Below are positions 1 through 64,000 of a stretch of DNA of 64,000 bases, piece after piece. Position numbers and translations under genes: made by a program. Within the stretch, counting starts at the first letter, position 1. Each line of letters begins with the position of its first letter. Source of the stretch: Symmachiella dynata (GTDB lineage: Bacteria; Planctomycetota; Planctomycetia; Planctomycetales; Planctomycetaceae); the NCBI RefSeq assembly GCF_007747995.1, contig NZ_CP036276.1:7430001-7494000 (forward strand). The letters run 5' to 3'. The notes beneath the pieces were generated by a model that did not search any database, was not told the origin of the DNA, and saw nothing but the letters and a program-made list of their open reading frames with translations.

Positions 1-948
1 GTACACGCGTCCCAATTCGATATTGATCCACGTCTGAATCTTTTCACCGGGCGGCAAGACCAACCAACCGGTGTCATGTCCCGCTTCTTCGAGATTGACC
101 GCGTCGGTGACACAGGTATACGGTTCGAGACAAACACTGCGGCCGGTGGGGGGTGTATAGACGACCAGTTCGCGAAAAATCGAATCGGTTTTTTGTGAGA
201 TCTGTAATCCCGCTTTTTCGTCCATAGCCAACGTTTCAATGTGACCGTTTTGCGGCTCAACACCGGTCAGTACGTCGTCCAAGGGGCGATCTCCCAAGCG
301 ACGTCCTTCGCGCAGGTCGACATGCTCATCGACGGGGACTTTTTTCCCCGTGGGCAGACAGTTGATCAATTCCCACGACTCGGCCGCGGGTGCCTGGACG
401 AGGCAATCGGTCGCTCCGCTGTCACCGGCCAGTGGCATGCGAAAATAGGCGTGCGTGCCGAATCCCCAGGGCAGCGGATCCTGACTGGGGTTGGTAATCG
501 TGATTTGGCAACCCAACGTCGATCCGGCAACTTCGTAGCGGAGTTCCAAAATGAAATCGGTCGGCCAATGTGGTAGGCGGTCCGGCGCATCGACGCTCAG
601 TTGGAATTCGCCGACGACGAAATTCGTGCCCGACGATGTGACTCGCCACGGACGGTCCAATACGAAACCATGGATCGCATTCCCATCGCCATCGAGTTCG
701 GTGAGTTGAAAATCCTGATCGTTCCAACGATAGCGGCCTTCACGGATTCGATTGGGAAACGGGAACAGAATGGGAATCCCGTTCCCACTGGCCCGCCCGC
801 CGCCGGCAGAAAAATCGGGTTCCGCGTCGAGCACTTCAATCAGTTCGCCGTCGACCGGAGCCTGGAAGGAATAACAATTGAAACCGAACTCAGCCAGAAT
901 CTTGGCTTCTGCGCCGGAGTTTGGATCACGAATCACAATGGGTTCCAT
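1..948 (-). CDS. Aldose 1-epimerase family protein (partial, 3' end outside window)
   Basis: The frame is open from an ATG at 948 to the window edge (316 codons), so the C-terminus is missing. The translation shows the GalM-type beta-sandwich signatures: a GIPILFPFPNRI stretch at about residues 57-68, HGF at 93-95 and GTHAYFR at about 164-170, where the family carries an active-site His. Members interconvert alpha and beta anomers of aldoses, or of phosphorylated hexoses in the YeaD branch. No signal peptide is visible, so a cytoplasmic location is expected. Nearest neighbour is the YqgE gene upstream on the same strand, 239 bp away, so co-transcription is not certain. Exact substrate cannot be told. 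Confidence 0.8.
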   Translation of the reverse strand, partial: MEPIVIRDPNSGAEAKILAEFGFNCYSFQAPVDGELIEVLDAEPDFSAGGGRASGNGIPILFPFPNRIREGRYRWNDQDFQLTELDGDGNAIHGFVLDRPWRVTSSGTNFVVGEFQLSVDAPDRLPHWPTDFILELRYEVAGSTLGCQITITNPSQDPLPWGFGTHAYFRMPLAGDSGATDCLVQAPAAESWELINCLPTGKKVPVDEHVDLREGRRLGDRPLDDVLTGVEPQNGHIETLAMDEKAGLQISQKTDSIFRELVVYTPPTGRSVCLEPYTCVTDAVNLEEAGHDTGWLVLPPGEKIQTWINIELGRVY

Positions 949-1187
949 GGGCCACTTTCGTCAGTTGATAGCAGTTGTCTGAATACGGCAGCGGGGTTCG
1001 GCGGAGTTCAAGCCAGTGCACAAATCACTGAGTCGCCGCCCATCCCACCACACGTAAGAGGTCCCGGCACTCATGCCGGTAGTATTGAAAAAAATATTAA
1101 GTTGTGTTCGGTTACGTGAGCACGAATCCTCGGGGGCTTCGTTGAGGGAACAGCCATCGGCCACATGACCGACAGGCGGCGATCCCG

Positions 1188-1754
1188 CTAATTCAATTCG
1201 GGGTTTCCGTTGCTGGCGGGGACTACACCCGATTGACGACCGGCAATCTCAACCAATTTTTCCCAGAGTTCATACGGATCGTCTTGCAACACATGCTCGG
1301 CTGTGGCTGGTACGGTCAACCAATCGCCGCGCGCCAATTCCCCCTGTAGTTGATAGGGCGCCCACCCCGCGCACCCGCGAAAAATCCGAAACTTGATGTC
1401 CTTGTCGCCATCGGCGATCCGCTGCACCACATCCTGAAAAGCATTGGCCGTACTGCCCACATACAATCCGGGGAGCAACGGTTGCTCATTGAATTCCACG
1501 TCTCCCGCATTGTGCAAAATAAACAGCGCCGATGGCTCGACCGGCCCGCCGGTGTAGACTAAGTCCTTAATGCCCGGCAGGTCGAAATGGTCCGTTAACG
1601 CCTCCTGCACGGAGGTTTTTGACGGTTGATTTAAAATCAGCCCCATCGACCCGTTTTCGCCATCCTCGACCATCAACACGACCGATTTGAAAAAATGCGG
1701 GTCCCGCAGTCCCTTCACAGCCATCAGAAAATGCGCGCGTAGCGATTTGGGCAT
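1188..1754 (-). CDS. YqgE/AlgH family protein (DUF179)
   Basis: A 188-residue protein with the family landmarks: a start rich in LRAHFLMA, then FKSVVLMVEDGENGSMGLILNQP, a GGPVEP turn, and FRGCAGWAPYQLQGEL followed by WL near the C-terminus (the DxxxxFRGYAGWxxGQL block of the family). Length matches the usual 180-200 residues. The ATG at 1754 is preferred over upstream in-frame codons because AGGAG lies 4 nt before it and family homology begins there. The biochemical function of YqgE is unknown; it was first linked to alginate regulation in Pseudomonas. It is single-copy here with no obvious functional partner beside it. Confidence 0.88.
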   Translation of the reverse strand: MPKSLRAHFLMAVKGLRDPHFFKSVVLMVEDGENGSMGLILNQPSKTSVQEALTDHFDLPGIKDLVYTGGPVEPSALFILHNAGDVEFNEQPLLPGLYVGSTANAFQDVVQRIADGDKDIKFRIFRGCAGWAPYQLQGELARGDWLTVPATAEHVLQDDPYELWEKLVEIAGRQSGVVPASNGNPELN

Positions 1755-1941
1755 GATGCTCCTGACTGAGTGAAGATGAGGAAAGTTGGATGGGACCACT
1801 CAATTATAACCACGAATTCCCGCAAAATGTAAGCGCCGGGCAACCAAAGTTTTGCCCGGCCGGCCTTTCTCACCGACTGGTCACCTCGAGGATGTCCGAC
1901 AAGTCACTTGAGGTCGCTGGACATAAGTGCAGGAAGTGCCG

Positions 1942-2790
1942 CTATCCCGGCTCTTCAGCCGGTTTCCAGTCGCCCCAATGCTCCAAATAGTGCGCATAAG
2001 CGGGGCTGTCGGCCGATCGTTCGCCCAGCCATTGCTTTGTCGCCGCCACGATCTCCTGTTCTCGGTCCAATTTGAGTGCCCCGGTCATCACTTGGCTGCG
2101 CAAAAACACGAAATAGGTGTCCAACACGTCGCAGCGGCAGTAATCATTGATTTCGTCGGCACGACCCGCTTCGTACATGTCCTGAACTTGCGATCCGTCG
2201 ATGCCGGTTTTTCCCGGTTTGCCAATCAAGTTGGCCAACAAATTCAGTCCGCCGGTCATCCGCCCCGCACCGAAATTCGTGAAAAAGTCCATCAAATCGA
2301 AGTGGGACTCGAGATTGTAGCGATTTCGTGACTGTTCGAAGGAACGGTCATGGATGTTGTACCAGGTTGGCAGACTGATCCCGTAGCGATAGGCGGCCAA
2401 TTCCATCACCGGCATGTCATAGCCGCGACCATTGAAGGTGACAAATGTGGGACGTCCGTAATGCGACCAACCGTCCCAGAACAATTTGGTGATCACGTGC
2501 GGACGATAGGCGGGAGCGTCCAGCACAACCAAATCGATCAATTCAAAATCGCCGCTGATTTTTCCGACGGCCACCGAGATCGGCAGCATGAAAGTCGGCG
2601 GAATAAAATCTTTGCCGTCGCCCCGCTGTTCGATCAATTCATCCCGATACGCCCGCACCGCTTCGGCCGGGGTGTAGTCTTTACCCGGATACCGCACCTT
2701 CGCAATCAAATCGCCATCAGCGATAGCTTCGACGTCGAAGACCAAATACTGGACCTGCTGCCCCATTTGTGCCGCTCGTAAATTTGCCAT
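1942..2790 (-). CDS. 3'-5' exonuclease, PolB-like DEDDy family
   Basis: A 282-residue protein carrying all three DEDDy exonuclease motifs: Exo I FDVEAI (Asp19, Glu21), Exo II FNGRGYD (Asn120 to Asp125) and Exo III YCRCD (Tyr217, Asp221). This matches the stand-alone 'predicted 3'-5' exonuclease related to DNA polymerase B' family (PF10108). It is expected to remove nucleotides from single-stranded 3' ends; the physiological role is not settled. The ATG at 2790 has AGGAGG about 10 nt upstream. It is divergent from the MoxR gene at 3160. A perfect 7-bp hairpin (2952-2969) lies in the intergenic space. Confidence 0.85.
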
Positions 2791-2951
2791 GTTGGTTTTT
2801 CCTCCTCGCGAGGAATAATACCCAGTTGCCGCACGAATGGCACGGGTCGGTTGAGAATTGCCGGAGAGCAGATGCATATTCTGAACCGGCGATGGGTGAC
2901 CAGAACGTCCTTGCCAAATCACCGACAGGCTCCCACCAACCGATCGCCTTC

Positions 2952-2969
2952 AGTCCCGTTTACGGGACT
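2952..2969. repeat. Small perfect hairpin in the divergent exonuclease/moxR intergenic region
   Basis: Seven-base arms AGTCCCG and CGGGACT flank a TTTA loop. It sits between two divergent genes, so it is not a terminator for either of them. A role as an operator or mRNA leader hairpin is possible but unsupported. Confidence 0.4.
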
Positions 2970-3159
2970 TTCCCCGTTGAAAGCGGGTATTAGGCCCAGC
3001 GTTTACGGGGGTTCTCGCTGAAACGGCTTGAGCCATCACAGCAAACGATTCGACGGCAATGCTCCGTCTTTGCAATCGGTCACCCAGTTCGGCTACGATG
3101 AGAGCAGGCTGGTGCAACGTGCCAGCGACGTTTCTTAATGCCGCAAGTACCGAATCACC

Positions 3160-4224
3160 ATGACCGATGCTGCCACCACCAATTCGTCGACTCCCACGGA
3201 CTTGCGCGGGGGGGAAGAACAAGCCCTTGAGCAATTGGCCGGCGCCTATGGACGGATGCGGACCGAGATTGGCAAGGTGATCATCGGCCAGGAACAGACG
3301 GTCGAAGAAATCTTGATCGCCATGTTCTGCCAAGGGCATTGTCTGCTGGTCGGCGTGCCGGGATTGGCGAAGACGTTGCTGGTCAGCACGATTGCCGAAA
3401 TTCTCGAGCTGACCTACCACCGCATTCAGTTCACGCCCGACTTAATGCCCTCGGACATCACCGGCACCGATATTCTACAAGAAGACCCGCAAACCGGTCA
3501 CAATTCGTTCCAGTTTTTAGAAGGTCCGATTTTCGCCAACATGCTGTTGGCCGACGAGATCAACCGGACACCACCCAAAACGCAAGCCGCGTTGTTGGAA
3601 GCGATGCAGGAACGGCACGTGACAGCCGGTTCGCACACCTATCCCCTTCCGCATCCATTTTTTGTGTTGGCCACGCAAAACCCGATCGAGCAAGAAGGGA
3701 CCTATCCGCTGCCCGAAGCGCAGCTCGATCGTTTTATGTTCAACATCGTCGTCAACTATCCCTCGGCCGACGAGGAATTGTTGATCCTCAAACAAACCAC
3801 CGGCGCCGAGACACCAAAACTGTCCCAAGCCCTCAGCGGCGAACAGATTTTGGAACTGCAGTCGCTGGTCCGTCAGGTGCCGGTGGCGGAGCACGTGTTT
3901 GTCTATGCTCGCAATTTGGTTCGGGCCACGCGGCCTGATGAAACCGAAGCCCCAGCGTTCATCAAGGAATACGCCTCATGGGGCGCCGGTCCCCGCGCGG
4001 GGCAATATTTGATTTTGGGAGGCAAGGCCCGCGCGTTGTTAGCAGGCCGCTTTCACGTCACCACCGAAGACATCCGCGCCATCGCCCATCCCGTCCTACG
4101 GCATCGCCTGCTGACGAATTTCCACGCCGACACCGAAGGGATCACCGTCGACGACATCATCGACATGCTGCTCAAAGAGATCCGCCCCCCGCAGGAAACC
4201 CGTGCTGAACAGTTGTTGCGGTAG
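3160..4224 (+). CDS. MoxR family AAA+ ATPase
   Basis: A 354-residue AAA+ protein with Walker A GVPGLAKT (65-72), Walker B LLADEINR (Asp132, Glu133), a sensor-1 stretch [18 protein letters not shown] and the C-terminal lid domain. Length and motifs are typical of MoxR ATPases, which act as chaperones that assemble or activate metal-containing or secreted protein complexes. MoxR genes are usually followed by a DUF58 gene and von Willebrand A-domain genes. Here the next gene is convergent and unrelated, so this copy appears to be orphaned or to work in trans. The start at 3160 is the only ATG in frame before the conserved region. Confidence 0.93.
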
Positions 4225-4249
4225 ATCGCAAACTTCACTCAGTCCAGTA

Positions 4250-5542
4250 TTAAACAAGTTCGGAAAGATCCAACTGCTCTTGTGCCGCCCACTGGCGGAG
4301 AATCTGCATTGCGTCGGGCGTCGGATCGGTATTTCGCTTCCCCTGGGCCTGCCACACAAGTTTGGAACGTGGTCTAACTTCAATGGTTAGGACGCGACGC
4401 CGAACGTCCCCGCGACGGACTCTCATCGACCAAATCGATGTTTTTCGACGGGAGCACGCCTTGATGTATGTTGCCACACAATGCCGCATATTTTCCCCAT
4501 CGATATACAAGTCGCGGTCCGTAAGCAACTCGCGAATAGTCCAGATGGCATCATTTTGAATGCAATGAAAGTCGCCAATATTTGTCGGCTCCCAGAACTT
4601 TTTTGCACCAGGTAACAGCAACTGGAGTTGGACTTCATCACGCCAGTTTGCCATGTGTCTCCGTAATGACATCAAGGAGCGTCCGCGCAAAGAAAAGTCG
4701 GGTTGCAACGGCGCCGGGCCCCCTCCGTGCCCCCAGATCAATTCGGCCGGTCGAAACCGCTGCTCAAAAATGAACCTGATGATGCTTTGGATTTCGTCTC
4801 GACAAATGGGCATATTGCGCACCAAAAACCGCAATACGGACTCCCAGTAAGCATCATCAACCGTTGGTGCGCGAAGTAACGTATCCTTGGCAATCAAGCA
4901 GGCCAATCGGTCATCACCTCCCAGCGCGCGGACTTGCGACCAACGTAATGCCGCGAATGGCGACAGGCCGTCTGGAGCTTCCGCAAACCACCGCGCGACC
5001 GGTTTAGTCAACGGAAACTCAAACGGCAATTGAAAACTACGAATGCCGGCGCCGCGTGCGAGATGCAGGTACAGTTCCCGGGGCCAGCTCTCCTCGCCAT
5101 CGGCCCACCACACGTTGGTCAGAAACGACGGGACCGGATATCGATCAAACAGGTGGTGCACCAACGACGACAACTGTTCGTGCGCACTTCCGCAGGGCGG
5201 ACGCCACTGTTCAGGCGACCGCTCCCATTGATCGGCATGCCAATCGTCGCTATGCAATGCGATCCGCGCGCAGGCAGTGACAACGCGCGCGGCTTGCTCA
5301 CCAGACGAGGAGCCCCATACAGAAGCGGGACGCAAAAGATCGCTCGAACGGCGCACAGCGTCAATGATCTGCCAATAGCTTCGCGCATGACGAGGGCTGC
5401 AGTCGGCCGATTTGCGGATCAGGCGATCCAGCCAAACCTTCGAACTCCGACGGCCATGATGAATACACATAACGTGGGCCTGAGTTGAAACATGGAGAGG
5501 CAACGTGGCCGCGCAGACCATCCGCGCAGCAATCGTCGGCAA
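4250..5542 (-). CDS. PcfJ-like domain protein
   Basis: A protein of up to 430 residues. The C-terminal 130 residues carry a PcfJ-like block: DGENMRHCVATYIKAC, then SIWSMR, LTIEV, WQAQGKRNTDPTP and a final W. PcfJ proteins were named on Enterococcus conjugative plasmid pCF10, and related domains are scattered on bacterial chromosomes, including planctomycetes; the function is unknown. The N-terminal two thirds is alpha-helical-looking, Trp-rich and unrecognised. The start is uncertain: the longest frame begins with a TTG at 5542, and ATGs lie at 5521 and 5470, none with a convincing ribosome site. It converges on the MoxR gene with 25 bp between stops. No other conjugation genes are near. Confidence 0.7.
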   Translation of the reverse strand: MPTIAARMVCAATLPLHVSTQAHVMCIHHGRRSSKVWLDRLIRKSADCSPRHARSYWQIIDAVRRSSDLLRPASVWGSSSGEQAARVVTACARIALHSDDWHADQWERSPEQWRPPCGSAHEQLSSLVHHLFDRYPVPSFLTNVWWADGEESWPRELYLHLARGAGIRSFQLPFEFPLTKPVARWFAEAPDGLSPFAALRWSQVRALGGDDRLACLIAKDTLLRAPTVDDAYWESVLRFLVRNMPICRDEIQSIIRFIFEQRFRPAELIWGHGGGPAPLQPDFSLRGRSLMSLRRHMANWRDEVQLQLLLPGAKKFWEPTNIGDFHCIQNDAIWTIRELLTDRDLYIDGENMRHCVATYIKACSRRKTSIWSMRVRRGDVRRRVLTIEVRPRSKLVWQAQGKRNTDPTPDAMQILRQWAAQEQLDLSELV

Positions 5543-5794
5543 CCGTTTTCAACCGTTGCCGGCTCTTCACGTACTGTGTGAGCGTGTCATGGCCTTGGTT
5601 CTATTCTGTTCTGAGTCGCGAAAGAGATGCGGGCCGCTTCAGCGCCGGCATCGGAAAAGACATCGCCGAGTGAGACACCATTTTTGTGATTGGGTTCGCC
5701 GATTGGGCGGCGCGGAACTCTGTGCTACCGCCACGAATCAGTTGGCAGTACGATAGATGCCGATTCGATCGCAACCGAGAAAGGACGACACAGC

Positions 5795-7246
5795 ATGAGA
5801 AGACTCTCAACACTTGCCGTAACATGCCTGTTCTTGGCCATTCCGTTTTTCACCCACGCTATGCCCGTACAAGCAGCAGACGATTCCGCACCACTGCCAT
5901 TCACCGCCGGCACCGCCAAGGCAGTGATTACACCCGATGAACCGTTAACCTTGGTGATGGGGGGCAAGCCGAGTGGGAAGGATCATGACATCTATGCGCG
6001 GGTCTTGGTGTTGAACGATGGGCGGCAGCGGTTGGTGATTGTGACGTATGATCTGAATTGCTTGGACGTGGCGACACCCATCTTGCGCAAGCGCTGTCGC
6101 GATGAATTGGGGATTGATGCGGCGCATTTGATTTTGTTGGCGACCCACAATCATGCAGCACCGATTCAAATCGTGCCGGAGAATTTTGAATACGGCCGCA
6201 CGTTGGCGGATAAAATCTACGGATTGATCGAAACTGCGATTGCCGGGGAGCAAGGTCCGGCGCAAGTCTCCGTCGGTTCCGGACCGGGACACTTTGTGCA
6301 GAGTGTCGGCCACGCGCCGACGGACTACGAGATTCAACTTCTCAAGGTCACCGTCGACGACAAACCGGTCGCGCTGTTGTTCAACCACCCGACGCATCCG
6401 CTGCAGTCGTCGCAGACACGGATCGATGTGGGGCATCCCGGCTATGCCGTCGACGATGTGGAGCAAGCGTTCCCCGGCGCGCTGGCGATGTATGCCGATG
6501 CCTGTGGCGGAAATCAGTTTCCTGATCGGGGCGTGATCATGTTCGGGACGAAAGAACAGGTCCGCGCATTGGGAGGAGAGTTGGCGGCAGCGGTGCTCAA
6601 GATCGCGCGGGGTAAGATGCGCGACGTGACTGGCAAAATCCAGGCCAAACTGGAAGTCATCTCGCTGCCGTTGGCCGACCCCATCCCCTTAGACGAAGCA
6701 CGAAAACTGGCCGAGGGGGTGCCCATGAATATCGGCTACGTGCCCTACCCCCATCCTGATCGCGGGACAAATTGGATCCGTGCGTTGATGAAACATTACG
6801 ACGAAAACATCCCCTTCCCCAAACGGACCACCGACCGAGTTTGCACCGACGATGCGTTTTTGGTTCGCGAATACGAAACACCGCGTGATTTTCCCTGCAA
6901 GTACGAAGAAGTCATCGTTGCCCGCATCGGACCAATGGCGTTTGTGGCGATGCAGGGGGAGGTCTGCGCGCCGATCGGTATGCGGATCAAAGACCAACTG
7001 CGCCGCGTCGGTTTGCCGATGATGGTCTTCGCCTATATGGGGGAACATAATCTGTACATCCCCACCCGCGAATTGGTGCGGCTCGATGCGTATCAAGCGA
7101 AAGTCATCCGCACCCAATACGCCTCACCCGTCGGCTGGGCGCCGGAGGTCGAGGATGAAATGGTTCGCGGCGTACTGAAACTCGTCCGTTCGATGTTTGA
7201 GGATGTCCCCGCAACGAAGACGCTGGGCCTGGACGAGATGCGGTGA
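5795..7246 (+). CDS. Neutral/alkaline ceramidase-like secreted protein
   Basis: A 483-residue protein beginning with a clear Sec signal peptide (MRRLSTLAV core, cleavage after VQAA). The mature part starts with AGTAKAVITPDEPLTLVMGG and continues with DLNCLD and LLATHNHAAP. These resemble the N-terminal zinc-binding domain of neutral/alkaline non-lysosomal ceramidases (PF04734), in which the HxH pair binds metal. Planctomycetes have many paralogues without proven ceramide activity; a secreted amidase or hydrolase is the safe reading. The ATG at 5795 is chosen because AAGGA precedes it and the signal peptide begins there. It is probably monocistronic; the next gene starts 117 bp later on the same strand. 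Confidence 0.75.
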   Translation: MRRLSTLAVTCLFLAIPFFTHAMPVQAADDSAPLPFTAGTAKAVITPDEPLTLVMGGKPSGKDHDIYARVLVLNDGRQRLVIVTYDLNCLDVATPILRKRCRDELGIDAAHLILLATHNHAAPIQIVPENFEYGRTLADKIYGLIETAIAGEQGPAQVSVGSGPGHFVQSVGHAPTDYEIQLLKVTVDDKPVALLFNHPTHPLQSSQTRIDVGHPGYAVDDVEQAFPGALAMYADACGGNQFPDRGVIMFGTKEQVRALGGELAAAVLKIARGKMRDVTGKIQAKLEVISLPLADPIPLDEARKLAEGVPMNIGYVPYPHPDRGTNWIRALMKHYDENIPFPKRTTDRVCTDDAFLVREYETPRDFPCKYEEVIVARIGPMAFVAMQGEVCAPIGMRIKDQLRRVGLPMMVFAYMGEHNLYIPTRELVRLDAYQAKVIRTQYASPVGWAPEVEDEMVRGVLKLVRSMFEDVPATKTLGLDEMR

Positions 7247-7362
7247 CGACCAACTACAGGATCCATCTTGACCGGTGAGTCATTCGCTGTTAAAGACGCG
7301 CTCGCTTCTCTCTCGTTCCCCTGACTGTCCGTCCATTCATCTCGCAACCTCGAGGTGCTGTT

Positions 7363-8334
7363 ATGCCGTGCGCTCGTCTTGAAACGCTATTGCGGCGTGG
7401 ATTGTTGGGGCTCCTCGCAGCGATGCTGTTGTTCCCGGTCACCGGATGCGCGTCATTGCTTTCTGAGATCATGGTCAGCGCGCCGAATCGGTTCAATCCG
7501 TTTGGCTCGAAAAACATGCTTTCGCCTCCCGAACGGAAACTCCTGGGAGTCGATCAACAGTTTCGCGTCGAGGTCGGGCCGCCGGATGCCAAGCTTGCTG
7601 TTTCGGTGATCGAGCCCGAGAACTTTGCCGAGCCGCGGGGGACAATTCTTGTGCTGCACGGCATTTGGAATCGCAGCATTTGGATGCTGGGCACGGCGCA
7701 GATGTTCGCTGATGAAGGTTACCGCGCGGTGCTGGTCGATTTGCGAGGGCACGGAGCGTCGACCGGGAAATGGTTGACCTATGGACCCCGTGAATCGCGC
7801 GACATCTCGCAAGTGATCGATGCGTTGCAAGAGCGTGAATTGGTGGCTGGCCGATTGGGTGTGTATGGTATTTCTTATGGAGCAACAACTTCGATCCATG
7901 TGGCCGGCGGCGATCCGCGGATTTCTGCCGTGGTGGCCGTTGCGCCGTTTAGCAAAATGCGCGACGAAGTCCCCGACTATTCGCGGACCATCCTGCCGGG
8001 CATCGAGGACTGGGTCTCGGACGATACCTTTGAAGAAGCGGTCGATGCAGCCGGCGACCAAGGAGGTTTCGACCCTGACATGTCCGACGCTCTGGAAGCG
8101 ATTCGCAAGACCGATGCCCCGGTGCTGATCATGCATGGGCAGGACGATTGGTTGGTTCCGCCGTATCACTCGATGCGGCTATACGAAGCGGGACGGGATC
8201 ATGCCGAATTGGTGCTCATGCCTCGCTTGGGACACATCTCCATCTGGTTTGATGCCGAGGGCGAAGTGGCCGCCAAGGCAAAGAATTGGTTCGAGCGGCA
8301 TCTGGCAAGCGGACCAAAATCCGCCGCGCCATAA
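7363..8334 (+). CDS. Alpha/beta hydrolase lipoprotein
   Basis: A 323-residue protein with an N-terminal lipobox (VTGCA, Cys29), so it should be membrane-anchored outside the cytoplasm. The hydrolase fold is intact: oxyanion region LVLHGIWN (about 97-104), nucleophile elbow GISYG with Ser171, an acidic residue in HGQDDWLVPP and a catalytic His in RLGHISIW near residue 295. Overall it resembles the serine aminopeptidase S33/BAAT-type esterases. The substrate is unknown. It follows the ceramidase-like gene by 117 bp on the same strand and could share its transcript, suggesting a joint role in degrading extracellular esters or amides (inference). Confidence 0.82.
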   Translation: MPCARLETLLRRGLLGLLAAMLLFPVTGCASLLSEIMVSAPNRFNPFGSKNMLSPPERKLLGVDQQFRVEVGPPDAKLAVSVIEPENFAEPRGTILVLHGIWNRSIWMLGTAQMFADEGYRAVLVDLRGHGASTGKWLTYGPRESRDISQVIDALQERELVAGRLGVYGISYGATTSIHVAGGDPRISAVVAVAPFSKMRDEVPDYSRTILPGIEDWVSDDTFEEAVDAAGDQGGFDPDMSDALEAIRKTDAPVLIMHGQDDWLVPPYHSMRLYEAGRDHAELVLMPRLGHISIWFDAEGEVAAKAKNWFERHLASGPKSAAP

Positions 8335-8670
8335 GTGTCGTTGGTGCGATCCGATCCGGTCAAAATCATCGGTCGTCGCGGCTGTGACGACTGGTTGCGT
8401 TACAACGCATAATTGGCCGCATAGTCGGCACGTTTCGTTTTGGCAACGTTGAATTCCCGCAACTTGCACGAGATGCCCACGCAAAATTTGACTCCGAGGC
8501 ATGTGGGGTCTAGTTTTTGGTGCCCTTCACTCGAGTAACGTTCATGAGCGAAAATAGGGCTTGAACTGCTACTCGGGAGGGATCGCGCCTCCCACGTCGT
8601 GATTGTACTTTCAACTTGGCCTTCCCCCCGAGCCCTGAAGTAGGGCGCCTGGATTGAGACTTCAGACAGC
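8335..8670. other. Intergenic region before the AAA ATPase gene
   Basis: 336 bp without a credible coding frame. No tRNA, strong palindrome or T-run terminator was recognised. It presumably contains the promoter of the gene starting at 8671, but no convincing -35/-10 pair was found by eye. Confidence 0.4.
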
Positions 8671-10233
8671 ATGACCGACAGCTCCGACAAATTGACACCT
8701 GCCCAGTTCCTCTCGCAACTGAAACGGGACACCTCCTCCGCTGACGATTCCGTCGCAGCAGATTATGGGGGCATTCCGAATTTTGACGACCTCGACTTTT
8801 CCGACCTCGAGCAAACCAATGCGACAGAGCAGGACGATTCCGAAGGCGACGAAGGACAAGATTCAGCGGAACAAAACGACGCCGAGGAATCGCCGCGCGA
8901 CCACCAACAACTCAACGAACTGTTCGAGCGGGTGCATACCCTGCTGGGTACGGAAAATCAACAGGAAGGCGACGTCTGGTCGCCGCCCGAACCGGAAACC
9001 ATCGAGGATACCGGGCTGGGTTTCGAAGAGATCGAACGGTTGGTTCTGAAATACCTGATGGCCCGCGGTGCCGCTGCTGGACGAGCGGTGGCCACGCACA
9101 TCTGCATACCGTTTCAGATCATCGATCCACTGTTGAAAAGTCTCAAAGCCGATAAGCTTGTGATTTTCAAGAACTCGGCCACGATGGGGGACTACGAATA
9201 TACGCTCACCGACCTGGGACGCGAACGCGCGCGGCGGTATAGCGAAGAATGCACCTATTTTGGCTCCGCCATGGTGCCGCTGCAGGACTACCTGATTGCG
9301 ATGGAAGTCCAAAGCATCGCCAAGCAGGAGGCGACCGAAGAAAACCTGAAGGAAGCATTTTCGGATCTGATCATCGAACAAGCGATGCTCGACCAACTCG
9401 GACCGGCGATTAACTCGGGACGCGGGATGTTTCTGTTTGGATATCCTGGTAACGGAAAGACCAGTATCGCCGAACGGGTCACCGGTTGTTTTGGGTCCAC
9501 GATTTGGATTCCCCGAACACTGGGAATCGATGGCGATATCATCCGACTGTACGACCCGGCCATCCACGAAAAAGTCGACGACGATAACAAATCGGAGGGG
9601 ATCCTCTCCATGAGCTCCTACGACCGCCGTTGGGTACAAATCGTGCGTCCCACGGTCGTCGTCGGTGGTGAATTGACGATGGAAGAGTTGGAAGTCCGGC
9701 AGAATCCCGCCAACAAGTTGTGCGAAGCCCCGCTCCAACTGAAAAGCAACTGCGGTACGCTGGTCATCGACGACTTCGGACGGCAACGGATGTCGACCGA
9801 TGAGTTGCTCAACCGCTGGATCGTCCCGTTGGAAAAACGCTACGACTTTTTGAATCTCCCTTCCGGTAAGAAGATCCAAGTCCCGTTTGACCAGTTGATT
9901 ATTTTCTCCACAAACCTGGAACCCAAGGACCTGGTGGACGAAGCGTTTCTGCGGCGGATTCCCTATAAGATCGAAGCCACAAACCCCAGCGCAGACATGT
10001 TCCATCAACTGTTTGAATTGATGGCACCAATGCAAGGATTTCAATACGACAAAGGGGTCGTGGATTACTTAATTCAAACGCATTACGTCGAAACTGAACG
10101 CGAAATGCGGGCTTGCCATCCTCGCGACTTGTTGCTGCAGATCCGCAACTTTTGTACTTATAAAGGGTTGCCCAAGAAAATGACCGCCGAAGCGATCGAC
10201 ATTGCGTGTTCTAATTATTTCACCGTGATGTAA
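8671..10233 (+). CDS. AAA ATPase with N-terminal winged-helix-like region (planctomycete type)
   Basis: A 520-residue protein. Residues 1-95 are acidic and low in complexity (many Asp/Glu/Gln), probably disordered. Residues about 115-200 look like a winged-helix domain ([18 protein letters not shown] to [14 protein letters not shown]). The C-terminal half is an ATPase with Walker A GYPGNGKT (257-264), Walker B VIDDFG (about 366-371) and an FSTN sensor-1 stretch followed by arginine-rich [10 protein letters not shown]. This combination is common in planctomycetes, but no specific role is known to me. The gene precedes a UbiB gene by 224 bp. It resembles ATPases annotated beside pilus or secretion loci elsewhere, but none are present here. 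Confidence 0.75.
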
Positions 10234-10457
10234 TCGGCGATCCGTCATGTCGCCTGCACTGCCGAACCGCCTGATTGATTCTCCGCCTCCAATAGCGGAT
10301 AGTAACATCCCGTCCGGACGAAGAATGGCGATCCTGAGGTTGTTCCTCTCTGGTACAAGACAAAGCATGACGGCCGGCATCCGTATTGGGGGACGAACTG
10401 TCGCACAACGATGTGCCGCATCGATGATCTTCCGTCCCGGCTCACTGGAGGGCCATT

Positions 10458-12128
10458 TTGTTCGAAGCCCGTCCCATCCGTTTTCTGCGTAATCTGGGAC
10501 GCAGTCGTGAAATCGCAACCGTGCTCTTAAACCACGGTTTTGCCGATGTCGTGGAACGACTACGGCTAATGCGGTACTTCCAATGGTGGCGGCGGGTTGT
10601 GTTTCGTCGCCGGCAACCGGTCGAACCCCCGGCCACACGCGCGCAACGCATTCGCCGCGCGCTGGAGGAGTTGGGACCGACGTTCATCAAGTTCGGACAA
10701 GTCGGTAGCACCCGGCCCGACCTGCTCCCAGCCGATGTGATCGCTGAATTAACCAAACTGCAAGAACGGGTCCCCACCTTTTCGCCGGAACGAGCCATCA
10801 AGCAGTTCGCCGACGATATCGGCTGCCCGGTCGATGTGGCCTTCGACGAGTTTCAACGGACGCCGCTCGCTTCAGGGTCGCTGGGACAAGTCCATCTTGC
10901 CAAATTAAAAAACGGCAAACCGGTTGCAGTGAAGATTCGCCGTCCGGGAGTGGTCGACGAAATCGAACGTGATCTGTCGCTGTTGCTGGAATTGGCGGCG
11001 CTGGCTGAAAAATACCTACCGGAATTCGAAGTCTTCGACCCGACCGGTTTGGTGAACCAATTTGCCCGCACCATTCGCCGCGAAGTTAACTTCATGCGCG
11101 AAGCGCGGACCTTGGATGAATTTCGCCGCTTGTTTCGCAACGACGCCACGCTGTTCGTGCCGAGCGTCCATTGGGACTACACCACCGAGAGCGTGCTCAC
11201 AATGGACTTCGTCGACGGCTTGCCGGTCAGCGCGCATGAGAAAATGCTGGCGCGGGGTATCTCACCCGTCGACATCGCAGCCAATGGCGCGCGGATCTTT
11301 ATGAAACAGGTCTTTGAATTAGGCCTGTTTCACGGCGATCCGCATCCGGGAAACATTCGTGTCATGCCCGATGGTGTGATCTGCCTGTTGGATTACGGCA
11401 TGACCGGGCGGTTGGACGACGAAAAACGAGAACAACTGTTGGATCTGATGGTGGCCGTTGCCCGACAAGATGTCGCAGGAGTGGTCAAAATGGTGCTCAA
11501 TATCGGAGTACCCTTCCGCGAGATCGACCATCCGCTTTTGCAAAGCGACGTCCGCGATTTTGTTGAGACCTATTATGGGATCGATTTAGAACGCATCAAT
11601 GTGGGCAACATGCTCACCGATTTTGTCAACGTGCTGGCCATTCATGGAATCCGCTTTCCGGCGGACATGATGTTGTTGATCCGTGCGATGGTCACCTTAG
11701 AAGGAGTCGGCCGCGATTTGGATTCGCACTTCAATATGGCCGAGCATCTCGCCCCGTATGTGCAACGACTTGTCCGCGAACGCTATAACCCGCGGAACAT
11801 GATTGCCCGCTTTATCGACGACACACAAGCAATGGGCAGCGTGCTGTATGACTTGCCCGTGAATCTCGGCCGGACATTGGAAAAAATCAGCCGTGATGAC
11901 CTGCGCGTCAAAGTCGAATTCCAAGACCTGGACCGGCTCACCACCGAGGTCGATCGTAGCAGCAACCGTGTTGTCATCGGCATGGTGCTGGCTGCATTGA
12001 TCGTAGCCTCCTCGCTCATCATCCGCACCGGCTCGGACCACTTTTGGATCAGCGTGCCGGTCTACCTGCTCTCCAGCTTCTTGGGGCTATGGCTCATCTA
12101 CGGCATCTTCCGCAGCGGCTCGCTCTAG
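10458..12128 (+). CDS. ABC1/UbiB-family atypical kinase (ubiquinone biosynthesis/AarF type)
   Basis: A 556-residue protein with the UbiB/ADCK signature: the KxGQ motif (FIKFGQVGSTRPDLLP), the alanine-rich nucleotide loop region ASGSLGQVHLA, VAVKIRRPG with the ATP-binding Lys, an ExD region, HGDPHPGN with the catalytic Asp/Asn, and LLDYGMTG carrying the metal-binding Asp. Two C-terminal hydrophobic helices anchor it in the membrane. The family supports quinone biosynthesis through an ATPase activity. Translation most likely begins at the TTG at 10458, which has GGAGG 6 nt upstream, rather than at a downstream ATG. Its transcript ends at the very strong hairpin at 12152-12233. Confidence 0.9.
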   Translation: MFEARPIRFLRNLGRSREIATVLLNHGFADVVERLRLMRYFQWWRRVVFRRRQPVEPPATRAQRIRRALEELGPTFIKFGQVGSTRPDLLPADVIAELTKLQERVPTFSPERAIKQFADDIGCPVDVAFDEFQRTPLASGSLGQVHLAKLKNGKPVAVKIRRPGVVDEIERDLSLLLELAALAEKYLPEFEVFDPTGLVNQFARTIRREVNFMREARTLDEFRRLFRNDATLFVPSVHWDYTTESVLTMDFVDGLPVSAHEKMLARGISPVDIAANGARIFMKQVFELGLFHGDPHPGNIRVMPDGVICLLDYGMTGRLDDEKREQLLDLMVAVARQDVAGVVKMVLNIGVPFREIDHPLLQSDVRDFVETYYGIDLERINVGNMLTDFVNVLAIHGIRFPADMMLLIRAMVTLEGVGRDLDSHFNMAEHLAPYVQRLVRERYNPRNMIARFIDDTQAMGSVLYDLPVNLGRTLEKISRDDLRVKVEFQDLDRLTTEVDRSSNRVVIGMVLAALIVASSLIIRTGSDHFWISVPVYLLSSFLGLWLIYGIFRSGSL

Positions 12129-12151
12129 TTGGATGGGTCAATCAAACGGCG

Positions 12152-12233
12152 TACCCCCCGGCAGAGCCGGGGGCTGGAAGCGGGCATGGCAACCACAATC
12201 TCCCAGCCCCCGGCTCTGCCGGGGGGTATTTTT
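12152..12233 (+). terminator. Strong intrinsic terminator after ubiB, made of a nested palindrome
   Basis: Two perfectly complementary 26-base arms (12152-12177 and 12203-12228) are separated by 25 bases and followed by a run of six T. Each arm is itself a hairpin (CCCCCGGC AGA GCCGGGGG), so the RNA can fold either as one long stem or as two short ones. It starts 24 bp after the UbiB stop codon. The GC-rich arm sequence resembles dispersed REP-type palindromes, so this may be a REP pair used as a terminator. Confidence 0.8.
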
Positions 12234-12548
12234 TACCACCCCGCTTCTCTCCGGCTCCAACGGTGGTAACGTTTAGTCGGGTCACGCTAGGCCTGCGGGC
12301 TTGTATTGATGAAATGGTCCCGTGAAAAGCTTTTCTGAATCTCTCGCTAGTTCCCATGAGGTAGTTTTGAGAGACAGGGGCACGGTTGCCGATTAGGTAA
12401 CTCTAGCTGCTTGTGTCATCCTCGATACGGGTTGCACAACACTCCGAGGCGCGTTTTGCCGCGTCGGGACTTGAGTGGCAACATCTTTTGCCGACTGGTC
12501 ATGCAACCCGTTTCCTCTTTTCATTATTCGCACTAGGGCCGAGAACTG
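12234..12548. other. Intergenic region upstream of the anti-sigma factor gene
   Basis: 315 bp without a credible gene. It probably holds the promoter of the anti-sigma/STAS pair, because the preceding terminator should isolate them from UbiB. No confident promoter elements or palindromes were recognised. Confidence 0.35.
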
Positions 12549-13040
12549 ATGACATTACGTTCCACACCCTCGCGACGGATCGCCAATGTCTATGGGGCAC
12601 CGGAAAAGCCTCTTGTTGCTCATGCCAAGCTTGCCGTCTCCAGCGACTTAAGCGAATTGGCCCGCGTGCGGGAATTCGTACGGCACGTGTGCCGGGAGTT
12701 GGATGGCCACGCCTTGGATGAGCCCAGCACCACTGCGGTGCAATTGGCAGCCACCGAAGCAGCCAGCAACATCATGCGGCATGCCTATCGCGGCGAAACC
12801 GGACGCAGGATCGATGTCAGCGGAGAGGTCCTGGACGACCGGGTTCGTATCGCATTCGCACACGATGGAGACCTCTTCGAGCCTGAAGAGACCGCCGAGG
12901 TTGCTGAACCCGATGTCGACGCCACCACGCGGGGCGGACTGGGGATGTACATCATGCAGGAGTTTCTCGACGAAGTTGTGCATGCCGAAGACGCTGCGCA
13001 ACGTTCGTCTACCACGTTAATCAAAAATCGACAGCGCTGA
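12549..13040 (+). CDS. RsbW-like anti-sigma regulatory factor (serine kinase, HATPase_c_2)
   Basis: A 163-residue single-domain GHKL ATPase of the RsbW/SpoIIAB type. The N-box reads QLAATEAASNIMRHAY (Glu and Asn for Mg-ATP), the G1-like box is AHDGDLFEP and the G2 box is TRGGLGMYIMQ. Such proteins bind and inactivate a sigma factor, or phosphorylate a STAS antagonist on Ser/Thr in a partner-switching cycle. The next gene, 22 bp downstream, encodes exactly such a STAS protein, so the pair forms one operon. No sigma-B-like gene or PP2C phosphatase is adjacent, so those partners must lie elsewhere. The N-terminal 25 residues are poorly conserved and the start could be a little downstream. Confidence 0.88.
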   Translation: MTLRSTPSRRIANVYGAPEKPLVAHAKLAVSSDLSELARVREFVRHVCRELDGHALDEPSTTAVQLAATEAASNIMRHAYRGETGRRIDVSGEVLDDRVRIAFAHDGDLFEPEETAEVAEPDVDATTRGGLGMYIMQEFLDEVVHAEDAAQRSSTTLIKNRQR

Positions 13041-13062
13041 AACGCAACGGAGCCTGAATCGG

Positions 13063-13401
13063 ATGGAAACTATGCGGGATAAGAGAATCGACGTGGCCGT
13101 CTTGACTGTCAATCAAGATTACATGGATGCCAGCAACGCAGCTGCGGTGAAGCAGGACATTCTTCGGCAACTCGATGGACGGACGCAGGCGATTTTGGAT
13201 CTGAGCCGCGTTGCGTTTGTTGATAGTGCGGGATTGAGTGGACTACTCGCCTGCCTGCAACAAGTCGCTCAAGCCGGCGGGGATTTGAAGTTGTGCGGCA
13301 TCACCGACGAAGTCCGCGTGTTGTTCGATCTGATCAAGATGCAACGGCTGTTCGAGATTTTCGACAGTACCGAACAAGCCGTGCTGGCCTGCGAGGGGTA
13401 A
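13063..13401 (+). CDS. STAS-domain anti-sigma factor antagonist
   Basis: A 112-residue STAS protein of the SpoIIAA/RsbV type. The phosphorylation loop reads FVDSAGLSGLLACL, with the conserved Ser in DSAGL, preceded by the QAILDLSRV strand. When unphosphorylated it should bind the RsbW-like kinase encoded just upstream and release the target sigma factor. It is translated from the ATG at 13063, or from 13072, with an AGCCTGAATCGG leader and no strong ribosome site. Spacing of 22 bp to the kinase gene indicates co-transcription. A GC hairpin (13414-13434) follows its stop. Confidence 0.9.
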   Translation: METMRDKRIDVAVLTVNQDYMDASNAAAVKQDILRQLDGRTQAILDLSRVAFVDSAGLSGLLACLQQVAQAGGDLKLCGITDEVRVLFDLIKMQRLFEIFDSTEQAVLACEG

Positions 13402-13413
13402 ACCCAACGGCGG

Positions 13414-13434
13414 CCCCCCGGCGCAACCGGGGGG
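13414..13434. terminator. GC hairpin between convergent genes
   Basis: Arms CCCCCCGG and CCGGGGGG with a CGCAA loop lie between the STAS stop (13401) and the convergent hydrolase stop (13458). There is no T-run, so it may be a weak bidirectional terminator or a REP-type palindrome similar to the arms at 12152. Confidence 0.45.
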
Positions 13435-13457
13435 GGGTGATAGAAGAACGTGGCTCG

Positions 13458-14321
13458 CTATCCCCGCGACAACCAATCACGCACCCGTGTAAAGGGGACG
13501 TCCCACAGCCCCGTGTAATTGGTGTTCGCTTCTTTGACGGTTTGGAATTCGATCTGCGGATATTCCGCCGTCAGCGCGCCGACCTCTTCCGGTTGATTGC
13601 TAAAGACCGGTGAGCGCGTGATCGACTCGGTTCCCACCAGCAGCAAGACCGGACAGCCGACCTGCGGCAGATGCTTGACGATGTCGTAGGAATCTTCCGG
13701 CCCGTATTTCTCCAGGAAATTACGTGCCGTGATCAGCATGGGCAGCGGAAGTGTGATCGACATCAACCGGTCGGGCATGCCGTCATCGACAAACGCACGG
13801 GCTGCCTCAAAATCGTTGCGGAATTTTTCCGCTTGCGGATGCGCCATATACGCCGCATGCTGAAACCGCGGCGCGGAGAGCGTGACCACATGGCTCACCG
13901 CCGGATGAGTCGCTTGGGCCATTGTATAAATCGCCTTCACGCCCCCCATGCTATGCCCCACCAGCGCAACCCGCCGGTAACCTCGCCTGAGCAGTTCGTT
14001 AATCCCCGCATGCAGATCGCTGCGGCAATCCGCAATCGATTCAAAGGCAGCTCCGCCGCGCAGCGCCCCGAAGGGGCCCGGATTCGAACAAATCGCATCA
14101 TGCCCCCGCGTATTCATCCGCAATGCCGGCACCCCCGCCTGAACAGCTTGCTCGGCAAATGATTCCAGCACACCTGGCGCATAAAAATTGCTGCCCGTTC
14201 CGTGCAAGAGCAGAAACGCATCAACGGGAAGTGAAGACTCGACCCCGGCTTCGGGCAGCGCCAGGGCGCCGTCGAGGTAGATTTCATCATTTGTGGTTAC
14301 GCGGACAAGTTCCAACGGCAT
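13458..14321 (-). CDS. Alpha/beta hydrolase family protein, catalytic His not evident
   Basis: A 287-residue cytoplasmic-looking hydrolase. It has the oxyanion block FLLLHGTGSNFYAPG and a nucleophile elbow GHSMGG, with the strand LLLVGTES before the expected acidic position. At the C-terminus, where related proteins carry a catalytic His (typically G-A-D-H-x-Y-T-G), this one reads EANTNYTG, so the His appears to be replaced. It may therefore be inactive, use another His, or act as a binding protein. The substrate is unknown. It converges on the STAS gene and is divergent in no operon; the next minus-strand gene starts far upstream (16799). Confidence 0.72.
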   Translation of the reverse strand: MPLELVRVTTNDEIYLDGALALPEAGVESSLPVDAFLLLHGTGSNFYAPGVLESFAEQAVQAGVPALRMNTRGHDAICSNPGPFGALRGGAAFESIADCRSDLHAGINELLRRGYRRVALVGHSMGGVKAIYTMAQATHPAVSHVVTLSAPRFQHAAYMAHPQAEKFRNDFEAARAFVDDGMPDRLMSITLPLPMLITARNFLEKYGPEDSYDIVKHLPQVGCPVLLLVGTESITRSPVFSNQPEEVGALTAEYPQIEFQTVKEANTNYTGLWDVPFTRVRDWLSRG

Positions 14322-14465
14322 TGCAGCAGGGCTTTCTCTCGATCTGTCCTTGGGGTATTGAAGAGGACATCATAGACAGTTCATCATCAACGGACTACCA
14401 CCGCTAATTCGGCAACGACCGTGGCACCATTCGAGGTTTCGTTTCGCACAGCTTAATCTACGGTT

Positions 14466-16799
14466 TTACTTACGATCCTGCGGCCAATCCAAATGCCGGT
14501 GCAGGAACTCAAACGTCCCTACACCGTTGATCGAATGCGGGCCTTTGAAGTATTCGATTTCGGTTTTCTCGGGAATATCCAACTCCGCATAGTGCCGCCG
14601 GACTTTGGCGTATTCCCAGGCGACCCATTCGTCCGGGGCGACGCCGTCGTAATGGCCCCGTTCGACCATAAACGGACGCGGCGCCATGAGACTGGCCAGT
14701 TCGGCATAGTTAGCGACGTGCCCCATGTTCCATTCAAACATCTCGTACTCGCCGGTGAACATGTAACTGTAGCGGTCCGAGACGCTGGTGTTTTTCAAAA
14801 TCCATTCGTCGTAGTCCGCTGAGCAGATCGACAATGCATAACCCGGCAGCAGCGGCGGAACACGAACGGCAGTTTTACCGCCGTACGAAAGTCCATAAAA
14901 CCCAATCCGCTGCGGGTCGACGTTCGGCAATCCGGCCAGAAACTCCAGTGTCCGTTCGTGCTGCCGTAGGATGTAACTGAACAGCGAGCGTTTCACCGGA
15001 TTCGACTTGCGCTGCAGTACGCGAAATCGGTCCTTGCCGCGATAGGGATTCTGCGGCGAGTACGTGATGAAACCACGGTTGGCCAGTTCATGGGCATAAG
15101 CGCTGTAATATTGAAATCCGCGGCCTTCCTGGGTGATCGTGTCCATCGGCACGCCTTCGAGGCCATGTTGGCAAACCACAACCGGCCGTTTGTCTCCCTC
15201 CTTGAGATTTTTGGGCAGCAGCAAAATCCCTGCAGCGATCACATCGGGATAGACATCCAGCACGACTTCGTAACCGGTGTATCCGGGGGTATCGAAAATT
15301 TGTCGCGTTCGGGGATGAAGCGGCATCTCGGGCGGTGGGATTTTTCCGATCAACTCATCCCAGACATACTGCCGGTAAAATTCGGCGGTCTTTTCCCAAC
15401 TGTCGACAGAGCTGCGATCGGCTTTCGACCAGAACTTGTCACGGACGCCGGAACTACGGCGCGATAACTCCTGGGTGAACTCCACGAGCTGCGCGACTTG
15501 GCGCTGCTGGCGGGTTTGTGGATCAAACAACCGCCGTCGATCCGCTGTTGCCGGTGCGGCGGGCGGATTGAGTTTTTCAATCGACAAGCCTTTCAAAAAC
15601 GGACCCAGCGCCGCGGGGGTCCCCGAGGGTCCATCCCCTTCACGGCTGCTGGTGAAGAAGAACTTGTCGGTCGCGTTTAGCTTGTTGTAGTGCACGGCGG
15701 CGCGGTCGACCTCTTTGCGGACATGCCCGAGCGTACAAATTTCAATCGCCCCCGGCGCTGCTCCGCCGCTACGGCCTGCGGTCGGCTGGGGTGGTCCGGC
15801 CACTTCAGGAACGGCCGCCGCTTCGATCGTCAGGGAACGCGGCGCAATCAACCCGGCCAACTCCGCATCGCCGAATTCACTCAACTGGCTCCACACGTTG
15901 CGGTAGATCGGTTCCTGCCACACCTCTTCACGAGCTTCGAAATATCCGCTCACCAACACCGCATCGATCCGCGTATCAGCGGCGCCGCTATGCAGTGCCA
16001 GCAAACCCCCTTCGCCGACCCCCAATACCCCGATCGGCAAATCGACGTTTTCCATTTCATTCATCCGCTCAAATTGATCGACGGCCGCCATGACTTTTTG
16101 GACTTCATAACCGATCACATGCCGTCCCATTTCGAACGCCTGGCGGTAGATCCATTCGCGGTGTGTTTGATTCGTCATGCGGATGTCGGGATTGCCGGAA
16201 AACGTATTCGCGCGGCTGATCAGCGTGGGGATCAACACCTGGCAACCGCTGGCGACCAATTGCAGCGGCGAACGTGCGGGAACGTCGACTCCCTCTTCCA
16301 GACCGATAAACATTTCCGGCGTCCAATCGGCATCGGGCAGTGCGATCACACGGGCTAGCGGTTTCGATTTCGGTTGCAGGAGCAAGCCTTCGCCATAAAC
16401 TCCCCGCAGCGCCGGCCAGCGGACGGCGAGAATTTGATACGTATCGGTTTCGGCCACAACCGCCGCATCGGTCGTACTGGCGATCAATTCAATCCCTTGC
16501 GGTTGCGGTCGTTCATCGACGGCACCGATGATCGTGCGAAACCCGGCCCGATTATCGGCGACACTTTTGAGATACGCCGCTTCACTACTGTAATCACGGT
16601 TCCAATGGGCCGCCCGCTTCGCAACAGAATCGGCCAGTTCGCGCAGAGCAAATCGATCAATCCCATCGACCATCACTTCGTCCAATGGCTCAGTGATCGT
16701 CAACGGTTCCGTCCCAGGTAAGGCCTGAGCAGCAGCTGTCGTCGTAATTCCAACGACAACCAGCCAAGAACAGACAACGGCAAATAGGCGAAGCGGCAT
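14466..16799 (-). CDS. Secreted protein with two alpha/beta hydrolase domains (dienelactone hydrolase/acetyl xylan esterase-like)
   Basis: A 777-residue exported protein; the signal peptide begins at the ATG at 16799 (MPLRLFAVVCSWLVVVGI, cleavage after AAAQA). Two hydrolase-like halves are visible. The first contains an elbow-like GVLGVGEGGLLALHSG in which the nucleophile position is Glu, so that half looks non-catalytic. The second has a canonical elbow GFYGLSYGGKTAV, an acidic residue after RPFMVERGHYDG and a His in FKGPHSING. Planctomycetes encode many such acetyl-xylan-esterase-like proteins for polysaccharide deacetylation (family knowledge; substrate here not known). It is probably monocistronic. 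Confidence 0.75.
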   Translation of the reverse strand: MPLRLFAVVCSWLVVVGITTTAAAQALPGTEPLTITEPLDEVMVDGIDRFALRELADSVAKRAAHWNRDYSSEAAYLKSVADNRAGFRTIIGAVDERPQPQGIELIASTTDAAVVAETDTYQILAVRWPALRGVYGEGLLLQPKSKPLARVIALPDADWTPEMFIGLEEGVDVPARSPLQLVASGCQVLIPTLISRANTFSGNPDIRMTNQTHREWIYRQAFEMGRHVIGYEVQKVMAAVDQFERMNEMENVDLPIGVLGVGEGGLLALHSGAADTRIDAVLVSGYFEAREEVWQEPIYRNVWSQLSEFGDAELAGLIAPRSLTIEAAAVPEVAGPPQPTAGRSGGAAPGAIEICTLGHVRKEVDRAAVHYNKLNATDKFFFTSSREGDGPSGTPAALGPFLKGLSIEKLNPPAAPATADRRRLFDPQTRQQRQVAQLVEFTQELSRRSSGVRDKFWSKADRSSVDSWEKTAEFYRQYVWDELIGKIPPPEMPLHPRTRQIFDTPGYTGYEVVLDVYPDVIAAGILLLPKNLKEGDKRPVVVCQHGLEGVPMDTITQEGRGFQYYSAYAHELANRGFITYSPQNPYRGKDRFRVLQRKSNPVKRSLFSYILRQHERTLEFLAGLPNVDPQRIGFYGLSYGGKTAVRVPPLLPGYALSICSADYDEWILKNTSVSDRYSYMFTGEYEMFEWNMGHVANYAELASLMAPRPFMVERGHYDGVAPDEWVAWEYAKVRRHYAELDIPEKTEIEYFKGPHSINGVGTFEFLHRHLDWPQDRK

Positions 16800-17085
16800 G
16801 GTCAGATACCTCGGTAGGAACCCGTTATCAAACCGCATCAAAGCGGTGGTTTCGGGCGGAGATTGTAGGAAGGAGATCCGTACCTGCGAAATTTGTAACT
16901 GTTTGTACAAAACCCCGCGACGGCACTTCCCACTGTACCTGACCCATGCGGCAAGTTCAAAACCACTGGGGCTGCGACCAGGTCAAAAGGCCGAGGAATT
17001 GCCCCCACCTGGGCGGAAGCGTATGATACGTGAGCGCCTGTGCGCTCAAGTTCCAGGAACTGGTGTCCCGAAAATCGTCTGATCT

Positions 17086-18786
17086 ATGCCAGACTCACCG
17101 CTGCCCAATGATTCGTCAGAACGACCTGAGCCTAATATTGGGCCGACGCGCGCGTTGCCAAATGTCAGCGGCACTGGAATCTTTCCGCAAAATGGCGGGG
17201 CGGGCGGCCAATTCCAGGACCTGACTGAGCAGACGCTGGGAGAGTTTCGCGTCCTACGGCGGATCGGCCGCGGCGGCATGGCAGAGGTCTATCTGGCCCA
17301 ACAGACCTCGCTGAATCGGAACGTCGCCTTAAAAGTCCTGCGGCCCGATTTGGTCTCCGACGAAACGCACGTCAAGCGATTTCGCACCGAAGCCCTGGCC
17401 GTAGCTGGTCTGAACCATCCCAATATCATTCAAGTCTTCTCTGTGGGTACAGAAAACGGCTTTGAGTATATCGCGCAGGAATACGTCCAAGGTTACAACT
17501 TGCGGCAATATCTGGTCCGCAAGGGGCCGCCCGACCTTCCGATGGCGCTGCACATCATGAAACAGGTCGCGTCGGCGCTTTCGGCGGCGGCTCAAGCGGG
17601 TATCGTGCATCGCGACATCAAACCCGAAAATATCATGGTGACCCCTAAAGGACGGGTCAAAGTCGCCGACTTTGGACTGGCGCAATTGACGCTGCAAGGC
17701 GAACGGGTGAACCTGACGCAAGTCGGCATCACCATGGGGACGCCGCTGTACATGAGTCCCGAACAGGTCAACGGCAGCAACGTCGGCCACCAAAGCGATC
17801 TCTATTCCTTTGGCGTGACCGCCTATCACATGTTGGCCGGTTCGCCGCCGTTTCGCGGAGAAACCGCCGTGAGCGTGGCGGTGCAACACATCAAAGGCGA
17901 GGCCACACCATTGGAGCAATCGCGGCCGGACTTGCCTATTTTACTGTGCCGCATCGTTCACAAATTGATGGCCAAGGAACTGACAGACCGGTATCGCACG
18001 GCTGATGCGGTGCTCAAAGATCTCAAACGCGTGGTGGAGGAACAGGACAACGAACATCCACTGCGGGGCGAGGCGGCGATGCCCACCGTCGAAGCCGGTC
18101 CGCAACCCTCTTCGACGCTCTCCACCATCTCGCTCCCGGTCCAATCAATCGTCCGACTCCCCGACCGTCCGCTGCTCAACCAACTAAAACCTCTGCTCTA
18201 CGCAGCAGCAGCGCTGTTTCTGCTCGGTTTCGGCGCAGGCTGGTTGGCCCTGCCGGCTGATCCGCTGAAGACCTACGAATTGATCCCAGATCCTGACGTG
18301 CGTCGCCTCGACACCGTCCAGGAGCAGGTTTTCTATGCCCTCAAGTTGGGTAAGTCGGAACCTGCCTGGAAAGCAGTGATCGAAAACTTCCCGGACGAGC
18401 TGTACTATCACGATGTCGCCAACCGGCGCTTGGCGCTGCTCTATCTTGATGAAGCAAAGTACTCCGAAGCGGAAGCGATCTTTAAGGACTTCATTGAAGC
18501 CCCAGCCTCTGAACCGGAAAAACAAGCGTTCGGCTATGCCGGCAAGGTGCTGTTGTTCAACGAACAGGGCCAATTCGAGGAATCGCTACAAGAATTCCTC
18601 AAGAACCTAGCTCCGTCCGAATCAAAGTCGATGGTCGATGATCTGGACGACGGCGAGATGCGGAAGAGGCTTCGAGCGGCGGTCAATCTCAACTTGTCCA
18701 AGTTGAACAAACCTCCTGAGGACAAGTTGAAACCATTTTTGAACGACGCGCCCGAAGGACCGGATGAGGGAGCACCCGCCCCGTAA
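17086..18786 (+). CDS. Receptor-like serine/threonine protein kinase
   Basis: A 566-residue Hanks-type kinase. The kinase domain (about 54-325) has the glycine loop RIGRGGMAEVYLA, ATP-binding Lys83 (VALKVL), HRDIKPEN (Asp177, Asn182), ADFGLA (Asp195) and a GTPLYMSPEQ activation segment. A Pro/Ser-rich linker is followed by one membrane helix (about 366-387), then an extracytoplasmic region of about 180 residues with TPR-like helices (LALLYLDEAKYSEAEAIF). The extracellular part may sense or bind a ligand or partner protein. No sigma factor or phosphatase gene is next to it. It begins with ATG at 17086; upstream DNA (16911-17085) holds nothing else recognisable. Confidence 0.92.
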   Translation: MPDSPLPNDSSERPEPNIGPTRALPNVSGTGIFPQNGGAGGQFQDLTEQTLGEFRVLRRIGRGGMAEVYLAQQTSLNRNVALKVLRPDLVSDETHVKRFRTEALAVAGLNHPNIIQVFSVGTENGFEYIAQEYVQGYNLRQYLVRKGPPDLPMALHIMKQVASALSAAAQAGIVHRDIKPENIMVTPKGRVKVADFGLAQLTLQGERVNLTQVGITMGTPLYMSPEQVNGSNVGHQSDLYSFGVTAYHMLAGSPPFRGETAVSVAVQHIKGEATPLEQSRPDLPILLCRIVHKLMAKELTDRYRTADAVLKDLKRVVEEQDNEHPLRGEAAMPTVEAGPQPSSTLSTISLPVQSIVRLPDRPLLNQLKPLLYAAAALFLLGFGAGWLALPADPLKTYELIPDPDVRRLDTVQEQVFYALKLGKSEPAWKAVIENFPDELYYHDVANRRLALLYLDEAKYSEAEAIFKDFIEAPASEPEKQAFGYAGKVLLFNEQGQFEESLQEFLKNLAPSESKSMVDDLDDGEMRKRLRAAVNLNLSKLNKPPEDKLKPFLNDAPEGPDEGAPAP

Positions 18787-19077
18787 GGCAGTTCGGGCAA
18801 CTTGGGCAGTCGCTACCGATTAATCCGCCTGCAGGGTGTCGTCCTAAAAAAAGGAATGCACCGGCGCACTTTCTGCCAAGGTCTAACGATTGTCTGGACG
18901 ATGATGGTTGTGCGGCCGATGACTGATCGAGCCGCTGCGATGACAACCTGAGAATGCGGACCCGATTGAAACCAGCTACGGTGCCCGGCCGAAACTACGC
19001 CCGGGATGCAAACACCCGCCGCAACGCATTCCAAGCCCCCGTCGACCGTCGTAGACGATTAAAGGAGTATCTACTCG

Positions 19078-19731
19078 ATGAAGATCAACGTAAGCAAATT
19101 CGTGGCCCTCACGGCCTGTTTGGCATTGTTCTGTGCGATCGGACAAAAGCCGCTCGCAGCCGCCGATACTCCCGCCAGCGGACAGCTCACGCAAGAGTCC
19201 TTGGGAAATCTGCTCAAAGCACTCGGACTAAAACCGAAGACCCTCGAAACACGCTACGACTTCAAATTCCAAGCCAATCACGAAGAAGCATGGGTCCTCT
19301 CCATGTCTGCTGTGCTCAGCAATGACGGTGAGACGGTCTGGATCATGGCTTGGCTCGACGAACTGCCCAGCTCACCCCGCGAAATTCCCCGTGTCGCCTT
19401 GCTGCGATTGCTGCACGACAACGACAAAATGGGCGGCGGAAAATTCTTCTCCTTCATCCCCGGCAACCGACGCTTCGTGTTGCAACGCGTGGTGGCCAAC
19501 CGCAACATGTCCACCAAAAAGTTCCGCGGTCTGCTGACCGACTTGGGCAAGACGGTCGCCGAAACGCACGGCCACTGGAACGTTGCTTCCTGGACCGATG
19601 CCCCCGAACCCTCCGCTCCGGCCGCCAAGCAAGCCGCTGCGTCCACGACGGACAACAAGCCCGCCAAAGCGACGCCCGCATCTGGAACCCGGAGACGGAC
19701 TGCGACCAAACGCCCCACCACCAAAAAGTAA
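19078..19731 (+). CDS. Secreted YbjN/CesT-like hypothetical protein
   Basis: A 217-residue protein with a Sec signal peptide (KFVALTACLALFCAIG, cleavage after LAAA). Residues about 35-165 have the order TQESLGNLLKALGLKPK, FQANHEEAWVLSMSAVLSND, VWIMAWLDELP and ALLRLLHDNDKMGGGKF. This resembles the YbjN/type III secretion chaperone-like fold by pattern, though not with certainty. The tail (180-217) is Ala/Thr/Lys-rich and basic, ending KRPTTKK, possibly surface- or polyanion-binding. The ATG has AAGGAG 10 nt upstream. No function is assigned. The C-terminal domain of the protease at 28479 looks similar. Confidence 0.6.
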   Translation: MKINVSKFVALTACLALFCAIGQKPLAAADTPASGQLTQESLGNLLKALGLKPKTLETRYDFKFQANHEEAWVLSMSAVLSNDGETVWIMAWLDELPSSPREIPRVALLRLLHDNDKMGGGKFFSFIPGNRRFVLQRVVANRNMSTKKFRGLLTDLGKTVAETHGHWNVASWTDAPEPSAPAAKQAAASTTDNKPAKATPASGTRRRTATKRPTTKK

Positions 19732-19956
19732 TGGTGGTCGCGGCCGGTTCTCGAAATTTGCAGATCAGTCTCTGCAGGACACATCAGTGAGTTCTGAAAC
19801 GACTGAAGACCCACGTTGAAAAACGTCTAAAAAACCAACCGTCGAAAATCGCGATTGACCCAGCCGGTTTTCGACGTTCTAAAGCGGCAGCTAAACTCGT
19901 GATGCTTCTTGTCCGTGCAATGGCATGATCAGCCAATTGTGATGAGAAGGCAACCG

Positions 19957-20028
19957 AGTTTGGCTGCCGCTCATATATTCTTTGGCCACACAAACGGGTG
20001 GCCGCGATGGCGAAGCAATCGGGGCGGG
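19957..20028. repeat. Direct repeat copy A flanking the NUDIX gene
   Basis: About 72 bp that matches 20629-20702 with roughly 80% identity, including GTTTGGCTGCCGC, CTTTGGCC and GCAATCGGGGCGGG blocks. The two copies bracket the frameshifted NUDIX gene. On the minus strand both copies translate in the same frame into a similar short peptide, suggesting an old dispersed repeat, not a gene. Confidence 0.7.
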
Positions 20029-20147
20029 CACAGCCCGCAAGAAGCCGCAATTTCCGCGTCCGAAAACAACGGGCACGCTCTTGGGAACCATCGGTCGCTC
20101 AAAAAGAATTGACCATACCACTGCAATTGTCATGCTCGGAGGCAGGT

Positions 20148-20607
20148 ATGAAACAATCCTACTATGTTGATGTTCTTGTCATTCGCCCAAATCAAGGCGA
20201 CCATGAGATCTTGATGGCCCGTCGCTCTGAAGACAAATACATGGGGGGGCACCTGGCAACTGATTTCAGGTGGGTTGGAGCCAGACGAAACGGCTTGGCA
20301 GGCCGCCCTGCGAGAACTTCGAGAGGAAACCGCATTGGTGCCGGCTGAGTTTTATCGGTTGAGCACACTCACCAGTTTCTATCGGCCCGACAACGATACC
20401 CTTTACACGGCTCCTATGTTCTGTGCCCTCGTAACCAAAGACGATACAGTCACCATCAATGCAGAGCACACGGCGTTTGAATGGGTGAATGTGAACGACG
20501 CAAATGCCAAGCTAATGTGGCCCAGCGATCGAGAGGGACTTGCCGAAGTACAGAGTGTGATTCTGGGTGACGGTTTGGCAAAAGAATATATGCGCATTCC
20601 ACTCTGA
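20148..20607 (+). pseudogene. NUDIX hydrolase, interrupted by a +1 frameshift in a G7 tract
   Basis: The N-terminal frame starts at ATG 20148 (GGAGGCAGG upstream) and encodes MKQSYYVDVLVIRPNQGD through EDKYMGG, then derails at seven consecutive G (20233-20239). With one G fewer, the frame joins TWQLISGGLEPDETAWQAAL and runs to the stop at 20607, giving about 152 residues. The restored NUDIX box fits Gx5Ex7REUxEExGU except that the final Gly is Ala (LRELREETAL). Such enzymes hydrolyse nucleoside diphosphate-linked substrates, dATP or dihydroneopterin-type pyrophosphates being likely. This may be a real pseudogene, a sequencing slip, or a phase-variable tract. It lies between direct repeats at 19957 and 20629. 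Confidence 0.82.
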
Positions 20608-20628
20608 CCGGCAACACGGAAAGTTTCC

Positions 20629-20702
20629 GACGTTTGGCTGCCGCCCACAAAGTCTTTGGCCGTACAAATGGGTGGCCGCGATTGCAACGCAATCGGGGCG
20701 GG
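20629..20702. repeat. Direct repeat copy B flanking the NUDIX gene
   Basis: Second copy of the repeat at 19957-20028, beginning 22 bp after the NUDIX stop. It contains short internal inverted repeats (GATTGC AAC GCAATC). The offset between copies is about 674 bp, so gene plus one repeat would form a cassette-like unit. Confidence 0.7.
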
Positions 20703-20829
20703 TGAGGAGTTTTGTTCCTTTACGCATTGCCTACGGCCAAGTTCCCAGCGATGATGGCTCTTTATGCGTGCCACGGATGCCGACAATTCTCCGAGCACTC
20801 GTCAGTAAGTCAAACGCGAGGGGTATCTG

Positions 20830-21408
20830 ATGTTCATCCAACCGTTTCGTCGCTTAGCTGTATTGTTGTTGGTCAATCTGTGTGCAATTCCGGTGCTTTC
20901 CGTAGGTTGCCAGAATGGGGAACCACAAAACCAGAAATCAACAGAACCGATTGATGTCGAACTTGAATACGCATTCGCTGAGCTGGGCCGAAGATCGACG
21001 CCTGAGGCCTACCGCAACACGGCGTTTGAGAGGATTCAAGCAAGCGCGCCGCTAGAGAATCCAAATGTTTGGTGCCCGATCCTCATGAACAGTAGCGCCG
21101 GGCCGGAGGAGCGGTGTGCTTATGTCTGTGAATTCTTCCGTCGTCATGTCCGAAAAGGAACCAGGATTACAACAATTCAAGGAATGGACGCTTTGAAGAT
21201 TGCTTCGCGAGACGAAGTCCTGTGGCATGATGTCACAAATGCGTCGAACCTTGGACCAGGAATCGACCGTGAACGCGCTGAACTCGTATTGAAGTTTCAG
21301 GCTGATTTCATGAGACCGCTTGAGTGTGCTATTTTCCTTGAATTCCGTCAAGCCAAATTATTCGGCAAGCCTGTTGTTCACACACCACGCACGAGAACAG
21401 CCCCTTGA
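20830..21408 (+). CDS. Hypothetical lipoprotein
   Basis: A 192-residue protein with a lipoprotein signal (LLLVNLCAIPVLSVGCQN, Cys about 27). The mature part is soluble-looking with a Cys pair (WCPILMN, RCAYVCEFF) and no domain I recognise. GTRITTIQGMDALKIASRDEVLWHDVTNASNLGP suggests an alpha/beta fold. It ends 27 bp before the convergent SDR stop. Upstream of it is the second repeat copy, so its promoter lies in or after the repeat. Likely membrane-anchored and extracytoplasmic; function unknown. Confidence 0.6.
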   Translation: MFIQPFRRLAVLLLVNLCAIPVLSVGCQNGEPQNQKSTEPIDVELEYAFAELGRRSTPEAYRNTAFERIQASAPLENPNVWCPILMNSSAGPEERCAYVCEFFRRHVRKGTRITTIQGMDALKIASRDEVLWHDVTNASNLGPGIDRERAELVLKFQADFMRPLECAIFLEFRQAKLFGKPVVHTPRTRTAP

Positions 21409-21434
21409 GAGACAAAGTGTTAGGAGGTGAGTAC

Positions 21435-22226
21435 TCAACCGTTTTTCTTTGCCCACATCGGCAAACTGATCCCGCCATCGACTTTCATGAAGCTTCCCGT
21501 CATGTAATCCGCATCGTCACTCAACATGAACAGGATCGCACGGGCGACCTCGTCTGCTGTCCCCAAACGGCCCCAGGGTAATTCGGCCGCATGTCGCGCC
21601 AGCGCCGCTTCGGAGAGAAACTTCCGCTCCCCCGGTGTATCAATCCAACCAGGATGAATGCCGTTTACGCGAATTCGCTCGGACGTCAATTCCGTCGCGG
21701 CTGTGCGGATCATCTGATCCACCGCCGCCTTGGCCATGTTGTAGGCCATCGACCCGGGATGCGGCATGAACGCCCGCGGGGAACTGACAATCACAATCGA
21801 TCCCCCCTGCCCTTGCGCAACCATCTGCGCCGCAGCCGCTCGCAAACCGTGAAACGCGCCCCACATAGTCACATCAATCGTCCGTTGAAACCCCTCCATC
21901 TCCGCAACCAACATCCGCTGCCGATCACTGTAACAGGCACAAGCAACAAAGTGATCCAGTCGGCCAAACGTCTCGACCGTCCGCTGCACGATTTCCTCCA
22001 CCGCCGCTTTGTCGCTAACATCTGCTTCTAAGAGCAATGCCCGCCGGCCCAACGATTCAATTTCGGCCGCCACATCGGTGGCTTCTTGTCGTTGGATATC
22101 ATCGGTCGCCCAATAGTTGATGGCTACGTCCGCGCCGCTTTGCGCAAGTTGGATCGCTGTCGCGCGGCCGATGCCCCGTGAGGCCCCGGTGAGCAATACG
22201 CTGCGTCCTGCAAATTGCATGGTCAT
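21435..22226 (-). CDS. Short-chain dehydrogenase/reductase (SDR)
   Basis: A 263-residue classical SDR with the NAD(P)-binding TGASRGIG (13-20), catalytic Ser near 148, Tyr162 and Lys166 (YNMAKAA), and a C-terminal DDADYMTGSFMKVDGG, the usual SDR ending. The start ATG at 22226 overlaps the stop of the upstream sialidase gene (ATGA), indicating translational coupling. A second Met two codons later is also possible. Pairing with a sialidase-like protein suggests sugar or sialic-acid-like substrate processing (inference). Confidence 0.88.
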   Translation of the reverse strand: MTMQFAGRSVLLTGASRGIGRATAIQLAQSGADVAINYWATDDIQRQEATDVAAEIESLGRRALLLEADVSDKAAVEEIVQRTVETFGRLDHFVACACYSDRQRMLVAEMEGFQRTIDVTMWGAFHGLRAAAAQMVAQGQGGSIVIVSSPRAFMPHPGSMAYNMAKAAVDQMIRTAATELTSERIRVNGIHPGWIDTPGERKFLSEAALARHAAELPWGRLGTADEVARAILFMLSDDADYMTGSFMKVDGGISLPMWAKKNG

Positions 22227-23323
22227 ACCACGGCCAATCGCGCCCAGCGCGTATGGGTGATGCCGCCCGCTGTACACCAGTACCACGTCAGCAGCGTGTC
22301 GTCCGCCAAACGGATGCCTCCCGGTTTGCCAAAGCCGATCAACATGTGCTCTGCCAGAAAGCTTTCGTGCTCCGTCGTCCCCAAGGTTGCTTCGACGCCG
22401 GCATCAAATAGAACCGTTCCATGATCGACGTCGAAATTCGTCAGGTCCTCACTCACAGCGATCCGCACCCCCTGCGGATCGTGGCGATAATTGTAAATCG
22501 CCGCCACCCGGCCATCGGCCAGCGCGATGGGGCAACAGACTTGTCCTCGCAGATTTGTGGCCACCGGAGCGGACCAGGTGCGGCCTTCGTCTGCGGACAT
22601 TACCCAATGATTGGCGATGTCTTCGGAGGTCCCATATCGATGCGTCCACAACATCACATAGATCCGCCCATCCGGCAACCGCGTGTTCATCTGGTCCCAA
22701 AACAGCAACGCTCCGGTCGGATCGTCGGCGAAGGGGGTGAACTCACCCCAGGTTTTTCCGCCATCGGCCGAAAAGACCGCTGCCGCCTTTTGGTCCGGTA
22801 TTCCCTCGTAACCCTCGGGCTTCCATGTTTCCAGCGGATACATCCACCGCGTGGCCGACAACTGTTGCATTTGCCCAGCGCCGTTCCAGGTGTATTTCTC
22901 CGGCGGCAAATCGACGGGGACCACCTGTGGAGCGGACCATGTCGCGCCACGATCCTCGGACCAATACAACAACATCTCCGGCCGCTGTAGTGCTTCGGTA
23001 TGAGCGTCGAACAGGGCGGAGTCGGTATTCTCAAACCGCGTCGCCGTCAGCACCAGTCGTCCGTCGGGCACCTCGTAAATATACGGCCCGCGATACGCCC
23101 AGCCGTCATCGGGCGGACCGCCATGAATGCTGCCTTGATTCTGCCACGTCTGCCCATCGTCGTCCGTGGTGAGGACCTCAATGTCATTATCGGCCGATGC
23201 CAACTCCTGCCCGATGTGCTGACAGGCAATCAGCGAACCATCGCTCAATTGTGAGATGGAGGGCATATACGCCCCACGTCCCGGTTCGCGCGACAGGAGA
23301 CCTTGGTCGATGATGCGGAGCAT
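22223..23323 (-). CDS. Sialidase/BNR-repeat family protein (cytoplasmic)
   Basis: A 366-residue beta-propeller protein with four Asp-box (SxDxGxTW) repeats: TTDDDGQTW, SEDRGATW, SADGGKTW and SADEGRTW. An N-terminal Arg in LLSREPGRGAYMPSI may be part of the sialidase arginine triad. No signal peptide is seen, unlike most planctomycete sialidases. Exo-sialidase or a related glycosidase is the family expectation, but BNR proteins without all catalytic residues are frequent, so activity is unproven. Its stop overlaps the start of the SDR gene (ATGA), so the two form a coupled operon. Confidence 0.8.
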   Translation of the reverse strand: MLRIIDQGLLSREPGRGAYMPSISQLSDGSLIACQHIGQELASADNDIEVLTTDDDGQTWQNQGSIHGGPPDDGWAYRGPYIYEVPDGRLVLTATRFENTDSALFDAHTEALQRPEMLLYWSEDRGATWSAPQVVPVDLPPEKYTWNGAGQMQQLSATRWMYPLETWKPEGYEGIPDQKAAAVFSADGGKTWGEFTPFADDPTGALLFWDQMNTRLPDGRIYVMLWTHRYGTSEDIANHWVMSADEGRTWSAPVATNLRGQVCCPIALADGRVAAIYNYRHDPQGVRIAVSEDLTNFDVDHGTVLFDAGVEATLGTTEHESFLAEHMLIGFGKPGGIRLADDTLLTWYWCTAGGITHTRWARLAVV

Positions 23324-23479
23324 GGGGGTTTCTTTAGGGAATCAAGGAATCTCATTCAGTTCCGACACACGTGCAGTTGTCCGAACGTAATCAAGAAGCG
23401 CCGTAAAATAAAGCGACTGTGGTTCATCGCTCAATCGTGCAGGTGCTCGTTTTTGAAAAAACGCACCAGTCCGAGAATA

Positions 23480-23512
23480 ATACTTGACATGAAAACTATT
23501 GCCACGTAAGAT
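23480..23512 (+). promoter_or_regulatory. Promoter of marR with overlapping imperfect MarR operator
   Basis: TTGACA (23484-23489), a 17-bp spacer and TAAGAT (23507-23512) give a textbook sigma-70-type promoter 20 bp before the marR start codon. Positions 23480-23499 match the perfect palindrome upstream of pirin (24024-24043) at 15 of 20 bases, so the -35 box lies inside an operator. This predicts autorepression by MarR. Confidence 0.7.
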
Positions 23513-23532
23513 AACACGCGAAAGAGAAAATC

Positions 23533-24006
23533 ATGGCTAGCAAACTCCAAAACGAAATCAAAAAACGAAAACCGTTCGACCGGTTAGAAGAGGAAGCGAC
23601 GCTCAATTGCCTCCGCACCGTGGATTACATGCAAAGCCGAACGGCGAAACTGTTCCGCCGGTTTGGACTGACCTCGTCGCAATATAACGTATTGCGAATC
23701 CTGCGGGGAGAAGCCAAGCCGCTGCCATCGTTGGAAATTGCCAGCCGCATGATTCAACAGGTCCCGGCCATCACCGGTTTGATTGACCGACTGGAAAAAG
23801 CGGAGCACGTCAAACGGCACCGTTGCGAAAAAGACCGTCGAGTCGTCTATGTGGAAATCACCGATACGGGGTTGGCCGTCCTGAATAAAATTGATGAACC
23901 GTTGGTCGAACTGCAAACACAGTTTTTCGCACATATGCCGCGAAAAGATCTGCGGGAATTGATCCGCTTGTTGGAACAGGTCCGTAGCGGCGCGGTGGAG
24001 GATTGA
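23533..24006 (+). CDS. MarR family transcriptional regulator
   Basis: A 157-residue winged-helix regulator. Helix-turn-helix residues lie around LPSLEIASRMIQQVPAITGLIDRLEKA, and the wing carries RCEKDRRVVYVEIT with the conserved D-R-R. Two cysteines (Cys26 near the N-terminal dimer helix and Cys98 in the wing) could sense oxidants or electrophiles, as in OhrR/QsrR-type MarRs (inference). It is followed by pirin, 66 bp downstream on the same strand, with a perfect palindrome between them, and its own promoter contains a degenerate copy. The likely targets are itself, pirin and originally doxX. Confidence 0.9.
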   Translation: MASKLQNEIKKRKPFDRLEEEATLNCLRTVDYMQSRTAKLFRRFGLTSSQYNVLRILRGEAKPLPSLEIASRMIQQVPAITGLIDRLEKAEHVKRHRCEKDRRVVYVEITDTGLAVLNKIDEPLVELQTQFFAHMPRKDLRELIRLLEQVRSGAVED

Positions 24007-24015
24007 TGCGTTTTT

Positions 24016-24046
24016 TTGACCATATAGTTGACCAGTCAACTATTCT
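24016..24046 (+). promoter_or_regulatory. Perfect MarR operator palindrome in front of pirin
   Basis: Arms ATAGTTGAC (24024-24032) and GTCAACTAT (24035-24043) with a 2-bp centre form a perfect 20-bp palindrome, the usual size for a MarR dimer. A possible promoter, TTGACC (24016) and TATTCT (24041) with 19-bp spacing, would have the operator in its spacer. Binding would block pirin transcription. Confidence 0.72.
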
Positions 24047-24072
24047 CACGGAAACCATTTAGAGCGACTGTC

Positions 24073-24771
24073 ATGATCAAAATCCGAAAAGCAGATGAGC
24101 GTGGATTCGCCGACCATGGCTGGCTAAAGGCACGCCATACTTTTTCTTTTGCAGGCTACCGTGATTCGCAGCACATGGGCTTTCGTTCCTTGCGAGTGAT
24201 GAACGAAGACCGCGTCCAACCCGGTCGCGGCTTCGGCACGCATCCCCATCAGGATATGGAAATCGTGACTTACGTCCTCGAAGGAGCTATCGAACACAAG
24301 GACAACATGGGAAACGGCGAAATCTTGTGGCCCGGCGAATTCCAACACATGTCCGCCGGCACCGGCATCACGCATAGTGAGTTCAATCCCAGCAGCGATA
24401 AACCATTGCACCTGTACCAAATTTGGCTGAAGCCTCGCGAAAAGGGGATTACGCCCAGTTATGACCAAAAACGGTTTGATGATGCGGGGATGACGAATCG
24501 GCTGCGACTCGTCGCTTCGCCGGACGGCGCGGATGGTTCACTGGTGATCCAACAAGACACGCAGATTTTCTTATCCAAACTGACTGAGTCGCAACACCTG
24601 ACACACAACATCGCCTCAGAGCGCTATGCCTGGTTGCAAGTGCTGCGGGGAAGCGTGACGCTCAACGGACTCGACCTACAAACTGGCGACGGCGCCGCGG
24701 TGAGCGAAGAGCAACAACTAGAAATCATCGCCGCCACCGCTGCGGAAATCATGTTGTTTGATTTGAATTAA
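24073..24771 (+). CDS. Pirin family protein (YhhW-like bicupin)
   Basis: A 232-residue bicupin with the complete metal-binding set of YhhW/pirin: His57 and His59 (GTHPHQDME), His101 and Glu103 (THSEFN). The start is RKADERGFADHGWLKARHTF, strongly conserved in the family. YhhW shows quercetin 2,3-dioxygenase activity in vitro; the cellular role is probably linked to redox or aromatic-compound stress. The ATG at 24073 is preferred over an upstream in-frame codon at 24028 that lies within the operator. It is expected to be repressed by the adjacent MarR protein. doxX, a frequent companion, now lies beyond the IS110-type element. Confidence 0.92.
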   Translation: MIKIRKADERGFADHGWLKARHTFSFAGYRDSQHMGFRSLRVMNEDRVQPGRGFGTHPHQDMEIVTYVLEGAIEHKDNMGNGEILWPGEFQHMSAGTGITHSEFNPSSDKPLHLYQIWLKPREKGITPSYDQKRFDDAGMTNRLRLVASPDGADGSLVIQQDTQIFLSKLTESQHLTHNIASERYAWLQVLRGSVTLNGLDLQTGDGAAVSEEQQLEIIAATAAEIMLFDLN

Positions 24772-24786
24772 AACGTCACAACGTAG

Positions 24787-24804
24787 GTCAGGCAGCCGCC
24801 TGAC
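24787..24804. repeat. REP-like palindrome, copy 1
   Basis: GTCAGGCAGCCGCCTGAC, palindromic except at the centre, lies just after the pirin gene. A second copy follows 26 bp later. It may serve as a REP-type 3' structure. Confidence 0.6.
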
Positions 24805-24830
24805 ACGAACCACACCGGACGCTTAACGCC

Positions 24831-24848
24831 GTCAGGCAGCTGCCTGAC
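24831..24848. repeat. REP-like palindrome, copy 2, at the edge of the IS110-type element
   Basis: GTCAGGCAGCTGCCTGAC is a perfect 18-bp palindrome ending 5 bp before the sub-terminal inverted repeat of the IS110-type element (24854). IS1111-group elements are known to insert in REP or other palindromic sites. Confidence 0.65.
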
Positions 24849-24869
24849 CTTCTATGAAAGTTCGTTGCT

Positions 24870-25227
24870 TGTCAAGTGGCGATGCTGTGATGACGTGCGT
24901 CCCCATTCTTCTATCCGAGCAAGGGAATTCTCCCAGCCCAAGTGGGTGGCTTCGAGGTGATGTGACAGCCCCATCTACAGGACGAGCGTAGCGACACGGC
25001 GGCCGCCGGCCCAGGTCAGGCTCGAGCAAGTCAGCATCAGCACGGGTTAGCAATCATCATCAACAATCGTCACTTGCATTCACTTTTTCATTATACGTTC
25101 GATGAGCCTCGTTCGTCTCGCCGTCGTCTCGGCCTGCACAACCAGGAGGTCGAGAGGACGGCGTGGCGGGCGTGGCGACCCTCGTTTGTTGAGCTGGAGT
25201 TGAGGTCTGGACATGGCGAACGCTTTC
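24870..25227 (-). ncRNA. Candidate bridge-RNA-bearing non-coding end of the IS110-type element
   Basis: Inside the element, downstream of the transposase stop, there are about 355 bp without a supported gene but with several potential GC hairpins (for example around GGCGGCCGCCGGCC at 25000-25013). In IS110/IS1111 elements one non-coding end encodes a structured RNA that guides target and donor recognition; in the IS1111 branch this is usually the end downstream of the transposase. The assignment rests on position and length only; the exact RNA boundaries cannot be read by eye. Confidence 0.4.
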
Positions 25228-26241
25228 TTAAACGGAAATGGTTTTCATTTGATGGTACAACCAACGCATCCAACGGTTGCCGATCGCCGCCGCCACCACG
25301 CTGCCCGGCTTGCCGCGTCGACGCAAACGCGTGTTCATCTTCGACAGACGCAGGTCGTAACGGCCCAGGCGATGGGCGGTCTCGATGATCACACGCCGCA
25401 ATTCCGGATTCCCCGCCTTGATCAAACCGGCGTCCGCCTGGCGGTTTCCGCTGGAGGCATTTCGCGGAGTCATGCCGCAAAAACGAGCCAACTGTTTCCC
25501 CGTACGAAAGCGGTCGAACCGGCCGATTTCCGCACGCAACGTCACAGCCGTCACCAAGCCCACACCTTTGATCTCCAACAGTTTTTGGACGATCGCATCA
25601 TCGCAGGTCGCCGCGCAGAGACGTGCTTCGGCTGCGCGGATCTCCCGTTCCAATCGCTGCAGCGCCTCTAGATGCTGGTCCATCACCCACCGCATCTGAG
25701 GCGAGATTTCGTCTAGCCCGGCCAGCCAGTGCTGCCACGCTTTGGTCCAGCGGCGTTGCTCTGCGACGATACGTTCCTCGCGAAGCAGAGCCGTGATCCG
25801 CAACTTGACGTTTCGCCGCGCGGCGGCCAACTGTTGACGATACCGCACCAGCCTCCGCAGATCCCGCAACGACTCCGGTGGCATCCAGACCCGCGGAAGG
25901 TACCCCACACGTTCCAGGTCTGCCAACAAACGCGCGTCGCTGAAATCGGTTTTGTCGGGGCTTTGTTTGAGTTTGGCGACGTAGCCGGCATGGGCCAGAT
26001 CGACGGACCAACCCGTGTGGCGGACCAATTCTTCAGCAAAGTTGGCTGCTCCGGTACAAGCTTCGAGGGCGACGAAGACCCGTGCGGATTTGGGAACCAC
26101 CCCGCGCACCAGTAAGGCGACATGCTCCGCACTGTTCGGCGATTTGAGGTTAGCCAACACATTGCCCTCGCGATCCAACACGCAGACCTGAATGAACGAC
26201 TGGTGGTAGTCGAGTCCGACAAAAAACGATAAACTGGACAT
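25228..26241 (-). CDS. IS110 family transposase (DEDD recombinase)
   Basis: A 337-residue transposase with the N-terminal RuvC-like DEDD domain: Asp11 (FVGLDYHQSF), Glu60 (VFVALEACTGA), and Asp99/Asp102 (KTDFSDARLLA). The C-terminal transposase_20 domain contains LLEIKGVGLVTAVTL and GMTPRNASSGNRQADAGLI, including the conserved Ser region. The length is typical. The ATG at 26241 starts right before the conserved domain; an in-frame extension to 26298 would run into the inverted repeat. It appears intact and potentially active. Confidence 0.92.
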   Translation of the reverse strand: MSSLSFFVGLDYHQSFIQVCVLDREGNVLANLKSPNSAEHVALLVRGVVPKSARVFVALEACTGAANFAEELVRHTGWSVDLAHAGYVAKLKQSPDKTDFSDARLLADLERVGYLPRVWMPPESLRDLRRLVRYRQQLAAARRNVKLRITALLREERIVAEQRRWTKAWQHWLAGLDEISPQMRWVMDQHLEALQRLEREIRAAEARLCAATCDDAIVQKLLEIKGVGLVTAVTLRAEIGRFDRFRTGKQLARFCGMTPRNASSGNRQADAGLIKAGNPELRRVIIETAHRLGRYDLRLSKMNTRLRRRGKPGSVVAAAIGNRWMRWLYHQMKTISV

Positions 26242-26387
26242 GCTCGTTGCTCCTGATAGGACCAAATTGTTGCGTGAAATCAAACTTGGTTGTATCACAG
26301 CAACGAGCTTTCATCCCCATCTACTCTTTGGGTCCCAAAGTTAAAGTGGCCCTCCCGACTAACACCCCCCCATTCGGAGCAATTGCG

Positions 26388-26825
26388 ATGCTAGGTCTCG
26401 TCAACGTTCTCGGCCGCGTGATGTTGTGCACGATCTTTTTGATGAGTGCGGTGGGGAACAAGATCCCCAAATTCAGCGGCGTCGTGAAATATATGGAAAG
26501 CGCCGGAGTCCCCGCGCCGCAAATCATGTTGGTCGGCGCCATCGTGTTTTTGATCGCCGGCAGCCTGTCGGTGATCCTCGGCTACAAGGCCCGTATCGGT
26601 GCCAGCCTGCTGTTGGTGTTTTTGATTCTGGCGACCTATTACTTCCACGACTTCTGGAATATCGAGGACGTTCAACAAAAACAAACGCAGATGATTGCGT
26701 TCATGAAGAACCTATCCATGATGGGCGCGATGCTGATGATCATAGCCAACGGCACCGGCGCCATAAGCCTCGACAAAAAATCACTCGCCGTCCAACCCGA
26801 AGCAAGTAAAACCGAATCCGCGTAG
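26388..26825 (+). CDS. DoxX family membrane protein
   Basis: A 145-residue protein with four hydrophobic helices: VNVLGRVMLCTIFLMSAVG, the helix following PAPQIMLVGAIVFLIAG, LLLVFLILATYYFH and a C-terminal one (MGAMLMIIANG). It carries the DoxX sequence pattern KIPKFSGVVKYMESAGVP and the C-terminal YYFHDFW. DoxX proteins sit in the inner membrane and are linked to oxidative stress and electron transfer. MarR-pirin-DoxX groupings recur in bacteria. Here the IS110-type element lies between pirin and this gene, so it has probably lost its original promoter. The ATG at 26388 has a weak CGGAG site. Confidence 0.85.
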   Translation: MLGLVNVLGRVMLCTIFLMSAVGNKIPKFSGVVKYMESAGVPAPQIMLVGAIVFLIAGSLSVILGYKARIGASLLLVFLILATYYFHDFWNIEDVQQKQTQMIAFMKNLSMMGAMLMIIANGTGAISLDKKSLAVQPEASKTESA

Positions 26826-26827
26826 AA

Positions 26828-26850
26828 GTAGGGTGCGTCACGACGCACCT
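26828..26850. repeat. Dispersed palindrome family 1, copy 1
   Basis: Arms AGGTGCGTC/GACGCACCT-type around a 2-bp centre, 3 bp after the doxX stop. The same unit recurs at 26970-26992, 27210-27232 and 39864-39886. Confidence 0.75.
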
Positions 26851-26954
26851 TTCCCGCATAGGGCACAACGCTATCCAACGTTTTAGCCGCAGTTTACCGG
26901 TTACGCTCCCAACCGGAAAAACGCATGCGATGTCGCAAATGATAGGAGAATCAT

Positions 26955-26992
26955 TCGTCCTACATAGAAAGGTGCGTCGAGACGCACCCTAC
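26955..26992. repeat. Dispersed palindrome family 1, copy 2 (38-bp direct repeat unit)
   Basis: The palindrome at 26970-26992 plus 15 upstream bases (TCGTCCTACATAGAA) is identical to 27195-27232. The two identical 38-bp units flank the first inverted pair of family 2. Confidence 0.78.
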
Positions 26993-26997
26993 AAATG

Positions 26998-27182
26998 AAA
27001 GACCGCGCGCAGAGACGCCAAGTCGCAGAGAGGTGTTTTGCAAGCAGCAGTCGTTGTGTCACATTGATGGGTGACGTGCGACTTGGTTGGAATCGAGTAC
27101 GACTGATTGATTGTCGCGAGTTCTAGCAGTTTGTTTTCTTACTTCTTGGCGGCTCCGCGTCTTTGCGCGAGTCCTTTTTTCA
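26998..27182. repeat. Family 2 inverted-pair element, locus 1
   Basis: A roughly 40-bp sequence containing GCGCAGAGACGC at about 27008 is answered by its inverted copy (GCGGCTCCGCGTCTTTGCGC, 27149-27168). The arms end in GAAAGA and in a T-run (CTTTTTT). About 110 bp lie between. No coding capacity. The shape, about 185 bp with terminal inverted repeats, resembles a MITE. Confidence 0.6.
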
Positions 27183-27194
27183 GATGCTCATCTC

Positions 27195-27232
27195 TCGTCC
27201 TACATAGAAAGGTGCGTCGAGACGCACCCTAC
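27195..27232. repeat. Dispersed palindrome family 1, copy 3 (38-bp direct repeat unit)
   Basis: Identical to 26955-26992. It lies 24 bp beyond the dapA stop, so it may also act as a 3' hairpin for dapA transcripts. Confidence 0.78.
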
Positions 27233-27255
27233 GGTGGGACATCGTATTCGCACGC

Positions 27256-28143
27256 CTACAGCAAGCCATAGGTCCGTAAAGTCTCGGCCAATGCCTGTTC
27301 TTGCGCTGCGTCGAGCGGGGTCATCGGCAACCGTAATTCGCCGTTGTCGCGGCCGAGGATTTTCATGGCCGCTTTGATCGGAATTGGGTTGGTCGCCATT
27401 GAGAGCAATTCGCGGCAGAGCGAAAACAGCTTATAATGCTGCGCGCGGGCCGCGGGCAGGTCGCCCTTTTCAAATGCCGTTAGCATGGCTTTGACGTCTT
27501 GGGGAACAATGTTCCCCACCACCGACACCACACCGCGTCCGCCTAGCGCCATGAGCGGCAGCGTGAGGCTGTCGTCGCCCGAAAGCACCGTCAGGTTGGA
27601 TTCGGCGATGATCTGCGAAGCCTGATCCATCGAACCGGTCGACTCCTTGACCGCCACAATGTTGGGGATCTCCGCCAAGCGGACAATCGTTTCCGCTTCG
27701 ATATTCTTTGCCGTGCGGCCGGGAATATTGTAGACCACGAGCGGAATATCGACCGCTTCGGCGATGGCCTGATAATGCAAGAAAAACCCCTCTTGCGTCG
27801 GCTTGTTGTAATAGGGTGCGACCAATAGCGCGGCATCGGCGCCGGCGTTTTTGGCAAAGCGGGTGAGACGGATCGCTTCAGCTGTGCTGTTCGAACCGGT
27901 TCCCGCCATGACTTTGATCCGACCGGCGGCATGGTCGCAGACGGTTGAGATGACCTGTTCGTGCTCTTCATGCGACAGCGTGGGGCTTTCGCCCGTGGTG
28001 CCGACCGGGCTGACGCAATCGGCCCCCTGCTCGATTTGGAAGTCCACCAGTTTACGCAGGGCAGCCTCGTCTACGGCTCCATCGCGAAATGGCGTGACTA
28101 ACGCCACCGTCAAACCTGCAAATTGCTCACCCTTGGTCGTCAT
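27256..28143 (-). CDS. dapA: 4-hydroxy-tetrahydrodipicolinate synthase
   Basis: A 295-residue class I aldolase that condenses pyruvate with aspartate semialdehyde in the lysine/diaminopimelate pathway. The Schiff-base Lys166 (VAVKESTGS), Tyr138 (VVYNIPGRT), GTTGES (48-53) and YYNKPTQEG (111-119) are all present, and the length is standard. The ATG at 28143 has a GAGGAGAGGA site; the in-frame extension upstream is not conserved. Close paralogues act on sialic acid or other keto acids, but the DapA-typical Arg in GRT supports the assignment. It is transcribed alone, and family-1 palindromes lie just past its stop. Confidence 0.92.
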
Positions 28144-28478
28144 GCGTCCTCTCCTCATCGGCCAGCGGTGATACCGCGCCGTGTTTTTCACTCCGTCAAC
28201 TTCACCGGCATGCGTGCATCCACGCAGGGGCGAATTCTTACTTGGATCGCAGCAGACCCAATTGGTTCACACAAAATATCAACAATTCTCGCTGCTGACC
28301 ATCAATCGCCCGACAATTCCGCCATTCCTGCTGCAGCCGGGGCCACATATTACCGGGTCGTGCGTAACATTTCATCTCATTTTCCGCTTGGGAGGCTATG
28401 CAGGCAGGGAACAAACCTTCTCCCCGTGCCCAACCACACAAAAAACCAAACACACAAACACAAGGAAACGGTGCAACC

Positions 28479-29672
28479 ATGAAAACTTTGAACAACAAAC
28501 TTGGCGGAAAAACAGTTGCCACAACAGTCGCCCTGATCATGATGCTGGCGGCCACACAGACAGCTTTCGCCGATGCCAAAGTCTATCAGCGAACACTCAA
28601 GTCAACGACATGGATCATTGCCAAAGCGGAGAATGGTTATTCCACCGGCTCAGGCGTGCTGGTTGATGCGGAAAAGAAGTGGGTCGTTACCAATTTTCAT
28701 GTGGTCGGCGCCTCGAAGGAAGTTTTGATCTTCTTTCCACAATTCCAGGACGACCAATTGATCGCCGAGCGGCAACACTACATCGACGGAGCCGACACGT
28801 TCGGAATCCGGGCCCGGGTGGTGATGGTCGATAAAAAACGGGATTTGGCGGTCGTGGAACTCAATTCGATTCCAGAAAACACCCCCGCTATCGAAATCGC
28901 CGAAACCTCGATCGGACCGGGGGAAATGGTGCATTCCATCGGAAACCCGACCGCTGGCGGCGTGCTGTGGACATACACTTCCGGTTCGGTCCGTTCGGTC
29001 TATCGCAAGCAATTTCGCACACAGGCCGGCGAACATGACATGCGGGTCGTGGAAACGACATCCCCGATTAACCCCGGCGACAGCGGCGGACCGGTGGTCA
29101 ATGCTGCAGGCGAATTGGTGGCGATTTCACAATCTTTAGACCCCAAGGCTCGTTTGATGAGCTACTGCGTCGAGATTACCGAAGCGAAGGCATTCGTCGC
29201 CGAGGTCATTGATTACACCACAGTTGTGGTTCCTGATGTCTTGGCGAAATCAGGTCTGACGATCGTCCCGCAAGGGAAAACAGCCTTTTCTGCGGATTTG
29301 CAGGCCGATGGCGGTGAAACCCAACGTGTCTTTATCTCCGCCAAACTGGAGAGCTTCGGTAAAGCGGAAACCCGAAAGGTTTGGTCCCTGGCAACGGTTT
29401 CGCCACAGGCACCGACCTTAGAATTGCTCACGACGTTGATGGAGCAAAGTGCCCGCACAAAGTTAGGTGCCTGGGTGATTGAGAAGAACGAAGCGGGGCA
29501 ATACCTCGTGATCTTCTGTGCCAAAGTCGATGCGGGATCTTCGCCCGAATCCTTGCGAAACTCAGTGGAATTTGTCTCCAAGGTGGCCGCTTCGATGAAA
29601 CAACAAATCACCGCCAACGTGACGGTCAGTCAAACCAAGTCCTCCTCCAGCGACTGGCTGGGAAGCCGGTAG
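28479..29672 (+). CDS. Secreted trypsin-like serine protease with YbjN-like C-terminal domain
   Basis: A 397-residue exported protein; the signal peptide (TTVALIMMLAATQTAFA) follows the ATG at 28479. The protease domain (about 35-235) has the full triad: His74 (VTNFHVVG), Asp122 (KKRDLAVVEL) and Ser202 (NPGDSGGPVV), as in HtrA/DegP. There is no PDZ domain. The C-terminal 150 residues instead contain LLTTLMEQSARTKLGAWVIE and LVIFCAKVDAGSSPESL, resembling a YbjN/CesT-like fold, as in the secreted protein at 19078. A periplasmic quality-control or processing role is plausible. It is followed by a clear terminator at 29718. Confidence 0.82.
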   Translation: MKTLNNKLGGKTVATTVALIMMLAATQTAFADAKVYQRTLKSTTWIIAKAENGYSTGSGVLVDAEKKWVVTNFHVVGASKEVLIFFPQFQDDQLIAERQHYIDGADTFGIRARVVMVDKKRDLAVVELNSIPENTPAIEIAETSIGPGEMVHSIGNPTAGGVLWTYTSGSVRSVYRKQFRTQAGEHDMRVVETTSPINPGDSGGPVVNAAGELVAISQSLDPKARLMSYCVEITEAKAFVAEVIDYTTVVVPDVLAKSGLTIVPQGKTAFSADLQADGGETQRVFISAKLESFGKAETRKVWSLATVSPQAPTLELLTTLMEQSARTKLGAWVIEKNEAGQYLVIFCAKVDAGSSPESLRNSVEFVSKVAASMKQQITANVTVSQTKSSSSDWLGSR

Positions 29673-29717
29673 GCAGGCAGCGGCCACACGATCAACCAGA
29701 GCGGATAGCAACACATA

Positions 29718-29764
29718 CAGGCGGTTGAAGCGACACCAGCAGGTCGTTTCAACCGCCTGTTTTC
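29718..29764 (+). terminator. Intrinsic terminator after the protease gene
   Basis: Stem arms CAGGCGGTTGAA (29718-29729) and TTCAACCGCCTG (29748-29759), with extra CGAC/GTCG pairing inside, followed by TTTTCG. It lies 46 bp past the stop codon. Confidence 0.82.
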
Positions 29765-29968
29765 GTCTTTGCAGCAGGTGATCCTGAGCGGGCAATCGTG
29801 CGGGGATTTCGAGCTGTTCAAGCAGGATGGCCGGAGCGAATCAGCGGCTTTCCCAGAAATTGGCCAGAAATGCTGTAACAGATGGGCGTTGCTTTCGCTT
29901 GGACCTGTAGAGGGATGAATCAAACAACTCAACTATCACTACGGAAAACCAATCGAGGAGATTTTTTG

Positions 29969-30367
29969 ATGACGAAGTTAACCAAAGTTTCAGCTTTCGC
30001 AGTTCTGTTGGCAGCCTTCCTGTTTGTTGCCGAACCCAGCATCGCGGAAGCGGGACGTGGCGGCGGTGGCGGACATCGTGGCGGCGGTGGGCACCGTGGT
30101 GGCGGCGGGCATCGTGGCGGTGGGCACCGTGGCGGCGGGCATCGCGGTGGTGGGCATCACGGCGGACATCGCGGTGGACACCGTGGACATCACCGTGGTG
30201 GGCATCACGGACACCACGGGCACCACGGCCATCATGGTCATCACGGCCACCACGGTGGACACTGGGGCGGACACCACGGCGGGCACTGGGGTGGACACCA
30301 CGGCGGCCACTGGGGCCACGGTCACTGGGGTCACCACCGTCCCTACTACGGCCGTTACTGGCGATAG
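29969..30367 (+). CDS. Small secreted Gly/His-rich repeat protein
   Basis: A 132-residue protein with a signal peptide (KVSAFAVLLAAFLFVAEPS, cleavage near AEA). The mature part is almost entirely Gly, His and Arg: first GGGHRG units, then GHH units, then GGHWGGHH units, ending RPYYGRYWR. About a third of mature residues are His, which predicts binding of Zn, Ni or Cu. GAGGAG precedes the ATG at 29969. It has its own terminator and is followed by another Gly/His-rich gene, so the two may be related by function or descent. No catalytic domain is present. Confidence 0.8.
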   Translation: MTKLTKVSAFAVLLAAFLFVAEPSIAEAGRGGGGGHRGGGGHRGGGGHRGGGHRGGGHRGGGHHGGHRGGHRGHHRGGHHGHHGHHGHHGHHGHHGGHWGGHHGGHWGGHHGGHWGHGHWGHHRPYYGRYWR

Positions 30368-30390
30368 GGCTGAGACAATCGCAGAAAAAC

Positions 30391-30442
30391 GAAACGCGAC
30401 CGGGCGAACCACATTGGGAGCCGCCGGTCGCGTTTCTTCTTG
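30391..30442 (+). terminator. Intrinsic terminator after the Gly/His-rich gene
   Basis: Thirteen-base arms GAAACGCGACCGG (30391-30403) and CCGGTCGCGTTTC (30424-30436), followed by TTCTT, 23 bp past the stop. Confidence 0.78.
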
Positions 30443-30576
30443 CGCTGCAAGGACTTATGCCAATCCACAAAAATTGTTGTAACAAAAGCGGCCGTTGTTC
30501 GCTTGGCCCTTTATACGAGAGACAAACACACAACACTCTCCCACAACCAATAGAACACGACCAAGGAATTAAAACG

Positions 30577-32235
30577 ATGAAGACTTTCCAAAAAACACTG
30601 ATTGTTGCCAGCTTGGCACTCACAATGACCTTTGCCTCAAGCCTCGAAGATGCCCAAGCCCGCGGTCGTAGCGGTGGCGGATCTCGTGGTGGAAGTCGCG
30701 GCGGCTTCAGCCGTGGCGGCGGGAGTCGCGGTGGATCGAGCCGAGGTGGTTTCAGCCGCGGCGGATCGAGCCGAGGTGGCAGTCGGGGCGGTTTCAACCG
30801 TGGTGGATCAAGCCGGGGTGGATCGAGCCGGGGTGGTTTCAATCGCGGTGGCAGCCGGGGTGGATTGAACAGCCGAGGACCAAGCCAAGGTGGCCGTCAC
30901 AACGGCGGAATCCAGAACGGTGGACGGCACAAAGGGGGCTCGCACATCGGCGGAAACAAAAACGGGGGACGGCACAACAAAGGTGGATTGAAAAAGGGTG
31001 GACGTCATATCGGCGGACGTCACAGCGGTGGGCACCACAAGGGGGGACACCACAAAGGCCATTGGAAACACGGTAAACATCACCACAAACATGGTAAAGG
31101 GTTTGGAAAATGGCATGGTGGGCACTTTGGACATCGCCGCGGACACCGTCACCATCACCACGGGTGGGGTTTCGGTCACAGACGTCACCGTCGCTACTTT
31201 GGTTGGGGATTCGGTCTCTACACCAGCTTTGTGAATGTGGGACCGACCTACACGTACTGCAATCCCTACTGTGTGGCGAATGTCACTTCGGTGTACGACT
31301 ACAACCAGCCGCTCGAAGTGGCTGGCGAGGATCCGCAACTTTCGGACGTCGCCTCGAACTACTTTGCGGAAGCTCGTGAGGCGTTCTACGCCGGCGACTT
31401 GAAAACAGCGATGGACAAAATTGAGTTGGCGATCAAAGAGATGCCCAGCAATTCGGACCTGCATCAGTTTCGTTCGCTGGTACTTTTCTCGATGAAGCAA
31501 TACGGACAAGCAGCTGCCTCGGCTCATGTGGCTTTGACAGCTGGACCGGGTTGGAACTGGGACACGCTCAAAAGCTTGTACCCTTCAGCGGACATTTATA
31601 CGGCACGACTGAGAGCCTTGGAGGAAACTCGCGACCAAAACAAACAAGACCCGGCGATTCGATTTCTGTTGGCCTATCACTACCTGATGCTCAACCACAT
31701 CGAATCGGCAGCGAAGGAATTGACGCAAGTCGTCGCACTGGAACCGCGTGACGAGTTGGCAGCCAAGATGCTGGGAACGATCACCGGACAAGAAGTTGAA
31801 ACCCAGCAACCGGCTCAGTACCAACAACCGGCTGAGCAGTCGCAAACCAGCGTCGAAACCAACTCTTCCGGTTTGGGAGCGTTGAGCAATGCCGGCAACT
31901 CGGGTCCGGCTTCGACCGAGCCAGTGCAACAACCGCAAGAAGCGAAGTTGCCTGAGCCGGCCAAAATCGTGGGTGAGTTCCGGGCCAGTCCGGCTGAAGG
32001 CATTGAGTTTCAGTTTGTTCTCAACGCCGACAAGACCTTTGTGTGGACTTTTCAGTCCAAAGACGAGACGAGCAGTTTTGAAGGGACGTACACGGTTTCG
32101 GGCAACGAATTGACGCTGGTCCGCAAGAAGGACGGCGACAAGTTGGTCGGAATCATGACTCCCACCGAGAAGGGTTTTGACTTCAAGATTCAGGGTGGCG
32201 ATCCCCAAGATCCCGGCCTGAAGTTCACGAAATAA
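30577..32235 (+). CDS. Secreted Gly/Ser/Arg- and His-rich protein with TPR region
   Basis: A 552-residue protein with a signal peptide (TLIVASLALTMTFASS, cleavage near AQA). Residues about 28-100 are SRGG/FSRGG repeats, then NGG/KGG units and a His-rich stretch to about 205. A hydrophobic aromatic segment (YFGWGFGLY) and Cys-containing YCNPYC follow. Residues about 250-410 form TPR-like helices (AREAFYAGDLKTAMDKIELA). A Gln/Pro/Ser linker leads to a C-terminal 85-residue beta-rich domain (FQFVLNADKTFVWTFQ) resembling a lipocalin-like or extracellular beta-barrel. Possibly a cell-surface scaffold or metal-binding protein; function unknown. Low-complexity DNA here makes exact repeat number prone to sequencing error. 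Confidence 0.72.
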   Translation: MKTFQKTLIVASLALTMTFASSLEDAQARGRSGGGSRGGSRGGFSRGGGSRGGSSRGGFSRGGSSRGGSRGGFNRGGSSRGGSSRGGFNRGGSRGGLNSRGPSQGGRHNGGIQNGGRHKGGSHIGGNKNGGRHNKGGLKKGGRHIGGRHSGGHHKGGHHKGHWKHGKHHHKHGKGFGKWHGGHFGHRRGHRHHHHGWGFGHRRHRRYFGWGFGLYTSFVNVGPTYTYCNPYCVANVTSVYDYNQPLEVAGEDPQLSDVASNYFAEAREAFYAGDLKTAMDKIELAIKEMPSNSDLHQFRSLVLFSMKQYGQAAASAHVALTAGPGWNWDTLKSLYPSADIYTARLRALEETRDQNKQDPAIRFLLAYHYLMLNHIESAAKELTQVVALEPRDELAAKMLGTITGQEVETQQPAQYQQPAEQSQTSVETNSSGLGALSNAGNSGPASTEPVQQPQEAKLPEPAKIVGEFRASPAEGIEFQFVLNADKTFVWTFQSKDETSSFEGTYTVSGNELTLVRKKDGDKLVGIMTPTEKGFDFKIQGGDPQDPGLKFTK

Positions 32236-32369
32236 CCCGCTACCCCGGTCGCCCGCGTCATCCTGGGCCTGATTACTTTCCCCTGGCAACCCGTCAGGCT
32301 TGGGAAGGTCACCGCGTGGCGATCGGGAATCTGTGCGACGGCCCTCCCGAGCCGTCGGCTGTGAGAGAG

Positions 32370-32405
32370 CCACCCGTGCCGTTTATTTGGCACGGGTGGT
32401 TTTTT
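32370..32405 (+). terminator. Intrinsic terminator after the TPR protein gene
   Basis: Arms CCACCCGTGCC (32370-32380) and GGCACGGGTGG (32389-32399) with an 8-base loop and six T. It is a canonical rho-independent signal, 135 bp past the stop. Confidence 0.88.
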
Positions 32406-32469
32406 GCGCTGGGGGGGATGTAATCCTGGTCCAGAGACCTGGAATAGTTTCGCATTAGGCAGATTCGGT

Positions 32470-32953
32470 ACGAAAAAGGATTGCGCGCAAAGACGCGGAG
32501 CCGCGAAGAAGTAAAGAAAAGAAGAAAGAGAGAAGCTTGCAGCTGCACTCCTTAGAACCGGTTTTACTAACCAATCAGAGATCGTTGGAATTCGTCCAAA
32601 TCAGAAGCGAATAGAACAACCTATCCCGTCCTGCATTGCTGGACATGCCACCTGGATCTACCGCACCGACGAACAATCGATGTCAGCCTCAGGGTGGCTG
32701 GGGACGAGCATTCGCTCGCTCCCAGGTTGTTTGACATTCCCACGCCCTCACGCACTGGGGGCGGACTTCGTCCGTCCCCAGCCACCCTTCGAACGCAAAG
32801 GACTATTGGCAAAGTCGGTAGTTTGAATCGCGCTTATTTGCCATGCGGCCTGAAAGCAGTAGACTCTCCCGCGTTTTCACAAACGCGGGGCAGCAACCCT
32901 CTCTTTTTTTCTTCTTCGCGGCTCCGCGTCTCTGCGCGCGGTCTTTTTTTCAG
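32470..32953. repeat. Family 2 inverted-pair element, locus 2
   Basis: The forward arm (about 32470-32516, containing GCGCGCAAAGACGCGGAGCC) and the inverted arm (about 32909-32953, containing GCGGCTCCGCGTCTCTGCGC) enclose about 390 bp of non-coding DNA. Inside is a second palindromic element (32691-32788). The right arm ends 25 bp before the methyltransferase stop. Confidence 0.6.
32691..32788. repeat. Nested inverted repeat
   Basis: Perfect 16-bp arms AGGGTGGCTGGGGACG (32691-32706) and CGTCCCCAGCCACCCT (32773-32788) with 66 bp between, inside the locus-2 inverted pair. No coding frame. Confidence 0.7.
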
Positions 32954-32977
32954 ACCTTCATTATTTGCACAACAAGA

Positions 32978-34774
32978 TCAAACCGTCGTGCGCAATTCGT
33001 GGAAATTCAACCGCGGGTTGTATCTGTCGATCAGACAGCTTTGCCACGCCAGCATTTCGGCCGGGGCGGTTTCGGTGCGGAAGGTTTGAATCTTCAGCGT
33101 GTCGGAAAAATTGGTCCAATTCGCGTGCGCGTTTGCGTCGCCGAATTGAGCGGTCAATCGTGTGTGCAGATTCAAAGCTTCGCCGACGTACAACTTGTGC
33201 TTGGCCTTGCCGGTAATCACATAGACGCCCGGCTGCTGGGGAACATCAGTGGCGATGTAGTCTTCGACCGATTGCATTTTGCTCATGCGCGGCGGATCCA
33301 AAACCGAGCCGCGGCTGCGGGCCAATTTGGCCTGCTTGCGAAGTTTCAACGCTGCCCAACGATACTGCAGCGGCGAAAAACCAGGAGCGAACCGCCCGGC
33401 AATCGCATCGAACTGCGCCGCCAATTCGGGATCGCACAGAATCTCATCCAAACTCCCTGCCCGTTGTTCGTCCAACATCATTTGCAGCGCGATTTCGCTG
33501 GCGAACAGATACGCATCGCAATCCGCCCAGGAAAGCGACGTTTCTCGCGTCGTTTCAATGTGCGACAAATGTCCCGACTTACGCAGGCGAAACAGCAGAC
33601 GATTCCAATGTCGCGGATCGCCCATCAGTCCCAATCGGCGACAGGCATCAATGAACGATTCATTGAGCTGCGGATCGGCAATCAGACGATCGGCCGAGTA
33701 ACCTGCGTGCGTCAAACGATACGCTTCGCTGACCCCCAACTCCGTGAGTTGTTTCTGGACTTCACTATAACGTTGTTCGGTGGCGCTGCGCGGCTTCGCG
33801 GACTTGTCTTTTTTGCCGCGTTTTTTCGTCGCCGGAGCACTAGCGAGCGGTTCTTCGGCCCCATCAAGGCGATCACCGACACGAATTCCCTCCAACCGGC
33901 TCATCCCGTGCTTGACGTATTCCGGGGAGAGCTCGAATCCCAAATACTGGCGGCCCAATTTTTTGGCAACGGCCAATGTCGTTGCACTGCCAGAGAAGGG
34001 ATCGACGACGAGGTCGTTTTCATGCGAGCAGGCACGAATGATGCGGCCCAGGAGTTGTTCGGGCATCTGGCAGCCATGAAATCCGGCGCGTTCCTTGAAC
34101 GTGCCGGCGACGCGGGGGAAGTACCAGGTGTCCTCGTCCGATTTGAAGCGGTCCGCCAAGTCTTGCGGGCGGAGCGTCCAGGTGTTGTCGTCGTCCGCAG
34201 GTGATTCAATCGCAGGCAGCGTCCAATTCTCATCGTCGGGGGACAACTCACCGATCGCGTCTGCTGGACGGATGATCCAAGTGTCGTCCGGCAACCGACC
34301 ACGGGGATTGGCGCGTTTGTCGTTGTAGACCAACTGCCGGGCGGAGGGGATGCGGTTGTCGAGGTCGTCGTCGCGAAACGTGAAATTCTCGGGGTCTTTC
34401 ACAAAGTGAAACAGATGCGCATGCGAGCGGCTGAATTTTTTGGTGCAGTTCACGCCGAACGTGTAGTACCAAATCACCCAACTGCGGCAATGGAAACCGA
34501 TTTTCTGCGAGGCAATTTTCAACTCCGCTGCATATTCATCGCCAATCGCTATCCAAAACGTACCGTCCGGTTTCAGTGCGCGGTGGGCAGCAGCAATCCA
34601 TTCCCCCGACCAGTCCAGATATTGCTCTGCGGCAACGGAGTCCTGATAGACGTCATAATCGTACCCGATGTTAAACGGAGGATCGGCAAAAATCAGATCC
34701 ACGCTCCCGGCTTTAAGAGCATTCATGCCGGCAACGCAATCTCCCTGGCGGATGGTGTTCAAGCGATCGTCCAT
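32978..34774 (-). CDS. Site-specific DNA methyltransferase fused to a GIY-YIG domain
   Basis: A 598-residue protein. The N-terminal part is an N6-adenine or N4-cytosine methylase of the beta arrangement: the catalytic DPPF motif (31-34) comes before the SAM-binding DPFSGSATT (258-266), with GFELSPEY after it. A Lys/Ala-rich linker (about 312-332) leads to an unrecognised helical region. A C-terminal GIY-YIG domain (about 513-592) shows GVY (516-518), YVG (529-531) and Arg539. The catalytic Glu position, aligned on [14 protein letters not shown], is Gln578, so nuclease activity is doubtful. No separate restriction gene is adjacent. ATG 34774 is chosen where methylase homology begins. Confidence 0.87.
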
Positions 34775-35382
34775 GGCGTGCGATTCCGTCGTGCGTCGGG
34801 GGTGAAGAATAGACCGTGTTAGCTTATCGAATTTCACGGCAATGCGCAAGCCTGTCGCACCTCATTTGTTCATCGTGCACGGTAGGCAGTATAGAAGTGG
34901 CCGGTAGCCAGTGGTCAGTGGCCAGTGAGTGGGTCGGAGCGCGGGATTACTTGGATGGGCCAACCCTACAGTCTAAGGCCTCAAGCCTACGGTCTGGCGG
35001 CATGCAATGCCGCAATAGCGGGGGGAAAAATAACGCTAAGTTGCATCCGAGCATCAAAATCGCATGGAATTTGTTGCCGCCTTGCAACTTGTGACCTATG
35101 TTTTTGTACCCCCTCGACAACAAGACTCCCGGCTGATTTCTTTTCGGCACATGGACGTGCCGAGGAATTCAGCGGCGAAGCAGGAAGGCTTCGCGGGCAT
35201 TTGACCGCGATGTTCCTGACAACCCGTACATTCCACACGAGACCCGCCACGACTGAGTAGACAATTTGATACTTGGGTCACGTGTACCATCCGCCCTGAG
35301 CGGGGACCGCTTTCGGTCCTAGGTGCCAGTAATACCGAAACCTGCCGACAAAGATGAATCTCCTTTTCAACGAGAGTACGAC
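34775..35382. other. Divergent intergenic region, methyltransferase to NtrC-like gene
   Basis: About 600 bp without a supported gene. At 34897-34929 there is a short tandem-like run built on CCAGTGGTCAGTGGCCAGTG, a simple repeat of the kind scattered in planctomycete genomes. The promoters of both flanking genes should lie here. No operator was recognised. Confidence 0.4.
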
Positions 35383-36795
35383 ATGACGACGGGCGCATCA
35401 TCCATGACACAGGGATCACTGTTGGTGGTCGATCACGACCGCGATCTGGTCGAAGCCTTAGCCGACTATTTGCGCGGCCTGGGGCACCGTATCGAAACCG
35501 CTGACAGCTGCCGCGACGCCATTGGGCGCATGGCCGAATTCCCCTTTGAATTGGTCATCAGCGAAGCCAATCTTCCTGACCAGGACGGATTTTACCTGCT
35601 GGAATGGGTTGGCGAAAACTGTCCGGATACGTCGGTGATTCTCACCACCGAATTTGGCACGATCGAAAACGCGGTCGAAGCCATTCGCGCCGGTGCTTTC
35701 GATTATCTGACCAAGCCTATGATCGACGAAGAACTCAAATTCGCCGTCGAACGCGCACTCGGCCAACGTAAAATCTTGGCGGAAAATAAAAACCTCAAAG
35801 CACAACTCGATCAACGGTTCGGTCTGGGCAGCATCATCGGCCAAGACTACAAGATGCTGAAAATGTTCGACCTGTTGGAAAGCGTGGCTGACACGCGGAC
35901 CACGGTGTTGATTCTGGGCGAGAGCGGAACCGGTAAAACAATGACCGCCCGCGCGATTCATCAACTCAGCTCTCGCGCCGACAAACCGTTTGTCGAAGTC
36001 GCCTGCGGAGCATTGCCCGATTCGTTGTTGGAAAGCGAATTGTTTGGGCACAAAGCCGGATCTTTCACCGGAGCGACCCACGACAAAATTGGCAAGTTCC
36101 TCCAAGCCGATGGCGGCACGATTTTCTTAGACGAAATTGCCACCGCCTCCCCCAGCCTGCAAGTCAAATTGCTACGCGTGCTGCAAGACCGAGAATTTGA
36201 ACCGGTCGGCGGCTCAGAAACACACAAAGTCGACGTCCGCTTGGTCTTGGCAACGCATGCCAACTTAGAAGAAATGGTCGCCAACGGCGAGTTTCGCCAA
36301 GATTTGTACTACCGCATCAACGTGATCACGCTGACACAACCCGCGCTGCGAGAACGCATCGGCGACATCCCCGCGCTGGTCGATCACTTCTTGCTTGAGT
36401 TCAACGAACAAACCGGCAAACAGGTCGAACGCTTCAGCGAAGACGCGCTGAATGTCCTGCAACAATACGATTGGCCGGGTAACGTCCGCGAGTTGATCAA
36501 CGTGATCGAACGGGCGGTCGTGTTGGCCAAAGGTTCGGTGGTGAACGTCGAAGACCTGCCGGAAACCATCAGCCAAGCGTCGCGGATTCCCGGCAGCCTA
36601 CAAGCCCGAATCTCCGCCGCAAACCTGAAGTCCGCCCTAGCGGCCCCGGAACGCGAGATCATCATCGAAGCCCTGGAGCGTAACGGCTGGAATCGTCAAA
36701 ACACCGCCAAACTGTTGGGCATCAATCGCACGACACTCTACAAGAAGATGAAAAAGTACGGCATCGAATTCGAAACTCAGATGCTGAGCCCCTAG
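35383..36795 (+). CDS. NtrC-family sigma-54-dependent regulator with atypical receiver domain
   Basis: A 470-residue three-domain protein. The receiver (about 12-125) has acidic-pocket Asp17/Asp19 and Lys111 (YLTKP), but the phospho-acceptor Asp is Glu61 ([13 protein letters not shown]). The AAA+ domain has Walker A GESGTGKT (179-186), a sigma-54 contact loop GSFTGA (226-231, GAFTGA in most members) and Walker [11 protein letters not shown] Fis-type helix-turn-helix ends the protein ([20 protein letters not shown]). It should activate sigma-54 promoters. No histidine kinase is adjacent, consistent with a phosphorylation-independent regulator. Start alternatives are 35383 and 35404. Confidence 0.9.
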
Positions 36796-36944
36796 ACCCA
36801 TTTTCAAAACCCGGTTGCGCCTGTCCAGGAATTAATAATACAAGCTTTTGCGTGACGCGTCAGAGGGTTTTGAAACGACTTGTAAACAACTCTCTCTCCC
36901 CTGTTCGAAGTTCCCCACTTCGGAAAGACTGTTGATAGGCACCG

Positions 36945-36988
36945 AAAAGGCCGGTCTGTCGCCCCCTTGCGACAGCCCGGCCTTTCTG
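36945..36988 (+). terminator. Intrinsic terminator-like hairpin after the NtrC-like gene
   Basis: A stem of two helices, AAAGGCCGG (36946-36954) with CCGGCCTTT (36977-36985) and CTGTCGC (36956-36962) with GCGACAG (36969-36975), followed by a short T-rich stretch. It lies about 150 bp past the stop. Confidence 0.7.
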
Positions 36989-37117
36989 CTGCGCTGATGG
37001 ATAGGAGGGAATTCAGGGCGGTGAGCTGCAGTTGGACTTGAAATGTGTCGCATGAAATCAGTCCTGCACTGCGATGCTTTTTGCCGCGTTCCTGAATGCC
37101 TACAGGTTATATACCAT

Positions 37118-37477
37118 TTACCGCATTTTTCGGGCGGTGCGAAACAGCACAAGACTGAACAACAGGAATACAAACCCAATAAACAAAGCAACTATTCCGG
37201 AACTAGGTTCGTTCAACATCGCAAATGAACCTACGACGACAAAGGGTAATGCGACCACCACCAAAAAGACTGACGTCCACAAATATATTTTGTAATTAGC
37301 CGAATAGGCTGTGACCGATTTTTGGGCGATAAAATCCCACCTCGCTACGTCTTCTTCGCAGCGATTGCGACATGCAAGCAGGTTGCCCACTTCGGCATAA
37401 CAATCGACACATAAACCGCGATGACAACTCTGGCAAACGCCGACGGCATCGGCATCGCGGTGATTGAAGCACTTCAT
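37118..37477 (-). CDS. B-box-like zinc-binding membrane protein
   Basis: A 119-residue protein. The N-terminal 45 residues carry Cys/His pairs in B-box spacing (CFNH, CQSCH, CVDC, then ACRNRC), a likely zinc-binding module. Two hydrophobic helices follow (YLWTSVFLVVVALPFVVVGS and IVALFIGFVFLLFSLVLF). The zinc module should face the cytoplasm. The ATG at 37477 starts the conserved module; GGAG is about 17 nt upstream, so an earlier start is possible. Function unknown. It converges with the NtrC-like gene. Confidence 0.65.
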   Translation of the reverse strand: MKCFNHRDADAVGVCQSCHRGLCVDCYAEVGNLLACRNRCEEDVARWDFIAQKSVTAYSANYKIYLWTSVFLVVVALPFVVVGSFAMLNEPSSGIVALFIGFVFLLFSLVLFRTARKMR

Positions 37478-37728
37478 GTTGAGCGAACGCTCCTCTTTAT
37501 CGAAGACAAGAGTGGTCGGGGAAGCGGTAATTGCCATCCATAGAACTGGGCAGTTTTTTTGCGTGATATACAGGAATGGTTTCACGTCAAGGTAGTGGGC
37601 GAGCGGCGTGTTTGCCAGTTAGCTGGTTTATTTGCCACGCAGTTCCAAAGGTCGTGGAGATTAGTCAACTCGAAATGCATAAGTTTGCTTCGTGCGTTAC
37701 CACCAGATACAAATCCTAAGGAGGCACC

Positions 37729-38208
37729 ATGGCGATTCACGAAGAAGATCCTAATTTCCTGGCCGGTTTCTTGCGGATTTGGATTGCATTTTCTGTTACG
37801 TCTTTCGTTACCGCCATCGGCTTTAGCTTGTTTTTTCATGACAACCTATTGCGGAGTGACGACCCCTATCTCGCGGGAGCGCTGGCCGGGGGTTTCGGAG
37901 CATTCTTTACCTTTTGCGCGGTTATAGCCGCTGCTTACGACAAATCCGCCTGGAAACGTCGCCTAGCATTTCTTGCCTCCGTGGGAATCTCTGTCGTGTT
38001 GTTGCTTCTGTGGGATTGGATGATTGAGGGATCAGAAGGACACGGCATGCCGACTTTCTTCGCCATCCTTGCTCTCGGGAGCGGGATTCTGGCATTCCCA
38101 CTGTTACGATTGGATCTGACGTTGCGGACGGTCATTTTGACGTCCGTGCCAGGGTTCCTAGTGGGTGCCGGATATTGCTGCGCCGCCAATTGGATGGCGA
38201 TGCGCTGA
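37729..38208 (+). CDS. Hypothetical four-helix membrane protein
   Basis: A 159-residue protein with four predicted membrane helices (FLRIWIAFSVTSFVTAIGFS, LAGALAGGFGAFFTFCAV, LAFLASVGISVVLLLLWD, and a C-terminal group from FFAILALGSGILAF to VPGFLVGAGYCCA). A strong AAGGAGG precedes the ATG at 37729. No family recognised. Confidence 0.65.
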   Translation: MAIHEEDPNFLAGFLRIWIAFSVTSFVTAIGFSLFFHDNLLRSDDPYLAGALAGGFGAFFTFCAVIAAAYDKSAWKRRLAFLASVGISVVLLLLWDWMIEGSEGHGMPTFFAILALGSGILAFPLLRLDLTLRTVILTSVPGFLVGAGYCCAANWMAMR

Positions 38209-38293
38209 TCGCCGAGAGAAACGCTTCTGATGTGGCGGCATATGGCCTTCGGCCAACCGATGTTTATGGTAGCATGTTCACGGTAAGCCGTAG

Positions 38294-38311
38294 GGCAGGC
38301 TCCCGCCTGCC
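38294..38311. repeat. Small REP-like hairpin
   Basis: Arms GGCAGGC and GCCTGCC with a TCCC loop, 43 bp before the M81 peptidase start. The sequence resembles the GGCAGxxGCCTG palindromes near 24.8 kb. Confidence 0.5.
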
Positions 38312-38353
38312 GACATTGCGCGAGAATCCAACCAGCAAATCGGAGCCAACACC

Positions 38354-39844
38354 ATGCGGATTGCTATCGGGGGTGTCCTGCACGAGACGAGTACCTGTGT
38401 CGACACGAAGACGACGCTACAGGACTTCGAGCATGACCGCGGGATCATTCGCGGCGACGATGTGCTCTCGCGGTTTCGTGGGACGAATGTCTGTACGGGG
38501 GGCTTTATTGAGGGGGCGGAGACATTCGGGTTCGAAGCGGTGCCGCTATTACGGGCGTCGGCGTTTCCCGGTGGTCTGATTGACCGCGGGGACTACGATG
38601 CGCTCAAAGCGGAGTTCCTCCAGCGATTAACAACGGCCGAGGCTGAAGGCGGGCCGGTGGATGGTGTGTTGTTGGACCTGCATGGGGCGATGGTGGTCGA
38701 AGGGATCGACGATGGCGATGGCGATTTTATCGCAGCGGTCCGCACCGCGATCGGACCGGACCGGCCGATTATTGTCACACAGGATTTGCATGGTAATCAC
38801 ACCAAGTTCCGCGTCGCTCAAGCGGATGCCTTGATCGGCTTTGACACGTTTCCACACATCGACATGGCCGAGCGGGGCGTTGAAGCAGCCGAGATGATGG
38901 TTCGCACGGTTCGTGGAGAGATCCATCCTGTTACAGCGATTTATCAATTACCGATGTTTTGGGCAACGCGCTGTCAGGTGACTGCTCATCCGCCGATGGA
39001 CGAAGTCATTCGTTTGATGCACGACATGGAACAACGGCCGGGGATTTTGAGCATCACGATCGCGACCGGGTTTCCCTGGGCCGACGTTCCGGAGGTTGGT
39101 GGGTCGGTGATGGTGGTAGCCGACGGCGATGTTGATTTGGCGCAACGCACTGCCGATGAATTCGGAAACTGGATTTGGGAACGCCGCCAACGTTGGTATT
39201 CCGCCCCGGTAACGATCAAGGAAGCTTTGGCGGCCGGTGAAGCAGCAGGGCGTTATCCGATTATCGTAGCCGACCATGCGGACAATACCGGCGGCGGTTC
39301 GCCCGGGGACTCGACGGAAGTCCTGCGGACATTTTTGGAACAGGGTTTAGAGGACGCGTTGGTGCTCTACATGGTCGACCCCGATGTGGCCGCCCAGGCG
39401 CATGCGGCTGGTGTCGGCGCAAGTATCCCGGTGTCCTTAGGAGGCAAGTCGAGTCCGGTGCAAGGAGCACCGATTGAGGCAACTGCGGAAGTGGTCGCAA
39501 TCTCCGACGGCCAGTTCGCTTATGACGGGCCGATGTTCGCCGGGCTGACCGGCAGCATGGGAACGTCAGCTTGGTTGAAAATCGACGGCGTGTCGATCGT
39601 GGTCGTTTGTGCCCGCGAACAACCCTTCGATCCGGCGTTTGCCCGCAGCCTGGGAATCGACTGCGCAGCGATGAAATACATCTCAGTCAAATCCGCAGCC
39701 CATTTCCGCGCCGCCTTCGAACCATTTGCCGGCTCGATTTACAACGTCGACGCCGCCGGAATCCACACCCACAACTTTCGCGACTTACCATTCAAAAAAC
39801 GAACCCGCCCCGTCTTTCCAGTAGAGATACCACCAGACAATTAA
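38354..39844 (+). CDS. M81 family metallopeptidase (MlrC-like)
   Basis: A 496-residue protein closely following the microcystinase C/MlrC pattern: MRIAIGGVLHETSTCVDTKT at the start, LDLHGAMVVEG, VTQDLHGNHT with metal-binding His/Asp residues, FPHIDMAERG, and the C-terminal domain with ADHADNTGGGSPGD. MlrC hydrolyses linearised microcystin fragments in Sphingomonas, but most members act on unknown small peptides or amides. No signal peptide, so cytoplasmic. No mlrA/B homologues are adjacent, so microcystin degradation should not be assumed. Its stop is followed within 20 bp by a family-1 palindrome. Confidence 0.88.
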   Translation: MRIAIGGVLHETSTCVDTKTTLQDFEHDRGIIRGDDVLSRFRGTNVCTGGFIEGAETFGFEAVPLLRASAFPGGLIDRGDYDALKAEFLQRLTTAEAEGGPVDGVLLDLHGAMVVEGIDDGDGDFIAAVRTAIGPDRPIIVTQDLHGNHTKFRVAQADALIGFDTFPHIDMAERGVEAAEMMVRTVRGEIHPVTAIYQLPMFWATRCQVTAHPPMDEVIRLMHDMEQRPGILSITIATGFPWADVPEVGGSVMVVADGDVDLAQRTADEFGNWIWERRQRWYSAPVTIKEALAAGEAAGRYPIIVADHADNTGGGSPGDSTEVLRTFLEQGLEDALVLYMVDPDVAAQAHAAGVGASIPVSLGGKSSPVQGAPIEATAEVVAISDGQFAYDGPMFAGLTGSMGTSAWLKIDGVSIVVVCAREQPFDPAFARSLGIDCAAMKYISVKSAAHFRAAFEPFAGSIYNVDAAGIHTHNFRDLPFKKRTRPVFPVEIPPDN

Positions 39845-39863
39845 GATCGCCTCCGCCACTGTT

Positions 39864-39886
39864 GTAGGGTGCGTCGCGACGCACCT
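39864..39886. repeat. Dispersed palindrome family 1, copy 4
   Basis: GTAGGGTGCGTC and its complement around CG, 20 bp after the M81 stop. It is followed by CTCGCATAGGACGAGAG and then the third family-2 inverted pair. Confidence 0.75.
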
Positions 39887-39916
39887 TTCTCGCATAGGAC
39901 GAGAGATGACCCTTTA

Positions 39917-40113
39917 GAAAAAGACTCGCGCAGAGACGCAAAGCCGCAAAGAAAAAAGAAGAGAAGAAAAGAACATTTTGTTAAAAACGTACTTTCGTAA
40001 AAACCTGTCACAACAGAATCCACCCCAGCCGCACGACCAAGCCAGTTTCTACGATAGCGTACGGTCACAAAACAACGCTTTGCGGCTCCGCGCCTCTGCG
40101 TGAGGTCTTTCGC
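39917..40113. repeat. Family 2 inverted-pair element, locus 3
   Basis: The forward arm (about 39917-39961, containing GCGCAGAGACGCAAAGCCGC) is answered by an inverted arm (about 40077-40113, containing TGCGGCTCCGCGCCTCTGCG). About 115 bp of AT-richer, non-coding DNA lie between. The whole unit is about 200 bp. Confidence 0.6.
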
Positions 40114-40181
40114 TGCGTGCGTCATACGTGATGAGTTTGGGCAATGAGGCGCATTTTGTGGTGCGAAAACCCTCACCCCGG

Positions 40182-40202
40182 CCCTCTCCCAGGGGGAGAG
40201 GG
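40182..40202. repeat. REP-like hairpin
   Basis: CCCTCTCCC and GGGAGAGGG with an AGG centre, part of the widely dispersed CCCTCACCCC-type bacterial palindrome. It lies 165 bp before the DUF1549 gene. Confidence 0.6.
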
Positions 40203-40366
40203 AGACATTTTGATGGGCTGCTACGTTGGCAAAATTGGGATGTCCATTCGATAAGAACTACCCACGGACCGGCCGATGACGTATAATCGGGGTAGCTGTG
40301 GACCCGCTCCCAGCGCCCCCCACTCCGGAATCCCTCCTAACTGTTTTTTCCCGCCTGAAGTGAACA

Positions 40367-42973
40367 ATGCGAAGACTCTCTTACGCGATATTGATCTGTC
40401 TGTGCGGACCGCTCGCCAGCTTTGCAGAGGAACCATCGACCAAGATCACTGCTGAGCAGGAAAAGTTCTTCGAAACGAAGATCCGCCCCGTGCTCGTGCA
40501 GTCGTGCTACGAATGCCATTCGGCCAAAAAACAGCAGTTCGGGTTGCGCGTCGACAGTCGGAAATTTTTGGTCGACGGAGGCGACGGCGGTTCCGCACTC
40601 ACACCGGGTAAGGTGGACGAAAGCCGGTTGTGGGAAGTGCTGCAACATGATCCCGACGACACACAGATGCCTCCCGACAGCAAACTGCCCGACGACGTGT
40701 TGGCCAATATCAAAGCCTGGATTGAGATGGGCGCCCCGTGGCCGGCCTCGGATATTCCGGCTGAAGCCGCTGATGATGTGCATTCCAATTGGCGCGACCA
40801 TTGGGCATACCAGCCGATCAAGCGCCCGGCGATTCCTAGTCCTGAAAACGATGCCTGGAGCCTGACCGAAATCGATCGGTTTATCGCCGCCAAACTCGCC
40901 GCGGCCGGACTCGCGCCCTCACCGCCGGCCGACAAAGAGTCGCAACTGCGTCGATTAAAATATGACCTGCTCGGCCTGCCCGCTGAATATGAAGAGGTCC
41001 AGCGGTTCGTGAATAATAATTCACCCACGGCCTACGACGAATTGGTCGACGAATATCTGGCGTTGCCGCAATTCGGCGAACGTTGGGCGCGGCATTGGAT
41101 GGATGTTTCGCGATATGCGGACACGAAGGGCTACCTCTTTCGAGAAGATCGCAACTACCCGGATGCTTGGCGGTATCGCGAATGGGTGATCGGGGCGCTC
41201 AACCAAGATTTGCCTTACAACGAATTTGTGATCAAGCAAATCGCCGCCGATCATGTCTCGGACGACCCGGCCGATTTGCATGCGATGGGATTTTTGACGT
41301 TGGGTCGGCGGTTCTTGAACAACCGTCACGACATTATCGACGACCGTATTGATGTCGTCACACGCGGGTTGATGGGACTGACCGTGACCTGTGCCCGGTG
41401 CCACGACCACAAGTTCGACCCGATTCCAGCGGCGGATTATTATTCGCTCTACGGCGTATTCAACAGTTGCGATGAACCGAAGAATGAACCCTCCACATTG
41501 CGGTTGGTCGATAAAGAAAAACCGGCCGACCCTGTGATTTTTCTCCGCGGCAAACCCGGGAACAACGGCCCCAAGGTTCCGCGGCAGTTCTTGCAAGTCG
41601 TGCACCGCGAAGAACGACAACCGTTTCAAAAGGGAAGCGGACGCTTGGAAATGGCGCAGGCGATCGTCGCGGCCGACAATCCGCTCACCGCTCGCGTCTG
41701 GGTCAATCGCGTCTGGGGGCATTTGATCGGCAACGCACTGGTCCGTACACCAAGTGATTTCGGCGTCCGCGCTGATCCGCCGACGCACCCAGAATTGCTG
41801 GATTATTTGGCCGGCACGCTGATCGACAACGGTTGGTCGACGAAACAACTGATTCGTGCGATTGTCAAATCGCAGGCGTATCGCCAACAGAGCGATGCCA
41901 CGCTTGAGATCATCGCGAATGATCCGGAAAACGAATTGTTGACACACATGAACCGCCGCCGCCGCGATTTTGAGGGGCTACGCGACGCGGTGTTGGCTGC
42001 TTCGGGCGAATTGGACCCCACCGTCGGCGGTCAGTCGGTCAAAATCACCGAACAACCCTTTCCCAAACGGCGGACGGTGTATGCCTTTGTCGATCGCCAA
42101 AATCTGCCGGGACTGTTCCGCGCGTTCGACTTCGCTAGTCCCGATACACATTCCCCCAAACGCTACGAAACCGATGTTCCACAACAAGCACTGTTTCTGA
42201 TGAACAGCCCGTTTTTATTGGAACAAGCAACGCAGTTGGTGGAATCGATCGCCCTCGACGATCCGGCGGAGAAGGTACGGCGGATTTATCAACAAGTCCT
42301 GGCGCGACAACCAACGGACAGCGAAATCGAATTGGCCGTGCGTTACGTCACCGGTGCGGTAGCGGATACTGATCCTGTGGAACCCAATCCATGGAGTTAT
42401 GGCTACGGCGACCTTGATCCCGAAGCGGGGAAACTGCAGGCGTTCACCCCCCTGCCCCACTTCACCGGTAAGGCGTGGCAGGGAGGCGCGAAGCTGCCTG
42501 ATGACACGTTGAGCTGGACGATGCTCAATCCCAAGGGAGGGCACCCGGGCAAAAATTTGCAGCAGGTGACCGTGCGGCGGTGGACTGCCCCAACCGATGG
42601 TCGTATTTCCGTTCGCGGGAAACTGAAACATTCCAAAAAAGAGGGAGACGGCGTGCGGGGCCGCATCTTGGTCGCCGGCGTGCAACAAGGCGAAGCCTGG
42701 CACGTTCACAACGCCGAACAGAAAACACCACTGAAGGACATCCCCGTCAAAGCGGGCGAGACGGTCGAATTTGTGACCGACTTGTGGGAAACGTTGAGTC
42801 ACGATGGTTTTGAGTGGCCGGTCACGATCACGCTGCAATCGATGACGGATGACTCTACAGTCAAATTTAGTGCGGAGGCGCAATTTGCCGGTCCGCCTCC
42901 CAGTCCGCTCACCGCATGGGCGCAATTCGCGCAAATTTTATTGCTTTCCAACGAGTTCCAATTCGTGGATTGA
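40367..42973 (+). CDS. Planctomycete cytochrome c-like (PSCyt1)/DUF1549/DUF1553 protein
   Basis: An 868-residue exported protein. After a signal peptide (LSYAILICLCGPLASFA) comes the planctomycete cytochrome-c-like domain with one haem-attachment motif (SCYECH, Cys47/Cys50/His51), then DUF1549 (from DRFIAAKLAAAGLAPSPPAD) and DUF1553 (from NPLTARVWVNRVWGHLIG). The family is a lineage marker, greatly expanded in planctomycetes; proposed roles involve extracellular oxidation or polysaccharide processing but are not established. The C-terminal segment about 680-840 is beta-rich and may be a carbohydrate-binding-like domain. The DUF1501 gene follows 2 bp after the stop, so the two are one operon. 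Confidence 0.93.
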   Translation: MRRLSYAILICLCGPLASFAEEPSTKITAEQEKFFETKIRPVLVQSCYECHSAKKQQFGLRVDSRKFLVDGGDGGSALTPGKVDESRLWEVLQHDPDDTQMPPDSKLPDDVLANIKAWIEMGAPWPASDIPAEAADDVHSNWRDHWAYQPIKRPAIPSPENDAWSLTEIDRFIAAKLAAAGLAPSPPADKESQLRRLKYDLLGLPAEYEEVQRFVNNNSPTAYDELVDEYLALPQFGERWARHWMDVSRYADTKGYLFREDRNYPDAWRYREWVIGALNQDLPYNEFVIKQIAADHVSDDPADLHAMGFLTLGRRFLNNRHDIIDDRIDVVTRGLMGLTVTCARCHDHKFDPIPAADYYSLYGVFNSCDEPKNEPSTLRLVDKEKPADPVIFLRGKPGNNGPKVPRQFLQVVHREERQPFQKGSGRLEMAQAIVAADNPLTARVWVNRVWGHLIGNALVRTPSDFGVRADPPTHPELLDYLAGTLIDNGWSTKQLIRAIVKSQAYRQQSDATLEIIANDPENELLTHMNRRRRDFEGLRDAVLAASGELDPTVGGQSVKITEQPFPKRRTVYAFVDRQNLPGLFRAFDFASPDTHSPKRYETDVPQQALFLMNSPFLLEQATQLVESIALDDPAEKVRRIYQQVLARQPTDSEIELAVRYVTGAVADTDPVEPNPWSYGYGDLDPEAGKLQAFTPLPHFTGKAWQGGAKLPDDTLSWTMLNPKGGHPGKNLQQVTVRRWTAPTDGRISVRGKLKHSKKEGDGVRGRILVAGVQQGEAWHVHNAEQKTPLKDIPVKAGETVEFVTDLWETLSHDGFEWPVTITLQSMTDDSTVKFSAEAQFAGPPPSPLTAWAQFAQILLLSNEFQFVD

Positions 42974-42975
42974 AC

Positions 42976-44427
42976 ATGACTATCGATCAAGCACACAGTC
43001 CTGAACCTGTCGTCGACCGCCGTGACATGCTCCGCCGTTGCGGCATGGGAATGGGCGGGTTGATGTTTTCGCAATTGCTGGCCGAAAGCGGTTCGGTGGA
43101 GAAAACGCTCCAGGCGGCAACGTCCAATCCGCTCTCGCCCAAAATGCCGCAGTTTCCCGCTCGCGCGAAACATGTGATTCACCTGTTCATGAATGGCGGC
43201 CCCAGCCACGTCGATACATTCGACCCCAAGCCGAAGCTCGACGAATTTCATGGCAAAAAGTTGCCCATCGAAAACCTGCGGACCGAACGCCCCACCGGTG
43301 CCGCCTTTAAGTCGCCCTTCAAATTTAAGCAATACGGCGAAAGCGGCATCCCGGTCAGCGAACTGTTCAAACACACCGCCCAGTCGATCGACGAAATCGC
43401 CGTCATCCGCTCGATGCATGCCGACGCGCCCAATCATGAACCGTCGCTGCTACTGATGAACTGCGGCGAAGCACGGCAAATCCGCCCCAGCATGGGATCC
43501 TGGTTGACCTACGGCATGGGGACGGACAACCAAAACCTGCCCGCATTTGTTGTGATGTGCCCCGGCGGATATCCGATTCAGGAATCCCAAAACTGGCAAG
43601 CCGGTTTTTTGCCGGGGATTTATCAAGGGACATACATCGACACCAAACACAAAGAGATCAACAAGTTGATCGCCAACGTCGAAAACAAGCGGCTGGGGAA
43701 ATCGCAGCAACGCAAACAACTCGATCTGCTGCAGCAGATGAACGAAAAACATCTGCAGGAGCGAGGCCACGATCCCAAGTTGGAGGCACGGATCCAGGCG
43801 TACGAACTCGCCTACCGCATGCAAATCGAAGCCGCCGATGTCTTCGACGTCAGCAGCGAACCAAAACATATTCTCGACATGTACGGACCCGGTGTTCAAG
43901 CGCGTCAAATTTTGATCGCCCGCCGCTTAGTCGAACGGGGTGTGCGGTTCGTGCAGGTCTGGCACGGCGCCGGCCAACCGTGGGACAACCATGACGATAT
44001 TGAAGTCAACCACCGTCGCCTCGCCGGTCAATGCGATCAAGCCATCGGCGCACTGCTTAAGGATTTGAAACAGCGGGGACTGCTGGAAGAGACGCTCGTC
44101 ATCTGGGGCGGAGAATTTGGCCGCACACCGGTCGTCGAATTGCCCAAGAAAGGTTCCAACGCCGGCAAGATCAACGGCCGCGACCACAACCACTGGGGCT
44201 TTACAACCTGGATGGCAGGTGGCGGGGTCCGTGGTGGTTACGTGCACGGCGCGACGGACGAATTCGGCTTCCGCGCCGTCGAGAAAAAAGTCCACGTCCA
44301 CGACCTACATGCCACAATCATGAAGCTGATGGGCTTCGATCACGAAACGTTCACCTACCGCTACGCCGGCCGCGATTTCCGCTTTACCGACGTACATGGC
44401 CGCGTCGTGAACGAACTGATCGCCTAA
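42976..44427 (+). CDS. DUF1501 domain-containing protein
   Basis: A 483-residue protein of the DUF1501 family, the usual operon partner of DUF1549/DUF1553 proteins. The N-terminus has a twin-arginine-like DRRDMLRRCGMGMGGLMF export signal. Alkaline-phosphatase/sulfatase-superfamily-like residues appear in HLFMNGGPSHVDTFDPKP and ETLVIWGGEFGRTPV, and HNHWGF near the end is typical. The start at 42976 lies 2 bp after the previous stop, so translation is probably coupled. The role is unknown. Confidence 0.93.
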   Translation: MTIDQAHSPEPVVDRRDMLRRCGMGMGGLMFSQLLAESGSVEKTLQAATSNPLSPKMPQFPARAKHVIHLFMNGGPSHVDTFDPKPKLDEFHGKKLPIENLRTERPTGAAFKSPFKFKQYGESGIPVSELFKHTAQSIDEIAVIRSMHADAPNHEPSLLLMNCGEARQIRPSMGSWLTYGMGTDNQNLPAFVVMCPGGYPIQESQNWQAGFLPGIYQGTYIDTKHKEINKLIANVENKRLGKSQQRKQLDLLQQMNEKHLQERGHDPKLEARIQAYELAYRMQIEAADVFDVSSEPKHILDMYGPGVQARQILIARRLVERGVRFVQVWHGAGQPWDNHDDIEVNHRRLAGQCDQAIGALLKDLKQRGLLEETLVIWGGEFGRTPVVELPKKGSNAGKINGRDHNHWGFTTWMAGGGVRGGYVHGATDEFGFRAVEKKVHVHDLHATIMKLMGFDHETFTYRYAGRDFRFTDVHGRVVNELIA

Positions 44428-44532
44428 CGGAGCAATTCGTTCTGTCACTCATCCAGTGCACGGTATTCGAACAGGCATCAAGAATACCGAAGCATGCGCC
44501 GCCCGTACGATTCCACACAAAAAGTACAAGTC

Positions 44533-44580
44533 GCCGAGGGCGGACTCGAACTCCCACGCCCTTTGCGGCCTCGGGATTTT
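44533..44580 (-). other. tRNA-Leu-like 3' fragment (degenerate)
   Basis: On the minus strand the segment ends in CCTCGGC, like a tRNA-Leu acceptor 3' strand, preceded by a T-loop-like GTTCGAGTCC and a class-II-like variable arm. The T-stem does not pair correctly, and no 5' half with GCCGAGG is present. It may be a decayed tRNA end left by integration, or a chance resemblance. The rest of 44428-44672 shows nothing. Confidence 0.25.
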
Positions 44581-44672
44581 ATGGATCGAGCGGTCGTGCA
44601 ATACTACCCGTGCAAAACGGCTTTTTGAGATCCAAGTTAACCCATGATTACCCAATTACGTGGGACGCGGGA

Positions 44673-47600
44673 CTATTTCGGCTTGGTCAATACGACGAAC
44701 CAATTCTTGGAGCTGTCTGCGACCAAGGCGAGGCGATAACCATCGGCGCGGGACTTGGCAATTTTTTTGTCCAAGAATTTGGGCGAGCCGACGTACCAAC
44801 GTTCTTTATGTGAATTGCGTCGAGAGAAGATGACCAGCCACCGTTTGCCATCTCGGGCGACGCTGGTGATCCCTCGGTCTTGCTTCCACTTTCTGCGAAT
44901 ACCGTCTTTGACTTTATCCCATTCATCGTAGCTCACATAGGACTGCCCACGCAGACCTGAATTCTTTGTAAACAACAAAACCCAACGCGATTCCCCATGT
45001 GCGGCGGCGGTCACTTGATATTTCTGCTTCCATCGTTTTTTTATTTCCGCATAGACCTCTTTGCGGGTTTTGTGAGTTGTGAGTACTTGCTTTCGCAATG
45101 AATTGCGTTTTTCGAAAATACCAACCCATTCGTGATCGTTGTGAGCGATGTGTCGCAGTTCCCAATTCGAATCGGCATATGTCGCCATGAGTTTTTCGAG
45201 TTCCTCGACATGCTTCACGACCTTGCCGTCTTGTAGCTCATGCACAGATTGCGGTGATAAAAGCGCATGCCACTGGCCCCGATTCCCTGCGACACCGGCG
45301 ATGTTATAACCGTCACTCCACCGCTCCGCCACCCGATTCTCTACGTCAGAGAAATCCTCTGAGAGCAGCAACTCGCCAGGAGTTTCGGGCAGACTTTGTG
45401 GAGTCGGGCGGTTCGTTAATGGGATTTCAACTCGCCCCAAGCGCTTGACTTCCAGCGACATCACATCGCCCTTTTTTGCGTTACGGACAATCTCTCGAAC
45501 GACGTCACGATTCGTCACCCGGCGGGCATTGATCGTGGTGACAACATCGAAGGACTTTAATCCCGCAGCTGCAGCAGGGCTATTTGACTCTACATAACCA
45601 ACCATCACACCGGATCGCTGGGGAACTTGCAGGGATTCCGCCAAGATCTGGTCGATCGCGTGCGTGGTAATGCCGAGGTAAGGGGTGAGGTGGTCTGCAG
45701 AAGGCATCTGTGTGGGTGGCACGATGACGGGGATTGTCCGCTCTCCTTGGGGCGTGAAATCACCTGTGCTGATGGTTGCGACGTCCCCCTCATTCACCTC
45801 ACCGGTTTTTGTTTGATAGGCTTGGATGCCCTGCTGGTTGACATCCCGCAGATCGATACGATAGTCCCCGGTACCGGTTGCCGTCAGTTTGAGCTTGAGT
45901 TCATTCGGCGCGACGCCGTCGGGGAGACGAATGACCAGCCGCTGGGGGGCCACGTGCCCCTCCTTGCCCGCTGCGGGACTCGGATAGGCTTTGAGCATAT
46001 TTTCGGGCACATACATGCAACCGGGAATTTCGTTGATGAGACCGGGTCGTTGGTCACCAAAGAACCAGGCCGCTGGATCGCCTGCCGGTTTTTCGGTCAT
46101 GCCGAACCGCCGGCCATCGGGCAGTTCGACGAGTAAGGCAATCGGCGAATGGATGTCAATCTGTACCTCAGGTTGTTCCGACAGCACGAGGCGTCCATCC
46201 TTCAACCGTGTTCCGTCGCCGTCAGATTCCCAATAACTCATATACGGTTTGTGCCAATGCGAATGGCCAATTTTGCCTTCGCCGATGTTGAACCGACTGG
46301 TGATATTGTGTTTTTCGGCGTCGAATCGAGCCTTACCGCGATAGACCACATATCGACCATGCCAACATTTGTACCAAGCATCGGGATCGCGAAACGGTTC
46401 GGGGGTTGGATCGGTATAGTCGAACAACCCCCAATAATTCCAATGTCCGTCGTACCAGACGTCGTTCGAAGCATCTTGCCAAGCCGGCCGAACCAAGACG
46501 ATGAAGGTCAGCACGTTCACGTCGCGACAAGGAAATCCCAATGAACGGACGAGCGACCCCAACAACATCGCATGTTCTTGACAGACGAACGTCGTTCCCA
46601 CATCAGGATCGGTCATCTTATAATTAGGCAGGGGAGCCCCAAATCCGTATTCCCGCCGCCATATCGACTCGGCATTACCCGTCGGCGTCCACATGTCGGC
46701 AGGCGCCCCTTTGGGCATTAAGGCATCTGTCACGAATTCCGCGATATTCTCCACAACTTTCGCCGGCGTTTCCGGGAATTCAGGATTACCCGGCGGAGGA
46801 CCGTTTCGCGTCCAGGTATTCCCATATCGAGCAGCCCGTATCGCCAGAGCGCGGATCGACTGATTGCCGACCTGTGAGATGCGAATGTCGCCTTTCATGT
46901 AGTATTCGCGGCGGGCTTCATCGACCTGGGGCATGCCGACGACCGGCCGAAAGTCAGGATATGTGATTCGGGCGATCGCTCCCGGCTTTCCATTGTCCGA
47001 TGCGATGTGAATGGATTCTTTTGCGTCGTAGAGTTTTTCTTGACGGCCCTTTGTCTCTTTTTTACCGATGACTTGAACGTCCAGTGCCTGCTTCAGCGCG
47101 ACGGACAGTTCCTTTGCCGGTTTTTCGTCCAAAGACGGTGCTCGTAGTAGGTTCAGATACATCCAGGTCTTGCGATCCAAATGCCACTGCTTCTTGACAT
47201 CGGCATCTTTCTTACGTGCAACCATGTCAGCTGAGCGAACAGGAATCACAAATGTCTGTTTAGTTTTAGGTCGTAATGCAACGCGAAAATTGCGCTGAGT
47301 CGTGACGGCATCACCATCCGCTGGAAAGTAAAACGCTGGATCATCCGGCTTGCCGAACTCTCCCTCGACGGTCACGTGCAACGTACAATCCTCGTACGTC
47401 CGACCTCCTTGATTGGAAACTGTGATTATCAACTCGGCTCGGTCGGACATCGTGAACTGTTGATCTTCGTCCCGAAGCGTAATGTCCAATTGAATCGGAC
47501 TTTTACCGACCAACTCCTCAAGCTTCTTAAAAGCTAGTCGTGCAAGCCGCGTCGATTCTTTCGTAGTAAAAGCAATCTGATCAAATTCCTCACCGACAAA

Positions 47601-48206
47601 CGAGGGATTACGGTGCGTGACGCGCGTATGCAGTCGATAACGACCTAGAACGATGTGTGTCTCGGACGTTACGTCGATTTTATTGGAATAGATCGGCAAC
47701 CACGTGAATGACAAATCTCCGGCATCAAGCTTTCGCAGGACACCCTTTTCGCGTTTCGCGTAGAGTTCGTAGTCTTGCTTGGCGCGGGTCAGGCACGCCT
47801 TGGCCGTATCGTGAATCGCCAAAGTAATGCTCACACTGTAGTCGTGGTCTGATTTCCGCTTTTTAAAGTAACTGCCCGGAGAGACCCAAATGGCGCGGGC
47901 CTCCTTCCGCTTCATATTGACCGAATAGATACTGAATTTGACTTGAGCCATCTCGGTTGCAGGGAGCGGCGTTGCCGGCTTTTTAATGTCTCCTTTGATC
48001 TCTTTGAGCGGAATGGCCGTGCGAACGAATTGCGCGACATCGATCGCTTCTTCTGGAGTTTGCTGACCGAGCGCAGTATTCATTCCAGCAACGGTAGCCA
48101 AAAGCAAAACCACTGCGAACACGATCGAATTGCCCTTGTACCGTTTTCGCTCATTGTTCTGAGCTTGAAAACATGCGAATCGCTGTGCAGCTATTACCGC
48201 GGTCAT
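44673..48206 (-). CDS. Giant exported transglutaminase-like protein with PDZ and C-terminal repeat domain
   Basis: A 1177-residue protein. A basic N-terminus and hydrophobic helix (SIVFAVVLLLATVAG) suggest export or anchoring. The middle holds a transglutaminase-like core: Cys in TTFVCQEHAML (about 540), His in YDGHWNYWGLFD and Asp in FDYTDP. A PDZ domain (about 842-932) contains SNSPAAAAGLKSFDVVTTIN. The last 180 residues are four repeats with W-VVF patterns (HEWVGIFEKR, SRWVLLFTKN, KRWLVIFSRR, KNWFVVLTKP), similar to DUF7477. The protein may process or crosslink envelope peptides, or act as a cysteine protease. Transcribed alone; its far upstream region contains the IS1182-type element. Confidence 0.8.
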   Translation of the reverse strand: MTAVIAAQRFACFQAQNNERKRYKGNSIVFAVVLLLATVAGMNTALGQQTPEEAIDVAQFVRTAIPLKEIKGDIKKPATPLPATEMAQVKFSIYSVNMKRKEARAIWVSPGSYFKKRKSDHDYSVSITLAIHDTAKACLTRAKQDYELYAKREKGVLRKLDAGDLSFTWLPIYSNKIDVTSETHIVLGRYRLHTRVTHRNPSFVGEEFDQIAFTTKESTRLARLAFKKLEELVGKSPIQLDITLRDEDQQFTMSDRAELIITVSNQGGRTYEDCTLHVTVEGEFGKPDDPAFYFPADGDAVTTQRNFRVALRPKTKQTFVIPVRSADMVARKKDADVKKQWHLDRKTWMYLNLLRAPSLDEKPAKELSVALKQALDVQVIGKKETKGRQEKLYDAKESIHIASDNGKPGAIARITYPDFRPVVGMPQVDEARREYYMKGDIRISQVGNQSIRALAIRAARYGNTWTRNGPPPGNPEFPETPAKVVENIAEFVTDALMPKGAPADMWTPTGNAESIWRREYGFGAPLPNYKMTDPDVGTTFVCQEHAMLLGSLVRSLGFPCRDVNVLTFIVLVRPAWQDASNDVWYDGHWNYWGLFDYTDPTPEPFRDPDAWYKCWHGRYVVYRGKARFDAEKHNITSRFNIGEGKIGHSHWHKPYMSYWESDGDGTRLKDGRLVLSEQPEVQIDIHSPIALLVELPDGRRFGMTEKPAGDPAAWFFGDQRPGLINEIPGCMYVPENMLKAYPSPAAGKEGHVAPQRLVIRLPDGVAPNELKLKLTATGTGDYRIDLRDVNQQGIQAYQTKTGEVNEGDVATISTGDFTPQGERTIPVIVPPTQMPSADHLTPYLGITTHAIDQILAESLQVPQRSGVMVGYVESNSPAAAAGLKSFDVVTTINARRVTNRDVVREIVRNAKKGDVMSLEVKRLGRVEIPLTNRPTPQSLPETPGELLLSEDFSDVENRVAERWSDGYNIAGVAGNRGQWHALLSPQSVHELQDGKVVKHVEELEKLMATYADSNWELRHIAHNDHEWVGIFEKRNSLRKQVLTTHKTRKEVYAEIKKRWKQKYQVTAAAHGESRWVLLFTKNSGLRGQSYVSYDEWDKVKDGIRRKWKQDRGITSVARDGKRWLVIFSRRNSHKERWYVGSPKFLDKKIAKSRADGYRLALVADSSKNWFVVLTKPK

Positions 48207-48688
48207 GATTTGTTCCTATCGAATTCGAATCCCACCACCCAATCCAGGGAACGGAACTTCGACGATTTTCTAATCGGCAAATACCTTACAAAAATCATTT
48301 TCATGACTCCGGACAACTCTTGTCAACAACGATCATGCGAACTTCCCCCGCTTGAGTTAGTGCGCCGCTCAAGTGAGCCCCACAGGAGAACTGTTCCGTT
48401 CTTCATGCTGAGCGGGAGCTGCCTTCGTAGAAGTTGGGACTTAAGTCCGGCCCGTAGGAATACGGTATGAGGGACAGCGCCTCAGGGGTGTCAAAGAGCG
48501 GATCCCGAAGCATGAATGGGTTTGATGATGAAGTTAGCAGGATACGGCTGCGCGATATCAGTGTGAGTCGGCAAGGTGGCACTTGGACGCATGAATTAAA
48601 TTGTGACCACCGTGACTGCAGAGTTCTAAATATCAGACAAATCGCATAGGCAAAAACCGTCAATGAGAAACAATCGCTCGCTGACCCC
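48207..48688. other. Intergenic region left of the IS1182-type element
   Basis: About 480 bp. A 60-codon open frame (48467-48649, plus strand) has no recognisable family and no ribosome site. The promoter of the giant minus-strand gene should be at the left. Nothing else was recognised. Confidence 0.35.
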
Positions 48689-48692
48689 CTAA

Positions 48693-50198
48693 CAGCCCGT
48701 TGAATTACTCCGCGTCCGCGACTGTCACGATTGGTTTTGGGCTCACGCGGCCTGGGCTTGGTTGATGTGATGTTTGCGAAATATGGCGCGCAGTTGTCTA
48801 GCACACGACCCCAGACACGCGAATCGGCGGATTACGCCGCAAGATTGCACAAAAACTCCCGCGCACAACGACCCGAATTGTCGCACTTTTCCCGTTCCCA
48901 ACAGCTTGCGCAGCACCAGGCCTAAATTGTGCGCTGTTGCCGTCATCAGGTGCCGTTTTCTGACTTCGTCGATCCCGCGAAGCCAACTGCGACGGCCGCC
49001 GCCCGTCTCGCACACGTGTGCGAAACTGCGCTCCACCACTTCGCTGCGACGACGCTGCAACCGCTTGCCGTACGCGCGCTGCATGCGGCGGTGGTTGTTC
49101 GTCACGGCTTGCTGTTGTGCATCGGGCCGGTCGAGCCAACTCCATTCGTACTTCCTTTCCGGTTCGGGGATATACGTCTTCATGCCGCCGCACCCCCAAC
49201 CCAATGTCGCACAACGCGCCAACGTTTCAACTGCGTGATAACCTTTGTCGGCCACCACCTTTTTAATGTCCCGTGTCCAACCGCTCGCCCGATCCAAATA
49301 CTTTTGCGCCTGCTCAAGACTCGGAATCAGCGTGGCGGTGTCCCCTTCGTTCGCGTGATAAATTTCCGCGTCGAGAATCGCTTCGGTGTCGAGGTCGACG
49401 ACGTGTTCGGCCTTGTAGGCCAGATGCGTGCGACCGTCTTTCATCTTGGCGATGCGAGCATCGGGGTCGGACGGCGACTCCCACTCGTCGTTGGAAACTT
49501 TCTTCTTTCCCTCTTTGCTGCGCTGTTTGTCGTAGCGAATGAGCTCGGCCTTGGTTTTGATTTCGATGCCGTCCTCGGCCGCCAGTCGCTTGATGTACTC
49601 TTCCCAATCCTCGCCGTTGTCTTTGCGGACGATCGATTTCATCGCCGCGTTGGCTTCAAGCAGTGTCGCATCCACGCCGACTGTCGTCCCGTCGACGAGC
49701 TTGTTTGCGATCAACAACTGCAGCACGCAGACGTGCACGTCGTGAAAGACTTCCAGCGGCAAGCGGGTGCGGATGCGGCTCAGGCTCGAATGATCGGGCG
49801 TCGCTTCGTGCTGCCGGTAGCCCAGAAATCGCCGGATCGACAGGCTGTCTGCGCACCGCCAAGCGATGCCGCGTTGCGAATCGATGCCCTCGAAATAGCC
49901 CACGTACATCATGCGAAAAAACACGCCCGGCGGAATCGACGGCCGACCGCCGCCTGCGTAAAAAGGTTCGCACAACTCTTCGACAAAGTCATCGAAGTCA
50001 GCCTCGGCCAGGATCGCATTAAGCTTTTCATAAAACAGATGCTGCGGCCCGCTCGACAAGTCGGTCGCCGCCACCCAAAACTCCCCCTGCCGTTCCGACC
50101 GCCGCTTCCCCAACGCCATTTTGGAATCCTCCGTACGATGATCATATTCAGGTGGAGATTGTAATCGATGTGTCAAACGGGGGTTTTTCAACGGGCTG
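48693..50198 (-). mobile_element. Complete IS1182-type insertion sequence with CTAA target duplication
   Basis: Perfect 12-bp terminal inverted repeats, CAGCCCGTTGAA (48693-48704) and TTCAACGGGCTG (50187-50198), bound 1506 bp containing one transposase gene. CTAA directly flanks both ends (48689-48692 and 50199-50202) as a 4-bp target-site duplication. All parts are intact, suggesting recent insertion and potential activity. Confidence 0.93.
48743..50119 (-). CDS. IS1182/IS5-superfamily transposase
   Basis: A 458-residue DDE transposase filling the element between 48693 and 50198. It has the N-terminal DUF772-type domain (GGGRPSIPPGVFFRMMYVGYFEGID), first catalytic Asp in VGVDATLLEAN, second Asp in VVADKGYHA and Glu in EVVERSFAHVCETGG. 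Between them lies a hydrophilic insertion with DPDARIAKMKDGRTHLAYKAEH, typical of IS1182. The start ATG at 50119 follows the inverted repeat; the in-frame extension to 50191 would overlap the repeat itself. No frameshift is seen. Confidence 0.92.
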   Translation of the reverse strand: MALGKRRSERQGEFWVAATDLSSGPQHLFYEKLNAILAEADFDDFVEELCEPFYAGGGRPSIPPGVFFRMMYVGYFEGIDSQRGIAWRCADSLSIRRFLGYRQHEATPDHSSLSRIRTRLPLEVFHDVHVCVLQLLIANKLVDGTTVGVDATLLEANAAMKSIVRKDNGEDWEEYIKRLAAEDGIEIKTKAELIRYDKQRSKEGKKKVSNDEWESPSDPDARIAKMKDGRTHLAYKAEHVVDLDTEAILDAEIYHANEGDTATLIPSLEQAQKYLDRASGWTRDIKKVVADKGYHAVETLARCATLGWGCGGMKTYIPEPERKYEWSWLDRPDAQQQAVTNNHRRMQRAYGKRLQRRRSEVVERSFAHVCETGGGRRSWLRGIDEVRKRHLMTATAHNLGLVLRKLLGTGKVRQFGSLCAGVFVQSCGVIRRFACLGSCARQLRAIFRKHHINQAQAA

Positions 50199-50202
50199 CT
50201 AA

Positions 50203-50717
50203 GCTGGCATTTCCCAGTGGCAATCTATCGCACCCTCATCGGTGGAGAGTTAAGCCGATGATACACGGCTGGTATCTCTTCCTCCACAAGTTTCTTTCTA
50301 TTCAGACAGTTTCGCCTCGATTTGCAGTGGCCCCACAGGCTGAGGAAACAAACTGCCCCCGGTCACATTGCCCTGGAGCAATCAGCGTCCCATGCGAAAC
50401 AACTCTGGGTTGTCAGACTGGATGCGAGCATGAACTCGCTAATATAGCGAGATCCTGTGACGAATAGGCCGGCTGAAGAGAAAAAGACCATGACCCGCAC
50501 CGGGATCACGCTGGTGTCTTGTCGCCGAATTCTTGTTCTCGGAAACGAATGCGGGGAAGTTGCAAGGTATATCTGGCCACCGGAAGCGCATTGAGACGGG
50601 CGAGAATGACGCTAAGTAGTGGATTGGCACGCTGTTGGACGGTATCATCGAATCGATCTGCCTCTTGTGCGTTCGGTTCAGATTCCTTCTACAAAAATTC
50701 CAATTGGGAATATAAAC
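50203..50717. other. Intergenic region right of the IS1182-type element
   Basis: About 515 bp without a supported gene. A perfect 7-bp-arm palindrome (CTCGCTA ATA TAGCGAG, 50435-50451) could be an operator. Nothing else was recognised. Confidence 0.35.
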
Positions 50718-51155
50718 ATGAGTTCCGACTTAAATTGGTTTGAGCGAAGGGGCGTACTAGTCGCACTCCTTCTGCCGATTGCCGTAGTCTTCTTCACATT
50801 CACCGAGTTGCGATACCTTACCTTCGGCGAGACAGTACAAGGGTCGATCGTTTCCGTTGATGCCATTGAAGGAGAGCGCGGCAAAGACATGACTGTGATC
50901 GCCCACGACTTAAGAGTGGAGTATGTCGACCCGACTGACAATCAGTCTGCAACCGTTGTCGCAAGAATGGGCAGCATGTGGCAACCGGAGGGAGACACGA
51001 TCAGCATCCAGTACATTCCCGGTCATACAGAATCCGGCCGGCTCGCCAGCGATCAGCATCCCTGGATAGCCGTCTCGATTCTGATTGCGGCTGTGCTTCT
51101 GACGCTCTTTGTCATCAAGGCCGTCCGCGATATGAATCGTCCAATCAGACGCTGA
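50718..51155 (+). CDS. DUF3592-like membrane protein
   Basis: A 145-residue protein with an N-terminal helix (GVLVALLLPIAVVFFTFTEL), a small extracytoplasmic beta domain and a C-terminal helix (WIAVSILIAAVLLTLFVIKAV). The central pattern VQGSIVSVDAIE, DLRVEYVDP, and ISIQYIPGHTESGRLASDQH fits DUF3592, where G-x-V, V-x-Y and Y-x-P elements recur. Function of the family is unknown. ATG 50718 is chosen because the first membrane helix follows directly. It lies just before the R1 repeat. Confidence 0.65.
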   Translation: MSSDLNWFERRGVLVALLLPIAVVFFTFTELRYLTFGETVQGSIVSVDAIEGERGKDMTVIAHDLRVEYVDPTDNQSATVVARMGSMWQPEGDTISIQYIPGHTESGRLASDQHPWIAVSILIAAVLLTLFVIKAVRDMNRPIRR

Positions 51156-51167
51156 CGGTGGCGCGGG

Positions 51168-51268
51168 TTAACAGAGTACATTTCTGGTACCGGAGTGTTA
51201 CTCCTAGGCAATCGATAATTGCTGCCAGACCAAGCACTGTTGGGCCAGAATTCCTACACGTTGTTTCA
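51168..51268. repeat. Direct repeat R1, copy a
   Basis: About 100 bp beginning AACAGAGTACATTTCTG that recurs at 52181-52280 with roughly 75-80% identity, including GGAGTGTTACTC and CGATAATTGCTG. No coding frame is shared. Confidence 0.7.
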
Positions 51269-51327
51269 AACCAACGTTTTACGGCAAACAGACGCCGTCA
51301 GATTCAGCGTTCATTTCACCGGCTTCG

Positions 51328-51873
51328 CTATTGAGTGTGCTCGTGAGCGAGGCCCCATTCCAGTGCATGGGTGTGTGCGTCTCGCATTTCGGGGTGATCA
51401 GACCAATGGGCGAAGAGCGGGCGCAGCTGTGGATACTCCAGTGCGTGTTCCAAAAAACCAGTTTCAATACAGAGTCGAATTGATTTGTCGCCGTCGAGAA
51501 ACGCGCGGTCGATCCGTTTGATTAGGTCCGCAATCATTGTTTCTCCCTGTGGGTGATCAAACCAACCCACCAGGATCCCCAGTAGATTACGGGCGGCTTC
51601 ATAGGAACTCAGAGCATTCGAATTGAAATCGGCGTTTTCATGCGGTTCAGTGATGCTGCGGATGAGAAAGTCGAAGACGAAGGGTGCTGTGAACCAGACT
51701 TCCATCTCTGGTTGAATGCGTTTCCATAACTGCGACAAGCAATAGTATGCGTCGGCGTTCTCTTCTCGATCGTCACTCGACATCAAGCTTTCAACGAGGC
51801 GTGCCGGGATCTTCGTGTTGGCTTCGAGCATTTCTCGAAGCTGGTCTCGATTGGAAAATTCCTCAGCATCCAT
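51328..51873 (-). CDS. Hypothetical helical protein
   Basis: A 181-residue acidic, helix-rich soluble protein with no signal or membrane segment. No family recognised. Repetitive helical patterns (YYCLSQLWKRIQPEME, ARNLLGILVGWFDHP) suggest an alpha-solenoid or HEAT-like small protein. Neighbouring genes are hypothetical and repeat-flanked, a setting typical for accessory or immunity genes, but nothing here proves that. Confidence 0.55.
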   Translation of the reverse strand: MDAEEFSNRDQLREMLEANTKIPARLVESLMSSDDREENADAYYCLSQLWKRIQPEMEVWFTAPFVFDFLIRSITEPHENADFNSNALSSYEAARNLLGILVGWFDHPQGETMIADLIKRIDRAFLDGDKSIRLCIETGFLEHALEYPQLRPLFAHWSDHPEMRDAHTHALEWGLAHEHTQ

Positions 51874-52040
51874 TATCGGGGCTCACTCGTTCTTGACATT
51901 GTTGATGCTAACTCAGTCCGCATACAGCGGCGCTCGCCCCCATCGTAGTCCGGTGGGGTAAGGACTACTAGGCGGTTTCCGTGGTGACCACCGCTCAACC
52001 CGCGGAACTGAATCAAATCCCCCCCGTTACGCGTTCACAT

Positions 52041-52177
52041 CGTAAAACGACCACATTGTCAAAACGTTGCCGACGAGGTTTATGAAACTCGCCGACTTTC
52101 AAAGGATTTGCGAAACAGTGACGATTCCAGAACCAGTCGCCTGTTGTTACGCTGTCCATTCATACAGGAAGCCGACG
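52041..52177. repeat. Direct repeat R2, copy a (left of the DUF4419 gene)
   Basis: 137 bp that match 53661-53797 without gaps and with about 13 differences (roughly 90% identity). Contains GCCGACTTTCAAAGGATTTG and CGCTGTCCATTCATACAGG. The offset of exactly 1620 bp brackets the DUF4419 gene. Confidence 0.85.
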
Positions 52178-52180
52178 CCG

Positions 52181-52280
52181 TTTAGCAGAGTACATTTCTG
52201 ATCCCGGAGTGTTACTCTTAAGCGCGATAATTGCTGACTGACTAAGCTCTATTGGGCCAGATTTCCTAGGCGTTTTCTAA
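52181..52280. repeat. Direct repeat R1, copy b (upstream of the DUF4419 gene)
   Basis: Second copy of the repeat at 51168. It ends 58 bp before the DUF4419 start and directly follows R2 copy a, so it probably contains or borders the DUF4419 promoter. Confidence 0.7.
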
Positions 52281-52337
52281 TACAATACGATTGACTTTTT
52301 CGAGAATCTCAGCTGCAGAACTCCTGGGAGGATAGAG

Positions 52338-53456
52338 ATGGGAGACACGACTTTTGAGGTTTCGCCCGAGGTAAGACCGACAAAGAAGCTCGAAACCGTA
52401 GACTATGTCGGCGCGTTGAGAATCGCATTGCGTAGGCCAATCGAGGCAAGCTGGCTCCCGAGAAATCCGTTAGTAGCTTGTGACAACGACCATGCGCTGC
52501 TTTCAGCCATTCGGATTGCCTTCTACAACCATATGCCGCTGCGACTCTCGCCAGACGCCATCTGGATAACGATAGCACGCGGTTTCGCATTGCATGTGAA
52601 TGAGCATGCCGAAGAACTCCGGCACCGTTTCGTCAGTCACAAAGGCAAAGAAAAACTTGTGGTGAATCGCATGGATTTCGCCCCAGGTGAGGACAATCCC
52701 TGGCCCGAAGTTTTTGAGGAGTTCAGCATTCAGTTGGCAGACCGCACGGGAGACCTAGCTTCGTTAGTACAAGCTGACTTCAGCACCACCGGTCCTGTCG
52801 AGCGAGCGATATCGCACTTGATGGCCATGGACGCGTTTAAGTCCTACTTTGAATTCGAGATGTTCGCAGGGTGTGGTATACCCAATGTCACGCTCACAGG
52901 AACATTAGAAGATTGGCAAGACCTCCGTGCACGGACACGGCGATTTAAAGACTACGGACTTAAAGAATGGATTGAAGCTTTGGACCCCATATTGGAGCAA
53001 TTTGAATCTGCCAAGAGCGGAAATCCTGAAGCCGATTTCTGGAAATCCATGTTCAGATTCAACAGCAGTTCAGGGGCTGATGTAATGACCGGATGGGCAA
53101 ACGTATTGTTTCCCTACTTTCAAGACAGCGATGAAAGCCTTTACCGGAATCCTTATCTTGATGATTGGCGGCAACGGCTGGAAATCGATGACAAACAGAC
53201 TTGGCGTGAACGCGGGGATGACCCCCAAGGCATCGGGTTAGCGTCTATTCCTTCTTGTTTCACTAACGTCGCATTGAAAGTTCATTGGGGGGATGTCGAG
53301 ACAGAGATGCGATTGGTTGGAGGATTGCTTGGCGTTAGTCAAAACGAAGAGACACAGGAGGTAGAACCCGAATGTGGATGGGTCGTCATTTATGACGAAC
53401 CAGTCGACCCTCTGTCAAAATACTACAAGCGGCTCGATGACCTAAAGAATCTCTGA
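52338..53456 (+). CDS. DUF4419 domain-containing protein
   Basis: A 372-residue cytoplasmic protein matching DUF4419: PLVACDNDHALLSAIRIAFY and LSPDAIWITIARGFALHVNEH near the N-terminus, GCGIPNVTLTGTLEDWQDL in the middle, and a C-terminal CGWVVIYDEP. The family is shared by bacteria and fungi and has no assigned biochemical function. GGGAGG 7 nt upstream supports the ATG at 52338. The gene is bracketed by the R2 direct repeats and preceded by an R1 copy, suggesting acquisition or duplication as a unit. Confidence 0.82.
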   Translation: MGDTTFEVSPEVRPTKKLETVDYVGALRIALRRPIEASWLPRNPLVACDNDHALLSAIRIAFYNHMPLRLSPDAIWITIARGFALHVNEHAEELRHRFVSHKGKEKLVVNRMDFAPGEDNPWPEVFEEFSIQLADRTGDLASLVQADFSTTGPVERAISHLMAMDAFKSYFEFEMFAGCGIPNVTLTGTLEDWQDLRARTRRFKDYGLKEWIEALDPILEQFESAKSGNPEADFWKSMFRFNSSSGADVMTGWANVLFPYFQDSDESLYRNPYLDDWRQRLEIDDKQTWRERGDDPQGIGLASIPSCFTNVALKVHWGDVETEMRLVGGLLGVSQNEETQEVEPECGWVVIYDEPVDPLSKYYKRLDDLKNL

Positions 53457-53660
53457 TAATCTGCAGAGAGTTCCGGTGAGGGCGGAAACGCATTGAGGTC
53501 CCAACAGGCTGTTGCTAACTAACTCAGGCCCTATCGGCCACGGGTTTGAATGGCCGTTGGCTACGCCGCATCGGCGTGAAACTTCGACGCAGTTTCCACC
53601 CAGCTTTCGCGAAGAGGACCGCTATATCAGAGCCTGTTGAGATTCGGTCCCGAGCTGTGT

Positions 53661-53797
53661 CATAAATGGACCGCATTGTCAAAACGTTGCCAACGAGGTT
53701 TTAAAGACTCGCCGACTTTCAAAGGATTTGCGAAACAGTGAGGATTCCCGAACTAGTCGCCTATTGTTACGCTGTCCATTCATACAGGAAGCCGACG
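53661..53797. repeat. Direct repeat R2, copy b (right of the DUF4419 gene)
   Basis: Second copy of the 137-bp repeat at 52041. The minus-strand frame through it encodes a short Arg/Ser-rich peptide with no support as a gene. Recombination between copies would delete DUF4419 together with one R1 copy. Confidence 0.85.
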
Positions 53798-53928
53798 GAC
53801 GGGATGATTTATTGAATCTTTCGTAGATCACGCGACCGTTGACATCTTCCCGATCGCGGGTATCGACAGTCGCTGCTTGAGGATTCGTCGGCATCAATCT
53901 GTGAATTGGCCTCTAAGAATGGAAGACG

Positions 53929-56499
53929 TTGAAGAAAATGATCAGAACCAGTTGTGTGCTCGTCTTTCATATGGTCGCTCTGCTAGCTGCGCCTGCGATG
54001 GCCAGCGATGCCGTCCAACTGGCCGCCGACGGCAAGTCGCATTTTCCAGTCGTTGTATCGGAAAGCGCCTCGGATCGTCTCCAGCTAGCGGCAAAGACAC
54101 TTGCTGATTATCTGGGGCGGATCAGCCGTTCGGGCTTTGAAGTGACCACGGGCGATGGCACGCACGGAATTGCCGTCGGCACTGCGCGAAGTTTTCCCTC
54201 GCTCAAGTTGTTGTCCGATTTTGATTCGACTGATATCAACCGCCGCGAAGAGTATCTATTACGATCGCACTCCGATGGAATTTGGTTGATCGGTGCGACG
54301 GAACTCGCCGTGGAACATGCGATATGGGACTTGCTTTATCGCCTGGGACATCGCCAATTCTTTCCCGGGGAGATTTGGGAGGTCGTGCCCACGGTTCCGA
54401 ATCTGAACATCGAAGTGGACACCTTCCAGCGGCCCGATTACCTCTCGCGACGAATCTGGTACGGCTATGGTATGTGGGATTACAACTCTGAGCCATACAA
54501 GCAATGGTGCGCGCGGAATCGTTGTGTTCCAGGGATTCACCTCAACACGGGCCACGCATATGACCGCGTCGTTAAAGACGCACGAAAAGAGTTTGATCGG
54601 CATCCCGAATATTGGCCATTGCTGGATGGCGACCGGAAGCCGGTCAAGAACCCAAAACCTTGTCTCGGAAATCCAGCGGTACGCTCCTTGTTTGTGCAGT
54701 ATGCTCTGCAGCGACTTGAGAAAGACCCGAACCTCGACAGCATCTCGATGGATCCCAGCGATGGTGGCGGTTGGTGCGAATGTGAGAAGTGTACCCAACT
54801 CGGCTCGGTGAGCGATCAGGCGACGACCTTGGCGAACGAAGTCGCGTCCGCTGTGAGCAAACAATTCCCAGGCAAACTCGTAGGAATATACGCCTACAAC
54901 TATCACTCACCCCCGCCGAGCGTGTTGGTCAACTCCAATGTCGTCGTCAGCGTGGCGACTGCATTTATCAAAGGGGGGCAGTCGCTGGACGAGATCATCA
55001 CCGGCTGGTCGGCACAGGGGGCGACTCTCGGAATCCGTGAATACTACAGCGTGAATGTCTGGGACCGCGATCAACCTGGACACGCTCGAGGCAGCAAACT
55101 CGACTATCTTCGCCGCACGATTCCTGATTTTCACGCCAGTGGGGCACGGTTCATGTCGGCCGAATCGAGCGATAACTGGGGTCCGAATGGCCTCGGCTAT
55201 TATCTCGCATCGCGCATGTTGTGGGACGTCGATGAAGCCAAACAAGTCGATGACTTGACCGAAGACTTCCTCACCAACTGCTTTGGCCCCGCAAAAGAAC
55301 CGATGCGCGAGTTCTATCAGCAGCTCGATGGATCAAAGCCGCATTTGGCGTTCGACGATCAACTCGGAAGAATGTTCCGCGCACTCGACTCGGCAAAGCA
55401 ACTACTGGCCAGCGACAAAACTGCCGCTTCCGACGAATCATCAGAACGCATTAAAGCACGATTGAACGACTTGATCCTGTATGCCCGCTATGTCGACCTC
55501 TTTGACCGCTACCAGCATGCCGAGGGCTCAGCACGGCAGGCGGCGTTCGAAGCCATGATTCGCCACACGTACCGCATGCGGCAAACCATGCTCGTCCACG
55601 CCAAAGCGCTGTATCGCGACGTCGTCGCCCGCGATAAGAAGGTCTCGATTCCTGTTGATGCCACGTGGTCGGTGGCTGAATCAAAGAATCCTTGGAAAAC
55701 GAGTACACCTTTCAGTGCAGAGGAACTGAATAGCTTTCTGCGCGAAGGAATTGAACAGCATCAACTGCTAAGTTTGGACTTCGAGCCGATCGCCTACAGC
55801 GAAGAGCTTGTCCCGGGAACGTCCTTGAAGCTGACATCAGCCGCTCCCGGTGTGGCTACGCGCGGCCGCGGCAACCGGACTTTTTACACTTATATTGAGA
55901 AAGCGCCGGCGAAGTTGTCGCTGAAGATTACCGGTGGATTGATCGCCCATTACCGCGATCGCGGAAACGTGCGGATCGAACTCTCGAAAATCGGCGGTGA
56001 AAGCCAAACTGGCGAACGCGAAACACTGGTTGCCAGCGATAACAGCGTGCCGCCCGACGGCAAGGCACGTTGGGTCACTCTCTCCGTCACGACAACCGGC
56101 CTGCACAAGCTCAACATCTCCGATGGCGGCGACATGACCAGCGTGGAATGGCCCGCCGATCTGCCGGTCAGTTACAAGTCAAGCATCGATGAGCCGATCA
56201 AGACCAGTGGCCGTTGGTCGCTCTATTTCTATGTGCCGCGCGGCACCACGGTCGTCGGTCTGTATGGCGGCGGATCACCCGGCACCATTCTCGATCCTAC
56301 CGGCAAGAAGTTTTTTTCGTTCGACGACCACAAGGCCGGCTATTACAGCATCCCAGTCGCCGCCGGCACCGACGGCAAACTGTGGAAGGTGCATCAAGCA
56401 GCCGGTGCCGTCAGACTGCTGACCGTCCCCCCCTATCTGGCCCGTTCAGCCAGCGAATTGCTGCTGCCTCGTGAAGTTGTTCAGCGTGATTCCCAGTAA
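53929..56499 (+). CDS. DUF4838 domain protein with alpha-glucuronidase-like N-terminus
   Basis: An 856-residue exported protein (signal peptide RTSCVLVFHMVALLAAPAMA). The N-terminal region (about 35-135) resembles the GH67-type N-terminal domain (AAKTLADYLGRIS, HAIWDLLYRLGHRQFFPG). It is followed by DUF4838 (about 200-490) with SISMDPSDGGGWCECEKC and FMSAESSDNWGPNGLGYYLA. The C-terminal 250 residues are beta-rich. The architecture suggests a secreted glycoside hydrolase or carbohydrate-binding protein. Translation starts either at TTG 53929 or ATG 53938. R2 copy b lies 131 bp upstream. Confidence 0.8.
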   Translation: MKKMIRTSCVLVFHMVALLAAPAMASDAVQLAADGKSHFPVVVSESASDRLQLAAKTLADYLGRISRSGFEVTTGDGTHGIAVGTARSFPSLKLLSDFDSTDINRREEYLLRSHSDGIWLIGATELAVEHAIWDLLYRLGHRQFFPGEIWEVVPTVPNLNIEVDTFQRPDYLSRRIWYGYGMWDYNSEPYKQWCARNRCVPGIHLNTGHAYDRVVKDARKEFDRHPEYWPLLDGDRKPVKNPKPCLGNPAVRSLFVQYALQRLEKDPNLDSISMDPSDGGGWCECEKCTQLGSVSDQATTLANEVASAVSKQFPGKLVGIYAYNYHSPPPSVLVNSNVVVSVATAFIKGGQSLDEIITGWSAQGATLGIREYYSVNVWDRDQPGHARGSKLDYLRRTIPDFHASGARFMSAESSDNWGPNGLGYYLASRMLWDVDEAKQVDDLTEDFLTNCFGPAKEPMREFYQQLDGSKPHLAFDDQLGRMFRALDSAKQLLASDKTAASDESSERIKARLNDLILYARYVDLFDRYQHAEGSARQAAFEAMIRHTYRMRQTMLVHAKALYRDVVARDKKVSIPVDATWSVAESKNPWKTSTPFSAEELNSFLREGIEQHQLLSLDFEPIAYSEELVPGTSLKLTSAAPGVATRGRGNRTFYTYIEKAPAKLSLKITGGLIAHYRDRGNVRIELSKIGGESQTGERETLVASDNSVPPDGKARWVTLSVTTTGLHKLNISDGGDMTSVEWPADLPVSYKSSIDEPIKTSGRWSLYFYVPRGTTVVGLYGGGSPGTILDPTGKKFFSFDDHKAGYYSIPVAAGTDGKLWKVHQAAGAVRLLTVPPYLARSASELLLPREVVQRDSQ

Positions 56500-56706
56500 T
56501 CTCTGCTGGATGCAGTCGCGGCAGCATGCCGGTGTGGGTGGGGTTCGAGTGAACTTCATGCCGCCGTCTCGAATTAATCCAGACTCACAGGCTGAGTGTG
56601 CGAAGCTTTGAGCGGTTGTTTGACTTGTCGTTCATCGCTTGAGTTCTAGAGTTCCTAAGTAACTCCCGGCGTTGGATCGGGCAAACTATAAACTCTGTTG
56701 GAGAGA

Positions 56707-56925
56707 ATGATCATGGCGAATCAGACAGACACACGGACATGGCCTGAGTTGGCGACTGGTTTATATGACAATTTGACGGGTCGCGATGCGGAAATCAGTT
56801 ATGAGTTCGACAACTTCGAGGTGAACATCCCAAGTTCGACGGCCCCTGACTCAGAACACGCACTCTGGAAAATGAACGGCACCCTCCGTATTTCAACGCG
56901 TCAAGGTGAGTCGCCGGAGGCTTAA
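56707..56925 (+). CDS. Small hypothetical protein, first gene of a pair
   Basis: A 72-residue acidic protein (MIMANQTDTRTWPELATGLY start). No family recognised. The Ser/Thr- and Asp-rich sequence DFDNFEVNIP-like region suggests a beta-rich fold. Alternative starts are TTG 56698 and ATG 56713. The next gene starts 2 bp after its stop, with the ribosome site inside this gene's end, so the two are co-translated. Confidence 0.6.
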   Translation: MIMANQTDTRTWPELATGLYDNLTGRDAEISYEFDNFEVNIPSSTAPDSEHALWKMNGTLRISTRQGESPEA

Positions 56926-56927
56926 TC

Positions 56928-57305
56928 GTGACGGACTTATCGCAATGCCAGCTTCATGGCTTCTTACAATGCGAGCTTGACGGCAGCGGTTTTTCAATGT
57001 CCTTCACGGGACGTTCGATCGTTGTCAATGTTTCCCACATGGCGACCGGGTTGAAGCTCTTGCAACTCGGTTTGCCTCCGGGATCCTATCTAAGATCAAT
57101 TCGCAGGCTCCAGAAGCTGCTAGATTCCACGTGCATGAATTTGGAGTTCCGTCTTCGCGAAAAGCCAATGGGGACAGTCGGACACAATCAGCGGACTGCA
57201 TGGGGGAAATTGTTCGGCCTACCCGCGTTGAGCTTAAGCCTGGTAGCGATTGCCGCTGCATGTGTCCGGGAATCGCGACAGGAAATCCATTCAACTAAAC
57301 CGTAA
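56928..57305 (+). CDS. Small hypothetical protein, second gene of the pair (GTG start)
   Basis: A 125-residue protein starting with GTG, with GGAGG 8 nt upstream inside the preceding gene. It is moderately hydrophobic with a possible membrane helix near the C-terminus (LFGLPALSLSLVAIAAACV). No family recognised. Co-expression with the preceding gene is expected. Confidence 0.55.
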   Translation: MTDLSQCQLHGFLQCELDGSGFSMSFTGRSIVVNVSHMATGLKLLQLGLPPGSYLRSIRRLQKLLDSTCMNLEFRLREKPMGTVGHNQRTAWGKLFGLPALSLSLVAIAAACVRESRQEIHSTKP

Positions 57306-57403
57306 GCATTTCGCTGACTGCACACTGTGCGGTGATTAAACCCTGCATGGTCACACGACACGGATCGCAAAGTTGTCAGCATCTAAGAATAGGGAGAGTA
57401 TTC

Positions 57404-57577
57404 ATGTTTGGATTATTCGCAAACAAGAAAAGCAAACTTGAAGCCAAGTACGCCCAGTTGCTCGAGGAGGCGCATCGCCTATCGCACTCAAGCCGCATTC
57501 AAAGTGATCTCAAGACGGCCGAAGCAGAAGAGGTTTTGAAGGCGATCAAGGAGTTAGAGGAAGGCCAAGCCAAATAA
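57404..57577 (+). CDS. DUF6435-like small protein
   Basis: A 57-residue protein: MFGLFANKKSKLEAKYAQLL, then a charged coiled-coil-like helix with KTAEAEEVLKAIKELEE. This matches the DUF6435/Lacal_2735-type small proteins (MFGLF start followed by a two-helix region). GGGAG lies about 9 nt before the ATG. Cytoplasmic; function unknown. Confidence 0.7.
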   Translation: MFGLFANKKSKLEAKYAQLLEEAHRLSHSSRIQSDLKTAEAEEVLKAIKELEEGQAK

Positions 57578-57633
57578 TTTCGCTCATTTCGCCCCACTTA
57601 AATTCTTGAGTGAGGCGGATATCCCGAGCGACC

Positions 57634-58032
57634 TCATTGCAACCACTTGCCGGCCAGGTAGCCCAGATAGCTGACTGACGTCGCTAAGACCCCACCCCAG
57701 ATCACATCCACAACAGTCACAATCCACGGCCAATTTTTAACTGTCGCTAGATTGGTTAGATCGTAAGTTGCGTACGTGATTACACCGTACAAGCAACCTA
57801 ACGCGAGCACCTTTTTCGTGGAGCCGGCATCTAGGCTGGGGACGATGACGAAAACCAACATCCCAAAAATAAACAAGAGATAGAAGACGATAGCGGCCGG
57901 CCAATTGGGATCGTCCTTGAGCAGGAACCCCAAGTGCTTCTGGTAAAACCCACGCGCAACCAAGACCAACCAGACCATGTCGATCGCGAAAAAGCACAGG
58001 AGCGTGCAGCAGTACAACTTGAGATAATACAT
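57634..58032 (-). CDS. DUF2177 family membrane protein
   Basis: A 132-residue protein with four membrane helices (YLKLYCCTLLCFFAIDMVWL, AAIVFYLLFIFGMLVFVIVP, LALGCLYGVITYATYDLTNL, IVTVVDVIWGGVLATSVSYL). This is the DUF2177 pattern, including Y-G-xx-Y-A-T-Y-D-L-T-N and the W-G-G near the end. DUF2177 genes are frequently found with SOUL, photolyase and other genes of light or singlet-oxygen stress regulons. Start at 58032, where the first helix begins. Confidence 0.85.
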   Translation of the reverse strand: MYYLKLYCCTLLCFFAIDMVWLVLVARGFYQKHLGFLLKDDPNWPAAIVFYLLFIFGMLVFVIVPSLDAGSTKKVLALGCLYGVITYATYDLTNLATVKNWPWIVTVVDVIWGGVLATSVSYLGYLAGKWLQ

Positions 58033-58126
58033 GAGCAATTCTTCCTCAAGTTTCAGCAAAGTTTCGTGGACTTTGAACAGGTTGCATCAGTAGCTCGGCC
58101 AGACATCTTCTTCGAGAACTGCGAAT

Positions 58127-58324
58127 TCAAAGCAGTCTGTCGCGAATCAAATCAAGTGCCATAAAAAGTCTGCTCGCCTTAGAGGCAGTCCGAGCAGCGT
58201 CGGCCCTACGCTCCATTCTCAACCGCCGCCGAGCTTCCTCGAATTGTTCGGGCGTCGGGATGTAGCCAGTCAGTCGTTTAGGGTGTGCTTCATTGCACAT
58301 GTCGATGTTTAACTTCCATCCCAT
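58127..58324 (-). CDS. Small hypothetical basic protein
   Basis: A 65-residue basic, helical protein (MGWKLNIDMCNEAHPKRLTG start), with TPEQFEEARRRLRMERRADA as the main helix. A longer frame starts at 58399. Its family is unknown, and it might not be expressed. It lies upstream of DUF2177 on the same strand (94-bp gap). Confidence 0.4.
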   Translation of the reverse strand: MGWKLNIDMCNEAHPKRLTGYIPTPEQFEEARRRLRMERRADAARTASKASRLFMALDLIRDRLL

Positions 58325-58436
58325 GGCTGCAAACCTTTCTTCGCTTCTTGACGGTTCTCGGGATTGCCAGTCGAGCAGTTCAACCTCATCGCCAGGCAAA
58401 CATGATTTCCCGCAAGCAGGGTAGAGCTAAGTCACG

Positions 58437-59033
58437 TTACTGCAACCGAATCAAAATCTCATTGCGCCGCAATGGTCCCGGAGTCCATGGGGGATCATAT
58501 CCCGCAAGCTCCGGCTCGCCACCTGCGACGAAGCCGCGGTTGTCCATCCACTGTTGCAGATCCTTTGTCGCCTTTGCGATCGTTTCACTATTCATTTGAC
58601 CGGCAAATCGAACGACAGCAAATTTTCCGCCAGCGCGTTTTTCAATCGCGACCCCATCATCAGTGGGTTCTGGCACGCGTTCTCCACTGACGTCCTTCGG
58701 CAGCACGAATCCCATTTGCCCCAGGTTTTCGTCGCTTTGTGGTTCCATGAATACGGGCGTTGTCATTGCGACTTTTTGTTCATTGTCGTTGGCACCGCTA
58801 ATGTACTGAAACAGTCGCATGAAACTACCATCGTCCCCTTTCGGTTCAACTTTCCTATTGGTTGTTGCCAGCATCAAGTCTGGATAGCTGCGTGTTTCGA
58901 ATGAACCGTCGGCTTCAATCACGGTGTATTCCGCTGTCTCATAAGCGCTTCTGGCCGTCAGCCGCCAACCAAAATAGGCGATCGCGACCAAGAACGTGGT
59001 GAGGCAGGCATAGATGATTTTTTTCCAAGACAT
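58437..59033 (-). CDS. SOUL family haem-binding protein
   Basis: A 198-residue protein with an N-terminal membrane anchor (IIYACLTTFLVAIAYFGW) and a SOUL domain: YTVIEADGSFETRSYPDLMLATT, MRLFQYISGANDNEQKVAMTTPV and VVRFAGQMNSETIAKATKDL. SOUL proteins bind haem or tetrapyrroles. The anchor predicts the domain faces outside. ATG 59033 is chosen where the membrane helix begins. A terminator (59105-59144) separates it from the fasciclin gene upstream on the same strand. Confidence 0.9.
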   Translation of the reverse strand: MSWKKIIYACLTTFLVAIAYFGWRLTARSAYETAEYTVIEADGSFETRSYPDLMLATTNRKVEPKGDDGSFMRLFQYISGANDNEQKVAMTTPVFMEPQSDENLGQMGFVLPKDVSGERVPEPTDDGVAIEKRAGGKFAVVRFAGQMNSETIAKATKDLQQWMDNRGFVAGGEPELAGYDPPWTPGPLRRNEILIRLQ

Positions 59034-59104
59034 CGTTTTGACTTTTCTTCTTCTGAACTTTGAACTCGAACCATCTAAGAAAACTGCTGGGCAACATAAC
59101 ACTC

Positions 59105-59144
59105 AAAAAGCCAGCCCCCATTCTCAATCGAGTGGAGGCTGGCT
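59105..59144 (-). terminator. Terminator after the fasciclin gene (minus strand)
   Basis: On the minus strand AGCCAGCC (59144-59137) pairs with GGCTGGCT (59116-59109), followed by TTTTT. It lies 21 bp past the fasciclin stop. Confidence 0.8.
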
Positions 59145-59165
59145 ACGTACGTTCAAGGATTCTGC

Positions 59166-60329
59166 TTATCGAACTTGGCTGTAGACATCATCCAGAGCAC
59201 GACGCATGGTCCAGGCCTGGGTCTGGGAACAGTTCGTCCGTTCTGCCATACTGACCGCAGTCTCCAGCCTGTGTGCGGACGAAGCACACATCCCGTGATT
59301 TTCCATCGCTAGGATTTGCTTAGCTGTCTTCATGTAAACTTGTGCGCATTCGCTCGCATGTCCGGAGTTGTAAAGCGGCGCACCCTGGCCAATGGCCCGC
59401 TCGATCATCTTTCGAGGATGCACGGCCGACTGCTTAGCGGGAGGCAGCAGCACTGAGTCGATCACATGAATCACCCCATTACTGGCATCGATGTCAGTCG
59501 CGATCAGCTTTGCTTCATTCACCATAGCTGCTTGACCATGCATCGCGATTGAAAGCGCGTCGCCTTGAAGCGTGTTCGCTTTGCCGGCGGCAAGCGCGTC
59601 TGCGGAATAGACCCGACCCTTTACCACGTGATACTTTAAGATGGCAGCCAACTTGGCTTTGTTTTCAGGTTTCAACAAACTCTCGACGGTTCCGGCGGGG
59701 AGCTTGGCGAAGGCTTCGTCCGTAGGAGCGAACACGGTCAATGGTCCCGCACTCGAAAGAGCTTCGACAAGTCCAGCAGCCTTGGCCGCCGCGACCAGCG
59801 TACTGAAGTTGCCGGCCTTGACTGCGGTAGTCGGAATGTCGTCCGTCGCTGGCAGAATGACCTGATCGATGACGTGAATGATGCCGTTGCTGCAACGGAT
59901 GTCTGTCTTCACGACGTTTGCATCATCAACCTTTACGTTGCCATCGGCCACAGCGATGTCGACCTGCTGACCGTTCAACGTCTTCGCACCTTTGAGTTCG
60001 ACAACTTTCGCCGCGGGGACAATTCCCTTGGTCACGTGGTAGGTCAAAATGCTGACCAGCTGATCTTTGTTCTCAGGCTTCAGTAGTGTTTCGACCGTTC
60101 CCTTGGGCAACTTCGAGAAGGCCTCATCGGTCGGGGCGAAAACTGTGAACGGCCCCTCAGATTTTAACGCCTCGACCAAATCAGCCGCTTGGAGGGCCGC
60201 AGCAAGCGTCTTGAATGATCCCGCTCCCACCGCTGTATCCACAATATCCTTTTCCTGCCCCACCGCAGGGCTGCAGATAACGGTGACTGCGAACAGAGCC
60301 GACGCCAACATCGTGGTTCTTTTCAACAT
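59166..60329 (-). CDS. Secreted protein with two fasciclin (FAS1) domains and a Cys-rich C-terminal domain
   Basis: A 387-residue exported protein ([18 protein letters not shown] signal). Two FAS1 domains (about 28-160 and 163-300) each carry the H1 motif ([10 protein letters not shown]), the YH motif ([18 protein letters not shown]) and the H2-like [19 protein letters not shown]1 domains mediate adhesion or binding in the extracellular matrix. The C-terminal 85 residues contain three Cys and [13 protein letters not shown]. Its own terminator lies at 59105. Fasciclin genes recur in light-stress gene groups with SOUL and DUF2177. Confidence 0.9.
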
Positions 60330-60529
60330 GCGACTAATCCCCTAACTTCTTTTTGTTTCTGGAGTTAAATACCGTAAACTGAGGGTCGATTGACTGAAAC
60401 CTGTCATGAACACTGGCCAAATTCGTTCAAAACGTTCAGTGAATTGAAGACGTACGCTCCAACATGGCAATCCCCCAAAGGGCCAAATAGTTGAAATCGC
60501 TTTAAGAAGTCGGCGCGTCTACCGCCAAG

Positions 60530-60985
60530 TCAGTCGCGGAGTTGCCGTCGCAGATACCAACGCGTGGCGAATTTTCGATAGGCAAACATCAAATACAGAT
60601 TCGGACGAGCGAACAAAATCCGCGTGACGATTCCCCAAAATCCCGATCGATGCTCGTATTCGATGTGCTCATTGATTGCCGTGACGTCATCTGTCACACG
60701 CGTGAAGGAGTGCGTATGACGCCATTGCGCAGCGGGCCCTTCCTCCTGTACGTCTGTAAAACCGTGCTCCGAAACGTCATAGTGCACAGCCTTCCAGCGC
60801 AGAGGGAGCGGCCCCACCCAGAGCGTAAATTTTGAAACCGATCCTTCCGCCAACGGTTCGATTTTGTGTAGTTGAACAATCGTGGGGGGAGGAGTCAGAC
60901 GCTTAAGCGCCCGGGTATCGGAATGAAATTGCCGCACGGCTATCAGCGGTGCCTGGACCTGGAAATTAAAATCGAACACTGGCAT
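60530..60985 (-). CDS. SRPBCC family ligand-binding protein
   Basis: A 151-residue protein of the polyketide cyclase/START-like fold: FDFNFQVQAPLIAVRQFH, LTPPPTIVQL, PLRWKAVHYDVSEHGFTDVQ and the closing long helix RPNLYLMFAYRKFATRWYLR. The length fits the family. The ligand is unknown. It shares strand with fasciclin (200-bp gap). The gap 60986-61333 shows no other gene. Confidence 0.83.
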   Translation of the reverse strand: MPVFDFNFQVQAPLIAVRQFHSDTRALKRLTPPPTIVQLHKIEPLAEGSVSKFTLWVGPLPLRWKAVHYDVSEHGFTDVQEEGPAAQWRHTHSFTRVTDDVTAINEHIEYEHRSGFWGIVTRILFARPNLYLMFAYRKFATRWYLRRQLRD

Positions 60986-61333
60986 CGAATATCTATCTAC
61001 CCTCGAATTGGTGGGTGTGCGGACTCGCTGAGGCGCAGGGTGTTGTAGTCAGATTCGCATATTCGCAAAACAAAATCGAACCACACAGGCGGACCGCATT
61101 GGCGATTTTGACCTGGGACAGAATTCGATTTTGCCAAATCGGACCATGCATCCAGTCGGTGCGTAGCGTATACCGATGGGAGGCTTGAGTGCGACCATCG
61201 ACTCGAAAACCGTCGCTAGCCGGATTGTTTCCCCCAAGGAAACGGCCGCCTATTCCGTGCCCATTTACGAATGTGGAGTGTCCGCCTGGAAACACTATGC
61301 GGGCAGAGTCCACTTGGGCCGACGTGCTTTCGC
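60986..61333. other. Intergenic region between SRPBCC and PAS-like genes
   Basis: About 350 bp. Nothing recognised; the promoter of the SRPBCC gene is expected at its left end. Confidence 0.35.
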
Positions 61334-61903
61334 TCAGTGACTGGACGAGCGTGCTGCATCAGTACAGCCGGGGCAGACCGAATAGAGAAGACAGGGAGCC
61401 GTTTCATTTTCTAACAAATTGAGCCGGGCAGCCATTATCTCAAGTTCGACCCAATCCGTCTGTTCGACAAGACATTTCTTGCAACAGCTACACATCGTCA
61501 GTTCGTCCGCTGTTCGCTTCGTACTGGGCTCGAGTAGCGTAAATCTTGGTTGCAATTCAACTCGCAGCAGCACACTTCGATAATGCAATGTCCCTTCCGG
61601 TTCGCATGAAATCGTCAGTTGCATTTGACGTTTCAGGTTCGGCGAGTCACACCGAATGGGAATGACCGACGATTGGCCCGTTAAGCGGATTCGCCGATGA
61701 ATCTCTTGGTACAAACTTTGCGTCGTCGCATCCGCAATGAACTCCCAGAGGCTGCGCCCTTGGACAGACTTCTCGGTTAACTCCGCGGCACCGTTCTCCC
61801 GTGCGAACGCTAACCAAGCAGCGTCAACCCACACCAAGTCATCGCAAGCATCGACGCGATAGCAATAAGTCGGAAAGCCTGGATTAATCATCATTGTGTA
61901 CAT
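61334..61903 (-). CDS. PAS-like sensor protein with C-terminal Cys cluster
   Basis: A 189-residue protein. Residues about 10-115 resemble a PAS domain (YRVDACDDLVWVDAAWLAFA, GRSLWEFIADATTQSLY, and beta strands SVIPIRCDSPNLKRQM). The C-terminus has Cys residues CSCCKKC followed after 40 residues by CPGC, a probable zinc or redox-sensitive site. No kinase or output domain is fused, so it may signal through a partner. Start is 61903, 61894 or 61891. Confidence 0.65.
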   Translation of the reverse strand: MYTMMINPGFPTYCYRVDACDDLVWVDAAWLAFARENGAAELTEKSVQGRSLWEFIADATTQSLYQEIHRRIRLTGQSSVIPIRCDSPNLKRQMQLTISCEPEGTLHYRSVLLRVELQPRFTLLEPSTKRTADELTMCSCCKKCLVEQTDWVELEIMAARLNLLENETAPCLLYSVCPGCTDAARSSSH

Positions 61904-62201
61904 GCCTGAATATCAAGCGGTCGTGACACGCTTCTTCAAATTGTACCCTTCGCAATCTCCATGTGCGAGACTTTTATCAAATCGTCTCACAGCACAGCGC
62001 CGCAGCGGCAAATGGCAATCGCCGCCAACCAGTCCCTCAGACCCAAAGTGCATGAATGTGAGGTTTTGTTGTGGTCCGAAGATCGGTCCTGCCTACAAAA
62101 CTAATTGAGTTCCAGACACGCACTTCATGGACTCAGTTGGGCAAGCACGTATGCCTAGCCCCTTTCTAATTCGACACGCACCGGTCTACGAGGAATACAC
62201 A

Positions 62202-62375
62202 ATGTCACGGAAACAACTAGCGAAATGGCTTTACGTAGTCGCCGCTGGAGCTTCCTTTTTACTCTCCGTTTCCCTCTGGTTTAGCGGCAGTAAAGAACAG
62301 GGCGCCTTTGTAGGTTTATGGGTCCCTTCGATCCTCTCGTTTGGCACACTGATGATGGGAGGCCGCCATGAGTGA
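62202..62375 (+). CDS. Small two-helix membrane protein
   Basis: A 57-residue membrane protein: MSRKQLAKWLYVVAAGASFL, a first helix, then LWFSGSKEQGAFVGLWVPSI and a second helix ending MMGGRHE. The central 'WFSGxKEQGxFVGLWVPSI' pattern is conserved in small uncharacterised bacterial proteins in my recollection. Its last codons overlap the next gene (ATGAGTGA), so translation is coupled. Confidence 0.65.
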   Translation: MSRKQLAKWLYVVAAGASFLLSVSLWFSGSKEQGAFVGLWVPSILSFGTLMMGGRHE

Positions 62376-62454
62376 AACAGCATTATTTATCTTGGGCTTC
62401 TTAGTTTTTGGGACCTCAATTGCCGCCACGATGATCTTGACGATCGGCGACTAG
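62368..62454 (+). CDS. 28-residue single-helix membrane micro-protein
   Basis: The reading frame MSETALFILGFLVFGTSIAA to the stop at 62454 encodes 28 residues, almost all one membrane helix, with a charged N-terminus and GD at the C-terminus. A perfect ribosome site GGGAGG lies 5 nt before the ATG. The first four codons overlap the end of the previous gene in a different frame. The strong site and coupling make it a convincing gene despite its size. Probably forms a complex with the 57-residue protein. Confidence 0.6.
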   Translation: MSETALFILGFLVFGTSIAATMILTIGD

Positions 62455-63051
62455 TTGACACCTGCTGAAGTGAAAGCTTGAGGTTGCACGGCATAAGCTC
62501 GATGCCCAACGACCATCTTCGCCTCAAGACGGCCGGCAAGCCAGGACTGACAACTCTCTCACTTTTGCATTTTGTGTGGTTCAGTCGGCCGGCAGACTGC
62601 TGCGTCGCACTGGTGGATCGGTGTCCTAATCCAATCAGCGGCTCGTCGGAAAGTCGTCGGTGATACCGACGCTGAGACCAGCCAGCCGGCGGAAGAGAGT
62701 TGAGCATGGCCGGGGCAAGTCAGCGGAGGTTGGTGCTGCTTGGTAACGCAAAAAGGCCACCGAAACGATGGGGACCGTCTGCAGCCTATTTTACGCGCTT
62801 CTCTAAAATCGCCGCGGGGGGAACTCGGCCCGGCGCACGCCAAGTTTTTGGCTAGGGCGTTGATTGGGAGCGACCATGAGTTTTTGAGGGGACCGACGTC
62901 TCAATTTCTCCGGCTCCATTGCGCGGTTGTGGTGAGTTGTAGCTGACATCGCGAATTCAAAACAAGTGGTGTCGATGTGCAGGATGGAGCATGCTCGAGG
63001 TGCGAACCTACGATAAACTCGGCGACAACATACAATGACCTACGCTTGTCC
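62455..63051. other. Long region before the ECF sigma factor gene
   Basis: About 600 bp without a supported gene. A frame at 62740-62946 (plus) encodes 68 residues with no recognised family. No palindromic operator or terminator recognised. The sigma factor promoter should lie near the right end. Confidence 0.35.
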
Positions 63052-63720
63052 ATGAACCAATTGCCTCAACCTGTCGTTCGCATACAATGGCAGATATACT
63101 GGCAAATAGCGAGTTCTCACCACTTCCCGAATGACCGGATACGAGCGTTGACAAACGGCGATGTAACCCAAGTCCTGGAGGCGATAAGTCGCGGAGAAAG
63201 GCTCGCATCGGAGCAGTTGTTGCCGTTGGTTTACGACCAACTCCGTAAACTGGCGAGCCAGAAAATGTCGCAGGAAGCGGTCGGCCATACCTTGCAGCCC
63301 ACTGCCTTGGTACACGAAGCCTATTTGCGATTGGTCGCGGACGTGTCCGATTCCAATTGGGAGAATCGTGGACATTTTTATGCGGCGGCAGCCGAAGCCA
63401 TGCGTCGAATTCTAATCGAGGCCGCCCGCCGCAAATCCAGCCTCAAACAAGGTGGCGACCGGCAGCGGATTGAACTTCCTGAGGAAATCGCGGACGTCAA
63501 TTTTGCCGATTCCGACGCAATAATTGCCCTTGATGGATCTTTGGAGAAACTGCAGCAGAAGGATCCAGAGTCGTTCAAATTGGTAATGTTGCGATATTTC
63601 GGCGGGCTGACCGTGGATGAATCGGCGGCAGCCATGGGCATTTCTCCCCGCACGGCCAAACGTAACTGGAGTTTCGCACGAGCGTGGCTGCAACGTGAAA
63701 TCAATCGGCAATCAGAGTAA
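63052..63720 (+). CDS. ECF-like RNA polymerase sigma factor (TIGR02999 type)
   Basis: A sigma-70 family protein with the sigma2 region LPLVYDQLRKLASQKMSQEA, then TLQPTALVHEAYLRLV and HFYAAAAEAMRRILIEAARRK, and a sigma4 region LRYFGGLTVDESAAAMGISPRTAKRNW with its helix-turn-helix. This is the planctomycete-expanded ECF-like group usually paired with Ser/Thr kinases. The start is uncertain: ATG at 63052, upstream 62977, or a TTG at 63148. Family alignment (members start near ...VTQLLDAISxGD) favours 63148, but no strong ribosome site distinguishes them. A likely kinase gene starts 233 bp downstream. Confidence 0.9.
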   Translation: MNQLPQPVVRIQWQIYWQIASSHHFPNDRIRALTNGDVTQVLEAISRGERLASEQLLPLVYDQLRKLASQKMSQEAVGHTLQPTALVHEAYLRLVADVSDSNWENRGHFYAAAAEAMRRILIEAARRKSSLKQGGDRQRIELPEEIADVNFADSDAIIALDGSLEKLQQKDPESFKLVMLRYFGGLTVDESAAAMGISPRTAKRNWSFARAWLQREINRQSE

Positions 63721-63952
63721 GGCGACGAAAAACTCAATTTTCGTGGCCTCTTTTTAGCCGGGATTTCGCATAGTCTTTAGAGGGCACCCGTTGTGACGGA
63801 CTTGGATTCCGTCTGTTGGAGGCCGACACTCAACCCGCATCGTGTAAGCATGAACGAATGTGCGCTAGATTCGCCCTTCCGTGAAACTCATATAAGAAAG
63901 GGCGTTTATATAGTTACAGTGAGCTGTGAGCGCCAGCAGAGGATTCCAGCAG

Positions 63953-64000
63953 ATGCCCGCCGACCTTGAAAAATCGATCTTTCTCTCCGCGTTGGATTAC
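63953..64000 (+). CDS. Start of a probable Ser/Thr protein kinase (partial)
   Basis: Only 16 codons are inside the window (MPADLEKSIFLSALDY). The pattern E-x-S/I-F-x-x-A-L-x is the usual N-terminal start of planctomycete kinases that follow ECF-like sigma genes ('...IFLxALE..xPxER'). The assignment rests on that context; no kinase motif is visible yet. Confidence 0.4.
   Translation, partial: MPADLEKSIFLSALDY

Follow-up and report, generated by a model that had tools for sequence, protein, structure and literature searches.

Genes and operators of the locus

The window analyzed here is a 64,000-nt stretch of contig NZ_CP036276.1 of Symmachiella dynata, whose genome contains 7,767,809 bases. 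It encodes a MarR-family repressor followed by a pirin, with two predicted operators, a copy ahead of marR (site U) and a second one between marR and pirin (site D). The features discussed below are as follows, with the strand in parentheses where one applies.

23480..23499: operator copy before marR (site U), which holds the -35 TTGACA; pattern search, family motif score 18/20
23484..23489 (+): -35 element TTGACA of the marR promoter; promoter scan; 79/89 U rows have TTG at -11 (±1) relative to the best site
23495..23514: second, weak frame of the operator, shifted 15 bp downstream; motif score 13/20
23507..23512 (+): -10 element TAAGAT, 17-bp spacer; promoter scan
23533..24006 (+): marR, MarR-family repressor, 157 aa; PF01047 8.5e-11, 3u2r 3.2e-26
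24011..24017 (+): coding-strand T7 tract, separated from D by 6 nt; T-run of ≥5 there in 43/59 D sites
24024..24043: site D, an operator with perfect palindromic symmetry in the marR-pirin intergenic region; pattern searches of window and genome
24073..24771 (+): pirin, YhhW-type bicupin (quercetinase-like), 232 aa, ATG at 24073; PF02678, PF17954, 6uts 3e-84, 1tq5 3.5e-84
24783..24852: two REP-like palindromes, 24783-24804 and 24831-24852; repeat search
24830..26324 (-): IS110 block, 1495 bases, REP remnant at the left end, transposase at 25228-26298; genome comparison and profile match
26388..26825 (+): doxX, an operon member in relatives, cut off by IS110 here; PF07681, adjoins pirin in L098

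The MarR protein scored 42 bits against PF01047 (cutoff, 24.6) and fell under the cutoff of all 11 NCBIfam equivalog models listed, among them HpaR (55.8 versus 121.2), OhrR (33.9 versus 200), FabT, and SlyA. Its best solved match, over residues 6 to 152, was 3u2r ("Regulatory protein MarR"; 3.2e-26), which we take to be of planctomycete origin and which differs in having a Lys opposite Cys98 of the window MarR in the alignment. The Pirin (PF02678) and Pirin_C_2 (PF17954) cupins place the downstream protein among the YhhW-type pirins/quercetinases. Its HPH and HSE stretches are preserved in the alignment with the solved matches, and a dioxygenase activity can at most be predicted.

Site D (ATAGTTGACCAGTCAACTAT) is a perfect 9-2-9 palindrome that was found with 0 mismatches in a pattern search of the window, and site U (ATACTTGACATGAAAACTAT) has 3 mismatches in the 18 specified positions and the same base as D at 15 of 20. 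The marR promoter (TTGACA-17-TAAGAT) scored 10/12 in the promoter scan, and its -35 element falls inside the copy at 23480. Both the palindrome and the partial copy over the -35 of a near-ideal sigma-70 promoter had been described in a first-pass annotation of this DNA, and both were confirmed. U and D were the only matches in the window at ≤3 mismatches (0.01 expected; two matches in 0 of 100 shuffles), and no Rfam matches were found in the window. The genome search that the first-pass annotation had proposed recovered the window pair and little else: at ≤3 mismatches there was one further place, C1:2458712 (no control matches), and a degenerate form of the motif returned C1:2458712 and C1:1004887 versus two control places. 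Both places lie within mechanically listed open reading frames and match more poorly than the window pair, so that additional operators in this genome were rejected; no further intergenic operator was found there at ≤3 mismatches or with the degenerate form.

We also considered that the U operator of the window had shifted onto the -35 element. This idea was dropped, as in relatives the site with TTGAC at its -11 position lies 15 bp further downstream, which suggests that two tandem frames share the promoter. The upstream frame would be the better match in the window, and the weak frame at 23495..23514 probably corresponds to the better-matching frame of most relatives.

The operator pair and the operon in relatives

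Of 397 genomes sampled from the planctomycete class, 150 contained MarR relatives (E ≤ 1e-35). In a first comparison, the window palindrome served as the pattern, with 300 shuffles per stretch and a threshold of p < 0.05. Among the 28 stretches other than the window that contain pirin or doxX, a site was found before marR in 24, after marR in 25 (at least one of which, in L062 at +106, falls inside the next gene), and at both places in 23; the corresponding counts for the 17 stretches without pirin or doxX were 8, 2, and 0. This comparison argues for the two-operator, autoregulated MarR-pirin unit that the first-pass annotation had envisaged. That annotation had not counted doxX among the operon genes and had overlooked the IS110 split, the T-tract, and the unlinked sites in relatives. 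An enlarged set comprised 97 loci whose MarRs were <90% identical to one another, with kinship between genomes ignored in the counts. Operators were placed at the best-matching position within 110 nt ahead of marR or 130 nt past its end and were kept at a score of ≥15/20. A site preceded marR in 89 of the 97 loci and followed it in 59 of the 73 with pirin or doxX downstream. The family motif is ATAGTTTACATGTAAACTAT-like.

Some observations were made on more distant arrangements. Eight loci (L051, L052, L058, L059, L065, L067, L068, and L070) carry a paralogous marR in a conserved neighborhood lacking pirin and doxX, and a second site at p < 0.05 was found in none of them. In L074, a remoter MarR paralog is followed by an OYE-family gene, and an operator-like site there is preceded, at a distance of about 7 nt, by a T8; the arrangement may thus extend beyond the pirin loci. 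Relatives on Deinococcus plasmids (L243 to L245) have VOC-DoxX-VOC genes after MarR in one case, VOC in another, and a hypothetical gene in the third. A different palindrome (GGTGTTATAACACC-like) can be made out by eye before marR in all three and after it in two, without a T-tract.

Both pirin and doxX lie downstream of marR in 20 of the 28 stretches with either gene, and genes for SDR and FMN reductase also occur within the linked operons of relatives. In the congener G418, whose MarR is 93% identical, the pirin and doxX matches are adjacent, without the IS110 block between them. The 1495-base block is present in five copies in the S. dynata genome (99 to 100% identity), and a REP-like palindrome lies at the left edge of all five, with inner bases that vary between copies. 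Such palindromes numbered 40 genome-wide at ≤1 mismatch, with 0 in a reversed control. Across 24783-26324, the left-edge palindrome reads GTCAGGC..GCCTGACCT, followed by CTAC at the right end. It is likely that the second REP-like palindrome (24831-24852) is the target that was broken by the insertion. The element that parts pirin from doxX here thus looks like a REP-targeting IS110 resembling IS621, a member of the same family for which the cited part of the literature describes insertion mostly in REP elements (PMC11208160); other insertion sequences are also described as inserting in REPs (PMC1525189, in the part cited).

Sequences flanking sites U and D

The two sites differ in their flanks. 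At U, TTG was found at -11 (±1) in 79/89 sites and TAnnnT at +12 in 78/89, 17 bp apart, which indicates that the operator covers the spacer and the -10 element of a sigma-70-like promoter. A scan for sigma-70-like promoter pairs that is independent of these offsets gave the same picture (71/89 at U; 8.4 expected). At D, in contrast, TAnnnT at +12 occurred in 14/59 sites (0.24 versus 0.88 at U); its frequency peaked at 0.32 at offset 1, a position inside the motif (0.39 there at U). What D has is a run of ≥5 T at a set place just upstream, which was seen in 43/59 D sites and in 0/89 U sites. A run of this length lies somewhere in the 30 nt upstream of 44 D sites; its last T falls at -7 in 35 of these and between -8 and -6 in 43. 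The start of the run varies from 0 to 106 nt past the marR stop codon, so its place is tied to the operator and not to the stop. The run is missing from that place in 16/59 D sites, including that of the congener L095.

A second set of loci was collected after the T-run rule had been formed, except for L095 to L097; L095 and L097 account for 2 of its 37 D rows, and 20 of its 78 loci were removed because their MarR was ≥90% identical to another. At loci with targets, the run was present at 24/37 D sites and 0/48 U sites. At loci for which targets were not found, the counts were 1/2 and 0/9.

The motif was also matched, at ≤1 to 3 mismatches, in front of unlinked genes in other genomes: pirin, an OYE-family flavin oxidoreductase, an isochorismatase-like hydrolase, a LigB-type dioxygenase, HlyD-type efflux adaptors, and a DoxX gene. 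The predicted unlinked targets in L112, L238, L239, L236, L237, and L224 include an OYE-type flavin oxidoreductase, HlyD-type efflux adaptors, and the DoxX gene. From the 22 sites given, 3 at marR genes and 1 without a printed open reading frame were set aside, which left 18, several of them orthologous and some possibly chance matches. None of the 18 has a T-run at the D-type place, although L241 has a slightly displaced T5AT3; for the Fisher test this was entered as 0/12 groups, which were counted roughly by eye. TAnnnT lies at +12 in 13 to 14 of the 18 and TTG at -11 in 2, so promoters at unlinked sites are not all U-like.

The first-pass annotation had predicted a switch with two promoters, one at each operator. 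No promoter was listed at D in the scan of the window, and promoter pairs at the D sites of relatives were not above chance in the scan that found them at U (4/59 versus 6.4 expected). A sigma-70 promoter at D was therefore rejected, and the two-promoter switch lost its support, since D is preceded by the T-run (43/59 versus 0/89 at U) in place of a promoter above chance. It could still be that D covers a second pirin promoter that is weak or not of the sigma-70 type, with the T-tract as its -35-like or UP-like upstream element. The tract does sit where U has TTGAC, and the right half of some D sites reads, by eye, AATAAT or AATAGT. Against this stand the promoter-like pairs at D (4 where 6.4 were expected), a TAnnnT that reaches 0.32 at an offset within the motif and 0.24 at +12, where U has 0.88, and the T-run count of 0/18 at unlinked sites, though 13 to 14 of these have TAnnnT at +12. 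We regard a concealed promoter of this kind as unlikely.

D might also serve as an auxiliary operator by looping to U over 544 bp, with the T-tract aiding DNA bending. Two similar sites do flank the regulator gene, but the operator is palindromic, the tract is confined to one side and one strand (an A-run occurs at the mirror place in 1/59 D sites), and bending needs neither restriction; looping is, in our judgment, very improbable. Intrinsic termination was rejected for D as well, since a stable hairpin before the T-tract lacked support (mean z of 0.10, n = 43). No hairpin signal precedes the T7 tract of the window, and among the relatives the mean z indicates none, yet 12 of the 43 stretches fold below -10 kcal/mol. 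There is likewise a slim chance that the tract acts in the RNA, by attenuation, cleavage, or 3' end formation, with the repressor not involved. It would be cotranscribed with marR and starts ≤28 nt from the stop codon in all but two counted rows; its distance is nevertheless fixed with respect to the operator and variable with respect to the stop, and this explanation also has to reckon with the lack of a hairpin signal and of any Rfam match in the window.

Sensing and the candidate inducer

In Cys-based MarR redox sensors, the sensing Cys is conserved and lies in the N-terminal helix. The window MarR has two Cys residues, 26 and 98, as the first-pass annotation had noted in proposing that the protein might detect oxidants or electrophiles through them. 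Cys26 does not show such conservation: 1 of the 97 MarRs has it, and that of the congener G418 does not. Cys98, which by alignment probably lies near the DNA-binding wing, is common (75/97) but is replaced in 22/97, mostly by Ser. The quinone sensor MhqR, moreover, is described as acting without a thiol mechanism (PMC6798810, in the part cited). Detection through the cysteines thus appears quite unlikely to us, and a thiol switch is no likelier than a ligand pocket. Quinones, other electrophiles, or aromatic compounds are the leading candidates for the inducer, as suggested by the families of the predicted targets in relatives.

A proposed single promoter and roadblock

We hypothesize that the operon has a single autorepressed promoter, at U, and that MarR bound at D acts as a roadblock against read-through into pirin-doxX; judged on the comparative sequence data, this is probably the correct reading, with appreciable room for doubt. 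MarR would control the single promoter U, which would drive marR-pirin-doxX, and by binding over the -35, spacer, and -10 it would block initiation. Any polymerase that leaked past U would copy marR and then, while its RNA:DNA hybrid is rich in U, run into MarR on D, where it would pause, backtrack, or be removed. A little MarR would thereby be made while pirin and doxX stay silent, and an inducer would free both sites and allow transcription of the entire operon. The comparison of relatives shows two sites with differing flanks and, at D, neither a sigma-70-like promoter above chance nor a hairpin signal; the proposal adds to this that MarR would bind U and D, together with the roadblock itself, the role of the T-tract, and the identity of the inducer.

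The roadblock reading is favored by the way in which the site pair tracks the targets, with both sites in 23/28 stretches that have pirin or doxX versus 0/17 of those that do not. Judged by the consensus scan only, and with cotranscription assumed, D is an operator in a transcribed region without a promoter of its own. Other findings count against this reading: the 16/59 D sites without a T-run, the 12/43 stretches before the run that fold below -10 kcal/mol, and, at unlinked sites, the TTG at -11 in just 2/18 and the T5AT3 of L241 near the expected place. For yeast RNA polymerase I, the cited part of one study reports that a roadblock and a T-rich tract without an RNA hairpin do not lead to release of the RNA (PMC12366685).

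Comparison with known systems

In Bacillus subtilis, MhqP is a DoxX-type partner. MhqR of Staphylococcus aureus may be the closest functional analog of this MarR, a likeness to a quinone regulon being predicted from the target families. As described in the cited part of the MhqR study, it is a MarR-type repressor encoded in its own operon with a 9-9 bp inverted-repeat operator, and that part gives one operator, upstream of the operon (PMC6798810); the locus analyzed here differs in its operator sequence, its pirin, and its second operator with a T-tract.

Roadblocks by CodY, CcpA, PurR, GalR, and LacI are similar in that elongation is blocked by a repressor sitting past the transcription start, and they differ in that a fixed T-tract is not described in the cited part of the source (PMC10310618); roadblocking by LacI, CodY, and CcpA is reported to drop without Mfd (PMC4132739, in the part cited). 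In arsenic bioreporters, an additional ArsR site engineered into the stretch between arsR and the target gene downstream cuts leak and lowers the background; the part of the source cited does not mention a T-tract (PMC3918153), whereas the arrangement here is natural and conserved.

The terminators of RNA polymerase I (Reb1/Nsi1 and TTF1) share a T-rich nontemplate tract upstream of a DNA-bound roadblock, and in yeast the roadblock pauses the enzyme within the tract, 15 bp before the roadblock site; they are eukaryotic, need an RNA hairpin for release, and are not ligand gated, according to the part of the source cited (PMC12366685). At D the tract is present without a hairpin signal. It is conceivable, at somewhat below an even chance, that the U-tract with MarR 6 bp further on forms a ligand-gated, hairpin-less conditional terminator that separates a regulator gene from the genes it controls, natural in bacteria and conserved across many lineages of the sampled planctomycete class, which would make it a bacterial counterpart of the T-rich/Reb1 arrangement. 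A search of open papers by titles and abstract openings, which covered MarR with pirin, DoxX, and planctomycetes, the motif, roadblocks, T-rich tracts, and auxiliary ArsR sites, found no report of this arrangement among the matches listed.

To our knowledge, few regulators have been mapped in planctomycetes, as the first-pass annotation also stated, and the ATAGTTTACATGTAAACTAT-like motif offers a transferable operator motif for the phylum together with a predicted stress regulon. An autorepressor must leak in order to be made, but the genes that it controls should stay silent. An operon with one promoter may solve this problem in the way that this arrangement suggests, with a second operator and a T-tract that would filter the leak. 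The additional ArsR site was engineered with the same aim (PMC3918153, in the part cited), and many wild lineages appear to have such a site already, plus an extra sequence element.
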